From Catenovulum sediminis (lineage in GTDB: Bacteria > Pseudomonadota > Gammaproteobacteria > Enterobacterales > Alteromonadaceae), in the NCBI RefSeq assembly GCF_007289895.1, contig NZ_CP041661.1, forward strand, positions 124,001 to 188,000: a stretch of 64,000 bases of DNA, written 5' to 3'. Every line of letters starts with the position of its first letter. Position 1 is the stretch's first letter. A program made the translations under genes and the position numbers. Under the pieces are notes generated by a model. It saw nothing but the letters and a program-made list of their open reading frames with translations. It ran no database searches and was not told where the DNA came from. This document shows positions 1-64,000 of the stretch, piece after piece.

Positions 1-103
1 AACGAATTAATATGTATTTTTCGCCTAAATAGGAGTGAATAAGGCCAATGATTAAAAGTAAGATAGTTCCGATTATCAACATACCGCTTCCATACAGCGT
101 CAT
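1..103 (-). CDS. Small integral membrane protein, 3'-truncated by window edge
   Basis: An open frame on the minus strand starts at an ATG (complement of 101-103) and runs off the left edge. The visible 34 residues hold one hydrophobic segment (LIIGTILLLIIGLIHSYLG) followed by EKYILIR, the kind of N-terminus seen in small conserved multi-pass proteins of marine gammaproteobacteria. A second ATG 15 bases upstream (118) is possible but lies inside a motif repeated elsewhere in the window, so the downstream start is preferred. No clear ribosome binding site is seen. Function unknown. It lies next to transposase debris and may itself be disrupted. Confidence 0.35.
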   Translation of the reverse strand, partial: MTLYGSGMLIIGTILLLIIGLIHSYLGEKYILIR

Positions 104-347
104 GGTAGAACGACCCATTGCTGGGCCGCCCCCATACAGATCCGGACGTGCCCTAATGTTGAAAATAGCACCGTATCCGGCTCTTCATTAATATCATTGC
201 CCGTGTAAAACACAAAGCCCCCTAATACCAATCTACCGAGATCTGCCGATTGCTGACCCGTAGTGGTTTTATTTGAAAATACTTTAACATATCTTTAAAA
301 CCCCGCCAGTTAAAGCTGTGCCTTTGACTGCGCCTATTTAACCATTT

Positions 348-824
348 GTGTCGCTCGTGTTACATACCCATTCTCGCCAACTTGAATTTCATCCGCATGT
401 TCATTGTATCGTGCCTGCGCTGGCTCTGGATAAATCCGGGCAACTGATTAAACAAAAACGCGGACGTTATTTGTTTAATGCCCAAAATTTAGCCAAAGTC
501 TTTAGAGGTAAAATGCACCAAGCCTTAACCGATGCAAAACTCAAAGTACCACGCTCACCTAAAAGCTGGATAGCAGATTGTCAGCATGTCGGGCAAGGTG
601 AAAAGGCGCTCATTTATTTATCTCGTTATTTATATCGCGGCGTGATTGCTGAAAAAAATATTCTAGCGCGTGATAAAACACACCTTACCCAAAGGGTTTC
701 GCCGCAGTCGCAATATTGGATTGCTGCATGGCAATGCCAAACTCAAACGGCGCAAAATTACGAACACCAAGGCCGAAGGTTACTTGCCCGTGCTGCCATC
801 ATGAAATGGTGCGCGCAGGCGTGA
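348..824 (+). pseudogene. IS91-family (HUH/Y2) transposase remnant
   Basis: A 158-codon fragment resembles the middle of IS91-type rolling-circle transposases. It has a HUH motif in HPHVHCIVPA near residue 16, the segment ADCQHVGQGEKALIYLSRYL, and the two spaced tyrosines of YLSRYLYRGVI. These proteins nick single-stranded DNA through the tyrosines and use the histidines to bind metal. The start is a GTG just after an in-frame stop, so the N-terminal zinc-finger part is missing. The reading frame breaks near 797-824, after which residues such as MVRAGVIRKRMN continue in another frame and then stop. It is a decayed copy and not a working gene; intact family members are roughly twice as long or more. 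Confidence 0.75.
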
Positions 825-828
825 TACG

Positions 829-1157
829 CAAACGGATGAATGTTGTGACGAGTTAAAACAAGGAAGTGTTTACGGCTGCATGGATGATGGCTCACCTAAA
901 GCATTAAACAAACTGACAGGAGAAACAAAAACTAACATGAAAACAATGCTTTAAAAATCACGGCCGAAAACGGTCTAGCTTCACTCGCCTTGAAAAAAGT
1001 CAGCCATGACGACAAACCTATTTATTTCCCTATATAAGCAGAACTCAACACCGGGCTTGTGACGTGCAAGGATGCACTAATGCCGTGATTGCAGGATGCA
1101 AAGAAACGGTCCAACAATAGGATTAAGTTGCGGGTTCGCGCAACATATCCTTATTTA
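829..1157. other. Non-coding stretch between transposase remnant and cassette genes
   Basis: No credible gene is seen. All frames are broken by stops, and the stretch probably holds the decayed 3' part of the IS91-like element. Near its right side there is a perfect hairpin (1127-1144). Confidence 0.4.
1127..1144. repeat. Perfect 6-bp hairpin beside the IS91 remnant
   Basis: GTTGCG (1127-1132) and CGCAAC (1139-1144) pair around a 6-base loop. IS91-type elements carry hairpins at their replication origin and termination ends, so this could mark one end of the decayed element. It could also be a chance stem or a weak terminator for the minus-strand gene that stops at 1158. No run of T follows on either strand. 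Confidence 0.35.
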
Positions 1158-1649
1158 TTAGGGCTTTAACCTTCCCTGTATGTTTGACCACACTAAATCT
1201 ACAGGGTCTTTATACGCAGTTAGATTGCATGAGGGAACACCACCACCCACTAAATGATCATTCATTCTTCGTACAAATTTACTTGAAAATTTACCGTCAT
1301 ATTTGGTTTTTAAAACGAGCCAATGGGCTGTTGCGCCACGATATACCGGCTGCTCAACTACATCAACACTTAAGATGTCAGACCATGGAATAAATTCGGA
1401 GGTCAAATCCTCTATCAGCAATCCCTTATGACTTAGAAAAATTCTATTTTTCGATGTTTTATAAAGCCTATAAATTACGAACATAAAGAAAGCCGATACA
1501 GGGAAAATATAAACAGCGACCTCCATGGCCCTTGTAGTAACTCCAGCAATAAAAAGCGGCCACAAAAAAATGCTGGCGGGAAGTGCCATTACTACAGACA
1601 AAACAATCAGATGACCGCTATCTTTTTTGTGAATAATATCCGATTCCAT
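1158..1649 (-). CDS. STM3941-like membrane protein, probable integron cassette gene
   Basis: A 163-residue protein starts MESDIIHKKDSGHL. Two adjacent hydrophobic segments lie at about residues 13-35 and 43-60. A soluble C-terminal part follows with FLSHKGLLIEDLTSEFIPWSDILSV, the PH-like layout of STM3941-type proteins of unknown function. A longer reading frame to 1727 exists, but its extra codons cover the attC-like site, so the ATG at 1649, only a few bases past that site, is preferred. The gene order stop, attC, then immediate start is typical of integron cassettes, whose genes often lack their own promoter. The family assignment is from memory of the pattern and is moderate. Confidence 0.6.
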   Translation of the reverse strand: MESDIIHKKDSGHLIVLSVVMALPASIFLWPLFIAGVTTRAMEVAVYIFPVSAFFMFVIYRLYKTSKNRIFLSHKGLLIEDLTSEFIPWSDILSVDVVEQPVYRGATAHWLVLKTKYDGKFSSKFVRRMNDHLVGGGVPSCNLTAYKDPVDLVWSNIQGRLKP

Positions 1650-1653
1650 GGGG

Positions 1654-1725
1654 CCCCTAACGCCCCAATATGCCGACGAAACGAGCGCAGCGAGTTGAGG
1701 TCGGAGTAATTGGATTGTTATACGC
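1654..1725 (-). repeat. attC-like integron recombination site
   Basis: Read on the minus strand, the site begins with GTATAAC (1723-1717) and ends with GTTAGGG (1661-1655), fitting the R'' and R' boxes of attC sites. Inside them AATCCAA and TTGGGGC form the L boxes with imperfect pairing. CCGAC (1704-1700) pairs with GTCGG (1677-1673) in the inner stem around a CGCTGCGC loop region. It starts 4 bases after the stop of the gene at 1730 and ends 5 bases before the next start, the usual cassette geometry. No integrase gene is in the window. Confidence 0.65.
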
Positions 1726-1729
1726 AAAT

Positions 1730-2083
1730 TTATTCACGACTTTTAAACTTGTGAAGTAAATAGTTAAAATTGGATTTGGCTATACCTAAAGCTTGGAAAA
1801 GCTGAACCGATAGAATTCCGTAAACTAGAGATAAACCAAGTAAGTAAACCAAACCACTATTCAAACCGTAACCCCAAAGCAAAAATGGCGCGGAAGTAAT
1901 TACGGCAACTAGTGCATATAAATTTGGTTTGTTTCTAATAAGATAAACAGTAAAAAGTCCTGCCACTACCGATAAAAATATAGAAGTAAAAAGACCAACA
2001 AAAGACTCGTCAATATTGGAAATCGCTATAACAATTCCTAAGAAAGCTCCAATGACTACAGCGACTATCAAATTACGTTGCAT
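1730..2083 (-). CDS. Hypothetical four-helix membrane protein, probable integron cassette gene
   Basis: A 117-residue protein begins MQRNLIVAVVIGAFLGIVIA and has about four hydrophobic segments (residues 4-22, 30-50, 55-75 and 77-98) before a basic tail ending HKFKSRE. The ATG at 2083 has an AAGGA motif 5 bases upstream and is preferred over one at 2113, which would read through GTTATACGC, a likely recombination-box sequence. The protein is followed directly by the attC-like site, as expected for a cassette. I do not recognise a family; small membrane proteins of unknown function are common in cassette arrays. Confidence 0.6.
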   Translation of the reverse strand: MQRNLIVAVVIGAFLGIVIAISNIDESFVGLFTSIFLSVVAGLFTVYLIRNKPNLYALVAVITSAPFLLWGYGLNSGLVYLLGLSLVYGILSVQLFQALGIAKSNFNYLLHKFKSRE

Positions 2084-2261
2084 AATTTCCTTTGCGTATA
2101 ACAGCTTACTCATTAGAAGAGCGTATAGAACTTTTTAAAATTGAGTTTATAAACGCCATTCCAATTAGTTTTAAATTAATCATTTCATAAACTTAAGCCT
2201 TGGTTGGCTAAAATGCAACAATATTTTAGGACAGAAACCAAGCCAAATCGACAAAGCTACA

Positions 2262-3710
2262 TTAGCCATTTTCAGCGCTTGTAATCGACTGTTGATATTC
2301 TTTAGGTGTTTTGCCCGTTTGTTTTTTAAATACAGTCGAAAAATAGGCCGAGTTATTAAAGCCTACTTCAAATGCGGTTTCTGTTACCGACATGGTTATT
2401 AGTAAATCCTTAGATTTGTTAATACGCACATCAATTAAATACTGGTTAATGGTTTGCGCCGTTATATTTTTAAATGTTTTAGTAATGTGTGAACGGCTAG
2501 CGCCGATTTCATTGGCAATGTCATTAATGGAGATATCACGGTTATAGTGACTTAAAATATATGTTTTTATTTTATCGACTAAGGCGGTATCTGCAGGCGA
2601 TTCATTAGTTTCACCGCTTAATTGTGCTAAAAAGCTGGCTTCTTGCAGAATAATTTCATCAATATCTTTAAATGATGTTGTGGTTTCTAAAGTTTGCCCT
2701 TTGTCTTCTAACCGTTCGAGTAAATTTGCAGCGTTGCCACTGTTGAATATTGACGCATCAAACAGCATAAACAGTACTTCTTTAGCGCGTACCCGATAGG
2801 TATCGACATTGTGCTGGCTAAAACTTTTTAACGCTTGCAATAAGTTTGTTACCCGGCCAGCGACCAAGCCACTGCGGGCTGCGCTAACGGTTTCTATTAG
2901 TGCTTCACGTTCTTTAAAAGGATAAGATTCGTTAATGCTGGCGGGGTAATACTCGGTAAATTTAGTATTTAACGGTGCCGCGTATTGCGCGATAGCAAGC
3001 GAGTTTTGGTGTAAATAATGCTGCTTTACTTTGTCGTTGGTCATTTGAATATCACGATATATGGCCCACGCCCAAATAATCGCGGTTAAACCCGAACCAC
3101 CATAATAAACACCCCATTGTTCTAACGCATTACCAATGCATATGCAGGTATACAGTAACAAAACACCATATACTAAAACCTCTACATAGCGTTTAATGGG
3201 TCGGCTCAGTATAAACAAACTCGGTATTAACAGTTGGATTGTCACAACAAAAATTTGCGACAGGTAAATATGCTGATTGGTAATGCTGTCAAACAATCGC
3301 GGCCAAGGAGATTGATCAAGGTGGTGAAAATAAAAAGGCGGCGCCATTATAAATAAAGCCGACCAACTTACGCCCAGCGCGATAGCAACAATAAAAAATT
3401 CACGCCGAATTTTAATTTCAGCCTGTATCAGCAGGCCATATAACAGAGCCGGCATACCAACGCTAAATAACAAAACATTTCTAACTAAATCAAACCAGCG
3501 TTTCGCATTATCAATGGGCATGATGTTAATAAGCGGGCCCGATAAAAACAAAATAATGCAGCTGATAAACGTTGCATAAAACGGATAAGCGCTACCAATA
3601 CGTGAACGGACGATAGTAAAATAAATCAGTACCATTAAAAATATATTAGCGGCAATAAAAGGAATGATGGCTCTGAGAAAAGTGTTCCAATCTAATTCTG
3701 TATATATCAT
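2262..3710 (-). CDS. AraC-family regulator with N-terminal membrane domain
   Basis: The 482-residue protein has about seven hydrophobic helices in residues 8-230, a linker, and a C-terminal AraC-type DNA-binding domain at about 378-475. That domain shows two helix-turn-helix segments (ISINDIANEIGASRSHITKTF and VTETAFEVGFNNSAYFSTVF) and the family ending FKKQTGKTPKEYQ. This layout suggests a membrane-bound sensor that binds DNA. It is divergent from the two sulfatase genes across a 373-base gap and is the obvious candidate regulator for them. The signal sensed cannot be read from the sequence. Confidence 0.85.
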   Translation of the reverse strand: MIYTELDWNTFLRAIIPFIAANIFLMVLIYFTIVRSRIGSAYPFYATFISCIILFLSGPLINIMPIDNAKRWFDLVRNVLLFSVGMPALLYGLLIQAEIKIRREFFIVAIALGVSWSALFIMAPPFYFHHLDQSPWPRLFDSITNQHIYLSQIFVVTIQLLIPSLFILSRPIKRYVEVLVYGVLLLYTCICIGNALEQWGVYYGGSGLTAIIWAWAIYRDIQMTNDKVKQHYLHQNSLAIAQYAAPLNTKFTEYYPASINESYPFKEREALIETVSAARSGLVAGRVTNLLQALKSFSQHNVDTYRVRAKEVLFMLFDASIFNSGNAANLLERLEDKGQTLETTTSFKDIDEIILQEASFLAQLSGETNESPADTALVDKIKTYILSHYNRDISINDIANEIGASRSHITKTFKNITAQTINQYLIDVRINKSKDLLITMSVTETAFEVGFNNSAYFSTVFKKQTGKTPKEYQQSITSAENG

Positions 3711-4083
3711 TTATTTTTTAAGCTCATTATATTTGGCCAAACCTGAATTGGGTTCATGCTAAATGCAAGTCGGTGTCTAACTTAAAGTTACAGCGCTTCA
3801 ATTTACGTGTCGCTATTTTACGGCGGCGGTTTAATTAAACTTTAAATATAGGCCAAAAGCCTATTTCTAAAATAAAATTTCACGTTATTTTTTATAAAAC
3901 CATAAAGCAAGCATTCCCATATCCCTCTGTAAAATAATAACTTTTTAAAAAAATAAAATTTTAGCTGATTTTTAAAGCATGATTTTAGCTAAAGGTTAAC
4001 ACTTATGGGGTCATCGGTACCCAGTTAGTGTCATTGCCTTGTTTGAAAACACTAAAAATATTAATTAGCACTGAGAAAAAACC
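3711..4083. promoter_or_regulatory. Divergent intergenic region, AraC-type regulator / sulfatases
   Basis: No gene is seen. The stretch is AT-rich and must hold the promoters of both divergent units. A 9-base direct repeat ATTTTAGCT occurs at 3958-3966 and 3982-3990, spaced 24 bases start to start, a possible pair of activator half-sites on one helix face. This is suggestive only. Confidence 0.35.
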
Positions 4084-5511
4084 ATGTATTTATTGTCTAA
4101 AACCAAGTTATACCTCACTTTATTTTGCTTACATTTAACATTTTCTTTTACAGTAAAAGCAGAACAGCAACCCAACATTTTGTTGATCATTTCAGATGAT
4201 GCGGGTTATCACGATTTTGGTTTTCATGGCAGTAAAACCATGAAAACCCCTAATTTAGATGCGTTTGCTAAACAAGGCATTTTATTTAAACAAGCTTATG
4301 TGACTGCTGCAGTTTGTGGCCCGTCGCGCGCAGGGCTATTCACAGGTAAATACCAGCAAAAATTTGGTTTTGAAGAAAATAACGTTCCGGGCTATATGAG
4401 TGAGTCGGGTTTAACCGGTAACGAAATGGGTTTGCCTTTGTCTGAGTTGACGGTAGCTGACCACCTGCGACAGTTAGGTTATAGCACAGGTTTAATCGGT
4501 AAATGGCATTTAGGCGATCATGATAAATATCATCCAATGCGCCGCGGTTTTGATCATTTTTATGGTTTTAGAACCGGTTCACGCAGTTATTATGCGTACG
4601 ATGAAAACGAGCTTAATAGCCGTCAGAACGAGCGCATGGAACGCGGGTTTAAAGGATATAAAGAACACCAAGGTTATTTAACCGATGCACTTGTTGAAGA
4701 AACAAGCCAGTTTATTTCCCGCTCGGTGCATACCAAACAACCCTTTTTTGCAGTGCTTTCGTTAACAGCTGTGCATGCCCCTATGCAAGCTAAACCTGAA
4801 GATTTAGCACCGTTTCCAGATTTAACCGGCACGCGCAAAATACTTGCCGCAATGAACTTAAACATGGATCAACAACTGGGGTTATTGTTCGACAAACTTG
4901 AACAACTAAACATTGCCGACAATACCTTAGTGGTATTTGTGAATGACAATGGCGGACCTACTGATCAGAATTACGCGAATAACTATCCGTTAAGCGGCAC
5001 TAAAGCCAATCATTTAGAAGGTGGGATCCGAGTCCCTATGCTAATTCGCTGGCCTGCAAAATTACCCGCCAATACTCGTTTTGAATACCCAGTCAGTACG
5101 CTCGATTTAATGCCAACGTTTTTAAGTGTCGCAGGCGCTAATTTATCTGAATTTACTCACTTAGATGGGGTTAATCTACTGCCCTACCTGACAGATAACG
5201 CGCAAAATAAAACACGATCGCGGCCACACAAAACTTTGTATTGGAAAAAAGAAAACCGCGCGGCAATCCGTTATATGGATTGGAAATTATTACGCTTTCC
5301 TGATCGTCCAGCCGAATTGTATAACATAGCTAAAGACGAAGCTGAGCAAATAAACCTTGCCAACCAACACCCAACAATCGTTAAACAACTATACAAAAAA
5401 TTGTTTGAATGGGAGCTCACGTTAGAACGCCCTTTATGGCAGTTAAAACGCGAATTTGAAGGCGCAGCAATGCGCAGAATGGATGATTTTCGTGATCATC
5501 AAGCAGATTAA
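4084..5511 (+). CDS. Secreted type I sulfatase (S1 family)
   Basis: The 475-residue protein has a signal peptide (residues 1-26, cleaved near VKA-EQQ). The metal-binding start ILLIISDDAGYHDFGFHG follows. The sulfatase signature CGPSRAGLFTG has its cysteine at residue 78, which an anaerobic-type or FGE-type maturation enzyme would convert to formylglycine. LIGKWHLG and a late FVNDNGGP motif complete the active site. Such enzymes remove sulfate esters from polysaccharides in the periplasm or outside the cell. It is followed after 49 bases by a second sulfatase, apparently in one operon. No maturase gene is in the window. The sugar target is not evident. Confidence 0.92.
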   Translation: MYLLSKTKLYLTLFCLHLTFSFTVKAEQQPNILLIISDDAGYHDFGFHGSKTMKTPNLDAFAKQGILFKQAYVTAAVCGPSRAGLFTGKYQQKFGFEENNVPGYMSESGLTGNEMGLPLSELTVADHLRQLGYSTGLIGKWHLGDHDKYHPMRRGFDHFYGFRTGSRSYYAYDENELNSRQNERMERGFKGYKEHQGYLTDALVEETSQFISRSVHTKQPFFAVLSLTAVHAPMQAKPEDLAPFPDLTGTRKILAAMNLNMDQQLGLLFDKLEQLNIADNTLVVFVNDNGGPTDQNYANNYPLSGTKANHLEGGIRVPMLIRWPAKLPANTRFEYPVSTLDLMPTFLSVAGANLSEFTHLDGVNLLPYLTDNAQNKTRSRPHKTLYWKKENRAAIRYMDWKLLRFPDRPAELYNIAKDEAEQINLANQHPTIVKQLYKKLFEWELTLERPLWQLKREFEGAAMRRMDDFRDHQAD

Positions 5512-5560
5512 ATTAACCGCAGTCGTTACACATTTAAAGCCCTTGGGGAGTTTTACTAAT

Positions 5561-7015
5561 ATGAAATTATCAAACTTATTTACACGCTTTATCGTGATAA
5601 TCGCGCTTTGCGGTAGCTTTAGCGCAATTGCCGATAATAGACCCAACATCATAGTGATTTTAGCGGACGATTTAGGATATAACGACGTAGGGTTCACCAA
5701 TGGCTCAACACAAATCCAAACACCCAGACTAAATGAACTCGCGGCAAATGGCGTGACTTTTGAAAACGGTTATGTGACACATCCATATTGTGGCCCTTCT
5801 CGTGCAGGCTTATTAACGGGGCGGTATCAAGCTCGCTTTGGCATGGAAAACAACGTATCGTACGCGCCGTTTGATCCACACATGGGCTTACCAACAGAAG
5901 AATTAACCTTTGCTGAGCGCTTAAAAAAAGTGGGTTATCAAACCGCTATTTTTGGTAAATGGCACTTGGGCGCTGCGCCAAAATTTCAGCCTAATCAACA
6001 AGGTTTTGATTATTTTTATGGTTTTTTAGACGGCGGCCATATGTACATGCCAGGGCAAGTGCAAGTGGGCAGCCCGGATGGTTATTGGTCACCTATAGTG
6101 CGCAATAATCTACCGGCTGAATTTGATGAGTACCTAACCACAGCTTTAAGCCGGGATGCCGCCAAATATATAAAACGCAGCGGCGATGAACCCTTTATGA
6201 TGTATATTGCATACAATGCGCCACATGCGCCATTACAAGCACCACAAGAAACCATTAATAAATACAAACATATCAAAAACAAAAATCGCCAAATTTATGC
6301 CGCTATGGTGGATGAAATGGACCAAGGTATAGGCATGGTTGTTGATGCATTAAAAGAAAAAGGCAAGTATGAAAACACCCTAATATTCTTTTTATCGGAT
6401 AACGGTGGTTTATATCCAGACACTTGGTGGCCGAAATTTGACTGGGCTGATAATTCACCCTTTCGCCACGGCAAAGTTGCATTAATGGAAGGTGGTGTAC
6501 ATGTTCCGTTTATCGCACATTGGCCGAATAAAATTAAAAAAGGGTTTAAATTTAATGGCCTTGTATCTGCATTGGATATTGCAGCTACGTCTGTTGCCAT
6601 TGCAAAAGCAGATGCATCAGATGGTTTGCTTGACGGCGTTAATTTAGAGCCATACATGACAAAACGCAAAACCGGAACACCGCATAATGCCTTATTCTGG
6701 CGTTTAGAAGAGGCCGACAATATCTGGGCTGTGCGTACAATGACAGCTAAATATATGCAGCAAGGTTTACCCGGTGTTGGCCGTGCATATTTTGACATGG
6801 TTAATGACCCAACGGAACAAGTGAATGCGGTGGATAAATACCCACAAAAACAAGCAGAATTAGCCAAACTGTGGAATGAGTGGAATAAAAACAACAAAGA
6901 AAACATTTTGCGTCAGTCGAATGAATATAAGAGCGCAGTTCAAGCATTTTATGAACAACTAAATAAGGACGATCGCGCACAAGCTAAAGCGCGTGAAAAA
7001 TATATCGTTAAGTAA
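5561..7015 (+). CDS. Secreted type I sulfatase (S1 family), second copy
   Basis: The 484-residue protein begins MKLSNLFTRFIVIIALCGSF with a signal peptide ending near SAIA. It has VILADDLGYNDVGF, the signature YCGPSRAGLLTG with the formylglycine cysteine at residue 77, IFGKWHLG, and FFLSDNGG. The ATG at 5561 is chosen because GGGGAG lies 11 bases upstream and the signal peptide starts there; the frame is open further upstream but overlaps the previous gene. It is only distantly similar to the preceding sulfatase, so the pair probably acts on different sulfate positions or sugars. Confidence 0.92.
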   Translation: MKLSNLFTRFIVIIALCGSFSAIADNRPNIIVILADDLGYNDVGFTNGSTQIQTPRLNELAANGVTFENGYVTHPYCGPSRAGLLTGRYQARFGMENNVSYAPFDPHMGLPTEELTFAERLKKVGYQTAIFGKWHLGAAPKFQPNQQGFDYFYGFLDGGHMYMPGQVQVGSPDGYWSPIVRNNLPAEFDEYLTTALSRDAAKYIKRSGDEPFMMYIAYNAPHAPLQAPQETINKYKHIKNKNRQIYAAMVDEMDQGIGMVVDALKEKGKYENTLIFFLSDNGGLYPDTWWPKFDWADNSPFRHGKVALMEGGVHVPFIAHWPNKIKKGFKFNGLVSALDIAATSVAIAKADASDGLLDGVNLEPYMTKRKTGTPHNALFWRLEEADNIWAVRTMTAKYMQQGLPGVGRAYFDMVNDPTEQVNAVDKYPQKQAELAKLWNEWNKNNKENILRQSNEYKSAVQAFYEQLNKDDRAQAKAREKYIVK

Positions 7016-7376
7016 ATGCTAAACCAAAGCATGCGCCTAGAGTAATTCCATGTATTGTCTTACTGTCTTTTTTATCTTGTCTCATATTCATTCGTCCTCT
7101 CATCGTTTCGCCCTGCAGTTATTGCAGAACGCGCCATTACAGAGCCGCCCACCAATACCAATCTACCACAATCAACCGTCTGCAGACGGTATCAGTTTAG
7201 TTTAAAAAGTAGGAGTGACAATTCAGAATCAATTTTAGCGTGTTGATCGTGATTTTAAGGGGTTAGCCTTTTCAATCTATTTACAGCTTTAGCTCTGCAA
7301 CTGGCTTTATTAGCGGAGCAGATTCGCCCCCGCATAACCACTGTTAAAACCGACAATCTATGCAGGCAACATTATT
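7016..7376. other. Intergenic region with palindrome and a motif shared with the left edge
   Basis: No gene is credible. The stretch contains a 16-base perfect palindrome (7175-7190). It also holds a motif around 7120-7168 that resembles the sequence at 107-240: a GAACG..CCATT core followed by a GCCGCCC block and the exact 14-mer AATACCAATCTACC. It may be debris of a mobile element. Confidence 0.4.
7175..7190. repeat. 16-bp perfect palindrome
   Basis: ACCGTCTGCAGACGGT is identical to its reverse complement. It lies in the gap between the convergent sulfatase and PEP-CTERM genes, so it is unlikely to be a promoter operator for either. It could be a cruciform or part of mobile-element debris. 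Confidence 0.5.
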
Positions 7377-7979
7377 TTACAATTGCGTTTTTGGCATTTG
7401 AGCATTTGTACTTGAAAATTTGCGAGTGAACAACAAAAAGGCAGTGAGTGCGCATAATCCCCAGGTTGCAGGTTCTGGTACTTCGGCTGCAACCACATTC
7501 ACCGAATAACTTGATTGCGCTGTATCGTCAAAATATCCATTGAAGTCACTTAACGCAAAATCAATGACATCAAAATTAAACAAGCCTGCTTGATTGGTTT
7601 GAAAATTTAGCGAACCTAAGCTAAATAAATCGCTTGTATCAAATGGTCCGGCCGTACCAAAAGTAGATAAAAAGTATTCAGCTTCATTAGCGGCATAATC
7701 AAAAACAAAAGCAAAGGGATCTGCATCGTCATACGCGCTGGATAAAGCAAAGTCGGTAAAACTGGCAATGTCGTTAGAATAAGTAAACCAAACATTAGTA
7801 TCAAACCAAATATCGATAACGTCTGCCGCAGCACTGCCATCGTTTGTTTGATAAAATAAATCAACTGACAGCGTTTCACCCACTGTATATTCAGATTGAG
7901 CTGAGCTAATCAATAACCCTGCGTAACTGTTAAAACTAAAAGCTAAAGCAGCTAGGGTTGAGAGAACTAATTTCTTCAT
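7377..7979 (-). CDS. PEP-CTERM sorting domain protein
   Basis: The 200-residue secreted protein has a signal peptide (MKKLVLSTLAALAFSFNSYA) and an acidic, low-complexity body. The C-terminal sorting signal VPEPATWGL is followed by a hydrophobic helix and a basic tail beginning TRKF. PEP-CTERM proteins are processed by exosortases and often end in the biofilm matrix or outer envelope. No exosortase is in the window. The ATG at 7979 is preferred because AAAGG lies 7 bases upstream; an upstream TTG would use that motif as codons. The N-terminal part (SAQSEYTVGETLSVDLFYQT) resembles cohesin-like or Ig-like folds, which is only a guess. Confidence 0.85.
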   Translation of the reverse strand: MKKLVLSTLAALAFSFNSYAGLLISSAQSEYTVGETLSVDLFYQTNDGSAAADVIDIWFDTNVWFTYSNDIASFTDFALSSAYDDADPFAFVFDYAANEAEYFLSTFGTAGPFDTSDLFSLGSLNFQTNQAGLFNFDVIDFALSDFNGYFDDTAQSSYSVNVVAAEVPEPATWGLCALTAFLLFTRKFSSTNAQMPKTQL

Positions 7980-8218
7980 TGTAATACCTTTCAATAGTTG
8001 TACTTACTTTCATGGCTAAATGGTTAAAACGCTCGCATCCCAGCGACCTTTTGTTAGGTGTTCAGAAATTGCTCACTGCACACCATTGTTTAGTTGCATT
8101 TTGCAACAACATTATGGTTAAATGTTAACAATACAACAAAATGAACATTTTTTGCAATATAATATTTCGTCTCGTTAACGTTTTATAAAAAACAGGGGTT
8201 ACAAGTGAGATTAGTTCA

Positions 8219-9238
8219 ATGAAAGATAAATTAGCGCTTTTTAACTTGTGTAAGAGCTTGAATAAAAGTTTGTTTAAGTTGTTATTTGTTACTTTGCTTT
8301 TCAGTAATCCGTTATTCGCAGATGACAATACAGTTAAGCGCCTTACTTGGGGTCATGTGTATGAAACTTCCGAACCTTTGCATAAATGGGCGGTGTGGGC
8401 AGCGCAAGAAATTAAAAAGCAGACACAAGGTCGATATCAAATACAAGTTTTCCCAACCTCTATAATGGGAAAAGAAGCAGAATTAAATCAGAGTTTAAGT
8501 TTAGGAACGATCGATATTATCTACACAGGCACCAGTTTTGCTGGGCAAAACTACCCACCTATGACATTGTCCGAATTGCCTTATATCTTCAGAGATTATC
8601 AACATTGGCAAAACTTTAACAACAGCGCTTTATTTGAGGAAATGAGCTTAGGTTACAAAAAAGCCACTAAAGGAAATCAAATCGTGGCCAACAACTACTA
8701 TGGCCAGCGACATTTAACAGCAAACAAACCGATAAAAACGCCTGACGATATGGCTAATTTAAAACTACGCGTACCCAATGCCAGCATTTATAAAATGTTT
8801 CCGTTAGCGGTGGGAGCGAACCCGAGTCCTATTGCCTTTTCTGAGGTATATCTGGCGCTACAACAAGGTGTGGTTGATGCACAAGAAAACCCGCTGCCAA
8901 CGATTAAAGCTAAAAAGTTTTATGAAGTGCAAAAATACATTAGCCTCACGGGCCACTTACAAGGCTCTATTTTGACCGTGTTAAGTGATCGTTTGTGGTC
9001 GTCATTAAACACGCAAGACAAAATTATATTTAACCAAGTATTAAAAGAAGCAGCACAAGGCGTCTCGTCTGATACCAGAGCATCCGAATCTGCCCTACTC
9101 GACTGGTTTAAAGCGCAAGGTGTCACGGTATTAACCGTCGATCGCAGTTTGTTTAGAGCAAAAACCTTACCGCGCCATATGGAAATTAAACAATCATTGG
9201 GAGCTGAATTTTATGACAGATTACAAAACATCCAATAG
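8219..9238 (+). CDS. TRAP transporter solute-binding protein (DctP type)
   Basis: The 339-residue periplasmic protein has a signal peptide ending near NPLFA-DD (residue 34). TRAP DctP features follow: WGHVYETSEPLHKWAVWAAQEI, GRYQIQVFP, LGTIDIIYTG, and a ligand-contact region around LKLRVPNASIYKMFPLAVGANPSP. It captures an organic acid, possibly a uronate or sugar acid given the neighbourhood, and passes it to the membrane partners encoded immediately downstream. Its 3' end overlaps the next gene by 26 bases, indicating coupled translation. Confidence 0.93.
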   Translation: MKDKLALFNLCKSLNKSLFKLLFVTLLFSNPLFADDNTVKRLTWGHVYETSEPLHKWAVWAAQEIKKQTQGRYQIQVFPTSIMGKEAELNQSLSLGTIDIIYTGTSFAGQNYPPMTLSELPYIFRDYQHWQNFNNSALFEEMSLGYKKATKGNQIVANNYYGQRHLTANKPIKTPDDMANLKLRVPNASIYKMFPLAVGANPSPIAFSEVYLALQQGVVDAQENPLPTIKAKKFYEVQKYISLTGHLQGSILTVLSDRLWSSLNTQDKIIFNQVLKEAAQGVSSDTRASESALLDWFKAQGVTVLTVDRSLFRAKTLPRHMEIKQSLGAEFYDRLQNIQ

Positions 9239-9764
9239 TTCTAATGAGCCTCAGAATCGGGCCGCTTCTGCACAAATCGACTTCCAACATGAAGACGACA
9301 CTGTGTTTAACTACGCTGATTATAAGTTTGAAGACTGGATAGCATTTATTCTGTTTTGGATTTTAGCAGTGACCGTATTTTCACAATTTATAAGTCGGTA
9401 TGTTTTTTCAGCGCCACTTGGCTGGACTGAAGAAGTCGCACGCTATCAGTTGATATGTTTAGGGTTTATGGGTGGTTGCATTGGCGTTCGCAGAAACACC
9501 CATATTTTTGTTGCACTGTTTCACCGCTGGATGCCGACAAAATTATCGACTCTTTTATATCAAACTATCGCTGTGTTTAACGTTATTTTTATCACCGCGT
9601 TAGCGTATTTTGCGTGGCAGATTATACCTTTGTTGCACATTCATAAAATGGCCTCGATACCCCTGCCCATCAGCGTTTTATATGGGGTTATTTTTGCCAG
9701 TTTATTAATCATGCTGGCACGCAGTTATCAGTATTTATTTAACATTATTTCCAATCCAACCTAA
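9213..9764 (+). CDS. TRAP transporter small permease (DctQ type)
   Basis: The 183-residue protein has a polar N-terminus of about 40 residues and four hydrophobic helices. It contains the DctQ-typical stretch FISRYVFSAPLGWTEEVARYQL and GVRRNTHIF. It forms the membrane complex with the large subunit encoded next and couples substrate uptake to a sodium gradient. It overlaps the binding-protein gene by 26 bases. The polar N-terminal extension is longer than in many homologues, so a later start is possible, but no better one is obvious. Confidence 0.92.
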   Translation: MTDYKTSNSSNEPQNRAASAQIDFQHEDDTVFNYADYKFEDWIAFILFWILAVTVFSQFISRYVFSAPLGWTEEVARYQLICLGFMGGCIGVRRNTHIFVALFHRWMPTKLSTLLYQTIAVFNVIFITALAYFAWQIIPLLHIHKMASIPLPISVLYGVIFASLLIMLARSYQYLFNIISNPT

Positions 9765-9818
9765 ACAATTAATCAAGATAGCACAACCAGCTGCGATTAA
9801 ACGAAATTAGGAATCAAC

Positions 9819-11099
9819 ATGGTTATTGCAACATTATTTATTTCTTTGATTATCATGATCATTCTTGGTTTTCCGGTGGCGTTTGCATTAGCAGGCTCAG
9901 CGCTACTGGCAATAATGGTTGACGGACAAGTACCCGAGCTGGTGGTTTTGCATAGAATGGTGGGTGGCATCGATAGCTTTCCGCTGTTATCCATACCATT
10001 TTTTGTTCTTGCCGGTGCGCTGATGAACTCAGCGGGGATCACAAATCGTATATTTGATTTTGCCAACGCAATGGTCGGTTGGATGCGAGGTGGCTTGGGC
10101 CATGTAAATGTCAGTGCCTCTATTATGTTTGCAGGTATGTCAGGTGCTGCGGTAGCCGATGCCGGAGGTTTAGGTGCGATTGAAGTCAAGGCAATGCGCA
10201 ATAAAGGCTATGATGCCGGATTTGCGGTGGGTTTAACTGCGGCATCATCGACTATCGGCCCGATAATTCCACCCAGTTTACCTATGATTATTTATGGTGT
10301 AATGGCGGGTGCATCTATCGGTCAGTTATTTGCCGCGGGTTTTATTCCCGGTTTATTAATGGCAATCGCCCTGATGATTATGGTGTTTTATTATGCGAAA
10401 AAGCGTAACTACCCAAAAGATGCTGGTTTTAGTATGACGCGCTTAAACAGTACTTTTCAATCTGCATTTTTGTCACTGATGACACCTGTGATTATTATTG
10501 TGGGTATTTTATTTGGTATTTTTACCGCCACTGAAGCCGCCATAGCTGCCGCTGCATATGCCCTTATTTTAGGCACTTGCGTTTATCGCACCTTAAGTTG
10601 GAAAAAGCTGGTTAAAGTGAGTATGGAAACGATTGAAACCACCAGTATTATTTTGTTAATTATTGCCGGCGCTGCAATTTTTTCGTGGGTGTTAACCAGC
10701 CAGCAAGTCACGCAAGAATTTACCACTTGGATGCTGAGCATTACAGACAATAAAACCACTATTTTATTGCTAATGACGTTAATATTGTTCGTTGTCGGCT
10801 GCTTTATGGAAACTATTGCGGCTATCACTATACTCACCCCAGTGTTGCTGCCTATTGCGATTAGTTTAGGCATTGACCCAGTGCACTTTGGTGTGATGAT
10901 GGTACTTAACTTGATGATAGGTTTGTTAACCCCCCCAGTCGGTATGGTGTTGTATGTGTTATCAAGAGTGTCAAAAGTACCATTTGAAGAATGCGCGAAA
11001 GCAACCATTCCGTTTTTAGTCCCATTGGTTATCGTGTTATTTCTGGTTACTTTTATACCTGAACTGTCTATGTGGTTACCCACGCTTTTGTATCGGTAG
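9819..11099 (+). CDS. TRAP transporter large permease (DctM type)
   Basis: The 426-residue protein is hydrophobic throughout, with about twelve membrane segments. It carries DctM hallmarks: the N-terminal ILGFPVAFALAGSALLA, FPLLSIPFFVLAGALMNSAG, FAGMSGAAVADAGGLG, SSTIGPIIPPSLPMIIYG and a late LMIGLLTPPVGMVLYV. It is the transport channel of the TRAP system formed with the two upstream products. It starts 54 bases after the small subunit and completes the operon core. Confidence 0.94.
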   Translation: MVIATLFISLIIMIILGFPVAFALAGSALLAIMVDGQVPELVVLHRMVGGIDSFPLLSIPFFVLAGALMNSAGITNRIFDFANAMVGWMRGGLGHVNVSASIMFAGMSGAAVADAGGLGAIEVKAMRNKGYDAGFAVGLTAASSTIGPIIPPSLPMIIYGVMAGASIGQLFAAGFIPGLLMAIALMIMVFYYAKKRNYPKDAGFSMTRLNSTFQSAFLSLMTPVIIIVGILFGIFTATEAAIAAAAYALILGTCVYRTLSWKKLVKVSMETIETTSIILLIIAGAAIFSWVLTSQQVTQEFTTWMLSITDNKTTILLLMTLILFVVGCFMETIAAITILTPVLLPIAISLGIDPVHFGVMMVLNLMIGLLTPPVGMVLYVLSRVSKVPFEECAKATIPFLVPLVIVLFLVTFIPELSMWLPTLLYR

Positions 11100-11251
11100 C
11101 ATTTTGCTGCCGACTTATAATCCATATATTAATTGCATTTGTATGTGAAATTGTAAATTTGCAGGTGTACAATATTAAACTGATAAATAAGTATAAAAAC
11201 GCGGTTCAAACTTTTATGTTTTGTGCCTAGGCGATAATTAAGAGACTCAAA

Positions 11252-12154
11252 ATGAAAATATTATCAACACTGTTATCCTTGTTGTTATTGCTAACAACAC
11301 ATACGTTTGCGGCCGGTTGGGGTTACGATAACAATCGAATTGCGATCAGCGCAGACGGCAACAATCAGCCAGATAATCATCATTTTTGGCCAAGAGCAGA
11401 TCCGGATGATTGGGGTGCGACCCCCGCCACCTTAGCGATAATTGCTAAATTAAAAATGCATAAAAACTTAGTGCACTACTCTTACAATAATTTTATCGAC
11501 GCGCCAGAACATACTACGGCAATAAATGAAATGGCGATCGGAGTTCAAGGTGCAATTAATTATTGGAATTTTGATAACAAAAAATTCTTTGATGTCAGTG
11601 CAGATTATAAAAAAGCGTTGGCCCACCTGATTCAAGTGATTGAAGTTTCAACTCACAAAGACCCTTTATACTTTGTTCATATGGGCCCCAGTGAATTCTT
11701 TTATCGTGCGGTGAAAGCTGTTATCGCGAATGGAAAAATAGACAGCCTGTCACATGTTTATGTTCTTTCTCACAGTGGCTATAACGATAATCACTTACGC
11801 AGAGGCGACCCCAAATTCGATAAAAAACCTGTACCGGAACAGCAAAAACATCACACCTTAACCGACGTTATTGAACTGAGCGGTAAACGCATTAATTATC
11901 ATCGCATCAAGGATCAAAACGCTGAATGGGACGTAAATTTATTGTGGAATTCAAAACAAGACTGGTCAGTTTGGCAGTGGATGAAAAATCACTCAGATCC
12001 AAGCGTAGCCTGGATATATGAACGCATGAAACGCCACCCAGATAACAAAGCTGACATATCCGATGCTGGTATGTTGTACTTTTTATTACTCGGTGATGAA
12101 AATGCCAGCCCGCAAAAATTCAAAAAATTCATCGGTCAGGGGATTATGCCGTAG
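11252..12154 (+). CDS. Secreted nucleoside-hydrolase-like protein
   Basis: The 300-residue protein has a signal peptide (MKILSTLLSLLLLLTTHTFA). Next comes RIAISADGN with an aspartate-rich stretch RADPDDWGATPATLAI holding D50, D52 and D53. This order of acidic residues at the first strand resembles the metal-binding D-x-D-D motif of inosine-uridine nucleoside hydrolases. The late segment ADISDAGMLYFLL also fits that fold. The actual substrate is unlikely to be a nucleoside in this context; such secreted proteins occur beside polysaccharide-use genes. It follows the TRAP operon by 152 bases with its own likely promoter. The family call is a motif-based inference. Confidence 0.5.
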   Translation: MKILSTLLSLLLLLTTHTFAAGWGYDNNRIAISADGNNQPDNHHFWPRADPDDWGATPATLAIIAKLKMHKNLVHYSYNNFIDAPEHTTAINEMAIGVQGAINYWNFDNKKFFDVSADYKKALAHLIQVIEVSTHKDPLYFVHMGPSEFFYRAVKAVIANGKIDSLSHVYVLSHSGYNDNHLRRGDPKFDKKPVPEQQKHHTLTDVIELSGKRINYHRIKDQNAEWDVNLLWNSKQDWSVWQWMKNHSDPSVAWIYERMKRHPDNKADISDAGMLYFLLLGDENASPQKFKKFIGQGIMP

Positions 12155-12509
12155 TTTAGCGCATAATCTCTCAGAGCATCATTTACCCCCCCGCGAAAAA
12201 CCCGAAAAAAACCCTAAAATAAAAACCACCAGCAAAAACAAAAATTCATATAACAAATAAATTAGAATCTTTTTTTGTGATTTTTACTCAGCAAACAACC
12301 CCAAATACTTGCGTACTGTATAACTTTAAACTGTAAAGTTTTTTGGCTATCACGATTTCGATAATGTTAAAAAATTAATTTTATGCTCGTTTATATCTCG
12401 TCTTTTGTTTAAATTTGCGTTATGTTTAACACCTAATGGTCATTATGATTACAACAAAACACTTAAAAACCATTAACTATATGCAAATATATAATCTACG
12501 GAGTTACTT
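12155..12509. other. Intergenic region upstream of GH9 gene
   Basis: No gene is seen. An inverted repeat AACTTTA (12322-12328) / TAAAGTT (12334-12340) with 5 bases between is followed by a T run and could be a weak terminator for the upstream gene. The remaining AT-rich part must carry the GH9 promoter. Confidence 0.35.
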
Positions 12510-15098
12510 ATGCAAAAACTATCCTCTTGGCGACCGCTGGTAAAGGCTATCGTCATTTCCGGCCTAATAAGCGCATGTGCACAACAACCTAATAGTCATT
12601 CATACAATGCATTTTTGCTAAACGAGAAAGCGTATTTTGACTCCGCTGCCGTTGACGTGTTTGCGTTTTCCAGCAAGCCTGGTGGTTTATTTTTCGACTC
12701 TAAAACCGCCGGTATCGAAATTGTGCACCATGGTGAACGCACTGCCACCAACGGCGATGTACGCCTTTTGCATACACCAGAACAGTGGGACGGAATGGGG
12801 CAATTAGTCAGCCGTGAAGTAAACTCGCAAACCAATACAATTACCACACAACTCGCCTACCCAGAGCATAACTTTAGTTACGCTGTAAAAGCCACGACCC
12901 AAGGCGACAAAGTTATTATCAGTGTACATTTGGACAAACCTCTACCGACAAATTTAGTAGGCCAGGCCGGCTTTAATATGGAATTTGTACCTGCCGAATA
13001 CTGGGATAAAGCTTATCTTGCCGATGGAAAACCAGGCCAGTTTCCACGTTCAGCATCTACCACTAATGGTATGCGTATGAACGACAATGGATTAACTGAA
13101 CCCACTCCCTTTGCTACAGGCAAAACACTTGTTCTGGCGCCAGAAGACCCGACGCGTCGCGTTACCATTACCGAAACATTAGGTGATGGCGAACTCATGT
13201 TATTTGACGGTCGTACCAAAGCACAAAACGGATGGTATGTAGTACGAGACCTAATCCCTGCTGGCCGCACCGGAAAAGTTGTGGAATGGAGCCTAGACAT
13301 CAGCGCCCTACCCAACTGGGTTCGCCAGCCTGTCGTCGGCTATTCTCAGGTTGGCTACCATCCGAAACAACCCAAGCAAGCCATAATCGAACTGGATTCA
13401 AACGACACGCCAAAGCAACGTATAGAATTACTTAAAATAAACGCCGATGGCAGTCACCAAACTGTACACAGCGCTAAGCCCAACCTGTGGGGAAATTATT
13501 TACGTTATCAGTATGCCACCTTTGATTTTTCTGAGATTACTGAGCCGGGTTTGTATCAGCTACGCTACGGCAAACAAACGACTCATACTTTTCCAATTGA
13601 TAACAGTGTGCTGGCAAAAGTCTGGCAACCAACGCTGGATTTCTTCTTTCCAGTGCAAATGGACCATATGTTGGTACGTGAAGCTTATCGCGTATGGCAC
13701 GGCCGATCGCATATGGATGATGCCTTACAGGCACCTGCCAATTACGAACACTTTGACCTATACGCCCATGGAGAAGCACTCGATACCCACTTTGAACCTT
13801 TTGAACATATCGATGGTTTAAATTACGGTGGCTGGTACGATGCTGGTGATTATGATATTCGCACTCAGTCGCAATATCACACTGTACAAGGCTTAGTGCA
13901 TGCCGTTGAAGAGTTTGGTATTGAGCGTGATAACACCACGGTTGATCAAGCCAAAAAATTCACTGAAATTAACCGTCCTGATGGTAAGCAAGACATACTA
14001 CAACAAATCGAACATGGTGTTTTAGCACTGATTGCGCAACATCGCGCCATTGGTCACGCCATTCCAGGTATTGTCGCTGGGCGGTTATATCAGTACCCTC
14101 ATCTTGGTGATGGTTCTACCAAAACCGACAACATGATATACGACGCCAGTATGGATCCACATGCGGCGGAACGTGCTGTCGGTAAAATGTATCAACCTTC
14201 AACTGTCGATCCAACAAGCACTGAAGAGCTAATGCCAGAAAACGGCACCCACAGTGGCCGCTTTGATGACCGCTGGGCATTTACCACCAACACCAGTGCA
14301 CTAAATTATGGCTCTGCTGCTGCTCTTGCTGCCGCCAGCCGTGTGCTTGGCCCAATCAATCAGGCACTTGCTGAAGAGAGTTTAATGACAGCTAAAAAGG
14401 TATGGGAATACGAAAAAAACCGACAACCCAATACATACCGCTTTGGCAATACAACCGGTGGCAAGCTGGAAGAAGAAAAACTTAAAGCCGCTGTGGAACT
14501 TCTTATCACCACGCAAGATACGCGCTACACGCAAGCAGTAAACGAATTACTCCATCAGGTTGAAGACAATTATCATGGTGATAACGTCGCCATGCTGATT
14601 TTGGCACTGCCCTATATGGACGAAGCTTACGCAAGCAAAATTAGAATGCTGACCGAAAAATATCGAGAGCAAATAGTCAATATTGAACAGGACAACCCAT
14701 ACGGTGTTCCGATTACCCGCGGAGGATGGGCCGGAAACGGTTCAGTTATGGGTTTTGGTATCACCAATTACTGGCTCAATAAAGCCTTCCCAGACATTGT
14801 TGAAAAAGAGCTGGTATACCGTAGCCTCAACTATATTTTTGGCACTCACCCAGATTCTAATTACTCCTTTGCCTCCGGTATCGGTGCCAAGTCACAAACG
14901 GCCGCTTACGGCTCAAACCGAGCCGACTTTTCATTTATCCCGGGTGGAGTTGTTCCAGGCGTATTAGTACTGCCACCGGATCTGCCAGAAAACAAAAGTA
15001 ACTGGCCGTTCTTTTGGGGACAAAATGAATACGTGATCCCGATGGGTAGCCGATATTTATTTTTAACACATGCAGCGCAAGCTTTACTGCAAAAATAA
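12510..15098 (+). CDS. Glycoside hydrolase family 9 lipoprotein
   Basis: The 862-residue protein begins with a lipoprotein signal; the lipobox LISAC places the lipidated cysteine at residue 23. A beta-rich N-terminal region of about 270 residues precedes an Ig-like CelD_N domain beginning VGYSQVGYHPKQPKQAI. The GH9 (alpha/alpha)6 domain then begins near residue 365. It contains GGWYDAGDYDIRT, where the aspartates position the nucleophilic water, and a C-terminal helical core. GH9 enzymes are endo- or exo-beta-glucanases or related exo-enzymes. The long N-terminal extension is unusual and may bind carbohydrate. A strong terminator follows. Confidence 0.85.
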   Translation: MQKLSSWRPLVKAIVISGLISACAQQPNSHSYNAFLLNEKAYFDSAAVDVFAFSSKPGGLFFDSKTAGIEIVHHGERTATNGDVRLLHTPEQWDGMGQLVSREVNSQTNTITTQLAYPEHNFSYAVKATTQGDKVIISVHLDKPLPTNLVGQAGFNMEFVPAEYWDKAYLADGKPGQFPRSASTTNGMRMNDNGLTEPTPFATGKTLVLAPEDPTRRVTITETLGDGELMLFDGRTKAQNGWYVVRDLIPAGRTGKVVEWSLDISALPNWVRQPVVGYSQVGYHPKQPKQAIIELDSNDTPKQRIELLKINADGSHQTVHSAKPNLWGNYLRYQYATFDFSEITEPGLYQLRYGKQTTHTFPIDNSVLAKVWQPTLDFFFPVQMDHMLVREAYRVWHGRSHMDDALQAPANYEHFDLYAHGEALDTHFEPFEHIDGLNYGGWYDAGDYDIRTQSQYHTVQGLVHAVEEFGIERDNTTVDQAKKFTEINRPDGKQDILQQIEHGVLALIAQHRAIGHAIPGIVAGRLYQYPHLGDGSTKTDNMIYDASMDPHAAERAVGKMYQPSTVDPTSTEELMPENGTHSGRFDDRWAFTTNTSALNYGSAAALAAASRVLGPINQALAEESLMTAKKVWEYEKNRQPNTYRFGNTTGGKLEEEKLKAAVELLITTQDTRYTQAVNELLHQVEDNYHGDNVAMLILALPYMDEAYASKIRMLTEKYREQIVNIEQDNPYGVPITRGGWAGNGSVMGFGITNYWLNKAFPDIVEKELVYRSLNYIFGTHPDSNYSFASGIGAKSQTAAYGSNRADFSFIPGGVVPGVLVLPPDLPENKSNWPFFWGQNEYVIPMGSRYLFLTHAAQALLQK

Positions 15099-15108
15099 GC
15101 CAAATAAA

Positions 15109-15137
15109 AAGGCCGATACCCGTTTAGTATCGGCCTT
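15109..15137 (+). terminator. Rho-independent-type terminator after GH9 gene
   Basis: AAGGCCGATAC (15109-15119) pairs perfectly with GTATCGGCCTT (15127-15137) around a 7-base loop, 10 bases after the GH9 stop codon. A short T-rich stretch (TTGTTTACG) overlaps the right arm, and AAAAA precedes the left arm. Confidence 0.85.
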
Positions 15138-15178
15138 GTTTACGTTATTCCGGTATCTATAAATATATCTAGGGCGTT

Positions 15179-15700
15179 TTACGTTTTATCGAAGTAATAA
15201 TCTAATCCTCTATTACTGATGATTTTACTCGTGTCAGGGTCAATAGTATTAATGCTGGAAACTAAAAAATTGTAAGTGTATTTCAAATTTTCCTCTGAGC
15301 TTGAATAACTCCACCTTTTATTTACAAAAAGTTGAAGTAGATTGTGATAGTCTAACCTCCATGGAAAAGGATTATATCGTTTATCTGTCATATAATTCTT
15401 TAAGTAGAAATGTACATAAGTTAATACAACTAGCGAGTACTTATAATCTTGAAGCATATTTATCAATTCAAGTTCAATATCCTTAGAATGTATTACTCGT
15501 TCTTCAATTAACAACGATAGAATCTTTACTATTGTTGCTAGGTTTTCGATTCTATAACGAGCTTTGCAATTATCACCAGAAGAACTCCCAAATGGACAAC
15601 AGCCTCGTAACAACTTGGGCAATCCTTCATTCATTATGTCTAGCTTAGCTAAATGATATAAAGGATTATCAAGCAATCTATTCCTCCAAGTCTCGTCCAT
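15179..15700 (-). CDS. Hypothetical protein, immunity-like
   Basis: The 173-residue soluble, mostly helical protein begins MDETWRNRLLDNPLYHLAKLD. It has no signal or membrane segment, and its ATG has GGAG 7 bases upstream. The stretch NLATIVKILSLLIEERVIHSKDIELELINML is recognisably similar to part of a broken gene at 19297-19528. Both lie in a minus-strand run that also holds a Fic protein, an Imm49-like protein and toxin fragments. Size, composition and setting fit an immunity protein of a polymorphic toxin system, but I do not recognise a named family. It starts 71 bases after the Fic gene stop. Confidence 0.55.
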   Translation of the reverse strand: MDETWRNRLLDNPLYHLAKLDIMNEGLPKLLRGCCPFGSSSGDNCKARYRIENLATIVKILSLLIEERVIHSKDIELELINMLQDYKYSLVVLTYVHFYLKNYMTDKRYNPFPWRLDYHNLLQLFVNKRWSYSSSEENLKYTYNFLVSSINTIDPDTSKIISNRGLDYYFDKT

Positions 15701-15771
15701 ATTAAAACTCCGTCTTCATCTCGTCAGTTTTTTCACTCACTTAGCGTGGTGTCTAAAAGTATTGGATCAGA

Positions 15772-17283
15772 TCAAAGCAGCGATGCCAAGAACTGTGTAA
15801 AAGGTACGATATTCTGTTTCACACTCGCCGCTTCTAATGCTTGCATGTACTCATCCCGTCGTTCGACGGGCACGACTGTCCACGGGTAACCGCCTGAGGC
15901 CATCATTAAATTCATGATGAATCTTCCCATTCTGCCGTTACCATCAAAGTAAGGGTGGATGTAGACGAAAATGAAGTGCCCCAGTACCACTCTGACTGCT
16001 GCATTTTCCTCTTCTGCGAGTAAGTCAAAGAGCGTCGGCATCATGTCGCGAACCGCGTTCCTATTAGGTAGGGTGTGCATAGACTGGCGAATATAAACAG
16101 GCCCTGACCGGTAACCGGCCAAGTCTGATTGTTTAATAATACCGGCGGCCACACTTGGGCCAAATAAGGCGAGATACCAATCGCTGTGCGTCTGTTCCAA
16201 TACATCCCCAGGGTTCTCGCCCTCTAAGACTGCTAGAACCGCTTTTTTAACTTCCTGAAACGCATCCCAGTAGTCTTTGGCAGCCATGGCATCTAGGTGT
16301 TTTTTACTCTCGTCTGAACCTTCAGCTTGCCAGTTGCCAGAGCGAACCAGTTCAATCAATTCGCGAGTCACCCGATGGCCTTCGATGGACAGTGAGTGGT
16401 AGGCGTCTGTGACGTATTTGTCTTCCACTTCGGCCATATAGGTTTCGATGTCGACGCTTTGTTGTATTTGTTCAGGAAAATGCGCTATGACACTTTCACG
16501 CATTTGGGCCCACATCAGCCGCATGCGATTAACATAGGGGGACACATCACGACGGCCAAAGCTCACTTTCACTTTCTCTGCGAATGGATCTTCTTCCTGC
16601 ACTTTCAAGTCAGCCGCTTGCATGCTTTTTAAAATATTGTCAGCGATCAGGTCTCGACCAATATTTCTAAAAGCCCCCACTAGTCGGCCGGCAATAACAC
16701 TGTGATTACCGGCGAGTAAAACGGACAATACGTCGGATGCATCTGTCACCATCGATAAGGCAGTACGCATTTGAATGGGCGCATTTTGAAACTGGTTCGC
16801 CGAAGAATAAACAAGTGCTGCCGCTAAGCTGTATACATTGAGCCCATCCAGATTTTCAATGTGTTCTGCGGCTGGCATGTTCAACCTGACATCAAAAATC
16901 GAGGTGTTGTGTAGGAAGGCGGTGGGTTTATTATTACCTTTGGGCGAGCGTACGAGCAACTGCTGAGGAACAGTTTTATCGCCGATATGCAGGCTAATTG
17001 ATTGCTCAGGTGATAGACACCAGACATTATCGAAACGTTCCGATAAATATGCACCACAAAAATCCCAGAAAGAAGCATACCAAGATGTACTGTCGCCGTG
17101 CTTTTCATCTGGCATCGCCGATATGTACCAGCCACGGATGACTTCGCGAATAAACCCATGCTTCAATAGCCGCTCTCGATGCACTCTGCTGAGTTGCTTC
17201 GACTGGATGGCAACAACCCCAGATTCTTGAAGCTGTTGTAATTGCTCAAGCGAATTTGCTAGTTTTTGTGATATGTCATTCAT
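15772..17283 (-). CDS. Fic family AMP-transferase-type protein with inhibitory motif
   Basis: The 503-residue protein carries the Fic active-site loop HPYFDGNGRMGR at residues 443-454, with the catalytic histidine first. Fic proteins transfer AMP or another nucleotide part to target proteins. Upstream, S297-L-S-I-E301-G302 matches the inhibitory [S/T]xxxE[G/N] helix, placed N-terminal to the Fic core. That marks a self-inhibited (class II type) enzyme. The first ~150 residues (HRERLLKHGFIREVIRGWYI) resemble winged-helix AbiEi-like antitoxin N-termini. The ATG has GGAG 5 bases upstream. Four 24-bp tandem repeats lie just upstream. Confidence 0.9.
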   Translation of the reverse strand: MNDISQKLANSLEQLQQLQESGVVAIQSKQLSRVHRERLLKHGFIREVIRGWYISAMPDEKHGDSTSWYASFWDFCGAYLSERFDNVWCLSPEQSISLHIGDKTVPQQLLVRSPKGNNKPTAFLHNTSIFDVRLNMPAAEHIENLDGLNVYSLAAALVYSSANQFQNAPIQMRTALSMVTDASDVLSVLLAGNHSVIAGRLVGAFRNIGRDLIADNILKSMQAADLKVQEEDPFAEKVKVSFGRRDVSPYVNRMRLMWAQMRESVIAHFPEQIQQSVDIETYMAEVEDKYVTDAYHSLSIEGHRVTRELIELVRSGNWQAEGSDESKKHLDAMAAKDYWDAFQEVKKAVLAVLEGENPGDVLEQTHSDWYLALFGPSVAAGIIKQSDLAGYRSGPVYIRQSMHTLPNRNAVRDMMPTLFDLLAEEENAAVRVVLGHFIFVYIHPYFDGNGRMGRFIMNLMMASGGYPWTVVPVERRDEYMQALEAASVKQNIVPFTQFLASLL

Positions 17284-17334
17284 GTTCGCTCCAACTATTA
17301 CTCGTGATACTTACCAGTAATCAATCACCACTTC

Positions 17335-17430
17335 TAGGTTTTAGTGTTATATCATTTATAGGTTTTGATGTCACACTACTTATAGGTTTTAATGATTATC
17401 CGTTTTTAGGCTTTAACGCTCATTTCATTA
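17335..17430. repeat. Four imperfect 24-bp tandem repeats upstream of the Fic gene
   Basis: The core TAGGTTTTA (TAGGCTTTA in the last copy) recurs at 17335, 17359, 17383 and 17407, exactly 24 bases apart. The remaining bases of each unit are only loosely conserved. The array ends about 52 bases upstream of the Fic start codon, in its promoter region. Iteron-like or operator repeats are possible. The plus-strand translation gives an 8-residue repeat (for example LIGFNDYP), but no convincing gene. Confidence 0.7.
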
Positions 17431-17551
17431 AAGAAGTCATAAGAAAAAGAGCTTTCCGGCCATAATCCTTCCAAAAGAAGTACAGAATTATAACCGGCGA
17501 TCATATGGAGGAATGATTAGAGTAGATTTGCCACAATAAAAATTAACACAT

Positions 17552-18889
17552 TTAAACAAACTGCTGTATTGATTCAAAATATTGACTGATGCTGCCGCTG
17601 TTTGCCTCTTCACAGGTTCGCCAAATTCGGTTTAATGGTAAAGTGAAAAAATTATCACCAATTTTTATCGCTTCTTGGTTATACGCTTTTACCCACGCTC
17701 CACCATATTCTTTGATAATTGCATCACCCAAAAATATGCCAAACAATTTAACTTTGGTGTCGGTTTTTATATTTTTAATGTCATCTTCGGCCAGTAAAAC
17801 GTCTAAATAGGCTACTGCTTTTTTGCTGGGTTTCATTTCAAAACCAGCACGTTTTGAATACAACTGTGCAACTAAAGGCGTCATGCTTTTAAATTGGTCC
17901 ATATGCCCTTCGGGCAGGGGTTCGTAACCAATGACTTGCTGATTCTGAGCCAGATGAGTTTCTTTGGGTTGCAAGTAGGGGTCTACAAATTTACTTAAAT
18001 CGCGCAGCGGTTCATTTGGCCTGCGTGGGGTAAAAGCAGAATACTCATTCCCCCAAGGGGTAAATATGTCGTAACCTTGCAGAAAGTCATAGTGGTCTTG
18101 GTAATCTTCTGCCGCAAGCGGCGTTGTGTCTATCCACTCCATTGGCAACCAAGGGCTGTCTACTTGTATTTTATAGCCATGCATCCACGCCAAACGTGTG
18201 TATAAAAAGCCAAATACCGAGAACAGGTTTTGTTCAAGCGCAAATAAATCATCAAAGTTACGCTCTTTAGCCACCTCAATTGAGGTTAACCAATTTAAAT
18301 AACGTGTCATTTCGGCTTCATCACCTTCTACTAACGCCATAAAAAACTGGTAGTCGGGCTGGTATTTAATCAAATTTGGCTGTGTACTGGGGTTTTGCTG
18401 CAAAAATTCGCAGCGTTTTTTAACCAGTTCAAACTCACCTCGTAGTGCCAGCATGTAAGTTACTGACAAATAGTGATATGCATCTGGGTAGCAGTTAACC
18501 AGTAGTTCCCCTTCTCGCTCAAATACCATGTTATCGCGTTGAATACTCCAGCGAATTAGCTCCGGATGGTTACTCAGCAATGGTAAGAGGTGATGCCCCA
18601 TATGGCGGTTATCGAGCTCATTAATTTCAATCGTCCCACGGTTCACCGCTTGCACTCTAGCCTTAGCCGCGATATATAGCTGCTGGCGCATTTGCTTAAT
18701 ATCTTTTTGGTAATACCAGGCCCGCATAGCTAAGCCATAATGGTAAGTAGACACCCCTCGTAGACACATAAGCGGGTCACCAGTGTTTGTGCGAATAAAT
18801 TCTAGCGTGCGTTCACGAAAAGATTCTTCTAGTTTGAGTGTACTTTCAATTTTATCTAAACCTGGTTGAAGTAGTTCTTTTATATGCAT
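17552..18889 (-). CDS. Imm49-like immunity protein
   Basis: The 445-residue helical, soluble protein starts MHIKELLQPGLDKIESTLKL. The stretch YHYGLAMRAWYYQKDIKQMRQQL and its surroundings resemble the Imm49 immunity family, which protects against toxins of secreted polymorphic systems. The C-terminal ~150 residues form an extra domain ending SISQYFESIQQFV. AGGA lies 7 bases upstream of the ATG at 18889. The stop of a headless toxin domain lies only 10 bases before the start, the usual toxin-then-immunity order. A longer frame exists upstream but would overlap the toxin domain. The Imm49 label rests on pattern recall. Confidence 0.6.
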   Translation of the reverse strand: MHIKELLQPGLDKIESTLKLEESFRERTLEFIRTNTGDPLMCLRGVSTYHYGLAMRAWYYQKDIKQMRQQLYIAAKARVQAVNRGTIEINELDNRHMGHHLLPLLSNHPELIRWSIQRDNMVFEREGELLVNCYPDAYHYLSVTYMLALRGEFELVKKRCEFLQQNPSTQPNLIKYQPDYQFFMALVEGDEAEMTRYLNWLTSIEVAKERNFDDLFALEQNLFSVFGFLYTRLAWMHGYKIQVDSPWLPMEWIDTTPLAAEDYQDHYDFLQGYDIFTPWGNEYSAFTPRRPNEPLRDLSKFVDPYLQPKETHLAQNQQVIGYEPLPEGHMDQFKSMTPLVAQLYSKRAGFEMKPSKKAVAYLDVLLAEDDIKNIKTDTKVKLFGIFLGDAIIKEYGGAWVKAYNQEAIKIGDNFFTLPLNRIWRTCEEANSGSISQYFESIQQFV

Positions 18890-18899
18890 TATGGTTCCT

Positions 18900-19322
18900 T
18901 TATTTAGATGGCACATCAATGCCAGATGCAAACAGCAGCTCACCTGGTTTAAAATCAAAATTATTGAGTTCAGCACTGCGGTTTTGCACCACGCCTGCAA
19001 GATAGAATTTGAAATTACCCGAATCTACCGCGTCCAATATCACAGCTTTAGCTGGGCTATTGTCGGGCAATAGTTTTGCCCTGCTTGTAATCCATTCTTT
19101 ACTACCTTGCAACGTCCCATCGTTTAACTTCGATAACTGAAAGGTGCCGTTTTGTGCTGCCTGCTTACTATCGTAAATATGAACCCAAACCTTACCATCA
19201 GCGTCTACGTCTTGTACAACATGGTCGATACCTTTGTTGCCTTGATATTTAAGGTCTTCTTGATCAAATACTTTAGCATTCGGTTTATTGGCATAGTCAG
19301 CTGTTAATTTTGCTTGTACTAA
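18900..19322 (-). pseudogene. C-terminal toxin domain fragment (polymorphic toxin tip)
   Basis: An open stretch of 141 codons lacks a proper start and stops 10 bases before the Imm49-like gene. It contains KYQGNKGIDHVVQDVDADG, WVHIYDSKQAAQNGTFQLSK and GSKEWITSRA. Together these resemble restriction-endonuclease-fold nuclease toxin tips (G-hD-h ... hxxSKQ ... G) from CDI, Rhs or similar proteins. The open frame begins at a junction with a broken immunity-like gene at about 19322. It looks like a displaced, silent toxin module left by recombination. The nuclease fold is an inference. Confidence 0.6.
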
Positions 19323-19528
19323 TTAAACACATATTAGGTTCATCGGTCATTGCAACCAACTCATTTTCAATACACTCACTTGCAATTTGCCCTTCATCGA
19401 CAAGCAAAGAAAGTATATTAAAACAATAAACGAAATTTTCATGGTGATATGCGTATTTAAGCTCTGTTTTTTTTACATTCAAATTTAACTTTGTTATAAA
19501 AATCATACTTTTTAATACTTTCCCTCAT
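19297..19528 (-). pseudogene. Broken immunity-like gene, paralogue of 15179-15700
   Basis: An ATG at 19528 begins MRESIKKYDFYNKVKFECKK but the frame ends soon after an 8-A run (T's at 19467-19474). Removing one base there joins it to TELKYAYHHENFVYCFNILS LLVDEGQIASECIENELVAM, which matches the middle of the intact gene at 15179-15700. The similarity then stops near 19325, where the toxin-tip frame begins. The gene is thus both frameshifted and truncated. Confidence 0.55.
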
Positions 19529-19561
19529 CGCTAAAAATCTTTTATCCACGTGTTTGGAATT

Positions 19562-19708
19562 TCATCCCAGAAAGCGGGCGATAACAGCCTCCGCCACTCC
19601 TATTTTTGTTTCAGGGTCATAAGTATAGCCACTAGGCTTCCATAGTTCATCACTAGCACCGCCTTCTTTTCCATTAGATATTCTTACATTCTTTGAATCT
19701 ATAAATCT
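19562..19708 (-). pseudogene. Extreme C-terminal fragment of a toxin-like protein
   Basis: Forty-eight codons between stops encode a polar tail including GKEGGASDELWKPSGYTYDP and ending AVIARFLG. The fragment ends 33 bases before the ATG of the broken immunity-like gene, the position expected for the tip of its toxin. No toxin family is recognised from so short a piece. Confidence 0.35.
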
Positions 19709-19852
19709 CTACAGTTGTATTAGACCATTACAACTGCGGGGGTTATGTTTTTCACATTATGCTGTGAATTTTTAAACCTTGGATAGCTTTGTTTATAAGG
19801 ATTAACTTTGGTTGATAGCGGGATAGCGACTAAGTTTAAAAAGCGGTGAGTC

Positions 19853-20992
19853 TTATATTTTACTTAAATCGTCGCTGAGTTCATCTAAGTTGTGTGCTAT
19901 GGTCTGAAAGTTTTCAATTGTTTGATTAAACGATTGGCTAACGTCTGTCATCATGCGGTTGCCAGAGCCTATGACATCGGTACTGGCATTAATTGCCGCT
20001 TTAATTTCACTCACAGCCTGTTCGCTGCGTTCGGCCAGTTCACGCACTTCATGGGCAACAACACCAAACCCACGACCGGAATCGCCAGCTTTGGCCGCTT
20101 CTATCGCGGCATTAATTGACAATAATTTTGATTGGCTCGCAAGCCCTTGGATCAGCTCGACTGTTTCGCCGATCAGATCGTTTTTGGTATTAATGTCTGT
20201 GATGATTTCAGATAAATTTGAAAATACTTGATAACAATCCTTAGAGCGTTTGCCGGCTTTTTGCGTATCGGCCTGAATTTCATACACTCGTTCAACTTTT
20301 TCGCTTATCAAACGGTTATTATTTTCGATCGTTTGCCGGTTGTGCACATGCGGGGTGACATTTCTTGTAATACCAATTATTCCATTTAATTGTCCGGTTT
20401 TGGCTTCTGTCCATTGCACTTTGGTTGTCGCTAGCCAGACATCACCGGCTTGTTCTTCGATATCTTGAAAATGCATTTTTTTATGCATTACAGCTTTTTC
20501 ATCCGCCCAGGCTTTTTCACAAAAATCAGGCGGCATAAAAATATCATCACTTTTTCCCAACTCCAATTGAGGGATTGCTTTTAAAAATGAGCGATTTGCG
20601 TATATATAGTTATGCTGCGTGTCTTTTACGTAAATCCAGTCAGGAATTAAATCCAATACGGTATTGTATAAAACTTGCTTTTCATTGACCGTCACCAGTT
20701 GTGACTTAAGCTCGCTAATTTCGCTGTCTTTTTGCTCAATTAAGTTTTGCAGCTGTCGCTGCATGGTATGTAGTTCGGATTCTTTATCCGTTGTTTCATG
20801 TTGATTTTGAGCAAACTGAAAATACAAAAATACAAACAACCCAACAGACAGCCATAACCAATTTAGCCAGATATCTAAATACAGTGGAATAGCTGCCGCG
20901 CCCACAACAAACAGTAATGCGACAAATATCACATAGGTTTGATGACTTTTTTTGCGGCTCGTTTGGTCTTGAATTTCTGATGTTTGATACAT
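19853..20992 (-). CDS. PAS-domain methyl-accepting chemotaxis-type protein
   Basis: The 379-residue protein has two hydrophobic stretches at about residues 21-60 and a coiled coil at 65-105. A PAS domain follows (YNTVLDLIPDWIYVKDTQHN to GITRNVTPH). The C-terminal chemoreceptor signalling tip is LLSINAAIEAAKAGDSGRGF followed by GVVAHEVRELAERSEQAVSEIK. The tip is the part that contacts CheA and CheW. The signalling domain is shorter than in classical receptors and no periplasmic sensor domain is seen, so it probably senses redox or a cytoplasmic ligand through PAS. Confidence 0.88.
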   Translation of the reverse strand: MYQTSEIQDQTSRKKSHQTYVIFVALLFVVGAAAIPLYLDIWLNWLWLSVGLFVFLYFQFAQNQHETTDKESELHTMQRQLQNLIEQKDSEISELKSQLVTVNEKQVLYNTVLDLIPDWIYVKDTQHNYIYANRSFLKAIPQLELGKSDDIFMPPDFCEKAWADEKAVMHKKMHFQDIEEQAGDVWLATTKVQWTEAKTGQLNGIIGITRNVTPHVHNRQTIENNNRLISEKVERVYEIQADTQKAGKRSKDCYQVFSNLSEIITDINTKNDLIGETVELIQGLASQSKLLSINAAIEAAKAGDSGRGFGVVAHEVRELAERSEQAVSEIKAAINASTDVIGSGNRMMTDVSQSFNQTIENFQTIAHNLDELSDDLSKI

Positions 20993-21087
20993 ATGCTCAA
21001 CGCCTAAATTAAACGGTAAATTAGTTAATCAAGTTATTCAGGCAACAGCATGGTGTGTTGCCTGCTGCCTAAATGTGCGCAAAAAAT

Positions 21088-22563
21088 TTAGTTACGCAGC
21101 TGATTTAGCGTGTAATAAAGTTTATTTACGCTGGGCTTGCGCTGACTGGCACTGGTCAATGCTTTAAAATCAAACATCACCACTTTATCCGCGGTTAGCG
21201 GCACATCGACCCACAATGTCGTATTATCGTTCGTCAACCTGACCTTTTGAATATCAAGCTGTTTCAGGTTTTGCTTAGCTGAGCCGTATTCGCCGCTGTA
21301 CTTGTAGTTCCACTCCGATACTGCAATTTTATTTGCACGCACGGTGTTAGGCTCAACCGCTTCAGTAAAGTTAATTTTAAAACCACTTTTCGTCAGTTTG
21401 ATATCCAGCACTTCAAACGGGTTGGTGCCGTCCCAAACGATTTTTTCTAATCCGAAAGGTTTACCGCCTTTTGCGCCCCAACCGCGCGCCGTTTGACCCA
21501 CCCATAAATGTCCTTGGCTATCAAAACGCGTACGGATATTGCCACTTTGCATGCCTCCGACAAAGTTCATGACCGCCCCCTGATATTGACCGTTCACTTT
21601 ATCCAGCATCACACGAAAGACATTTGACTGGGTTTGATCACCAATAAAAATTTGTCCTTTAAAGGGGCCAAACTGGCCTTCTGTGGTATCCCATTCAGGA
21701 TTTCCCGGCGAGTTTGCCACTTCAATATGCGGGATCCAAACAACCGGCTTTTCACGCAATTTGTCAAAGTCTGCCGGTGTCATACTGCGAATTTTATCTT
21801 CGTTATAATCAGGATGATCAATGAGCGGAATTGGATGCCCGTAAAACTTATTTTCCTGCAAAATATGCAGCTTAGAGGTTTCAACCCAATCGCCTTGGTT
21901 ATCAGTAAAAAACAACTCATCTTGCGGGCTGATGCCAATTCCAGCGGGTGAACGCAAACCATAAGCGAATGGTTCAAATTGACCTTTTGTATTCACCTTA
22001 AATGCCCATCCACGATATCCACCCGCGCTGCCCATAGTGCCAAGCGAAAACGACTTAGGCGCACCATGACTTAAATTAAGGGTCCCGTAATAATTGCCGG
22101 CTTTATCTTTTACTGGGCCAAAAGTAAATTCGTGATAATTATCGTGAAAGTTCCAGTCGTCCGTAATTTGAATATAATCATCTGCCTGCCCGTCGTTGTT
22201 AATATCGACCAGACGGGTTAATTCTGGTTTTTGCGCGACAATAATACTGCCATCATCTTCTATCATTAAACCAGTTGGTTCATGCAAACCATCCGCAAAC
22301 TTTGTCCAGTTTCCTTGTTTTAAGCGCCAAACTTCACCCAAACGGGTGGCAACAAATACCTCGTTATTTTTACTGGTGTCCAGCCCGGTTATATGAAAAG
22401 GCACATCTTTCGGTAAATCGATGGTTTCTACAGAATATCCGTCCGGCATGTAATTGCCTTTTGGATGCCCAACGGCATTTGCAGTTTGCGCGTTAAAAAC
22501 AATGCCACACAAAACAAATGCACGGATAAACTGGTTTTTCACTACATTAAGTTTATTTTGCAT
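21088..22563 (-). CDS. Periplasmic beta-propeller dehydrogenase-like protein
   Basis: The 491-residue protein has a signal peptide ending near AQTANA. Its propeller-type sequence includes HITGLDTSKNNEVFVATRLG, GLHEPTGLMIEDDGSIIVAQ, YGLRSPAGIGISPQDELFFTDNQG and IFIGDQTQSNVFRV. These resemble PQQ-type sugar (L-sorbosone or glucose) dehydrogenases and related membrane-bound dehydrogenase domains. The last ~100 residues are an Ig-like addition. It starts 1 base after the stop of the cytochrome c gene, so the pair is co-translated. Together they could oxidise a sugar and pass electrons out. PQQ binding is not proved. Confidence 0.7.
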   Translation of the reverse strand: MQNKLNVVKNQFIRAFVLCGIVFNAQTANAVGHPKGNYMPDGYSVETIDLPKDVPFHITGLDTSKNNEVFVATRLGEVWRLKQGNWTKFADGLHEPTGLMIEDDGSIIVAQKPELTRLVDINNDGQADDYIQITDDWNFHDNYHEFTFGPVKDKAGNYYGTLNLSHGAPKSFSLGTMGSAGGYRGWAFKVNTKGQFEPFAYGLRSPAGIGISPQDELFFTDNQGDWVETSKLHILQENKFYGHPIPLIDHPDYNEDKIRSMTPADFDKLREKPVVWIPHIEVANSPGNPEWDTTEGQFGPFKGQIFIGDQTQSNVFRVMLDKVNGQYQGAVMNFVGGMQSGNIRTRFDSQGHLWVGQTARGWGAKGGKPFGLEKIVWDGTNPFEVLDIKLTKSGFKINFTEAVEPNTVRANKIAVSEWNYKYSGEYGSAKQNLKQLDIQKVRLTNDNTTLWVDVPLTADKVVMFDFKALTSASQRKPSVNKLYYTLNQLRN

Positions 22564-22564
22564 T

Positions 22565-23938
22565 TTACTCTGCTCCGGTCGCTTTTATTTGAATGCTAAA
22601 GTTTTTGTTTTGCGCTGGGTTAACGACAAAGGTTTTACCCTTATGACTGCTTTTAATTTGACCACCAGTTACCGAAATCGACATTGCCTTGTTTTCAGGT
22701 AATTTAAACTGCAGGTCGTTGACGTTTTTCGGATTACCCAACACCTGATAGTTCAGCGATAAGGTTTTTCCGTCTGTTGCCACCCCCTGCATCGACAGAT
22801 AGACATTTTGTAATTTAAAATCAAATCGGGTTTCAGCCTGTCGGTTGTATTTTATAAACTCGCACTGCTTGCTCTTTGGCATTATTTGCGCATTGCGGTT
22901 AAATAACCACTTACCTAAAGGTACGCTTCCGTCTTGTCCTCGGCCTTTAATATTGGGTCCAATATTTAACATATCTCCTAGCCACACACCGCTTATTGCA
23001 CAGCTGCGGGTGTTAAAACCATAATTAACTTTTTCTAGCAAACCAACGGCAACTGTATAGGGAGGTAAATCAACCACAACCTTGCGTTGCACCTGAATGG
23101 ATTTATCCGCTTTTATTGGAAAATCTGTGCCGGCCAGTTGCTGCTCTGCAACTTTTGAAGCGGCAAATAACTTTATGGTGTTTTCTTTATTAGTGACGAT
23201 CAATGGCGCGTTGGTACGGGTGTATTTCGGGAAAGGTTTAGGCGGCGTCATTAATCTGAATGTCATCTGTTGTTTACCACGCTTAAGCGGCCAGCTGCCA
23301 CTCCATTGATTACCCACTTTTTTCACGGGCTGGCCATCTATATACACGTCAATGAGTACGTGAGGTGCTTTTACGTATAACGCCGTATCTTGTTCGCGAG
23401 GTGCATAAAAATCGCCTGTAAATTCAATCGCAAATTCTTCGCTTTCTGGCATGCTAAAATCTGGCATATTTCTTAACGCTGGACCTTGTTTAACAGGTCT
23501 ATGGTTTTCTAACTGCGCCCAACTGCGCGACTTGTCGCCACCGAGCGTATAGATTTTATAGGTTAAATTGTCCCAACCTTCCCGTTTAGACAATATATAA
23601 GCTGTGATTTGTTTAACTTGCTGTTCGTTCAAGATGTTTTTAAAAGCCGGCATCCCCGCTTGTGAAAAACCATTTTGAATATTTTTGAATATATCTGAAG
23701 GTTGACCACCATGTACCCACTCACCGTCTTTCAAGTTAAAACCCATCGCGCCACTTAAATCGGCGCTATGGCAAGCAGCACAAACCGATTCAAACGTTTT
23801 TTGCCCAGCGGTTAAATGCTCTGTTTGCAAACTCATTGTTTCAATCTGTTTGTCTAAGTCAGAGGGATTACTATGCGCGACACTGTTAAATAACAGCATG
23901 CTCATTAAAATAAATTTAAAATTAAAAGTGTGGTTCAT
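22565..23938 (-). CDS. Cytochrome c domain protein with PA14-like region
   Basis: The 457-residue exported protein has a signal peptide ending near AHS. A class I cytochrome c domain follows: CAACH haem-binding motif near residue 53, GMPAFKNILNEQQVKQITAYIL with the methionine ligand. Beta-rich segments then resemble carbohydrate-binding PA14-type modules (EFTGDFYAPREQDTALYVKA, VLIDVYIDGQPV). The tail repeats that style. It is the first gene of a two-gene unit with the propeller protein and is divergent from fucP. It is likely an electron acceptor tethered to a sugar-handling partner. Confidence 0.8.
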   Translation of the reverse strand: MNHTFNFKFILMSMLLFNSVAHSNPSDLDKQIETMSLQTEHLTAGQKTFESVCAACHSADLSGAMGFNLKDGEWVHGGQPSDIFKNIQNGFSQAGMPAFKNILNEQQVKQITAYILSKREGWDNLTYKIYTLGGDKSRSWAQLENHRPVKQGPALRNMPDFSMPESEEFAIEFTGDFYAPREQDTALYVKAPHVLIDVYIDGQPVKKVGNQWSGSWPLKRGKQQMTFRLMTPPKPFPKYTRTNAPLIVTNKENTIKLFAASKVAEQQLAGTDFPIKADKSIQVQRKVVVDLPPYTVAVGLLEKVNYGFNTRSCAISGVWLGDMLNIGPNIKGRGQDGSVPLGKWLFNRNAQIMPKSKQCEFIKYNRQAETRFDFKLQNVYLSMQGVATDGKTLSLNYQVLGNPKNVNDLQFKLPENKAMSISVTGGQIKSSHKGKTFVVNPAQNKNFSIQIKATGAE

Positions 23939-24373
23939 AAAAGTTGTACCTACCTAATAGGATTATTTTCATTAATGCATTGTTTGTCTTTTGTTATAAA
24001 GCACCCAGCACGACAAAATTAACACATGAATTTTATTTTTTAAATATAATTTAAAATTTTCAGTTAGCAACACACATCTCTATTTAAGTGCATTTTTAGA
24101 AAATTTCGATATTCGATTAACACTGCGCACCGGATCAACTTTGTAAATTCACCACCCAAATAAATTAACCTCATGATTTAATTGCGCTTTCACGCCCTAC
24201 AATTCACTCTAAATACCGTATACAGCTGCATGCACACCAAATAATTGTTAACAAAAATAATTTTCTTGCTGAAACAAGCGATTTTGGTTATTTTTTATAA
24301 CGCCTTATTTACAACCTAACGGTTTAGGTTTAGCATAAAAACAATTATTCATATATAAATTTCAGGTAATACT
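23939..24373. promoter_or_regulatory. Divergent intergenic region between cytochrome gene and fucP
   Basis: No gene is seen in 435 bases of AT-rich DNA. It should hold both promoters and any operators for the oxidation pair and the fucose unit, suggesting joint control. I see no clear palindromic operator. Confidence 0.4.
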
Positions 24374-25801
24374 ATGGAAACAAGCAGAAGCGTGGATACC
24401 AGCTTGGTAGAAGAAACCAGTAACACCACTGTTAACAAACCGAAAATAATTGAAAAGAAATATTTTCTGTCTTTCGTTCTTGTTGGGTTATTATTCCCAT
24501 TATGGGGATTCGCCAATGATGTTACCAATCCACTGGTAAAGGCCTTTAAGGATATTTTTTTAATATCCAATGCGCAAAGTAGTCTGGTTCAGTTCGCGTT
24601 TTATTTTGGTTATGGTTTTATGGCTATCCCGGCTGCAATCTTCATCCGCAAATATAATTACAAATCCGGTATTTTATTAGGCTTGAGTCTATATGCGTTA
24701 GGCGCGCTTTTATTTATTCCCGCCAGCAGCTATATGGAATTTAACTTCTTTTTAGCCGCTTTATGGATTTTAACCTGCGGACTTGCCCTGCTTGAAACAA
24801 CCGCTAATCCTTATGTATTGTCGATGGGCCACCCTGATACATCCACTCAACGCCTCAATCTTGCGCAGGCTTTTAACCCAATTGGCTCATTAACCGGGAT
24901 GATGGTGGCATCAACTTATATTCTGAATGAGTTACAAGTCGAAGCATTTCGTGCCAAAGAAAAAGCAAACCATCCTGAATACGCAAACATGTTGCCTGCC
25001 GAAGTCGATGGCAAATTAGTTCAGGCTTTAAACGATTTTGCCGTCAACGAACCCGTTGCGCACCAAGCAATGCAAGCGGCAGATCTTGCAACGGTTAAAG
25101 GCCCTTATGTTGCCATTGCCGGTGTTGTATTTTTAGTTTTTTTAGCGTTTTTATTTACCAAAATGCCTAAAACACAATCAGATCAAGAGCCGTTAACCCC
25201 CACCATTTTAAAAGATACCTTTAAACGTTTATTTAAAAACGGTCGTTATCTAGAAGGCGTACTCGCACAGGCGTTTAACGTGGGTGCACAAATTATGTGT
25301 TGGACCTTTATCATCCATTATGGCATGACTTCTGTCGGTTTAACGGCAGCAGAGGCGCAGAGCTATAATATGATTGCGATGGGTATTTTCTTATCCGGTC
25401 GATTTATTTGTACTTTCTTGTTGTCCTACGTTCGTCCGGGCCAACTATTAATGATTTTAGCAGCCGGTGCCGGTGTATTAGTTGCAGGCGCTATTTTCTT
25501 AGGCGGATATTCAGGCTTATATTGTTTAGTCGGGGTTTCAGGCTGTATGTCACTGATGTTCCCAACCATCTACGGTATCGCGCTTAAAGATATGGGTGAA
25601 GACGCCAGTTTAGCGTCAGCTGGTTTAGTGATGGCAATTGTAGGGGGCGCAATTATGCCGCCGCTGCAAGGCTCACTCATTGATGGTGATTCATTATTTG
25701 CTGGTTTGCCCAGCGTACAAACTTCTTTTGTATTACCACTCATTTGTTTTGTCATGATCGCGTTTTACGGTTATCGAGCACATGTTAAATACAAAGTTTA
25801 A
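24374..25801 (+). CDS. fucP: L-fucose:H+ symporter (MFS)
   Basis: The 475-residue membrane protein has about twelve helices. FucP-family features include FVLVGLLFPLWGFANDVTNPLV, YFGYGFMAIPAAIFIRKYNYKSGI, ALLETTANPYVLSMG and AQAFNPIGSLTG. The N-terminal DVTNPL and the ETTANPY motif carry the acidic residues used for proton coupling and sugar binding in E. coli FucP. It imports fucose or a related hexose across the inner membrane. It overlaps the following fucosidase gene by 20 bases, linking release and uptake of fucose. Related transporters carry galactose or glucose, so the sugar is supported mainly by context. Confidence 0.88.
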   Translation: METSRSVDTSLVEETSNTTVNKPKIIEKKYFLSFVLVGLLFPLWGFANDVTNPLVKAFKDIFLISNAQSSLVQFAFYFGYGFMAIPAAIFIRKYNYKSGILLGLSLYALGALLFIPASSYMEFNFFLAALWILTCGLALLETTANPYVLSMGHPDTSTQRLNLAQAFNPIGSLTGMMVASTYILNELQVEAFRAKEKANHPEYANMLPAEVDGKLVQALNDFAVNEPVAHQAMQAADLATVKGPYVAIAGVVFLVFLAFLFTKMPKTQSDQEPLTPTILKDTFKRLFKNGRYLEGVLAQAFNVGAQIMCWTFIIHYGMTSVGLTAAEAQSYNMIAMGIFLSGRFICTFLLSYVRPGQLLMILAAGAGVLVAGAIFLGGYSGLYCLVGVSGCMSLMFPTIYGIALKDMGEDASLASAGLVMAIVGGAIMPPLQGSLIDGDSLFAGLPSVQTSFVLPLICFVMIAFYGYRAHVKYKV

Positions 25802-27263
25802 GCTTTCCACCCTGTACTTACTGCCTGCACTGCTGGCAGTAAGTCTTGCCGATGCAAATGAATACCAACCCAATTGGCCTTCAGTTAAACAACATCAAAC
25901 GCCTCAATGGTTTTTAGACGCTAAATTTGGCGTTTATTTTCATTGGGGTCCATATACTGTTCCTGCGCATAAAACAGAGTGGTATTCGATATGGATGTAT
26001 CGCGAAGGTCATCCTATACGTAAACACCATGAAGAGACTTATGGTGATTTATCTGAGTTTGGTTATAAAGATTTTATTCCACAGTTTACCGGCGAGCATT
26101 TTGATGCGAAAGAATGGGCACAGCTGATTGCTGCTTCTGGAGCTGAATTTGCAGGCCCGGTCAGCGAACATGCGGATGGATTTGCCATGTGGGACAGCGA
26201 GGTAACCCGCTGGAATGCTAAAGACATGGGCCCCCAAAAAGATATTGTGGGTGAAATGTCTGTTGCTCTGCGCGAGCAAGGTTTAAAGTTTATTGCCACT
26301 TTTCACCATCAATGGAAGTATGTTTGGTACCCAACCTGGGATAAGAATACCGATGCTTCCGATCCGCAATACGCCGATTTATATGGCCCTTATGTACCAA
26401 AAGGCACATTTGTCATGGCCAATCAAAAAACAGAGCCATTGCCTGATAAACAATTTAATGATGAATGGCTGGCTAAAGTGCAAGAAGTGGTTGATAAATA
26501 CCAGCCTGATTTAGTTTATTTTGATAATAAAATGGACATTATTGCAGAGCAATACAGGCTTAAATTTTTGGCTGATTATTATAATCAGGCAGCAGAGCGC
26601 CGGCAAGATGTCGTTGTTACCTATAAGTTTGAAGATTTGCAGCCGGGCTCAGCCGTTTTAGATTTAGAACGTGCACGTATGAGTGATATTAAGCCCTTTC
26701 CATGGTTGACGGATGATTCAATTGATTGGGATTCTTGGAGTCATACCAATACACCAAATTATAAATCAACTGATCGTTTGATTGATTTTTTAGTGGATGT
26801 TGTCAGCAAAAACGGTCGAGTGCTGTTAAATATCACCCCTACCGCAGATGGTCGTATTTTACAACCGGTACGACAGCGATTACTTAATATGGGTGAATGG
26901 CTCAAAGTAAATGGTGAAGCCATTTATGGTACACGCCCGTGGCATCGCTTTGGAGAGGGACCCACGCAAGTGACGGAAGGCCATTTAAGTGAAAAACAAA
27001 ACCCCGACAGCACGGCCAAAGATATTCGATTTACAACTAAAGAGGGTGCGCTATACGCGTTTGTGTTGGGATGGCCAACTGAAAATATCTCGATTAAAAG
27101 TTTAGCCCGTTACAAAGTTAAAAAGATTCAATCAATCAAGCTGTTGGGCAGCGCAGAAAAAATTAACTGGCATCAAGCCGATGATGCATTAATAATAGAG
27201 CCACCCGCTGACGCACCAACTGACTATGCGCACGCGTTTAAAATCACCTTTAAGACAAATTAA
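25782..27263 (+). CDS. Secreted alpha-L-fucosidase (GH29)
   Basis: The 493-residue protein has a signal peptide ending near LADA-NEY. GH29 landmarks follow in order: WFLDAKFGVYFHWGPYTVPA, SEHADGFAMWDSEVTRWNA, IATFHHQWKYVWY, and the strand with the nucleophile DLVYFDNKM. RVLLNITPTADGRIL and a C-terminal beta-sandwich complete the fold. It removes terminal fucose from glycans in the periplasm or outside. Its start codon lies inside the end of fucP, and 40 bases later the kelch lipoprotein gene begins, so the three form an operon. Confidence 0.93.
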   Translation: MLNTKFKLSTLYLLPALLAVSLADANEYQPNWPSVKQHQTPQWFLDAKFGVYFHWGPYTVPAHKTEWYSIWMYREGHPIRKHHEETYGDLSEFGYKDFIPQFTGEHFDAKEWAQLIAASGAEFAGPVSEHADGFAMWDSEVTRWNAKDMGPQKDIVGEMSVALREQGLKFIATFHHQWKYVWYPTWDKNTDASDPQYADLYGPYVPKGTFVMANQKTEPLPDKQFNDEWLAKVQEVVDKYQPDLVYFDNKMDIIAEQYRLKFLADYYNQAAERRQDVVVTYKFEDLQPGSAVLDLERARMSDIKPFPWLTDDSIDWDSWSHTNTPNYKSTDRLIDFLVDVVSKNGRVLLNITPTADGRILQPVRQRLLNMGEWLKVNGEAIYGTRPWHRFGEGPTQVTEGHLSEKQNPDSTAKDIRFTTKEGALYAFVLGWPTENISIKSLARYKVKKIQSIKLLGSAEKINWHQADDALIIEPPADAPTDYAHAFKITFKTN

Positions 27264-27303
27264 TGGCATATATTTTTTTAACTTATCCAATAGGAATACG
27301 AAG

Positions 27304-28341
27304 ATGAGATTTTTTTGCTTGTTATTGCTGGCTCAGATAAGTTTGATGGGATGTCAGAATCAACCTGATCAACCTGCTCAAAAAAACCAACAACAATTGC
27401 AACCAGCCGAGAACTGGCAAGCTGTTTTAACAAATGCTGAGCCCGTGCCGCGCCACGAAGCTACCTTTATTCAGTATAAAAATAAGTTTTATGCATTAGG
27501 TGGACGGGGTGTGAGAGCCGTCAGTATTTATGATCCAGTCAATAACAACTGGCAAAAAGGCAGTAAACCGCCTTTTCAAATCCATCACTTTCAGGCAGGC
27601 ATTTATCAAGATAAAATTATCATCGCCGGTGCGATGACGGGTGGCTACCCAGATGAAAAACCGGTTGGTAATTTAATTTATTATTATCCTGAACAAGACA
27701 AATGGGAAATTGGTCCGTCTATTCCAGAAAATCGCCGTCGTGGCGGCGCGGGCGTGATTATTAAAGGCGACAATTTATATCTAGCGGCCGGCATTACCAA
27801 TGGACACATTGACGGTTGGGTAAATTGGCTGGATGTTTATAACTTCACAAGCGGAAAATGGCAACAGCTACCCGATGCGCCCAGAGCACGTGATCATTTT
27901 CAGGCAGGTTTAATCGGTGAACAAATTTATTTAGTGGGCGGCAGAAGAACCTCTAAAGTAACCAACCAAGTATTTTCTCTGTTAGTGATGCCCGTTGATG
28001 TATACGATATAAAAAGCAAAACTTGGCGTACTTTACCCGCTAAAAATAATCTGCCGACCGGTCGCGCTGGCACCTCCACTCTGGTGGTAGGTGAAAACCT
28101 GATTGTATTGGGCGGAGAAAGTGATCGGCCCGGCGTCGCACATAATGAGGTGGAAGCATATAATATAAAGTCTGAACAATGGCGAACTTTACCTAACATG
28201 CTGCAAGGACGACATGGCTCAGGCGCAATTTTATACGATAATTCCATCTGGACGTGCTGCGGCTCTGGTAACCGCGGTGGTAGCCCAGAGCTCACGACAA
28301 CAGAAAAACTAAAGCTTAATCTAAATGGAACACTTGATTAA
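27304..28341 (+). CDS. Kelch-repeat lipoprotein
   Basis: The 345-residue protein has a lipobox LMGC at residues 14-17 of a short signal and about six kelch repeats, for example [24 protein letters not shown] and [11 protein letters not shown]. Kelch propellers of this size in bacteria include NanM-type sugar mutarotases, so a role in epimerising or binding the released sugar is plausible but not shown. The ATG at 27304 has AGGA 11 bases upstream; the frame is open earlier but overlaps the fucosidase. Its end overlaps the convergent mutarotase gene by 26 bases. Confidence 0.85.
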
Positions 28342-28630
28342 GTTCAACAACGGTGGGGCTGTTATCTGGATTGGTTTGCATAATATCTGCCATGTACGCC
28401 CACCACTTTTTAACCACTTCAGTGGTGGGTAATTTGTCCATGGTATGTTGATTATTCCGCCATAGAACTGCAAAGAGTTGCAAACTCTCCTGATGCAAAT
28501 ATATCGAATAATCGTGAATACCTGCTTGTTTAAGTTCGACAGCTAATTCCGGCCATATTTCATCATGCCGCTTTTTATATTCATCTTCACAACCTTGATT
28601 TAGCTGCATAACAAATGCAATTTTTTCCAT
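28316..28630 (-). CDS. L-rhamnose mutarotase family protein
   Basis: The 104-residue protein matches the short RhaM/YiiL family: [45 protein letters not shown], and [13 protein letters not shown]. These enzymes interconvert anomers of 6-deoxy sugars. The conserved histidine and tryptophan pair of the family are present. Next to a fucosidase and fucP the natural sugar may be fucose, or rhamnose. It is the second gene of a minus-strand unit after the GH42 gene, 38 bases downstream. Confidence 0.88.
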
Positions 28631-28668
28631 TTTTCATTCTCTGTAAATTTAATCTATTGCGCGTATCT

Positions 28669-30801
28669 TTATAAATTTGCTGGATAAACAACGCGCCAGT
28701 CATATGCCGCTATATGAAGCTCTGTATTGGTAATTTTTTTACCGCTAATAGCATCTTTAGAGCCCGCTGGAATTTGTAACCTTCCACCTTGTCCGTCCAT
28801 ATTAATCACCACCCATAATTTATGCCCATTATGATCGAGCCGGGGGGCAACTATTGTTCCTGAACTCACGTTATATTTTTCGGTAACACCAGACAAATCT
28901 GCGTAGTAGGTAATTAACGTGTTGATAAATCGCTGTGCACTTTCACCGTGAGGCTGTGCCCCTAATACAACGACACGACCTTTACCAATTGAACGCTCAG
29001 TGATAAATGCATGGCCTGCAGCGACTCCACTTTCAATCGTCGCAATCGTTTTGGTACCCGCTTTCGGTTGCATCGCAGCACACCACCCGCTGAGCTCTGT
29101 TTCTATATTAAAGCCACGTCCTTTCGAACCGGTTTTAGTCAGCGGTACAACAAATTTCGTTTCGACGCCAGAAAATTCATCTAACAAACCCAAACCTGCT
29201 GTAGTGGGTACTGTGTGTTCTTTACCACGCGTACCCGTAACCGGCCCGGCAATCCAAGTGCCACCTTCTTTGACAAATTTAAGCACTCTAGCCATAAATA
29301 TTTCGCTTACATAGGGCATTGCAGGCGTAATTAATACTTTTAAGCCACTTAGCTCTGCGTTTTCAAATCGAACGTCGCGGTGAATTCCCAAATCCATTAC
29401 GTGTTTTTGCCACATTTCAATGACACCACGGTAACGATTCGGGAAATTTTCACGTTTATCCAGAGCTTCTGTTTCAATCATAGCCCGCGCATGATCAGAA
29501 TAAGTAATTGCGACCTGTGCGCCCACCATTTTTCCGCCCAGTACAAATGGTTCTAGTTGCTGTCGCGCTTTTGATACTTTTTCAACTTCTGTATAACCAA
29601 TGCTAGGCTTAAACCATGCACTCATAACCGCACTGTGTGGAAGCTCTGCACCACTGCGTTGCTGACGCCATAGCCAATAACAAAAAGCTTCCCCGCCTAA
29701 CGCATATACAGATAATGCTTCTACCTTCAAGAATTCAGGCGGATGCGGCGGTTGATGATTACCCAACCAGCCGTTGTGAGATACACTGGTTTCCATCAAC
29801 CAAAACGGACGTCCCGGGATAGCAGAACGATACATATCAGAACGGTAAACCAAAGCGGGCCATTGTTTATCGTTTGGATAAGCGTCATATGAAGCAAAAT
29901 CTTGCGCTCGCATGGACCGTTCGTGGTGAATATTAAAGGCTGGATTATCATTATGGGTCACGGGTAAGTCGGAATATTCGTGCAAAATATCACTTTGCTC
30001 CTTCATAAAATCGGCCACACTTTCCCGACAAAACATTTTATATGCGGTGATTAACGAAGCATTATGCAAAAACGGGGTTTTAACAGGTGCGGGTACCTGC
30101 TCAAAACGCTGATAATGTTGACTCCAAATATGGGTTCCCCAAGCTTCGTTAAGTTTTTCAATCGTGCCGAATTTCGCTTTTAACCACTTATGCCAGTTGA
30201 CAATCGCTGCATCGCTAAAATCTTCTGCCACATGAGCTTTCATTTCGTTATCGATCTGCCAGCCAATTAAAGCTGGATGTTTACCCAACTCTTTCGCCAT
30301 TGCTCTGATAATATTAAAACAGGCTTTTTTAATGGCTGGGTGTTCGTAACTGGCATGTTGGCGTGCGCCATGGTGCATTATCTCGCCATTTTCATTCTTG
30401 TGCAGACGCTCAGGATGACCGTGTGTAAGCCATATCGGTGGCGTTGCGGTTGGCGTACATAAAACAACATCAATGCCCGCGGTATGCATTTTATCCATTA
30501 CCATTTTGAATAAACTTAAGTTAATGTATCCTTCTTCTGGCTCCATGGTTGACCATGCAAATTCAGCCATACGGGCCACATTGATACCCAGTTTTTTCAT
30601 CTCGGCGATGTCTCTATCTATATCTTCTAACGGCCAAAGCTCGGGATAATAAGCTACGCCGTGGTAAAGTTTTTTAATTTTGTAGTTCGCAATTCGCTGA
30701 GGTGTACTTGACGCTGAAAAGGCGATCCCTGATTTGACCGCCATTCCGGCTCCTAGCCCAATACCTGCGATTTTGAACATATCTCGACGGCTTACTTTCA
30801 T
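28669..30801 (-). CDS. Tat-exported GH42 beta-galactosidase
   Basis: The 710-residue protein starts with a twin-arginine signal (SRRDMFKIAGIGLGAGMA), so it is exported folded. GH42 features: YHGVAYYPELWPLEDIDRDI, NVARMAEFAWSTMEPEEG, acid/base glutamate in GWQIDNEMKAH, nucleophile glutamate in FWLMETSVSHN. A trimerisation domain (VLITPAMPYVSEIF) and a small C-terminal beta domain follow. It cleaves beta-galactosides outside the cytoplasm, unusual for GH42, which is often cytoplasmic. It heads the unit with the mutarotase. Confidence 0.93.
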   Translation of the reverse strand: MKVSRRDMFKIAGIGLGAGMAVKSGIAFSASSTPQRIANYKIKKLYHGVAYYPELWPLEDIDRDIAEMKKLGINVARMAEFAWSTMEPEEGYINLSLFKMVMDKMHTAGIDVVLCTPTATPPIWLTHGHPERLHKNENGEIMHHGARQHASYEHPAIKKACFNIIRAMAKELGKHPALIGWQIDNEMKAHVAEDFSDAAIVNWHKWLKAKFGTIEKLNEAWGTHIWSQHYQRFEQVPAPVKTPFLHNASLITAYKMFCRESVADFMKEQSDILHEYSDLPVTHNDNPAFNIHHERSMRAQDFASYDAYPNDKQWPALVYRSDMYRSAIPGRPFWLMETSVSHNGWLGNHQPPHPPEFLKVEALSVYALGGEAFCYWLWRQQRSGAELPHSAVMSAWFKPSIGYTEVEKVSKARQQLEPFVLGGKMVGAQVAITYSDHARAMIETEALDKRENFPNRYRGVIEMWQKHVMDLGIHRDVRFENAELSGLKVLITPAMPYVSEIFMARVLKFVKEGGTWIAGPVTGTRGKEHTVPTTAGLGLLDEFSGVETKFVVPLTKTGSKGRGFNIETELSGWCAAMQPKAGTKTIATIESGVAAGHAFITERSIGKGRVVVLGAQPHGESAQRFINTLITYYADLSGVTEKYNVSSGTIVAPRLDHNGHKLWVVINMDGQGGRLQIPAGSKDAISGKKITNTELHIAAYDWRVVYPANL

Positions 30802-31151
30802 CTTTATTTCCCACTTTTTAGTTAAGTTTGTACATGTCTAATTTGATTTTTATTATGTGGATGTTCAGCACCTCATTAGGGTGAATATTAAGCGATCCAA
30901 ACATCCATCATATCCCTTGATGTTATTATCTTGACACTGTTGTTAACGGTGAAAGTCTTGTTTTAATAATTCTTTTACAATAGATAGTAACGGCCAGAAT
31001 AATCACAGTCAACAACCATTAGTCATATTCAGTCAATAAGTTTCAAAAAGGGAGGTATTTGTTATAGAATTGCTCATTCATATTGGCAGGTTCATATTGA
31101 TGAAAAACAAACTTAACTGGATCTGATTTTGCAGCTTAACCAAACTAATTG
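30802..31151. other. Intergenic region upstream of GH42
   Basis: No gene is seen. The 350 bases must contain the promoter of the GH42/mutarotase unit, and perhaps the terminator of the diguanylate cyclase gene. I see no clear operator or terminator hairpin. Confidence 0.35.
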
Positions 31152-33038
31152 TTAATCAGTTGGTGGGAGTGACTTTTTTGCTCTTTTTTCTAGGTAAAGC
31201 GCTTTGTCGGCTTCAGTAATCGCATGTTCAATATTTACAAGCTTATGCTGTTTAAAAGTATAAAAACCGATACTAATACCTAATTTAAAATCTAATTTTT
31301 CTTGCTGATTTATTTTGAACAAGCGAGATTCAAGCCGATTTGCCACCTGTTTTGCTTGTGTTTGATTCATGGCTGTACAGACTATGAATTCATCGCCCCC
31401 TACGCGTGCAATCACGTCTGATTTTCTAAAAAGTGATGTCAAACACTCAGCAGCTAAACAAATTGCTTCATCCCCTTTAGCATGGCTCAATTTGTCATTG
31501 ATTTGTTTAAGATCGTCTAGATCTGCATAAAAAATAGTAAACTCGTTGGAGCCTGATTCTTTTTGCAAGTTATTGAATGATTCGTGTAATCCACGACGAT
31601 TTAGCAAACCAGTCATCTCATCCAAATTGGAAAGCTCTTTAAGGGTTTGATTGTAATGTGAAAGCTGTTCGTTTCTTTCCGTCAATCGTTTTAATAAATG
31701 CTGGTTGCGATCCACTGCATTTTCAAAGTTATTAAATATCTGTACGGTATTCAGTGTACTGGCAATATTGGCACAGATATCCTGTGCATCCTGCACTCGG
31801 CCGACGGATAAATCAAACACCACAAAACCAAAATGCCGATCGGCAAAATACAGATTGTTGACGACTAAACAAGCATAGTCATCCAATTTAAATAACGTCT
31901 TGGGTATCAAATCACGGGTCGGGAAAATATTCCCCTCCTCTATCGCAACACGTTTTCCCGCATCAAACGCGTACACCAGCTTAGCGTTTTGTGGCAATTG
32001 AGTATCTTCTTGTAATTGAAACGGTTCATTTTGATAAAGTGAAATGAAACAGCCTCGAATGCCACGATTCACAAGCGCTGTGGTTAATTTGACAAAATAA
32101 TCCTGATAGTCAAATGCTTGCACGTTTTCATATATATTAAATTCTTGCGTAAATAACCGATTGTCCGTCCCTGCGGGCTGAAATTGATTATTACAACCAC
32201 AGGATTGACGATACTTTATCGGTGCAGGAAATAATTTAAATTTTGGCATTGCAGCGTTGTTTAACAAAGTATCAACGACATATTCAGCCATCGCCTCGTG
32301 CGGGTGTTCTGCAGTTGTTAATTGCGGGTTAATTAAACGCGCATTAAGCGCATTGTCAAAACCGACAACGGCATATTTTCCAATTTTATCCTGCGCAAAA
32401 TGGTTAATATAATCCAATGCCGCAATTGCCGTTTCGTCATTGGGAAAAATAATAGCTTCAATGTTCCGCGATTCTGCTATCACTTTTTTGATAAACCGAA
32501 TAGCGCCATCTGCACTCCAATCCGCTTGTTCAACTAAGGTATTTTTTGCTAATCCATATGCAGCTAATGTATTCAGCGTTGCCGCCGCGCGCTTTTGCGC
32601 TTCAGGTTCTGTTTCCGGTCCTTTTAAAACAGCGAAACGTGAATACTGGTGTTTTTCAATTAAATGTTTCACCATTTCGGCTGATGCACTTGCACTATCG
32701 ATTTGTACTGAGTGACAACCGGGTCTTTCGTTGTAATACACTACGGTCGGGCAATCCAACTTATCTAAAAACAAAGCTTCAAACTTATCTCTAGGGTATG
32801 CTCGGGGAACTGCAGCACTGGTTGCAACCAAAAAGTCTATCATGCCTTTTTGAGGAAACTGATAGACAAAATTTCGCTGCGCTTGTGCATATTGTTTAGC
32901 GCCCAAGGTTCTGCCCTCATAAACGATTAAAGCCACCCCTTTTTGATTGGCTAATTTTTGTAAGCTTCTGAATATTCGTCCATTATTATTGCGGGTCAGT
33001 TCTGAAGAAATTAAAGCCAGCCGCTTTTTATATGTCAT
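31152..33038 (-). CDS. Diguanylate cyclase with LacI/XylR-type ligand-binding sensor
   Basis: The 628-residue protein has no signal peptide or membrane helix. Residues 1-275 follow the periplasmic-binding-protein fold of LacI/XylR regulators (RLALISSELTRNNNGRIFRS, EAIIFPNDETAIAALDYIN, VVGFDNALNARLINPQLTT) but lack a DNA-binding head. A GAF-like middle and a short coiled coil lead to a GGDEF domain. GGDEF lies at 547-551, with the inhibitory RxxD (RKSD) five residues before it. It likely makes c-di-GMP in response to a cytoplasmic sugar, with product feedback. It sits between the galactosidase unit and the iron module. Confidence 0.88.
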   Translation of the reverse strand: MTYKKRLALISSELTRNNNGRIFRSLQKLANQKGVALIVYEGRTLGAKQYAQAQRNFVYQFPQKGMIDFLVATSAAVPRAYPRDKFEALFLDKLDCPTVVYYNERPGCHSVQIDSASASAEMVKHLIEKHQYSRFAVLKGPETEPEAQKRAAATLNTLAAYGLAKNTLVEQADWSADGAIRFIKKVIAESRNIEAIIFPNDETAIAALDYINHFAQDKIGKYAVVGFDNALNARLINPQLTTAEHPHEAMAEYVVDTLLNNAAMPKFKLFPAPIKYRQSCGCNNQFQPAGTDNRLFTQEFNIYENVQAFDYQDYFVKLTTALVNRGIRGCFISLYQNEPFQLQEDTQLPQNAKLVYAFDAGKRVAIEEGNIFPTRDLIPKTLFKLDDYACLVVNNLYFADRHFGFVVFDLSVGRVQDAQDICANIASTLNTVQIFNNFENAVDRNQHLLKRLTERNEQLSHYNQTLKELSNLDEMTGLLNRRGLHESFNNLQKESGSNEFTIFYADLDDLKQINDKLSHAKGDEAICLAAECLTSLFRKSDVIARVGGDEFIVCTAMNQTQAKQVANRLESRLFKINQQEKLDFKLGISIGFYTFKQHKLVNIEHAITEADKALYLEKRAKKSLPPTD

Positions 33039-33138
33039 ATTTGTTCGAATAGCTAATGTATAATTTTATAAGCATAGCTGTTAGTTAATATTTTTGCCTG
33101 ATTTCTTGGCATGCTGGATAGTTGACTTACCGCACAAT

Positions 33139-33157
33139 GTTAATGATAATTGTTTTC
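33139..33157. promoter_or_regulatory. Fur-box-like site upstream of two-component system
   Basis: GTTAATGATAATTGTTTTC matches the 19-base Fur consensus at 15 positions by eye. It ends 16 bases before the response regulator start, where Fur with iron would block transcription. Confidence 0.55.
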
Positions 33158-33173
33158 AATTACATTATTAAAA

Positions 33174-33893
33174 ATGATACAACTTGTGCAGCCCAATACA
33201 TTGACTTTACCTCGAATTTTAATCGTCGAAGACGATAAACAGCTTAACCAACAATTGTCTGAATTATTTTCCCATGCCGGGTATGCAGTTGACACCTGCT
33301 TTGATGGGGAACAAGGTTTGATCAATGCAACCACACAAGACCCTGATCTTGTTTTGCTGGATGTGATGCTGCCTAAACGTGATGGTTTTTCTGTATTAAG
33401 CATGCTGCGTAAAACAAGTCAGGTGCCGGTGATTATGTTGTCCGCCAAGGGCGCAGAGCAAGCGCGGATAACAGGGTTAAGTCAGGGCGCGGATGATTAC
33501 GTATCTAAACCATTCAACCGCACTGAGTTAATGTTAAGAATTGAGGCTTTACTCAGACGCACTCATCAACATCAACATCAACAAGAATCAGAAAGTTATC
33601 AATTAATTTTTGATGGTTTAACTATCAACAGACAAACACAATCAGCCATTGTTAATACAACAACCTTAGAACTGACACAAATCCAATTCAAGTTACTGGC
33701 AGAACTGGTGCAGCATAAAGGCGAAGTTTTATCTAAAGCCTACCTTTACCAAAAAGTGCTGCACAAAACCTTTGGTGCGCATGACAGAAGCTTAGACATG
33801 CACCTGAGCAGAGTCCGGCGCAAATTAAACAACGCAGGTTGGCCCGGTGAACGTTTAGAAACCGTACACGGCAAAGGGTATTGTTTAATATGA
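33174..33893 (+). CDS. OmpR-family response regulator
   Basis: The 239-residue protein has a receiver domain (RILIVEDDKQLNQQLSELF; phosphate-accepting aspartate 63 in LLDVMLPKRDG; lysine in SKPFNRTE). A winged-helix DNA-binding domain of the OmpR/PhoB type follows (LTQIQFKLLAELVQHKGEVL to SRVRRKLNNAG, ending ETVHGKGYCLI). The ATG at 33174 is preferred to a TTG 24 bases upstream that overlaps the Fur-like box. The stop overlaps the kinase start (ATGA). It is closest in style to CpxR-type regulators; the iron setting suggests it controls receptor genes. Confidence 0.92.
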   Translation: MIQLVQPNTLTLPRILIVEDDKQLNQQLSELFSHAGYAVDTCFDGEQGLINATTQDPDLVLLDVMLPKRDGFSVLSMLRKTSQVPVIMLSAKGAEQARITGLSQGADDYVSKPFNRTELMLRIEALLRRTHQHQHQQESESYQLIFDGLTINRQTQSAIVNTTTLELTQIQFKLLAELVQHKGEVLSKAYLYQKVLHKTFGAHDRSLDMHLSRVRRKLNNAGWPGERLETVHGKGYCLI

Positions 33894-35245
33894 ATAAACG
33901 CTTGTTCTGGAAGTTGTGTTTAATTATCGCTACCGGTGTCGTTGCACTTTTTTATGCGATAAATATGCTGGCTCAGCACACAGAAGAAGATATGAGCATG
34001 CTGGCGCCGGAAGATCGTCAACAGCTCAATGATTGGGGTCAGCAAGCAGAAAAATTATACTATGCCGGCAACAAAGCGGCGTTACATGATTGGTTAGAAA
34101 CATTAAAAAAACAAGAAAATACCTGGGTTTCGATTGTTGAATATGAATTTACCAAAATAGCAGGCGATCCGTTAAACGACATTTACACTGAACGCTTTTT
34201 TTTAGGACGCAGCGTCGACTGGAAAATCCATTTGTACTTAAACTACAACCCGGTAATGGATATTCCCTTTGAACAGGGCCAGAAAAGCTTTTTAATTAAA
34301 TTACCTAAGAGAATGCGTCCCGGTTCGTACTGGCAAACAACGCGTTTTATTTTAAAAATTATTTTGCCGATGCTGCTGCTGAGTTTGCTTTCGTGGGTTT
34401 TGTACCATCACATCATGGACCCGTTAAAAAAGCTGGAACGCGCCACACGGGAATTTAGCAAAGGTCATTTTGCAGTGCGGGTAAATCAATCAATAGGCAA
34501 ACGCAATGACGAAATATCGCAACTGGCAAATACATTTGATCAAATGGCACACCGCATTGGTGCTTTAATCAATAGTCAGCGTCAATTAATAGCAGACTTA
34601 TCCCACGAACTGCGTACCCCACTCACCCGCCTAGACATCGCTGTGCAAAGTTTGCAAGACCAGCACAACTGCTTGCAAAATCTTGAACGGGTAGAGCGTG
34701 AATCTAAACAGATACGCAAATTAGTCGATGATACATTAACGCTTGCCTGGCTGGAAAATGAGCGCCCAGACATTCAACTGGAAACCGTGGAACTGGTAGA
34801 CTTAATAGATGTAATTATCGACGATGCTCAGTTTGAATTTCCGCAAAATAAAATGCGCATCAAATTGCCCGATAGTGCCCTTATTCAACAATCAAACCAC
34901 CGGGCGATAGGCCAGGCAACCGAAAATATCCTGCGCAATGCACTTAGATATACGCCCAATAATAAAACAGTCGAAATTATCCTGAGTGAAGAACCTAAAG
35001 AATTTATTTTATCTATCGGCGATGAAGGTCCTGGTGTACCCGAGGACATGCTGGAATCTATATTTCAGCCATTTTTCAGGGTAGACAAAGCCCGCATGGC
35101 TCATACAAATAGCTTCGGATTAGGTTTAGCGCTTGCAAAACGCCAATTAGAGTCCGTTGCCGCACGCATTAAAGCCAGTAATAAACCAAACGGTGGTTTA
35201 CTCATGCAAATTTACTTGCCAAAAAACGACAAGTTTAAAACGTAA
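33890..35245 (+). CDS. Membrane sensor histidine kinase
   Basis: The 451-residue protein has helix 1 at about residues 9-26, a periplasmic domain of ~125 residues, and helix 2 at about 152-172. A HAMP domain comes next, then the H-box LIADLSHELRTPLTRLD (phosphorylated H239) and the ATPase domain with NILRNALRYTPN, GDEGPGVPED and FGLGLALAK. It phosphorylates the regulator encoded just upstream, whose stop it overlaps in ATGA. The periplasmic domain is not a family I recognise; a metal or envelope signal is likely. Confidence 0.93.
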   Translation: MNKRLFWKLCLIIATGVVALFYAINMLAQHTEEDMSMLAPEDRQQLNDWGQQAEKLYYAGNKAALHDWLETLKKQENTWVSIVEYEFTKIAGDPLNDIYTERFFLGRSVDWKIHLYLNYNPVMDIPFEQGQKSFLIKLPKRMRPGSYWQTTRFILKIILPMLLLSLLSWVLYHHIMDPLKKLERATREFSKGHFAVRVNQSIGKRNDEISQLANTFDQMAHRIGALINSQRQLIADLSHELRTPLTRLDIAVQSLQDQHNCLQNLERVERESKQIRKLVDDTLTLAWLENERPDIQLETVELVDLIDVIIDDAQFEFPQNKMRIKLPDSALIQQSNHRAIGQATENILRNALRYTPNNKTVEIILSEEPKEFILSIGDEGPGVPEDMLESIFQPFFRVDKARMAHTNSFGLGLALAKRQLESVAARIKASNKPNGGLLMQIYLPKNDKFKT

Positions 35246-35294
35246 CAAAATATTGGCAAATGTAACAATTGCAAAAGCACTTCCCAATAGCAAT

Positions 35295-35320
35295 CTTAAT
35301 GATAATAATTCTCATTATTC
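35295..35320. promoter_or_regulatory. Fur-box-like site upstream of TonB receptor
   Basis: Overlapping repeats of the GATAAT/ATTATC type are seen; GATAATAATTCTCATTATT (35301-35319) matches the 19-base Fur consensus at 15 positions by eye. The site is 67 bases before the receptor start, where it would give iron repression. Confidence 0.65.
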
Positions 35321-35386
35321 GATTATGTATAATTTTAAAACTTTCAAATCGAAAATATTTAAAAATAACGATAATGAGACTGATAT

Positions 35387-37387
35387 ATGCAGAACATTAA
35401 AAGCGCTTCAAAAAACTTTACATCCAACCTACTGACCGCAGCGATTGTCAGCAGTTTTGTCGCAACCCCGGTTTTCGCAGCCGAAAAAAACAAAAAGTCA
35501 GATCTGGATGATATTGAAATGATTCAGGTTAAAGGGCAAGCAACCAGTGGTCTTGACCGATTAATCGGTCAAGATGAATTAGAAAAACTTCAAGCCAATG
35601 ATTTAGCCGATATTTTCCGCCTAGATACTTCAGTCAATGTTGGCGGTTCGGTCGGTATGTCACAAAAAATCTACCTGCGAAATGTCGGTGAAGATATGCT
35701 ACATATTTCAATCGATGGTGCGGAAATCGCAGAAGCGGTATTTCACCACGCAGGTCGCGTAACGGTTGAACCTGAAATATTAAAACAAGTAGAAATAGAA
35801 GCGGGTACCGGTAGCGCTGCAGTAGGTCCCGGCGCGTTAGGAGGTGCGGTACGCTTAACCACTAAAAACCCAATAGACATGTTAACAAACGGCGAAAACT
35901 TTGGTGGTATCTTAAAAGCTTCGCATTTTAGCAATGGCAGTGGCAATAAAGTGAGTGTGACGGCTTATGGTGCTGATGATGATCGAAAATTGAGTGGTTT
36001 AGTCAATTTAGTTTCTGCGACAAATGATAATTTCGAAGATGGTGACGGCAACGAAATTGTCGGCAGTGGTGCAGATAAAATGCTCGGGTACCTAAAAGGG
36101 GTTGCCTACATAACCGATGGGCAGTATTTATCTGTCAGTTACGAAAATCTAGAAGAAGAAGGTGATATTTTATATAAACCTGAACTGATCCCGAGTCACA
36201 AAAACTGGATATCACCGACCCAAGGCACACGTGAAAGTATCATTGTTAATTATGGATATGACGATCTATCCAGCGATTTGCTCAACTTTAGAGTAACGGC
36301 TTATCAATCGAATCAGGAACAAACAAGGTACTACGACGAATATTTAGTGGAAGGAACCGTCGAGTCAAAAGGCATTAACATTCAAAATAAAAGCGAATTT
36401 TCTAATATATACCTTGTATATGGTTTGAACTACCGTCGTGATGAAAGCGCACTGGCCGAAACCCCAACACATGAAGAAGGTAAAGTAATCGGTGTTTTTG
36501 CGCAAAGTATTATCCAGGTAACGGATGCGCTAACCTTGTCTGCGGGGAGCCGCTTTGATGAATATGAATTAACAGATTGGCTTGGACAAGAAATCAGCGA
36601 CAGTGGTTTTTCACCCAACCTAAGTGCAAGCTATCAGCTAACAGAAAAACTCGGCATCAGTGCAGGTTTCGCATCTGCAATGCGCGGGCCTAAAGTTAAA
36701 GATTCTTACAAAGTAGGTTATTACTCTAACGATCCTAATCTGAAAGCAGAGACCGCAACCAACCTTGAATTTGGTTTAGATTACCAAGGTGATAATTTTG
36801 AATTAGGTATTGGCCGTTACCAATCAACAATCAAAGACCCCATTGGCAATATGGCCCCTTGGGGTAAGGTTGCCGAAAATTTAGCACACGATCTAGAAAC
36901 CGAAGGGGTTTATCTGCAGTTTGATCTAAATCTGGGTAATTTTTATCTGCACACAGATATTAACCATGCCACGACAGAGTTTAATGGTGATAAAGCAACA
37001 CGTTATTTCCACAGCTCAACTGCAACAACAATGGGTGACAATTACATCTTAGACTTAAGTTATGTCGTGAATGACAAACTCACCTTAGGTTGGGTCACTC
37101 AATATGTTGAATCGGTTGCTCCATTTGAAGTATTGGTTGATGCGGGCGGCCCGTATGAAGAAACCTTAACGGCAAGCAAACAAGGTTATACACTGCACGA
37201 TTTGTATGCATCATGGCAACCGTTAGATGTTTTAAAAGTCAATTTAGCGGTTAAAAACCTGTTGGATAAAACGTACCTAAGCCAAGGTTCAGTTGAAGAT
37301 TTAACGCATAACGCAGGTTATGAAATTATCGCTGGTCAAAATGCAGTGGGGCGGGATATTCGCCTAACGGTAAGCTACGACTTTTAA
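35387..37387 (+). CDS. TonB-dependent outer-membrane receptor (iron/haem-type)
   Basis: The 666-residue protein has a signal peptide ending near VFA-AEK. A TonB-box-like segment is IEMIQVKGQAT. The plug domain includes KIYLRNVGEDMLHISIDGAEI and VEIEAGTGSAAVGPGALGGAV. The 22-strand barrel ends in the classical C-terminal phenylalanine (VGRDIRLTVSYDF). A Fur-like box precedes it, and DUF3649, PepSY and DUF3325 genes follow, as in siderophore or haem uptake loci. The ligand itself is not readable. A terminator lies directly after. Confidence 0.9.
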   Translation: MQNIKSASKNFTSNLLTAAIVSSFVATPVFAAEKNKKSDLDDIEMIQVKGQATSGLDRLIGQDELEKLQANDLADIFRLDTSVNVGGSVGMSQKIYLRNVGEDMLHISIDGAEIAEAVFHHAGRVTVEPEILKQVEIEAGTGSAAVGPGALGGAVRLTTKNPIDMLTNGENFGGILKASHFSNGSGNKVSVTAYGADDDRKLSGLVNLVSATNDNFEDGDGNEIVGSGADKMLGYLKGVAYITDGQYLSVSYENLEEEGDILYKPELIPSHKNWISPTQGTRESIIVNYGYDDLSSDLLNFRVTAYQSNQEQTRYYDEYLVEGTVESKGINIQNKSEFSNIYLVYGLNYRRDESALAETPTHEEGKVIGVFAQSIIQVTDALTLSAGSRFDEYELTDWLGQEISDSGFSPNLSASYQLTEKLGISAGFASAMRGPKVKDSYKVGYYSNDPNLKAETATNLEFGLDYQGDNFELGIGRYQSTIKDPIGNMAPWGKVAENLAHDLETEGVYLQFDLNLGNFYLHTDINHATTEFNGDKATRYFHSSTATTMGDNYILDLSYVVNDKLTLGWVTQYVESVAPFEVLVDAGGPYEETLTASKQGYTLHDLYASWQPLDVLKVNLAVKNLLDKTYLSQGSVEDLTHNAGYEIIAGQNAVGRDIRLTVSYDF

Positions 37388-37411
37388 CCTTAGATAAAAA
37401 CATCTAAACCT

Positions 37412-37452
37412 GACAACTGCATGCGGCATCTGCCAAGTGCAGTTGTCTTTTT
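37412..37452 (+). terminator. Terminator-like hairpin after TonB receptor
   Basis: GACAACTGCA (37412-37421) pairs with TGCAGTTGTC (37438-37447) around a 16-base loop and is followed by TTTTT. It may partly uncouple the strongly expressed receptor from the small downstream genes. Confidence 0.75.
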
Positions 37453-37475
37453 CCGTCTCAAACTGATCTTTCGCC

Positions 37476-37769
37476 ATGGCTAAAAACGATAAAACCCAAA
37501 CTTTAAGGGTAATCACACGTATCTTAACTGCATTTGTCGGTGGATTTATCCTGACAAACCAATTTGCCATTTTGATTTCTTACCAAGCGCAAGAGGCTAA
37601 AAACGTCGATAGCATCGTTGGCGCTATGATGCTGAGTTTTATCCTGTATGCACTGATAATTATTTATGTATTTGCCTGTAAATCGACGACACGCGCATTG
37701 TTGTCAATTAGCGCCTTATGTTCAGCTTGTTTTGCTTTAATGGCTTACCTTGAATGGGTGTTCCGCTAA
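37476..37769 (+). CDS. DUF3649 family small membrane protein
   Basis: The 97-residue protein has three hydrophobic helices and begins MAKNDKTQTLRVITRILTAF. The pattern (GGFILTNQFAILI, MMLSFILYALIIIYVFA) fits DUF3649, found beside PepSY and TonB receptor genes of iron uptake. Its stop overlaps the next ATG in TAATG, so the genes are translationally coupled. The molecular role is unknown. Confidence 0.8.
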   Translation: MAKNDKTQTLRVITRILTAFVGGFILTNQFAILISYQAQEAKNVDSIVGAMMLSFILYALIIIYVFACKSTTRALLSISALCSACFALMAYLEWVFR

Positions 37770-39364
37770 TGAAAAATCGCTTTCGTCAATCGATGAACGG
37801 ACTCCACACATGGACGGGTTTTGCGTTTGCTTGGCTATTATATTTTATCTTTGTAACCGGCACCTTGGGCTATTTTGAAGACGAAATAGACCGCTGGATG
37901 CAACCCGAAATGTCGCCTGTTAATCAGCCAATAAACTATGCGCAAACGTTGCAAAGTGCGCAGCAGCAATTAGAAAAAAATGCAGCCGATTCACCCAGTT
38001 GGTATCTGATGTACCCAACCCAGCGTTCGCCTTTTGTTAATATATCTTGGCTGCAACCGGCCGATCCGAAAAACAATGTAAAACGAGACTGGCAAGTTAA
38101 AAACATGAACATTGCCACTGGTGAAACCCTTGATGTGCGCGAAACCAGTGGTGGCATGACTTTGTACAGGATGCATTATAACTTGCATTATATACCCAAA
38201 TTATGGGGATATATTTTAACCAGTTTAGCGGCCATGCTGATGTTAATCGGCTTGATAACCGGCATCATTATTCACAAAAAGATATTTGTTGAATTGTTTA
38301 CCTTTAGAGCGAATAAAGGTCTGCGATCTTGGCTCGACATCCATAATGTCTTAAGCGTTTTGCCGCTACCCTTTCATTTAATGATTACCTATAGCGGATT
38401 AATGCTGTTAATGGTTGTCAGCATGTCAACCGTGATTGAAGTCAATTTTGGTGAAGGTCGAGAAAACAACAATCGTTTTTATAAAGAAGCTTTCGCCGAT
38501 AAAAGTATACAAAAAAAAACAGACATTGAACCACAAAACTTATCTATGCTGCGTGTTTTACAAGATGCACAGCAAAAATATCCAGAACAGAAAATTAGCT
38601 ACATCGGTTATCTAAAAAGGCATTCTGACAATCCGCATTTTGAAGTTTGGTTTGATCAATTTGAAGGGATCGAACGGGCATCATCTCTGACATATCAAAT
38701 TAAAGACGGTCAGGTTGTGGTTGATATCTCAGACGGAAAAATGGGTTTCGCTGCGGGAATCTATGATTTTCTTGAACATTTACACGAAGGTTTATTTGCC
38801 GATATTTACCTGCGCTGGTTGTATTTTTTGTCCGGTTTAATGGGCGCGACTATGATTGCAAGCGGGACCATTATTTGGATAAAAAAACGCTTAAAAAATG
38901 CAGAAAAAAAGCAGAAGTTACAGCAACTTTTGTTTTTTGAACGACTCAACATTGCGATGATAATCGGTTTGCCGATAAGCGTTGCATGTTACTTTTTGAG
39001 TAATCGTTTGTTACCTGTATCTATGCCTGATAGAGCGGAGTGGGAAGTACATTGCATGTTTCTGGCGCTACTTATCAGCCTGTTATTTTGCACCTTTAGA
39101 GCCCAAAAATATTGTTGGCGAGATATGTTGTGGATAGCAAGTGCATCTTACCTGCTGTTACCTGTTATCAATTATCTATACACAGGTCACCATATTGCGG
39201 CCAGTATCATAAATGAAGATTGGATTATGTTTGGTTTTGACTTAACCGCATTGATCACAGGTGCCGTGTTTGCCTGCACGGCCACCCTGTTCGGTAAGAA
39301 AAATGCAATAGCCAGTCATGCTGAGCCAAACCATGACGAAACCTATCCGCTTCAAAAGTATTAA
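37769..39364 (+). CDS. PepSY-associated membrane protein, iron uptake type
   Basis: The 531-residue protein has an N-terminal helix in GLHTWTGFAFAWLLYFIFVTGTLG and a PepSY-like periplasmic region. A second helix group follows (LTSLAAMLMLIGLITGIIIH; LPFHLMITYSGLMLLMVV), with further C-terminal helices. Family members with this four-helix core and histidines (HxxxG, HNVL) resemble siderophore-iron reductases such as FhuF/FegB-type PepSY proteins. Iron release in the periplasm is a reasonable inference. The start used is the ATG coupled to the previous stop. Confidence 0.85.
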   Translation: MKNRFRQSMNGLHTWTGFAFAWLLYFIFVTGTLGYFEDEIDRWMQPEMSPVNQPINYAQTLQSAQQQLEKNAADSPSWYLMYPTQRSPFVNISWLQPADPKNNVKRDWQVKNMNIATGETLDVRETSGGMTLYRMHYNLHYIPKLWGYILTSLAAMLMLIGLITGIIIHKKIFVELFTFRANKGLRSWLDIHNVLSVLPLPFHLMITYSGLMLLMVVSMSTVIEVNFGEGRENNNRFYKEAFADKSIQKKTDIEPQNLSMLRVLQDAQQKYPEQKISYIGYLKRHSDNPHFEVWFDQFEGIERASSLTYQIKDGQVVVDISDGKMGFAAGIYDFLEHLHEGLFADIYLRWLYFLSGLMGATMIASGTIIWIKKRLKNAEKKQKLQQLLFFERLNIAMIIGLPISVACYFLSNRLLPVSMPDRAEWEVHCMFLALLISLLFCTFRAQKYCWRDMLWIASASYLLLPVINYLYTGHHIAASIINEDWIMFGFDLTALITGAVFACTATLFGKKNAIASHAEPNHDETYPLQKY

Positions 39365-39390
39365 CCAACACAAATACATAAGACTAAATT

Positions 39391-39693
39391 ATGATGTTTA
39401 TTAGCCAAGTTTTAATGCAATTGTTAGGTTTTAGCTTATTAGCCCTATCGCTAAACCGGCATTATCAGCAGGTTGCCGGACGCACAAAGCGCTTATCGAA
39501 AATAAAAATCAAATGGTTTCGTATCGCGGGTTATGGGATCTTATGTGTTAGCGCTGCGATCATAATAGTACTAAAAGGGTTCGCCGTAGGGATGACATAC
39601 TGGCTTGCCTTAGCCACGTTAGATGCACTGTGTATCGCGCTTATTTTGACCTATAGAGCAAAGTGGTTAAGATATTTTGTCAAAATTAAATAA
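39391..39693 (+). CDS. DUF3325 family small membrane protein
   Basis: The 100-residue protein has three hydrophobic helices: FISQVLMQLLGFSLLALSLNR with the typical histidine-tyrosine after it, GILCVSAAIIIVLKGFAVG, and YWLALATLDALCIALILTY. It occupies the DUF3325 position after DUF3649 and PepSY genes. Molecular role unknown; associated with iron uptake through its neighbours. It starts 26 bases after the PepSY gene and closes the operon. Confidence 0.78.
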   Translation: MMFISQVLMQLLGFSLLALSLNRHYQQVAGRTKRLSKIKIKWFRIAGYGILCVSAAIIIVLKGFAVGMTYWLALATLDALCIALILTYRAKWLRYFVKIK

Positions 39694-39737
39694 CTGTGCC
39701 GAATGCAGCCACTAAAAATATACCGAAGGCACATACA

Positions 39738-39774
39738 AAAACCTCAGCCAATCAATTTAATGGGCTGAGGTTTT
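39738..39774. terminator. Bidirectional terminator between convergent genes
   Basis: AAAACCTCAGCC (39738-39749) pairs with GGCTGAGGTTTT (39763-39774) around a 13-base loop, with T-rich flanks on both strands. It lies between the DUF3325 gene and the convergent SDR gene and can serve both. Confidence 0.85.
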
Positions 39775-39795
39775 GTTATTTTAAGCTTTCAACCG

Positions 39796-40491
39796 CTAAA
39801 AATTTTCTTCTACTTGAGGTCTTAATACCAACTCATGGATATGAGTATTTGCATCCGCTTTTAAATTAGCCATGATCGCTTTGGCAACTGACTTTGCACT
39901 TAAATACATTGGCCGTTCGCTGGAGCGGAAACTGGTATCGACACCACCGGGATACACAGAAAGAAAATGAATGTTGTCTTGCCTTCGCTCTTTACGCATC
40001 ACTTTTGTGTAACTGTCTAATGCGGCTTTTGAAGCACTATATGCCGCAATCCCAGGGTTTGAAAATAGGCAAACGGTTGATAATACATTGACGATTTTAC
40101 CTTTTTTTAATGCTTGCATTTGTGGGATCACCGCTTTACAAAATTCTATCGGCGCATAACAGTTAATTTGCATCATCCAATGCAAATCCTCTATTGCAAC
40201 TTGATGCCCCTCGCCTCTAGCACTGTTAAGACCAGCGCAGTTAATCAAAATATCTACGTTGCCTAATTCCTGTGATGCATTACTGATAAACTGATGTATT
40301 TTATCGCTTTCTGAAGCACAGAAAGTATCTGTATAAACTCGGGTATCATCTGGTAATAATTTGACGGTTTCACGTAAACGCTCTTCGTTGCGGCCACATA
40401 AACTAAGCTTAAAACCTGACTTTGCCGCTTCAATGGCTAACGCTCGTCCTATCCCAGATGTCGCACCTGTAATCACCATATGTTGTTGCAT
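39796..40491 (-). CDS. Short-chain dehydrogenase/reductase
   Basis: The 231-residue protein shows the classical SDR pattern: cofactor loop TGATSGIGRA at residues 8-17, NADP-type LCGRNEERL, the VDILINCAG strand, the catalytic serine in VLSTVCLF, and the YSASK tyrosine-lysine pair. PGGVDTSF closes the active site. It reduces or oxidises a small carbonyl or alcohol compound; the substrate is not evident. It is a single minus-strand gene, read toward the iron operon, with BIME-type repeats beginning about 85 bases upstream of its start. Confidence 0.9.
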   Translation of the reverse strand: MQQHMVITGATSGIGRALAIEAAKSGFKLSLCGRNEERLRETVKLLPDDTRVYTDTFCASESDKIHQFISNASQELGNVDILINCAGLNSARGEGHQVAIEDLHWMMQINCYAPIEFCKAVIPQMQALKKGKIVNVLSTVCLFSNPGIAAYSASKAALDSYTKVMRKERRQDNIHFLSVYPGGVDTSFRSSERPMYLSAKSVAKAIMANLKADANTHIHELVLRPQVEENF

Positions 40492-40574
40492 TATTATTTC
40501 TCCCCACTTGAGTGTGTGTTTACAAAATCACTTTGTAACGGAGAAGACTTATAACATCTGTAGATGACGATCAA

Positions 40575-40976
40575 AAGAAAATTCGTTGACGCGGGCTTTG
40601 AGCTGCGAGCTGCGCATGTAGTGTAGGTCGCGCCTTTAGGCCGACAAAGCAGCGGGCTACGAGCTGCGAGCTACGCATGTAGTGTAGGTCGCGCCTTTAG
40701 GCCGACAAAAGCAGCGGGCTTTGAGCTTCGAGCTACGAGCTTCGAGCTTCGAGTTTCGAGTTTCGAGTTTCGAGTTTCGAGTTTCACAAATAGTGTGGGT
40801 CGTCCCTTTAGGGCGACATTGTGCAGATTGCAAGATTTGTCGGGCTGAAGCCGCGACCTACATTATTGAGTTTCGAGTTTCGAGTTTCGAGTTTTGAGCT
40901 TTTAGCTTCACAACCAATGTGGGTCGTCCCTTTAGGGCGACATTGTGCATATTGCAAGATTTGTCGGGCTGAAGCC
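40575..40976. repeat. REP/BIME-like palindromes with 7-bp tandem repeats, left block
   Basis: Hairpins with a GTAG or GTGG lead and a GTCG...GCC-TTTA-GGC...CGAC stem occur at 40623-40645, 40684-40706, 40795-40817 and 40919-40941. Inverted partners (GTCGGGCTGAAGCCGCGAC then CTAC) occur at 40839-40861 and from 40963, the last cut by the IS4-type element at 40976. Between pairs lie runs of 7-base units such as GAGTTTC and GAGCTTC (about 40725-40784 and 40866-40906). The lead tetranucleotide plus imperfect palindrome, in head-to-head pairs, is the structure of REP/BIME elements mobilised by RAYT transposases. Confidence 0.8.
40967..40976. repeat. Target-site duplication of IS4-type element, left copy
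   Basis: GGCTGAAGCC occurs immediately left of the element and again at 42264-42273. The sequence is the stem and apex of the REP-like palindrome. Confidence 0.85.
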
Positions 40977-42176
40977 TTAGGGATCCCCACAATTAAGGTG
41001 ACATCTCGTTTCCATAATGAGTAACTCAAAAGCTTCTTGGAGCATCGAATTTGTTATAGCAAAACTTGAATTCAGCAATATTCTTTTGGCCAGATAGCAA
41101 TATGATAAGACACGCCTTCGCTTTTCGGTATTGGCCTGAAAGTGTCGGTGATAACCTTGCAATTCTGCAGCTTTTCCAATGACGTATAGTTGCCACTGAG
41201 CCAGCAAAGCGATGAGTAGCAATGCCTGTAAACGCTCGATAGATTGGCTTCTAGAGCGCCTTAAGCCCAGCCCATAATATTCGTTTTTAGTGTCTCTAAA
41301 AGCTTCTTCTATTGTCATTCTACGCTTGTAAATATTAACCAGAGCAAGAGCAGAAAACTCATCTTCAGGTAGATTACTGACCAGAAACCAGGGCTCACTG
41401 TTACCTTTTGAATATTTTTTATAGCTGTTGCAGTTAGGTCGTTTCGTGGGTTTTTTGTGTTTCTTTGGTGGGGGTGATGTTTTATACAAGACGCCTCTGC
41501 AAGACCACTTGTGTTGTTTTGATAAGACTAAACCTTTTAAGGTAGTGGGTTTTGTTTTGGCCTGTGAGTGATAGGCATCCACCAATGTCCATTCTGAGTT
41601 ATCATCTGTTTTACATTTTACAGTACCGCGAGTACGTGCAAGCCAATACCAATTTAATTTATCAATTGCTTTGAACCATGGCACTTTAAATCCAGCGTCT
41701 GTAACAATCACAGGACAACACTCATCGGGCAGAATCTGCTTTAAATTCTGAAGAAACTTGACATGAATTTTATGGTTATTCATAGCGCCTTCAGCGTGTA
41801 CCTCTTCATAGATGGTAAAAGCTCGACCATCAAATGCGACCGAAGCTCGAAGTAGTACAAAGCTTTGGTCGTAAACACTTGACCAGTCAACAATAATGGG
41901 CATAGCACCCTCAATTCCACCCGTTAAATAAGCGGTCAGAGTCTTATAAAATTGCGTGCGGTTTTGTTGTAATTTCTCATTTTTAAGTAATCTATCAACA
42001 CGTTTGATGCAATGTTTTTCTGTAGTGGAAGGGCTTTGCTCACCAAGTGTTCTGCCAATCGCGGTTAGGCTTAACTTCGCACCATGTTGAACACAAGAAA
42101 CGGTATCGGAGAGTGCCTTTTTAATTCGTTTATCCAGTGCTATTGAATTTTCTGAAAGCAAGTTTGATAATAACAA
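40977..42176 (-). CDS. IS4-family DDE transposase
   Basis: The 399-residue protein has the DDE triad in order: first aspartate in PIIVDWSSV, second in VIVTDAGFKVPWF, and the glutamate within the IS4 signature Y-(2)-R-(3)-E-(6)-K, seen as YKRRMTIEEAFRDTK. It cuts and pastes the element. The stop codon TAA is supplied by the outermost three bases of the terminal repeat, a compact arrangement. The reading frame is intact, so the element may be active. Confidence 0.93.
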   Translation of the reverse strand: MLLSNLLSENSIALDKRIKKALSDTVSCVQHGAKLSLTAIGRTLGEQSPSTTEKHCIKRVDRLLKNEKLQQNRTQFYKTLTAYLTGGIEGAMPIIVDWSSVYDQSFVLLRASVAFDGRAFTIYEEVHAEGAMNNHKIHVKFLQNLKQILPDECCPVIVTDAGFKVPWFKAIDKLNWYWLARTRGTVKCKTDDNSEWTLVDAYHSQAKTKPTTLKGLVLSKQHKWSCRGVLYKTSPPPKKHKKPTKRPNCNSYKKYSKGNSEPWFLVSNLPEDEFSALALVNIYKRRMTIEEAFRDTKNEYYGLGLRRSRSQSIERLQALLLIALLAQWQLYVIGKAAELQGYHRHFQANTEKRRRVLSYCYLAKRILLNSSFAITNSMLQEAFELLIMETRCHLNCGDP

Positions 42177-42263
42177 TTTGATGCCCCTTGTTGTAACTTG
42201 TTTTTGGCGAAATTAGTTTAACCAATAAGTGGGCATCTCTTCAAAATTTGTGGGGAGCCTTAA
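40977..42263 (-). mobile_element. Complete IS4-family insertion sequence
   Basis: The element is 1,287 bases long. Its ends begin TTAGGGATCCCCACAA on the left and, read inward, TTAAGGCTCCCCACAA on the right: 16-base terminal inverted repeats with two mismatches. It is flanked by a 10-base duplication GGCTGAAGCC. The single transposase gene fills most of it. The intact gene, matched ends and perfect duplication point to a recent insertion. Confidence 0.9.
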
Positions 42264-42273
42264 GGCTGAAGCC
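42264..42273. repeat. Target-site duplication of IS4-type element, right copy
   Basis: GGCTGAAGCC repeats the left copy exactly; the interrupted REP-like palindrome resumes here and ends with CTAC at 42282. Confidence 0.85.
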
Positions 42274-42745
42274 GCGACCTACATTTTTGGGCTTCGAGCT
42301 TCGAGCTTCGAGCTTCGAGCTTCACAACCAATGTGGGTCGTCCCTTTAGGGCGACATTGTGCAGATTGCAAGATTTGTCGGGCTGAAGCCGCGACCTACA
42401 TTATTGAGTTTTGAGTTTTGAGTTTTGAGTTTTGAGTTTTGAGTTTTGAGTTTTGAGCTTTGAGCTTTGAGCTTTGAGCTTTGAGCTTCACAACCAGTGT
42501 GGGTCGTCCCTTTAGGGCGACATTGTGCATATTGCAAGATTTTTCGGGCTGAAGCCGCGACCTACATTTTTGAGTTTCGAGCTTCGAGTTTCGAGTTTCG
42601 AGTTTCGAGTTTCGAGTTTCGAGCTTCGAGCTTCGAGTTTCGAGCTTCGAGTTTCGAGTTTCGAGTTTCACAAATAGTGTGGGTCGTCCCTTTAGGGCGA
42701 CATTGTGCAGATTGCAAGATTTGTCGTCCCTTTAGGCCGACAAAG
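42274..42745. repeat. REP/BIME-like palindromes with 7-bp tandem repeats, right block
   Basis: GTGG-led hairpins lie at 42333-42355, 42499-42521 and 42679-42701. Inverted partners lie at 42377-42399 and 42543-42565, with an altered one at 42723-42741. Heptamer runs separate the pairs: GAGCTTC (about 42290-42323), GAGTTTT changing to GAGCTTT (about 42405-42487) and mixed GAGTTTC/GAGCTTC (about 42572-42669). The spacer between hairpins of a pair (ATTGTGCAGATTGCAAGATT) is also conserved. Each run has its own dominant variant. Confidence 0.8.
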
Positions 42746-42844
42746 GCAGCGGGCTTTGAACTAAGATTTAATAAAAGATAGATTTCCTCTAGAAATAAAG
42801 TCCGGTGTTTACGCCGACAAATTCTGCAATAAACATTTGTCGCC

Positions 42845-44359
42845 TTAAAAAGACGACTTACAAAATTTATCAATATATTGCTGATGCGTTGGTAATTGTT
42901 TAGCCGCTGCAGCCATCGCCGCTTTTAGTTTATTTAACCACGCCTGTGAGTCATTCGTTCTGTGTGCCATTAATGGTTCATAATTTTGTGGAATGTTAAA
43001 TTGCCCAATGTGCACTGCTAACCAACTTGCTTTACCAAATAAATCCATTTCGCTCGATATCAATCGCCCGTAACGTTTAAAATGTTCAATTTTATATTGC
43101 AGCGAATCTGGGATCGCCATGCTGGCACAATAACGCCACATTTCACTGTCTTGACGTTCGGTTAACCGATAATGCAAAATTAAAAAATCCCGAATGTTTT
43201 CAATTTCTTTTATTGCAACTCGGTTATATTCATCGATAACCAATGGATCAAAATCTTTGTCCGGAAACAAGGCCAATAGTTTAGCGACTCCAGTTTGGAT
43301 TAAGTGAATGCTAGTCGATTCCAAGGGCTCTAAAAATCCACTGGATAATCCAATCGCAACCACATTTTTATGCCAGAATAAATTTCTTCGCCCAGTTTTA
43401 AACTTCAGTAATTTCGCATCCGTTAGTCTTTTACCGTCTAAATTTTCTAACAAAATATCGCATGCCTGTGTTTCTGACATAAATTGACCACTGAATACAT
43501 GTCCGTTGCCAGTTCTATGTTGTAGCGGAATACGCCATTGCCAGCCTGCCTGATGGGCGATAGATCGGGTATAGGGTGTCAATGTTGTTTTTTCACTTGC
43601 GACCGCCCATGCACTGTCACAAGGTAACCAATGATCCCAAGCTTGATAGCCCGTTTTTAAAGCACCTTCGATTAAAATGCCGCGAAAGCCCGAACAATCG
43701 ATAAATAAATCAGCAGTTAGGGTCTCGCCATTTTGCATTGTAACAGACTGTACAAACCCTGAATCTGGATTAAGTGTGACATTATCCACTTTACCTTCAA
43801 TACGCTTTACCCCTTTATTTTCTGCGTATTTGCGTAAAAACTGAGCGTACAAGCCCGCATCAAAATGATAAGCGTATTCATAAGTTGATAATACATTGCG
43901 CGGATCTCTGTTAGGTGGTGCAAATTTACCTTCACGCGCTGCAGCCCAAGCCATACAATAATCATCTAACGAACTGGCTTGTTGGTTTTGAAATGCTTGC
44001 AACCAATATTGATGCATATTCACCATATCAAAAGGTCGGCCAAAACTCCCAAACGGGTGAAAATAACTGTGTTGTTCACGTCCCCAGTTGACAAACTCAA
44101 TGCCTAGCTTAAAAGTGCCTTTTGTTGCACGCACAAAGTCATTTTCATCAATGCCCAATGTTTGATTAAAAACACGAATGGGCGGTATGGTTGCTTCCCC
44201 TACTCCAACCGTTCCAATTGCTTCAGATTCAATTAGAGTAACCTCACAACCTTGTTGCAACGCATTGGCAAGCGCCGCTGCGGTCATCCAGCCCGCGGTT
44301 CCGCCACCAACAATCAATACTTTTTTTATGCTTTTAGATTTAGACTGTGCTGTTTGCAT
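42845..44359 (-). CDS. Flavin-dependent tryptophan halogenase family protein
   Basis: The 504-residue protein has the FAD-binding VLIVGGGTAGWMTAAALA, the halogenase-specific AGWQWRIPLQ (WxWxIP motif), a lysine in GTFKLGIEFVNW at the position of the catalytic lysine of PrnA, and SSGFLEPLESTSIHL. These enzymes halogenate aromatic substrates with reduced flavin and oxygen. In Alteromonadales, relatives sit beside TonB receptors for polysaccharides and may act on glycan-linked or other substrates. Its ATG overlaps the stop of the preceding oxygenase gene (TAATG). Confidence 0.9.
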   Translation of the reverse strand: MQTAQSKSKSIKKVLIVGGGTAGWMTAAALANALQQGCEVTLIESEAIGTVGVGEATIPPIRVFNQTLGIDENDFVRATKGTFKLGIEFVNWGREQHSYFHPFGSFGRPFDMVNMHQYWLQAFQNQQASSLDDYCMAWAAAREGKFAPPNRDPRNVLSTYEYAYHFDAGLYAQFLRKYAENKGVKRIEGKVDNVTLNPDSGFVQSVTMQNGETLTADLFIDCSGFRGILIEGALKTGYQAWDHWLPCDSAWAVASEKTTLTPYTRSIAHQAGWQWRIPLQHRTGNGHVFSGQFMSETQACDILLENLDGKRLTDAKLLKFKTGRRNLFWHKNVVAIGLSSGFLEPLESTSIHLIQTGVAKLLALFPDKDFDPLVIDEYNRVAIKEIENIRDFLILHYRLTERQDSEMWRYCASMAIPDSLQYKIEHFKRYGRLISSEMDLFGKASWLAVHIGQFNIPQNYEPLMAHRTNDSQAWLNKLKAAMAAAAKQLPTHQQYIDKFCKSSF

Positions 44360-45851
44360 TAATTTATTCTCTTGTTTGTTCTGGCGACATCAAATGCAAC
44401 CACCAAGCGTTCACCTTCATTAAAAGGAACAGTTGAGTGCCAGCTATAAGAAGGAAACAAAACCAAACGACCAATTTTAGGCTCGATTTTATTAACCGGC
44501 TCCAGTTCAATGTTTAACTCAGGTGGGGGGTGCCAAACTTGAGCCATCCGGCCGGTGGCGTGCCCATTTCAGTTTTTTTAGGTAAATCGATATAAAGCGC
44601 AGAACTAATCCAACCGAGTGGATGTGTATGGCTGACATTAAACCCTTGGGCTTGCAAGCGCACCGACCAACTTCCTGAAAACTGAATCATTCCGTTTTTA
44701 ATTTGCTCACGGTTAGCCGTGTTTAACGGGTGATCCGCGTCCAGTAATGGCAACTCTTGATTATATCGGCAGATTTGCCTTTCAATACGGTGTTTCAATT
44801 GTCGGATAATAGGTTCATGGCGCAAAAACAAGTTTTGGTTTGTTTGCGTCCCGCCTCGAACAGATTGCTCGGCAAACGGCGCGCTTGCTGTGTGTAAATG
44901 ACGTAATGTCGCGCCTAACTCAGCCATTTGCTTAGCGGTTAAATCAATGTCATAACTTTTTATAAGCGCTGGATTATCTAGCCATTGTGCTTTGGTATTA
45001 TCTTGCAGCCGCCAGATAAGCGTAAGATAAGGCCAAAAAACAGCAGCCGATTCGGTGTTTACATAGGTCAGTGCAATTTTTTCCGCTGTTGAGATATTCC
45101 GTTTTTTTAAACAAAAGCGCAAATATGCCATATCACGTACAACATGATTTATATTTTCAGTTTGAATAAATAAATTTTCTGCTAATTTATCATCGCCTGA
45201 TTCACTGGCAATAAAGGTACGTGCTACTTTTAGCTCAATATTATTTGCGAAATATTTTTCTGCTTGCTGAATAATCTGTAGCGCACGGGGCCAATCTTTT
45301 AATTGAGCAGTAGCCTGATACCAAGCCAACCAAAGATGTAAGTTTTTGGGTTGCGCACGACACGCTTGCTGATATGAATGTGTAAACGTCTGTGTTTTGC
45401 CGCTTGTATACCTTTGTGTTGTTAATAATTTATGGCCGTCTAGCCAATCAGGACAATCTCGTAATACTGCAGATAGGATTGCGTCAGCTTTATCGACTTG
45501 TTGATCGGCTACCAGTGCTGACGCGTAACCGCGCAGCGCATTTAAATCAGTGGGGGCTATTTTGATAACTTGCAAAAATGCATCTTGTGCATCGAAACCT
45601 GCAAGATAACGACTTTGTGCATATGCCATTGCACTGTCATAATCGTTTGGTTTAAATTTTAACGCCTGCTGTAAGGCTTTAGCTGCTTCAGGTTCTAACT
45701 GCGCTTGATGATATGCATAGCCTAATAATTTCCAAACTTCGAACTTCGATGAATCAGATTCGATAAAAGCATTCAGTTGATTTATGGCTCTTTCAATATG
45801 TCCGTTTTGTATATCTTGCTGAGCTTGTTGTAATAATTTGTTTAATTGCAA
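44359..45851 (-). pseudogene. TPR / 2OG-Fe(II) oxygenase-like protein, one frameshift
   Basis: The first part, from a TTG at 45851 (GGAG 10 bases upstream) to 44514, encodes TPR-like helices (KALQQALKFKPNDYDSAMAY and relatives). Then comes the start of an oxygenase domain with SHTHPLGWISSALYIDLP. The frame breaks in a C6 run near 44530 (W-L-K-F-G-T-P). One added C would join it to PPELNIELEPVNKIEPKIGR, LVLFPSYSWHSTVPFNEGER and LVVAFDVARTNK, completing the metal-binding H...H...R set. Either a real mutation or a sequencing error in the homopolymer. It is coupled to the halogenase gene and follows the TonB receptor gene. Confidence 0.75.
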
Positions 45852-45890
45852 ATTCCGTCTCCGAACAATAATACCTAGCTGAGCTAAAAT

Positions 45891-46344
45891 GTCGGGCTGA
45901 AGCCGCGACCTACATTTTGGAGCTTTGAGCTTTGAGCTACGAGCTACGCATGTAGTGTAGGTCGCGCCTTTAGGCCGACAAAGCAGCGAACTGCGAGTTT
46001 CAAGCTTCAAGTTTCGAGCTTCGAGCTTCGAGCTTCGAGCTTCGAGCTTCGAGCTTCGAGCTACGAGCTTTGAGCTTTGAGCTTTGAGCTACGCATTTAG
46101 TGTAGGTCGCGCCTTTAGGCCGACAAAAGCAGCAAACTACAAGTTTCAAGTTTCAAGTTTCAAGTTTCAAGTTTCAAGTTTCAAGTTTCAAGTTTCAAGT
46201 TTCAAGTTTCAAGTTTCACAACCAGTGTGGGTCGTTCCTTTAGGGCGACATTGTACATATTGCAAGATTTGTCGGGCTGAAGCCGCGACCTACATTTTTA
46301 AGCTTTGAGCTTCTCATGTAGTGTAGGTCATGGCTTTAGCCGAC
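45891..46344. repeat. REP/BIME-like palindromes with 7-bp tandem repeats, operon-internal block
   Basis: GTAG- or GTGG-led hairpins lie at 45957-45979, 46102-46124, 46227-46249 and 46323-46344. Inverted partners lie at 45891-45913 and 46271-46293. The heptamer runs are GAGCTTC-type at about 45990-46095 and about 11 copies of CAAGTTT at 46140-46217. The block lies between the TonB receptor stop and the TPR/oxygenase start, inside the likely transcription unit, where such hairpins could protect the upstream receptor mRNA. Confidence 0.8.
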
Positions 46345-46353
46345 AATCAATTT

Positions 46354-48837
46354 TTACTCGAAAGTCACCTTAACAGAGGCTGTGATCGTGCGCCCTAAAG
46401 TTGGGTTCACAAACAACGTAGCCGTATTGTTAGACTCATCAACATTGATAATTTGACCTGGGCTACGCACCGCAAAGTCATCAAGGATGTTATAACCGGT
46501 CACACTAAACTCAAGGTTTTCTGTTGGTGCATAACGCACACTTGCACCCCAAGTTGTTGAACCTTCATATTTATCTAACGAGCCACGTGCATAGGTATCG
46601 GTTTGTCCCGTCATATTGACGCCAGCGATTAATTCATCGGTGACTTCATAATTGGCTGACATAGTGTAAGTTAAACTTGGAATTTCCCAAGCTTCAACCC
46701 ACTCACCACCACCTGCGGCGCGTGCCTGTGCATCGGTAAAGGTTGCATTTGCGATTAAGCTTAATCGGTCAACACGCAATGAACCTAAAATTTCTGCACC
46801 TTGAGATTCATACTCATTATCTAATACACAACCGCCACTTGGGCATGAAGGTGTCGAAGTTGGCTCATATGCACTTTGCGTAAAATCACCCTGCAATAAA
46901 GTCATTTCGAAAGTATAGTAGCCACCCAAAACATCACCACGGTTTTTAACACCCATTTCGTACTGGTTTACAAAATCGACCGCTGCAACTTCACCCGCTT
47001 GTGTCAACGAACCATCTGCATTGATTTTACCACTCATGGTTTGTCTATCCGCGTTAAAACGGCCGCCTTTTGAACCACGCACAAAGAAACTGGTATTGTC
47101 ACTGAATTTATATAAACCACCCACAGTCCAAGAGTTATAACTCACTGAGTAATCTAAATATTCACTATCGCCGTCTGCAACCAATGCCGGTAAAGTGACA
47201 TCTTCACCTGATACGTATACATCAATCGGTGTACCGCTTGAACCGACAGCCCAACCAGACGCCTTAACTGTATCACGACGCACGCTGGCATCGACGGTAA
47301 ACATATCAGTGTCTAAATCTAATGAAATATAAGGTGCGGTATCTGTATAAGCTAAATCAACTTCACGCGCACAACAGTTACCCCATGCATCACTGTAACC
47401 AGCAATACCATTTGCGGTTAGCTGATTGCCATTATCATCAAGCAATTCAAGCATGGCAGGGTTATCGCCACTTAACTCTTTGTAGGCACGGTTTGGATGC
47501 CAGTCTTGCGCAATGTCTTGTGTCATATAAAACAAACCACCGCGCACAGATAAAGTATTACCATCAACGTAAAATTCTTTAGTTAATGTTAAATCATTGA
47601 CAAAACTGCCGATGTCGCTGATGTTGGTATTTACGTTAACATTGCCATCATAATAAGGTTTGTCGTAAGCCTGTCCTGTTTTAGGACCGTTGGCATAAAC
47701 TAGGTTTAAATCGCCAACTGGGTTTAAGCTCAAAAATGAACTGTTAAATGAACCACTCATACTGGTCCAGCGCATCTTGTTATCCAGTATAATTTCATCT
47801 TCAAATTCGTAGTGAAGTTCTGTACCTATCGCGACGGATTTGGTTGAAATACCAGACAAAGGAACGCGCTCTAAATCACCTTGACGGTTCACGACCTTAA
47901 AGTTTTGATTGTAAATAGAATAGTTTGATTTATCTCGTCCATCAAAACCCGGATATTCACGAATATCACTGATGTTATAGCTACCATCCGCGTTTTTGCT
48001 TGCTTTAGCAAGCGCTGGTGAGCCCGTATAGTTGGGCTCTTGAGTGTCGGCAACTTTAAACAAGAAACGAATGTAACTGGCATCATCTGCTAAGTATTTA
48101 GTTAAGTTGGCTTTAAGCTGCATGCTATCACTAACAACATAACCTGCATCTAACGGACCTCGCCCTTTTTTATAAAAACCACCGACATGATAATTAACAC
48201 TACCACTGGCTGCGCCGCCATAACGAAAATCGACTTTTGTTTCGTCATAACCAACCCCGGTAGTCAGCTTTACAAGGCCGCCATCAAACTGCCCATAGTT
48301 GCTGATATAGTTAATAATGGCACCTGGTGCTTGTGATGCAAACGTACCTGCTGTACCACCACGTACACCTTCAACTCGCTCTACTGACGAATCAAAACGC
48401 GTCCAATAATCGTTGTTACCAAATTGGATATCACCAAATAAAACCGTTGGTAAACCATCTTCCTGAATTTGCACAAAAGGCGAACCGCCCGTTGCAACCG
48501 GCAAACCACGTACAGCGATATTAGAGTTACCACCTGGGCCGGCTGTACCAGCAACCTGTATACCAGGGATCATACGGAAAACTTCAGATTCAGAACTGGG
48601 CTGAAAGTCCTTAATCATTTCAGAATCAACACTGGTGACCGCCATAGCAGATTCTATTTGTGTTCTGCCGCCAGGTGAGCCAGTAACGACAATCGTTTCA
48701 AAAGCTTCTTTAGATTGAGCGACTTCGTTAACTTCAGCTTCTGAATCTTGTGCTAGCAAAGGGCTAGCAACCGCAGCCATTGACGATGCAATTAATACAT
48801 TTTTTACCGCCAATGACACTTTATTAAGTTTTCTCAT
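46354..48837 (-). CDS. TonB-dependent receptor, halogenase-cluster type
   Basis: The 827-residue protein has a signal peptide ending SPLLA-QDS. A TonB-box-like FETIVVTGSPGG follows. The plug has IAVRGLPVATGGSPFVQIQEDGLPT and VERVEGVRGGTAGTFASQAP. The long barrel ends LGRTITASVKVTFE with a terminal aromatic motif. Its size and neighbours (oxygenase, tryptophan halogenase) fit receptors for plant or algal oligosaccharides rather than siderophores; no Fur-like box was noticed upstream. Transcription would continue through the repeat block into the two downstream genes. Confidence 0.9.
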   Translation of the reverse strand: MRKLNKVSLAVKNVLIASSMAAVASPLLAQDSEAEVNEVAQSKEAFETIVVTGSPGGRTQIESAMAVTSVDSEMIKDFQPSSESEVFRMIPGIQVAGTAGPGGNSNIAVRGLPVATGGSPFVQIQEDGLPTVLFGDIQFGNNDYWTRFDSSVERVEGVRGGTAGTFASQAPGAIINYISNYGQFDGGLVKLTTGVGYDETKVDFRYGGAASGSVNYHVGGFYKKGRGPLDAGYVVSDSMQLKANLTKYLADDASYIRFLFKVADTQEPNYTGSPALAKASKNADGSYNISDIREYPGFDGRDKSNYSIYNQNFKVVNRQGDLERVPLSGISTKSVAIGTELHYEFEDEIILDNKMRWTSMSGSFNSSFLSLNPVGDLNLVYANGPKTGQAYDKPYYDGNVNVNTNISDIGSFVNDLTLTKEFYVDGNTLSVRGGLFYMTQDIAQDWHPNRAYKELSGDNPAMLELLDDNGNQLTANGIAGYSDAWGNCCAREVDLAYTDTAPYISLDLDTDMFTVDASVRRDTVKASGWAVGSSGTPIDVYVSGEDVTLPALVADGDSEYLDYSVSYNSWTVGGLYKFSDNTSFFVRGSKGGRFNADRQTMSGKINADGSLTQAGEVAAVDFVNQYEMGVKNRGDVLGGYYTFEMTLLQGDFTQSAYEPTSTPSCPSGGCVLDNEYESQGAEILGSLRVDRLSLIANATFTDAQARAAGGGEWVEAWEIPSLTYTMSANYEVTDELIAGVNMTGQTDTYARGSLDKYEGSTTWGASVRYAPTENLEFSVTGYNILDDFAVRSPGQIINVDESNNTATLFVNPTLGRTITASVKVTFE

Positions 48838-49397
48838 GTGTATCTCCCATCTTAGGAATATTTGTTAATAGCTTAGACTGTAAACTCGATTTAGGTGTAA
48901 ATTCGTTTCAGAAACGCAACATTAAAAACAATCGATACACATAAATATAACAGGAAAATTCTCACTTACAAGTACTTTCTTAAACGTTTCAGTAAAAAAT
49001 AAGAAGAATATAACGCAAACCTTTAAAATTCAATCGGTTAAATAAAAACCAAATACATAATAAAAATTAACCAAGAAAGTGATTGGTTTATATAATAAAT
49101 GAAATCCTGTGCCAATAGCATGACATACGTCGAAAAATTACATAAATAGGCGGAAGCAAAAAACAAGATGCCAAGCAGAGGAAAGATAAAAAACTTAAAT
49201 GTTTAAGATCCAACTTATAAATATCCAACTTAATTTGTATAGCATAAAAGAATTCGAATTCAACTAAATCAAATGATAAAAGTGGGCAGAAACCAAAAAT
49301 CAACATTTGCACTATTCTTATAACAATGTTATCAATGCATAATATAACCACTTATCTATAATACGTAAGAATAACAAAGCTATATAAGGTAATTACC
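48838..49397. promoter_or_regulatory. Divergent intergenic region, TonB receptor / DUF3083-like gene
   Basis: No gene is seen in 560 AT-rich bases; short frames on the minus strand are hydrophobic but lack signals. A small inverted repeat ATAACAATGTTAT lies at 49319-49331 ahead of the plus-strand gene. Both divergent promoters must be here. Confidence 0.4.
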
Positions 49398-50510
49398 ATG
49401 CCAGTCAGAGACAGAAGTGCTCAGCACAAAGTATATATACCGTCAAACGCACGGGAAAATCAGTATTTATTAGCAAAATTCGAATTAACCGATGCTCTAC
49501 TTGCCAAGTTTGCAGATTATATAGAATCAGGTACAGAGCAGCCGTATAGCGATTTTTATAAAAAATTATCTGAATTATTTTTTGATGTATGTGACAAACA
49601 CGGCCTTGAAACCTGCCAGTTTGTAGCCAATGATAAATTTATCCGGGTGCGTTATTGCCCTGAAAAAATGACCGCGCAAACGGATCAACAAATTGTATTT
49701 CTCTATAGCCCTAAATATCACTCTGGCCACAAAGCCTATACAAACGGCAAAAAACGTGTGCGTAAAATTAAATTATTGTTTTTAGCCAATGGTGCAGAAA
49801 TACGTCATAACTCCGCTAGCTTTCACGTAAAAGTCCGCAGCGCGGTTGAAGAGTTAACTAGGTTGCTATGTTTAGACGAAGGCGCTGTACGTTTATGCGA
49901 TCACCAGCACCTAACCTACGACTTATTTGCTAAAGACAAAGGCATTGAAGGTACACAAGCGCATAAATTACGTTCAATTGCCAGTCGCTTTAAAGCGCAC
50001 GATGTGATTTTGGACGAAGATAAAATAGATGCACAAACCTATGCGGTTGTCAGTATGCCGTTAAATAAGCGCATTCGAGGTTTGGTTGATATCGTAAAAT
50101 CTGCACCTAAACCTTATGAGCCATTATATAAAATGCTTGAAGAAACATTTACTGCATGTGCAAAACAAAATGATATTGATCAAGGCATTATGATAGCGAA
50201 TGACTTAATTCCTGTGGTTCGCAGCAAATCTGACACCGTCATTTCAGAAAATGGTGAATTGCAAACCATCGACTTTAACGAAAATGAGCCGGGCAATGGA
50301 TTCAGCTGTTACTATTCGTGCAGAAAATTAGTAGACACAGTTCAATTTGTATTTATTGCATCTAAAGACGACCAAACCAGCTATGGCTATGGTAAGTTTT
50401 TAAATCAAGTACATTCTGCAATGCGCTCAATAGCGAACAAACTAGATTACCAGCACGAAACTGAAAATATGTTTGTGCGCACCCATCAGCACGTCGGGAT
50501 TAATATTTAA
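49398..50510 (+). CDS. DUF3083-like cytoplasmic protein
   Basis: The 370-residue soluble protein starts MPVRDRSAQHKVYIPSNARE. Two halves each contain similar segments (TCQFVANDKFIRVRY and GIMIANDLIPVVRSKSD; QIVFLYSP and VQFVFIASKD), suggesting an internal duplication. The central DHQHLTYDLFAKDKGIEGT is strongly family-like. It resembles DUF3083 proteins of Alteromonadales and Shewanella by recall. No catalytic motif is recognised. It is a single gene with a strong hairpin after it. Confidence 0.65.
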   Translation: MPVRDRSAQHKVYIPSNARENQYLLAKFELTDALLAKFADYIESGTEQPYSDFYKKLSELFFDVCDKHGLETCQFVANDKFIRVRYCPEKMTAQTDQQIVFLYSPKYHSGHKAYTNGKKRVRKIKLLFLANGAEIRHNSASFHVKVRSAVEELTRLLCLDEGAVRLCDHQHLTYDLFAKDKGIEGTQAHKLRSIASRFKAHDVILDEDKIDAQTYAVVSMPLNKRIRGLVDIVKSAPKPYEPLYKMLEETFTACAKQNDIDQGIMIANDLIPVVRSKSDTVISENGELQTIDFNENEPGNGFSCYYSCRKLVDTVQFVFIASKDDQTSYGYGKFLNQVHSAMRSIANKLDYQHETENMFVRTHQHVGINI

Positions 50511-50538
50511 TTTCAGCTTGGTTAGCTATTAGCTATCA

Positions 50539-50570
50539 ACGCTGCAAACGCGCTCACGCGTTTGCAGCGT
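50539..50570. terminator. 14-bp perfect hairpin after DUF3083-like gene
   Basis: ACGCTGCAAACGCG (50539-50552) pairs perfectly with CGCGTTTGCAGCGT (50557-50570) around CTCA, 29 bases after the stop codon. No T run follows, so it is not a textbook intrinsic terminator, but position and strength suggest a role in 3'-end formation. Confidence 0.6.
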
Positions 50571-50771
50571 CACTACTTGTTACTTCCCGCCAGCAAAAAA
50601 GCCTACAGCCAGACCTACTTTTTGCAAGACCTTAATTTACCAAGCCTATGAATGCTATTATGAAGGCTATAAAGGTGCGTTGTACGCCAATGTTAATTAA
50701 ATGATGTGAAAACAAAGTAAAAATGCAGTGAAATAAATTAAGTTGTAGCCAGATTTTAACTTAAGCTAAAG

Positions 50772-50785
50772 GTTAAACGATTTCC
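50772..50785. promoter_or_regulatory. LacI-type operator-like site, distal
   Basis: GTTAAACGATTTCC shares the AAACGATT core with the stronger site at 50931-50944 and lies 159 bases upstream of it. It could be an auxiliary operator for looping; it is weaker and less symmetrical. Confidence 0.4.
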
Positions 50786-50930
50786 AAACAAAACAATTCA
50801 AAAAGACTACACATCCTAAAACCCACCAAAAAATCACCCAAAACCCACAATAAATCATATATAAACCAAAAAATAGAAATAAATGAATATTTATTAGACA
50901 TATTCATTACAAAAGATTAACCTAAACATA

Positions 50931-50944
50931 GGTAAACGATTACC
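50931..50944. promoter_or_regulatory. LacI-family operator-like palindrome upstream of GH53 gene
   Basis: GGTAAACGATTACC is symmetrical apart from its two central-flank A/T positions and has the CpG centre and TAA/TTA arms typical of LacI/GalR operators. It lies 64 bases upstream of the galactanase ATG. No DNA-binding LacI gene is in the window. Confidence 0.6.
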
Positions 50945-51007
50945 TAAACAAGAAAAAAGATAGGGAACGGAATATTAACAAAATAAATTAATTTGGAAGA
51001 AACGTTC

Positions 51008-53131
51008 ATGTTCAAAACAAAACTAACAAAGTATTTAAAAAACAAAATACACACACTTTTTGTCTTAATAAGTGTATTGCTTGTGTGTATGCAAGCGGTA
51101 AACGCGAACCCTTTTTACAAAGGGGTTGATTTATCGTACGTCAACGAAATGGAAGACCACAATGCGGTATTTAAAGAAGGCGGTATAGCAAAAGACCCCT
51201 ACCAAATATTTGCTGATCATGGTGCCAACTTGGTCAGAGTCAGGTTGTGGCATAACCCACAATGGACAAACTACTCAAATTTCAACGATGTAAAAGAAAC
51301 CATTCAACGGGCTAAAAATGCGGGCATGCAAGTGTTGCTTGATTTTCATTATTCGGATGAATGGACCGATCCAAATAAACAGTATGCGCCAGAAGCGTGG
51401 CACCATGCGACCAACACCAACCAACTGGCTAACCTGCTATACCAATACACATATGACACCTTGGTGGCTTTAGATGCTGAAGGATTAATGCCTGAGCTGG
51501 TTCAAATTGGTAACGAAACCAATGGCAATATGTGTGTCACAAGTAGCGCCGATTTATACCCAATTGATTACAATCGACAAGCACAGTTGATGAGTGCGGG
51601 GATACAGGCGACAAAAGATGCAGGTGCACTATCAACAATAATGCCACAAACCATTTTGCATATTGCCAACCCAGCGCATGTGCATGGTTTTTTTAGTGGC
51701 ATAGAAAGCGCCGGACTGACAAATTACGACATCATTGGTATGTCTTATTATTACAAATGGCATGGCTATAGTATTCAGCAAACGGCGGATCTCATTACCC
51801 TGCTAAAAAACGATTTTAATAAAGAGGTTATGATTGTTGAAGTTGCACATACATGGACAACAGAATCAGCTAATGACAATGCCAATAACATTATAAATGA
51901 ATCTGCACCGGGTTATCCTGCGCCTTCACCGCTGGTGCAAAAAGATTACATGATCGACCTGACAACGGCCGTTGCCAACAGTGGCGGTTTAGGGGTTGTT
52001 TACTGGGAACCGGCTTGGGTCAGTACAGATGCTTTTACTTTGTGGGGACAAGGTTCGCATTGGGAAAACCTAACGTTTTTTGATTTTGACTATAACCTAC
52101 TTCAACCCGGTGGTAACGACTTTTTAGCACAAGATTACACGCCGCAAACCATCAATTACGTTAACACACAATTTAAAGTTGATATGACAGGTGTAGATAC
52201 CAGTCAGGGTGTTTATGTGACAGGCCAATTTGGTGGTGTTAACGAATGGCAGTTAATTGAAATGGCAGATGAAGGCAACGACATTTATAGCGTGACAATA
52301 CCCGTACAAGAAAATTCGCAAGGTGCCTATTATTTTCTTAACGCATTTGATTGGTCTGCGCGCGAGACAGTTCCAGCTGCATGTGCAGAACATTTTGCCA
52401 GTGACCGAGGATTCGAGATCCTATCCAGCGAAGTCACTTTTGCGCACCAATGGTCTAGCTGTGCAAGCATACAAACTGGCTCAGCCGAAGTATTGTTTAT
52501 GTTAGATGCAAGCGGTACTGACACATCCAACGGCATGTATATTACCGGTGATTTTACCGGCAATGGAAGTTGGACAATAGAACCGATGCAGACAACTAAC
52601 GGACAAACCTTTTATTATTATGCAGCAATTAACAATAATACAACAGGTGGATACTACTATTTAAATGCAAATAACTGGTCAGCCCGTGAAACCGTGCCTG
52701 CAGCTTGTGCAAATGCTTATACGACAGATCGCGCATATTCACTCGGCAGCGGAGATGCGATTGTTAGTAATACATGGGCTACCTGTGATACGCCATTAAC
52801 TTATGCGTTTGAAGTAAATATGCAAAGCAGTCCGGTTTATAGCACGGCCTATGTGACCGGTGACTTTCAGGGAACCTCAAATTGGTCAATTTTACCCATG
52901 AATGCAAAAGGCAACGACACTTGGGTTTATGTTGGACAACTGACTGGCGCATCCACTGGCGGTTATTATTATTTAAATCAAAATAACTGGAGCGCTAGAG
53001 AAACCGTACCACAGGCATGTGCTGAGATGTACGCAACAGACAGAGCTTACACTATCAATAATCCAAGCCTGATTAAAAACCATTGGGCAAATTGCCAACA
53101 ATCGGTGATCACTCAAACTGCTGGAAACTAA
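51008..53131 (+). CDS. Secreted GH53 endo-beta-1,4-galactanase with three C-terminal modules
   Basis: The 707-residue protein begins MFKTKLTKYLKNKIHTLFVL with a signal peptide ending near AVNA. The GH53 barrel contains FYKGVDLSYVNEMEDHNAVF, GANLVRVRLWHNPQW, LLDFHYSDEWTDP, the acid/base glutamate in LVQIGNETNGNM and the nucleophile glutamate in MIVEVAHTWT. Three modules of about 100 residues follow, each with YVTG(D/Q)F early and LN..(N/D)WSARETVP plus a terminal W...C late. These probably bind carbohydrate. The ATG at 51008 has GGAAGA 7 bases upstream. It cuts type I galactan or arabinogalactan. Confidence 0.92.
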   Translation: MFKTKLTKYLKNKIHTLFVLISVLLVCMQAVNANPFYKGVDLSYVNEMEDHNAVFKEGGIAKDPYQIFADHGANLVRVRLWHNPQWTNYSNFNDVKETIQRAKNAGMQVLLDFHYSDEWTDPNKQYAPEAWHHATNTNQLANLLYQYTYDTLVALDAEGLMPELVQIGNETNGNMCVTSSADLYPIDYNRQAQLMSAGIQATKDAGALSTIMPQTILHIANPAHVHGFFSGIESAGLTNYDIIGMSYYYKWHGYSIQQTADLITLLKNDFNKEVMIVEVAHTWTTESANDNANNIINESAPGYPAPSPLVQKDYMIDLTTAVANSGGLGVVYWEPAWVSTDAFTLWGQGSHWENLTFFDFDYNLLQPGGNDFLAQDYTPQTINYVNTQFKVDMTGVDTSQGVYVTGQFGGVNEWQLIEMADEGNDIYSVTIPVQENSQGAYYFLNAFDWSARETVPAACAEHFASDRGFEILSSEVTFAHQWSSCASIQTGSAEVLFMLDASGTDTSNGMYITGDFTGNGSWTIEPMQTTNGQTFYYYAAINNNTTGGYYYLNANNWSARETVPAACANAYTTDRAYSLGSGDAIVSNTWATCDTPLTYAFEVNMQSSPVYSTAYVTGDFQGTSNWSILPMNAKGNDTWVYVGQLTGASTGGYYYLNQNNWSARETVPQACAEMYATDRAYTINNPSLIKNHWANCQQSVITQTAGN

Positions 53132-53150
53132 AACTTTATAAATCCAAGAC

Positions 53151-53172
53151 AGGGCTGCGGTTACACAGCCCT
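53151..53172 (+). terminator. Weak terminator-like hairpin after GH53 gene
   Basis: AGGGCTG (53151-53157) pairs with CAGCCCT (53166-53172) around 8 bases, 20 bases after the stop. No T run follows. Confidence 0.45.
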
Positions 53173-53410
53173 TGTAGCTCAAAAAAACATACATCAAACG
53201 GTCAATCAATATCAGATCATCGAGCGGGCGTTTTATAAATAATGAATCTTTGAGCATTAAACTTTAAGGTGACTGGAGCAACTTAAAGTAACTGACCAGT
53301 GTTTTTCAAGGTAATTCAAATTTACTTCATACTATTTCAGACAACCTTCATTACTATTGCAAGGAACTACACCATATTGCATATAGAGTTATTCAATAAT
53401 GGAGAATAAA

Positions 53411-55012
53411 ATGTACTCAGTTACACATAAATACCCAACCCTGCTGATTAAAACTTTAGTTGGCGCCGGATTACTGTTAACAGCAACGTTTCCTACAACA
53501 CAAGCTTTCGAAGTTTCGACTATTCAAACAACCAACGGATTTAGCGACTATATCGTAACCGCTCCAAACGACACTTACTATTTCTGGAATTTACCAACTG
53601 GGGATTGGTCAACTGGCCAAGTTCTACAACTAGAGGTTCAAAACAATACTGTAACAACTGTATTTGCAACAAACGAAATGCCTGCAGTTTTTGGAATCAA
53701 TCAAACAAACGATATTGTGTTTAAAAGCAAACAAGATAATATTTGGTATAAACAACAGGACAATACGAACATTATCATTAGCGAGCCAAATACAGGTGGT
53801 GGCGCTATGGTGATATTTGACGAACAAAACACTGGCTACTATGCACATTGGGCCAGCAACAGACTGTTTAAATTATCAGACTCCGGCCAAGTAGAAACGA
53901 TTATTGATGGCGCACCACTCAATGGACCTACAGGTATCACCTTTGACGCAAATAACAATTTATACGTGGCGAATTGGTGGGATAGCAAAATATTAAAAGT
54001 AGATAGCTCAGGTCAAACAACCGAATTAGTCACTAGCCCATATGGCAACATTGGTTATATTGCCTATTTAGATGGTTATATTTATGCAACAGCTACTAAT
54101 CAAAACCTTGTTTTCCGTGTTGATATGCAAGGAAATATATCCTTGGTGGCTGGCTCTGCAAATGAGCAATCCACTTTAGATGGAAATGCAGAAAACGCGC
54201 GTTTTGACAGGCCTCTTGGTATTTCAGCTATGTTAGATAATAGCGCCCTGCTTGTTACTCAGAGAGGTAGTGGACATATTCGAAAAATTACGCTTCCCGA
54301 AGCCAGATTCCCTTTAACACAGCCGGATACGGTTACTGTTGGAGAAGATAATACAATCAATATATATCCTTTAGACAATGATCCAAACTTAGCTGCGTTG
54401 GATAGCACTAGCCTAGTTATCGTAGAGCAGCCAAATTCTGGAAGCATTCAATTAGAAGCAGCAGTTGGAATGTTAAGTTATCAACCCAACAGTAACTTTT
54501 CAGGTGACGATAACTTTGTCTATACAGTACGAAATCTTGATGGGCAATTATCAGAAAACACGCTGGTCCAAATTGAGGTAACGCCAATCAATGATAAACC
54601 AATCGCTGAAAAAGACACAATACAGGTTACTTCAGGACAAAAGACTTTACTTGATATTTTAAACAACGATATTGATATAGAGGATTCTTTAACCATTGCA
54701 AATATCACTATTGTAACTGAACCGGAGAAAGGTACTTTAAGCAAAAGCACAAGCCAACTAAGTTACACAGCCAATGAAGATTACATTGGCCAAGATTCTT
54801 TTAGTTACATAGTTACAGACAGTTTAGGGGCAGATTCAGATCCAGCTACTGTGGTTATATCTGTGTTGGCCGCGTTAGAAGAGGATCCACAAAAAACCAC
54901 AGAAAGTGGAGGTGGGGTCCACTGGCTAATACTTACTTTAATCGCAGCTATAAAGGGCTTACGGCGTCAAACATACTTACAAAAAAGTAGGTTTAAAAAA
55001 CGGATAAGTTAA
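53411..55012 (+). CDS. GlyGly-CTERM protein with NHL-like propeller and Ig-like domains
   Basis: The 533-residue protein has a signal peptide ending FPTTQA. A propeller-like region with NHL-type repeats follows (GPTGITFDANNNLYVANWWD; ARFDRPLGISAMLDNSALLV). Two cadherin/VCBS-like Ig domains come next (LIVEQPNSGSIQ-like and PEKGTLSKSTSQLSYTANED, each with DSFSYIVTD or DNFVYTVRN endings). A GlyGly-CTERM tail (SGGGVHWLILTLIAAIKGLRR) completes it, cut by rhombosortase to place the protein on the surface. The ATG at 53411 has GGAG 6 bases upstream. Function is probably glycan or protein binding. Confidence 0.82.
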   Translation: MYSVTHKYPTLLIKTLVGAGLLLTATFPTTQAFEVSTIQTTNGFSDYIVTAPNDTYYFWNLPTGDWSTGQVLQLEVQNNTVTTVFATNEMPAVFGINQTNDIVFKSKQDNIWYKQQDNTNIIISEPNTGGGAMVIFDEQNTGYYAHWASNRLFKLSDSGQVETIIDGAPLNGPTGITFDANNNLYVANWWDSKILKVDSSGQTTELVTSPYGNIGYIAYLDGYIYATATNQNLVFRVDMQGNISLVAGSANEQSTLDGNAENARFDRPLGISAMLDNSALLVTQRGSGHIRKITLPEARFPLTQPDTVTVGEDNTINIYPLDNDPNLAALDSTSLVIVEQPNSGSIQLEAAVGMLSYQPNSNFSGDDNFVYTVRNLDGQLSENTLVQIEVTPINDKPIAEKDTIQVTSGQKTLLDILNNDIDIEDSLTIANITIVTEPEKGTLSKSTSQLSYTANEDYIGQDSFSYIVTDSLGADSDPATVVISVLAALEEDPQKTTESGGGVHWLILTLIAAIKGLRRQTYLQKSRFKKRIS

Positions 55013-55027
55013 TAAATAGAAACCAAT

Positions 55028-57172
55028 ATGTTAAACTGCGGAGTAATATTATCTCGACTGGTAAAAAATTTGGTTGCTCCGCATAACTCTGGATACTTTA
55101 TCGGCAAGTGGTACGTCGAGCCGCATACTAGAAGCCTTAAAAACCAAGATACAGAGTACAAACTCCCTCCAAATATAATGGAAACCCTTGCAATATTAGC
55201 GCAAAATTACGGACAGGTTGTCAGCAAAGAAACCTTACATCAGCACGTTTGGGGTAACACGATAGTTTCTGATGATTCCATTAGCAAAGCCATTGCAGAG
55301 CTGCGTCGATACTTAAACGACTCAGCAAAAGAACCTAAATATATAGAAACAGTGACAAAAAAAGGTTACCGATTAATTATTGAACCTAGATCACAGGCCG
55401 CAAAAACTCAAAATCGAACATTTATTAAAGCGCCTGTTGTCAGTAGTATTTTCGTTTTTCTCATCATATCTATAATCGCTACTTACATCACAAAGAAACA
55501 ACATTCAACCTCTATTAATTTTAGTCAGCTGTGGCTGAATAATCAGATGTACCATGAGCACTATGCCAATTATGACAACAGTGGGCGGTTTTTGGTCAGC
55601 CAAATTCATAAAAATAACATGGAAGGTATTGCTATTCGAGATTTACAGTTGGAGACCTACACTGAATTATTTAGCGATAAACTCTATCATTATATTCGCC
55701 CTAAAATTTCACCGTCGGGTCAGGAATTAGCATTTTTTAAAATTAGTAATGACTCAACAGCCAAGACATGCGAACTTATTGTGTATACATTCTTGTCAAA
55801 AAATAGCCGCTCGGTTGCCAACTGTATGAACTTCCTTAAAGAAAGTTTTTCTTGGAGTCACGATAACACAGCGATGTATTTATCAATAGATAATCGTCAA
55901 TCCTTTGAGAAAGGGCAAGCTAAGCCTAAAAACCCCAATGCACTGTTCACTATCGGCAGGCTTAATATAGCGACAGGCAGAATTAACCAAATTATACGCG
56001 CACAATCAACAACAAACCCATTAATTCACCCTGTAGCGAATAAAGACGATCAATTAATCGTTTATATAGAATATAATCTAAGCTCTGAGCAAAGTTATAT
56101 TAAGGTTTTTAATAAAGCAACCCAGAAAATTTCAAAAATATACTCTGTGCAAGGGTTTATTCATGATATTAAATGGAGCCCTGACGATACAAATCTATAT
56201 TATTCGACAGCACACAATGTAAATTCTGGCCTGTGGCTTCTTGATATCCATTCAAAAGAAGTCAAACAAATAAAACAAGACAAAATAACTAACTTTGACT
56301 TTCACCCCAATGGACAAAGCATCGCTATTAGCTCTTTAGAAGTTTGGTCGTCAGTATACAGTGCATCAAAAAATCACCATGATGCCTTTAATTGGGAGGA
56401 TGTGCTAAATCCGAAATACAACATTGACAGCATTGACATAAATTATGCGGGTGATCAGCTTTTGATGCTTGCTCATAAAGACGGAAGTTCTAAGTTGTGG
56501 CAGTACGACTTGATTAGTAAAGTATTCACTGAGGTAAATTTCCCCTCCCCCGAAACCAAATCTTCACCAAAATGGTCAAGTGACGGTAAAAAAATTGCTT
56601 TTATAACTCATGCTGAAAACGACTTAGCTTCTTTGATCGTGCTGCTTTCCGACCCACCTTATAACACACTTGCTCGCATCACAAATGTAAACAGTTTTAG
56701 CTGGCTCAACAATTCAAACCAGATTATGATTAGTCAACCCGAACCGGATATTCAAACGAGTATATACACAATAAATACGCAGGAATTAACCCCCGTTACA
56801 AAACAATATTTCTACCGGTTTGCAGCACTCTCCGAAAACGAAATAGTATTTCAGCCAACCTATGCGAGTGCATTAAACTATGCATTTTTTACACAAGGAA
56901 AAGTAAGTAATCAATACTCTATATCGCCGGATAATATGCTCAATGAATGGTACATTCGTGACCGCTTATTGACAGTGCATTATGATGTAGACAACACACC
57001 TGAGATTGTGCAACTGCCTATCAATAAAAATACTTTTGAGTTACTAAAAAAACACGATAAACGCTCTAGAATAAAGTTTACGGTCGATAAATCGGGCAAC
57101 AAAATCATCTTTTTAACGAACACAGTAGCCAATAGGCAAGTGTATACTCTAAAACCTGTACTCAGTAACTGA
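55028..57172 (+). CDS. CadC-like membrane transcription regulator with TolB-type propeller
   Basis: The 714-residue protein has an N-terminal winged-helix DNA-binding domain of the OmpR type at about residues 24-115 (LPPNIMETLAILAQNYGQVVS, DDSISKAIAELRRYLND, YIETVTKKGYRLI). A single membrane helix follows at about 134-156. The long periplasmic part resembles TolB/WD-type propellers (SPSGQELAFFKIS; SPDDTNLYYSTAHN; SSDGKKIAFITHAE). Such proteins sense a periplasmic ligand or protein and act directly on DNA. It starts 15 bases after the GlyGly-CTERM gene and is probably co-transcribed with it; the two may be a ligand-sensor pair. Confidence 0.85.
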   Translation: MLNCGVILSRLVKNLVAPHNSGYFIGKWYVEPHTRSLKNQDTEYKLPPNIMETLAILAQNYGQVVSKETLHQHVWGNTIVSDDSISKAIAELRRYLNDSAKEPKYIETVTKKGYRLIIEPRSQAAKTQNRTFIKAPVVSSIFVFLIISIIATYITKKQHSTSINFSQLWLNNQMYHEHYANYDNSGRFLVSQIHKNNMEGIAIRDLQLETYTELFSDKLYHYIRPKISPSGQELAFFKISNDSTAKTCELIVYTFLSKNSRSVANCMNFLKESFSWSHDNTAMYLSIDNRQSFEKGQAKPKNPNALFTIGRLNIATGRINQIIRAQSTTNPLIHPVANKDDQLIVYIEYNLSSEQSYIKVFNKATQKISKIYSVQGFIHDIKWSPDDTNLYYSTAHNVNSGLWLLDIHSKEVKQIKQDKITNFDFHPNGQSIAISSLEVWSSVYSASKNHHDAFNWEDVLNPKYNIDSIDINYAGDQLLMLAHKDGSSKLWQYDLISKVFTEVNFPSPETKSSPKWSSDGKKIAFITHAENDLASLIVLLSDPPYNTLARITNVNSFSWLNNSNQIMISQPEPDIQTSIYTINTQELTPVTKQYFYRFAALSENEIVFQPTYASALNYAFFTQGKVSNQYSISPDNMLNEWYIRDRLLTVHYDVDNTPEIVQLPINKNTFELLKKHDKRSRIKFTVDKSGNKIIFLTNTVANRQVYTLKPVLSN

Positions 57173-57320
57173 TATGTTGATCCCCCTAAATCATCAAACT
57201 CAGAGCCCAAACCATAAGAAAAGCGGTTAACCCCAACAAGGTTTCCAAAACCATAAACAGCAGAATAGGCATAATTAGGACAAAACCAGCCCGATACTAA
57301 AAGATGATGAGGTTAAACGG

Positions 57321-57815
57321 CTATTTGCACCCATATACGAGGCGAGTGGCAGTTTTGCCTACAGACCAATGTGCCAAATTTTGAGTTTCAGATAAATTTT
57401 GATACCAGTTGTTAAAAACCAAATCAAACTCAGTGAGCCTAATATATCCAAAATCATGCTTTCGGTGGCCATTTAACACATCGACAAAATGCTGAGCATC
57501 GCGCATCTGCGTTTTTAGCCTAACGGCGGTTACATGCGCTGTACTTACACAAGAAGACGAAGCCGTGACACCTGCAAAGTGAATTTCGATCGGCTTTATC
57601 TTGTGCATACATTGCAAAAAAATATCCACGTAACGCTCGCTCTGGATATCATTTAATTTAAAACCGGCGACACAACTGATAATGGACAGAATTGTCAGGT
57701 GCAATTCATTTGCGGGATAATAATATTGTTGCGGTTCAATACTCTGTAACTGGGCCAAAAATTCGTGCACTTTTTGACTAACGTTTTGCTTATTTTTAAC
57801 TGCGAAGTACACCAC
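57321..57815 (-). CDS. 2H phosphoesterase-like protein
   Basis: The 164-residue soluble protein has ANELHLTILSIISC, which fits the first HxT motif of LigT/2H phosphoesterases, at about residue 38. The following YVDIFLQCMHKIKPIEIHFAGVTASSSCV fits the middle strand pattern of one branch of the family. The second HxT motif expected near the C-terminus is not clear; HVTAVRLKT is a possible, shifted candidate. The gene may be diverged or inactive. It is a lone gene convergent with the CadC-like gene and with no obvious partner. Confidence 0.5.
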   Translation of the reverse strand: MVYFAVKNKQNVSQKVHEFLAQLQSIEPQQYYYPANELHLTILSIISCVAGFKLNDIQSERYVDIFLQCMHKIKPIEIHFAGVTASSSCVSTAHVTAVRLKTQMRDAQHFVDVLNGHRKHDFGYIRLTEFDLVFNNWYQNLSETQNLAHWSVGKTATRLVYGCK

Positions 57816-57985
57816 ATCTCGTCATAAATTTTACTCAGCAAAATACGCCTCTGCTTTTATTGTAGGGTGTGTTGTTACATTAATTGAATTTCCCGATTAC
57901 CTCTATCTATTTTCTCCGCTCTCCTTTTATTAGCGACATTTTTATACTGATTGCGAATTCCATAACAAATAACAATTGCAGGTGA

Positions 57986-60208
<2,223 letters not shown>

Positions 60209-60219
60209 CTTTACTAAAC

Positions 60220-60250
60220 AAAAATGCCGGATGAATAACCCGGCATTTTT
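60220..60250. terminator. Terminator after katG
   Basis: AAAAATGCCGG (60220-60230) pairs with CCGGCATTTTT (60240-60250) around 9 bases, 11 bases after the stop, with A and T runs on both sides. It can serve katG and the convergent beta-galactosidase gene. Confidence 0.9.
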
Positions 60251-60297
60251 GTTGTTTTTATTTTACGCTTATTCTTTAGCGCGTTAATTCATTACCC

Positions 60298-63591
<3,294 letters not shown>

Positions 63592-63702
63592 TTATTGCTG
63601 AACGAGTTTATAAACTTCACTGCCCGCGGCCAAAAATGCGCCCATCCCTAAGTGTAAAATGCAGTTTCACGGGGTTTACGCGTCGGATATAAACTGTCCG
63701 CT

Positions 63703-64000
63703 CTATTGAGGCGAAATGCCTTCTAGTGTTGGCATTACTTGAATAATATTACCGCTTGCATCAAAGCTGAGTTTATCGATACTCACTTCCCGATGGTAAC
63801 CGGCTGAACGCCCCATGCTTATGCCATGCGGACGCGTAAATCTGTGATAAACGATAAACCATTCATCTGTACCTAGTATGTTAATCACCGAGTTGTGGCC
63901 TGTGGCAAAAATGGCTTGCTCTGGATCTTTAGTGATGACCCAGTTTTGTTCAGGAATAGTAAGTGGCCCCAAAGGTGAGTCTGCCATCGCCCAACGTACA
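63703..64000 (-). CDS. Glycoside hydrolase family 43 enzyme, 5' part beyond window
   Basis: The visible C-terminal 98 residues include YVRWAMADSPLGPL-type sequence at the edge, FATGHNSVINILGTDEWFIVYHRFT and GYHREVSIDKLSFDASGNII, the characteristic tail of five-bladed GH43 enzymes. The GHN-S and YHRF segments fit the glutamate-less final blade of arabinofuranosidase or galactosidase subfamilies. It runs off the right edge. Substrate likely an arabinoside or galactoside. It is followed in direction by the GH2 gene after 156 bases. Confidence 0.85.
   Translation of the reverse strand, partial: VRWAMADSPLGPLTIPEQNWVITKDPEQAIFATGHNSVINILGTDEWFIVYHRFTRPHGISMGRSAGYHREVSIDKLSFDASGNIIQVMPTLEGISPQ

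Follow-up and report, generated by a model that had tools for sequence, protein, structure and literature searches.

A 7-bp tandem repeat mostly on the GTAG side of dispersed REP hairpins in Catenovulum sediminis

How do short GTAG-led palindromes come to be joined, pair after pair, by runs of a 7-bp repeat? The question is raised by positions 40575–46344 of a 64,000-nucleotide stretch of the Catenovulum sediminis genome (NZ_CP041661.1, positions 124,001–188,000; hereafter the window). A strict pattern finds 14 GTAG- or GTGG-led hairpins in the window (about eleven by the earlier note's estimate), all within 40623–46293, and none in total in 20 base-shuffled copies, the P values for this pattern taking kindred copies to be independent; degenerate copies stand besides (42543–42565, a tagless one at 42723–42741 and one split by an insertion sequence). 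The array opens with a 61-bp unit repeated 2.4 times (40591–40737, forward strand; TRF and pattern), which combines heptamers with a single GTAG REP (40623–40645, 40684–40706), and continues with nine heptamers, five of them GAGTTTC (40723–40785; this and all later runs are forward). An inverted pair follows, its GTGG-led member (40795–40817, forward) facing a GTAG-led one (40839–40861, reverse) across 21 nt, then five heptamers (40868–40902) and a GTGG-led REP (40919–40941, forward) whose inverted partner is cut. The cut is made by an IS4-family insertion sequence (40977–42263, reverse; transposase ORF 40977–42176, reverse) that sits inside the REP, flanked by a 10-bp target duplication, GGCTGAAGCC, at 40967–40976, where the left half of the REP ends, and at 42264–42273, within the right half (42264–42286, reverse). 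Beyond it lie four units of GAGCTTC (42296–42323), a pattern-matched inverted pair (42333–42355 forward, 42377–42399 reverse), 12 units passing from GAGTTTT to GAGCTTT (42406–42489), a second such pair whose reverse member is degenerate (42499–42521, 42543–42565), 14 units comprising ten GAGTTTC and four GAGCTTC (42572–42669), and a pattern-matched forward REP (42679–42701) with the tagless hairpin downstream at the usual 21-nt distance. Because the insertion sequence entered a REP here, the stretches on its two sides, earlier counted as blocks 1 and 2, form one block, and the three blocks first described are really two.

The other block (block 3) lies at a different gene junction. It begins with a GTAG REP on the 5′ side of a TPR/2OG gene (45891–45913, reverse), followed by four heptamers (45920–45947), a GTAG REP (45957–45979, forward), 14 units of which six are GAGCTTC (45995–46092), another GTAG REP (46102–46124, forward), 11 units that all read AAGTTTC (46141–46217) and an inverted pair (46227–46249 forward, 46271–46293 reverse), the REPs again being pattern matches. 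In order, then, the window's runs hold 9, 5, 4, 12, 14, 4, 14 and 11 units, so that the runs said to link the pairs are present at 4–14 units each. Five inverted pairs are clear (40795/40839, 40919 with its split partner, 42333/42377, 42499/42543 and 46227/46271), and the 'six or more' of the earlier note holds as far as these five, the sixth site (42679) being degenerate. The inner spacer, predicted at about 20 bases, measures 21 nt (ATTGTGCAKATTGCAAGATTT, with few changes). Blocks in the window lie between genes, except for one REP-like hairpin (42839–42857, reverse) that holds the stop codon of the halogenase ORF (42845–44359, reverse). With block 3 at another junction and the insertion sequence accounting for the first split, a single duplicated locus is rejected.

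The window hairpins are GTAG-type REP/BIME elements and are present genome-wide. Two REP queries gave 157 and 121 genome matches at up to three mismatches, with none for reversed controls, and a looser pattern found 292 GTAG- or GTGG-tagged copies in 36 genome stretches; totals vary between counts because the REP patterns differed between searches. Own-genome positions are complete only within the fetched stretches, most of which were selected by a REP or heptamer match; the only spaced sample, 20 evenly spaced stretches of 20 kb, was chosen after the first results were known. Each REP carries its GTAG or GTGG tag beside a short palindrome with a TTTAG or TTCAG loop, and the 88 facing pairs have spacers of 21–22 nt (25 pairs) or 33–36 nt (40 pairs) for the most part. 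Sites include the surroundings of tRNA genes and a polysaccharide gene region. The hairpins belong to a known kind that is probably mobile. Each of the three copies of the IS4-family element found in the genome interrupts a REP of this type and has the 10-bp duplication GGCTRAAGCC.

The RAYT gene missing from the window, as the earlier note had it, lies elsewhere in the genome, at C1:646952–647482, and the genome search that the note had proposed, for further palindromes and for a REP-flanked RAYT, found both. This gene is the sole Y1_Tnp match in the genome and scores 130.6 bits as NF047646 (REP_Tyr_transpos; cut-off 80); its frame is open, encoding 176 amino acids with HFH and a later Tyr. 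REPs and heptamer linkers flank it, one linker of 46 nt (4+42) lying directly upstream (L034:16651–16696), and 114 of 278 REP matches fall within the 70 kb around it, the bounds being the outermost matches. Around the RAYT, 26 of the 27 tracts detected at lag 7 are no more than 60 bp from a REP, and lags 5, 6, 8 and 9 yield none. REP copies throughout the genome and one RAYT so flanked support the RAYT/REP reading of the locus, and on this evidence from sequence the RAYT is likely to have moved the REP units.

Between REPs the heptamers follow countable rules. Back-to-back linkers measure 4+7n in 45 of 57 instances (37 of 48 distinct linkers), 12 of the 57 departing from this, and their ends recur as ATTTTAG...RAGCTGT. 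Linker autocorrelation reaches 0.62 at lag 7, against 0.15–0.26 at the other lags up to 20, multiples of 7 excepted. Of 78 outer GTAG flanks of REP clusters, 49 bear heptamers and the other 29 are without two clear ones. Outer stem flanks bear them in 2 of 18 cases at loci chosen by REP and in 4 of 6 at loci chosen by heptamer. In the evenly spaced sample, 14 of 15 runs of at least three units have a REP no more than 151 bp away. Those 15 runs in 400 kb compare with 0.2 after base shuffling and, with the empty shuffled windows, lead us to reject a chance origin. One 23-unit GAGCTTC run (C2:266414–266574) stands in a 3-kb stretch (L059) free of REPs; therefore heptamers can stand alone in their own genome too. 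Neighbouring units match exactly at a frequency of 0.648 (76 runs, 655 units, 36 fetched stretches); redistributing units among the runs gives 0.134 (maximum 0.181) and shuffling them inside their own runs 0.536 (maximum 0.575; 1,000 shuffles each), a result that bears out the remark that each run is dominated by its own variant. Over the four intact pair cores of the window, identity runs from 76/84 to 79/82; the adjoining runs range from 4 to 14 units.

We favour, with a probability of about two in three, a known REP/RAYT family served by a single RAYT, whose GTAG flank is a slippage-prone 7-bp repeat dispersed with the REPs. The tandem repeat, RAGYTNY, would occupy the GTAG side of REPs in this lineage as part of the dispersed unit, which would explain why back-to-back linkers are mostly 4+7n with recurring ends; the heptamers would thus have travelled with the REP units. 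After dispersal, each tract would gain and lose heptamers as whole units, for which replication slippage with unequal exchange is the simplest account, and these changes would homogenise each run while the REP cores stay nearly constant. The earlier proposal, slippage after spreading, agrees with runs that are homogenised beside cores that are almost identical; slippage is the probable engine of heptamer number.

The GTAG side of REPs is one of the places where RAYTs cut, and the array, which lies mostly on that side, could be the enzyme's own work. RAYT would sever and rejoin single strands at the C|T of the units and so add and remove heptamers, leaving arrays as a by-product and not as the outcome of ordinary slippage. 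The nearest upstream CT lies 3 nt before GTAG in 52 of 142 REPs of the form labelled Z and 6 nt before it in 65 of 171 others, and unit positions 2 and 3 are A and G in 161 and 159 of 196 units, placing CT on the complementary strand; the units tabulated come from linkers bounded by REPs, because heptamer patterns fix several letters and conservation among their matches would be circular. Strand transfer at CT is demonstrated for the E. coli RAYT in the available text of PMC8266576, and Psychromonas marina provides a second RAYT/REP locus with AG-led 7-bp tracts by its REPs. Yet many units read AGTT, with no CT on that strand; CT is missing from the 24 nt ahead of GTAG in 28 of the 142 Z REPs and 16 of the 171 others; RAGYTTY arrays occur in two genomes (G018, G064) without a RAYT-family match at E ≤ 0.001; and such tracts appear in only one of 36 named RAYT-relative loci with at least two REPs. 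We regard this origin as quite improbable. The same grade goes to the related idea that the arrays are both product and substrate of RAYT: with C|T offered by the units on one strand or on both, single-strand cut-and-join beside the REP would lengthen, shorten and copy them in 7-nt steps. Were it true, the REP family would generate its tandem repeat by itself, and the Psychromonas tracts would be a second outcome of the same activity.

The order of events could also be reversed, intergenic RAGYTTY microsatellites coming first and REPs inserting into them since the units offer C|T, the site at which the RAYTs of E. coli and Stenotrophomonas cut (PMC8266576, as far as its available text goes). 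The last unit before GTAG is GAGC|TGT in 20 of 37 linkers. Of the order's 394 genomes, 23 (our own and 22 others) carry arrays of four RAGYTTY units, whereas a permuted heptamer gives 2 of 394; permutation was chosen as the control because reversing this heptamer only rotates it. REPs are absent from all 32 heptamer places inspected in 26 other genomes, and a broader REP pattern does not alter that outcome (0 of 50 loci). Prior arrays, however, predict heptamers on both sides of a REP, and the stem-side counts given above (REP-chosen loci) go against this; further, a single REP-free array was met among the own-genome stretches fetched, and the congeners have no RAGYTTY ×4 array (0 of 7). We judge this order of events unlikely.

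As the Z REP (up to one mismatch) is absent from all other genomes of the order (394 searched), its spread is not traceable. Five congener stretches with the halogenase, four of them in the same three-gene order, contain no REP. The RAYTs of five congeners (L165, L166, L169, L171 and L172) match ours over only 47–138 amino acids at 25–43% identity, and those of two more (L170, L175) give no match at E 1e-5. Three further congener copies are 56% (one, in G005) or 37–39% (two) identical; their stretches show no REP-like hairpin with the strict finder and no lag-7 tract near a REP with the broader pattern. The strict finder demands near-perfect stems and misses REPs such as GTCGCGGCTTTAGCCCGAC; among RAYT relatives it returns 24 loci with at least three hairpins, 22 of them with linkers, and lag-7 values of at most 0.34 in sets of at least 100 comparisons. 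The broader pattern places at least two REPs in 36 of 68 named RAYT-relative loci, 35 of which lack any 7-bp tract up to 60 bp from a REP. Three lag-7 tracts lie that close in the 68 loci, all in Psychromonas marina (L072), with none at lags 5, 6, 8 or 9; away from REPs there are seven more in the named loci and eight in unnamed RAYT loci. The Psychromonas RAYT is 61% identical to ours, and its locus shares the GTCGCGGCTTTAGCCCGAC REP stem and AG-led tracts such as AGTTGTTAGTTATTAGCTG, but these are short, have another unit and occupy the stem side, within the REP pair and away from the GTAG side; a 7-bp tract therefore need not be tied to GTAG. The heptamer link had been described as unfamiliar for a BIME; it was indeed not found in the literature searched, as far as the available texts go, where the heptamer's letters turned up only in two apple papers, and the Psychromonas REP spacers are a partial parallel.

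A selected function, in which the blocks at gene ends would terminate transcription, protect mRNA 3′ ends or serve as insulators while the heptamers adjust spacing, seems very unlikely. One congener, G005, does have a terminator-like hairpin (12 pairs) at the position of block 3 between the same genes, and of two REP pairs folded as single-stranded DNA one does so well (z −3.88; the other, z −1.91). A terminator scan of the window's block 3 junction, with G005 as the one congener scanned, found none in the window. Three heptamer stretches, however, fold weakly or not at all as single-stranded DNA (z −1.41, −1.86 and 1.03), array lengths are erratic, and REPs also lie among tRNA genes and in the polysaccharide gene region. 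An RNA family is rejected as well: Rfam gave three matches, all to microRNA models and far below gathering scores.

On the favoured reading, a REP family whose flank is a slippage-prone repeat, the spread of REPs, described as poorly understood in the available part of PMC8266576, is locked to heptamer repeats by a rule open to counting (linkers mostly of 4+7n, heptamers mostly beside GTAG) in a one-RAYT genome, which lets one ask how such a repeat grows and travels. Known systems share parts of this arrangement. Insertion inside REPs is the habit of ISPpu9 (PMC1525189, consulted in extract) and is seen here in all three copies found; the present element is of the IS4 family, and it explains the split of block 1 only, not the heptamers. 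Heptanucleotide repeats are documented, in the accessible portions of the sources, as GGGNATC in Xanthomonas and Nostoc (PMC4692102, which cites Mazel 1990 for cyanobacteria) and TAACTGA in marine Beggiatoaceae (PMC4679880); both papers describe an excess of heptamer repeats in bacteria, for which polymerase slippage is the proposed cause. Ours resemble them in having 7-bp units at many, largely intergenic loci in variable number, but the unit differs, and theirs are described there as arrays alone, not fixed to one side of a REP. With the GTAG-type REP/BIME systems that have a RAYT (REPtrons, REPINs), the family has in common the tag, the stem and loop, inverted pairs, high copy number and a REP-flanked RAYT; it differs in that its GTAG-side linkers are a 7-bp tandem repeat, mostly of length 4+7n.

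A pattern search places 14 strict GTAG- or GTGG-led hairpins (REPs) within 40591–46293 of the window (contig C2:124001–188000), along with eight 7-bp runs of at least four units; the strict hairpin pattern was absent from 20 shuffled windows. The paired stems fall into two types, which we label Z (for example GTCGTCCCTTTAGGGCGAC) and Y (GTCGCGGCTTYAGCCCGAC), with a 21-nt spacer separating facing Z and Y stems. What an earlier note treated as two blocks (~40591–42741) is a single one, split by an IS4-family element (40977–42263; NF033591, 307 bits) that interrupts a Y stem and is accompanied by the 10-bp duplication GGCTGAAGCC. The Catenovulum sediminis genome (4.87 Mb, two contigs) carries two further copies (C1:600755–602041 and C1:864309–865595), and all three occupy the identical point of a Y-type REP, with the 10-bp duplication GGCTRAAGCC; the element is a REP-targeting IS. 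Two unrelated tandem repeats are also present in the window, at 17327–17399 (24 bp, three copies) and 61175–61232 (12 bp, 4.8 copies).

Back-to-back REPs (CTAC...GTAG) are joined by 57 linkers in 36 stretches (the window and 35 loci, most picked through REP or heptamer matches). Autocorrelation of these linkers is 0.62 at lag 7, 0.59 at lag 14 and 0.55 at lag 21, against 0.15–0.26 at other lags, and linker length is 4 mod 7 in 45 of the 57 (37 of 48 distinct sequences). Fifty-four have a Z REP at one end and a non-Z REP at the other; ATTT starts 25 of the 37 distinct 4-mod-7 linkers and GAGCTGT ends 20. Inner spacers of facing REPs in this genome also have a weak 7-bp period (autocorrelation 0.397 at lag 7; the remaining lags to 13 give 0.21–0.31). 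In 48 REP clusters from REP-chosen loci, at least two heptamers flank the outer GTAG side in 49 of 78 cases and the opposite, outer stem side in 2 of 18; this bias is weaker in eight clusters from heptamer-chosen loci, with 9 of 10 and 4 of 6.

Among 20 evenly spaced 20-kb stretches of contig C1, three of which contain REPs, 14 of 15 heptamer runs have a REP within 151 bp; the remaining run is a degenerate triplet. A letter-free search (no heptamer letters specified) of 80 kb around the REP transposase (RAYT) gene returned 27 tracts at lag 7 and no tract at lags 5, 6, 8 or 9; 26 of the 27 lie no more than 60 bp from a REP. One clear REP-free array was seen in this genome (L059:1415–1575, C2:266414–266574; 23 perfect GAGCTTC units, no REP in 3 kb). 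At another locus (L051:676–1496, from C1:2678500–2681000), GAGCTAC x13, AAGTTTC x19 and GAGTTGC x32 are arranged around two REPs.

Adjacent-unit identity is 0.648 (76 runs, 655 units), compared with 0.134 for shuffled units dealt across runs and 0.536 for units shuffled within them; none of 1,000 shuffles of each kind reached 0.648, bearing out the earlier observation that each run is dominated by its own variant. The window's four intact REP-pair cores are 76/84 to 79/82 identical, with runs of 4 to 14 units, and thus whole-unit gain and loss seems to be faster than core change. The homogenised runs fit slippage or unequal exchange. Upstream of the RAYT gene, one 46-nt linker (L034:16651–16696) fits 4+7n and others there show a degenerate 7-bp period, judged by eye; long homogeneous runs therefore appear to have expanded from a degenerate ancestor.

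The earlier note had looked to REPs elsewhere in the genome and to a RAYT gene flanked by them, and both are present. With up to three mismatches, the Y query has 157 matches and the Z query 121 (reversed-query controls, 0); the queries differ at seven places, so no site matches both. The genome's single Y1_Tnp match (C1:646952–647482) is a RAYT by NF047646 (130.6 bits, cut-off 80), whose 176 residues include an HFH motif and, further on, a tyrosine, both of which we take to be catalytic. Its gene adjoins polysaccharide genes; REPs and heptamer linkers lie on its upstream side and, starting ~730 bp past the stop, downstream as well. The surrounding 70 kb (C1:596787–667157, loci L032–L035, partly polysaccharide genes) holds 114 of the 278 REP matches, ~28 times the even density, with bounds set by the outermost matches themselves; such crowding could reflect local hopping or a permissive region.

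According to PMC8266576, E. coli and Stenotrophomonas RAYTs cut single-stranded REP DNA at CT (for the E. coli enzyme, either 5′ or 3′), GTAG being regarded as a guide, and a Marinomonas RAYT cuts CT and CA. By analogy, we infer that the C. sediminis RAYT would mobilise Z–Y units, with GTAG-side heptamers travelling along. The nearest CT upstream of GTAG is 3 nt away in 52 of 142 Z REPs and 6 nt away in 65 of 171 others; this placement is what a 5′ cut site requires, but common descent of the flanks also explains it.

In the window, the receptor–TPR junction of the halogenase operon is occupied by a REP/heptamer block (~45891–46293, 5′ of the TPR/2OG gene), and a terminator scan gave no terminator-like match there; at this junction congener G005 has a terminator-like hairpin. 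Five halogenase-bearing congener stretches were compared, and none contains REPs; four of them keep the gene order TonB receptor, TPR/2OG, tryptophan halogenase, and the fifth shows the halogenase alone. The best halogenase matches of the other two congeners are 50–52% identical. A REP-like hairpin (42839–42857) encloses the halogenase stop codon, so the last codons may be REP-derived. Matches to this halogenase number 16 in the C. sediminis genome and 9 to 15 in each of seven congeners.

Four-fold RAGYTTY occurs in 6 of 78 relatives, in none of seven congeners and, across the order, in 23 of 394 genomes (C. sediminis is counted in both the 6 and the 23); a permuted heptamer occurs in 2 of the 394. 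A broad pattern found no REP in 3 kb of the 50 heptamer loci examined (32 distinct places, spread over 26 other genomes that hold many more); it detected REPs in 7/7 C. sediminis loci from the same heptamer query, all seven being one site. Z REPs (up to one mismatch) were absent from the other genomes of the 394. By the broad pattern, 36 of 68 named RAYT-relative loci have at least two REPs, and 7-bp tracts lie within 60 bp of REPs in only one of these, Psychromonas marina L072. With REP-free arrays elsewhere and array-free REPs in relatives, the two elements each exist apart. Stand-alone arrays include a TAGGTTC run in Shewanella hanedai (L081:8630–8694; 9.3 units, just downstream of a gene, with no nearby REP seen) and one in a genome of another family (G244, L253) that mixes 7-bp GAGCTTC with 8-bp GAGCTTTC units and adjoins degenerate GGCTGAC heptamers.

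PMC4692102 and PMC4679880 propose slippage to explain bacterial heptamers, and arrays are present in two genomes without a RAYT-family match (G018 and G064), so slippage is enough for heptamer arrays; RAYT involvement is possible, and slightly more likely because of the Psychromonas tracts.

Searches of mostly open-licence literature listed no account of heptamer repeats linking REPs. PMC3733652 describes large REP clusters reiterated together with variable-length flanking DNA, and the word 'heptamer' is absent from its main text. Oceanospirillum linum (L078) has a Z stem nearly identical to that of C. sediminis, but its linkers lack a 7-bp period. In P. marina, whose RAYT is 61% identical to that of C. 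sediminis, the REPs share the stem GTCGCGGCTTTAGCCCGAC, whereas the tracts (AGTTGTTAGTTATTAGCTG and similar sequences) are found within the REP pair, on the stem side; AGTTGTT, AGTCATT and similar tracts occupy REP pairs at L072:5300–5530 and 11560–12000. This locus is a second, stem-side link between REPs and heptamers; fusion of REPs with RAGYTTY arrays on the GTAG side was seen only in C. sediminis, with Psychromonas as a partial parallel.
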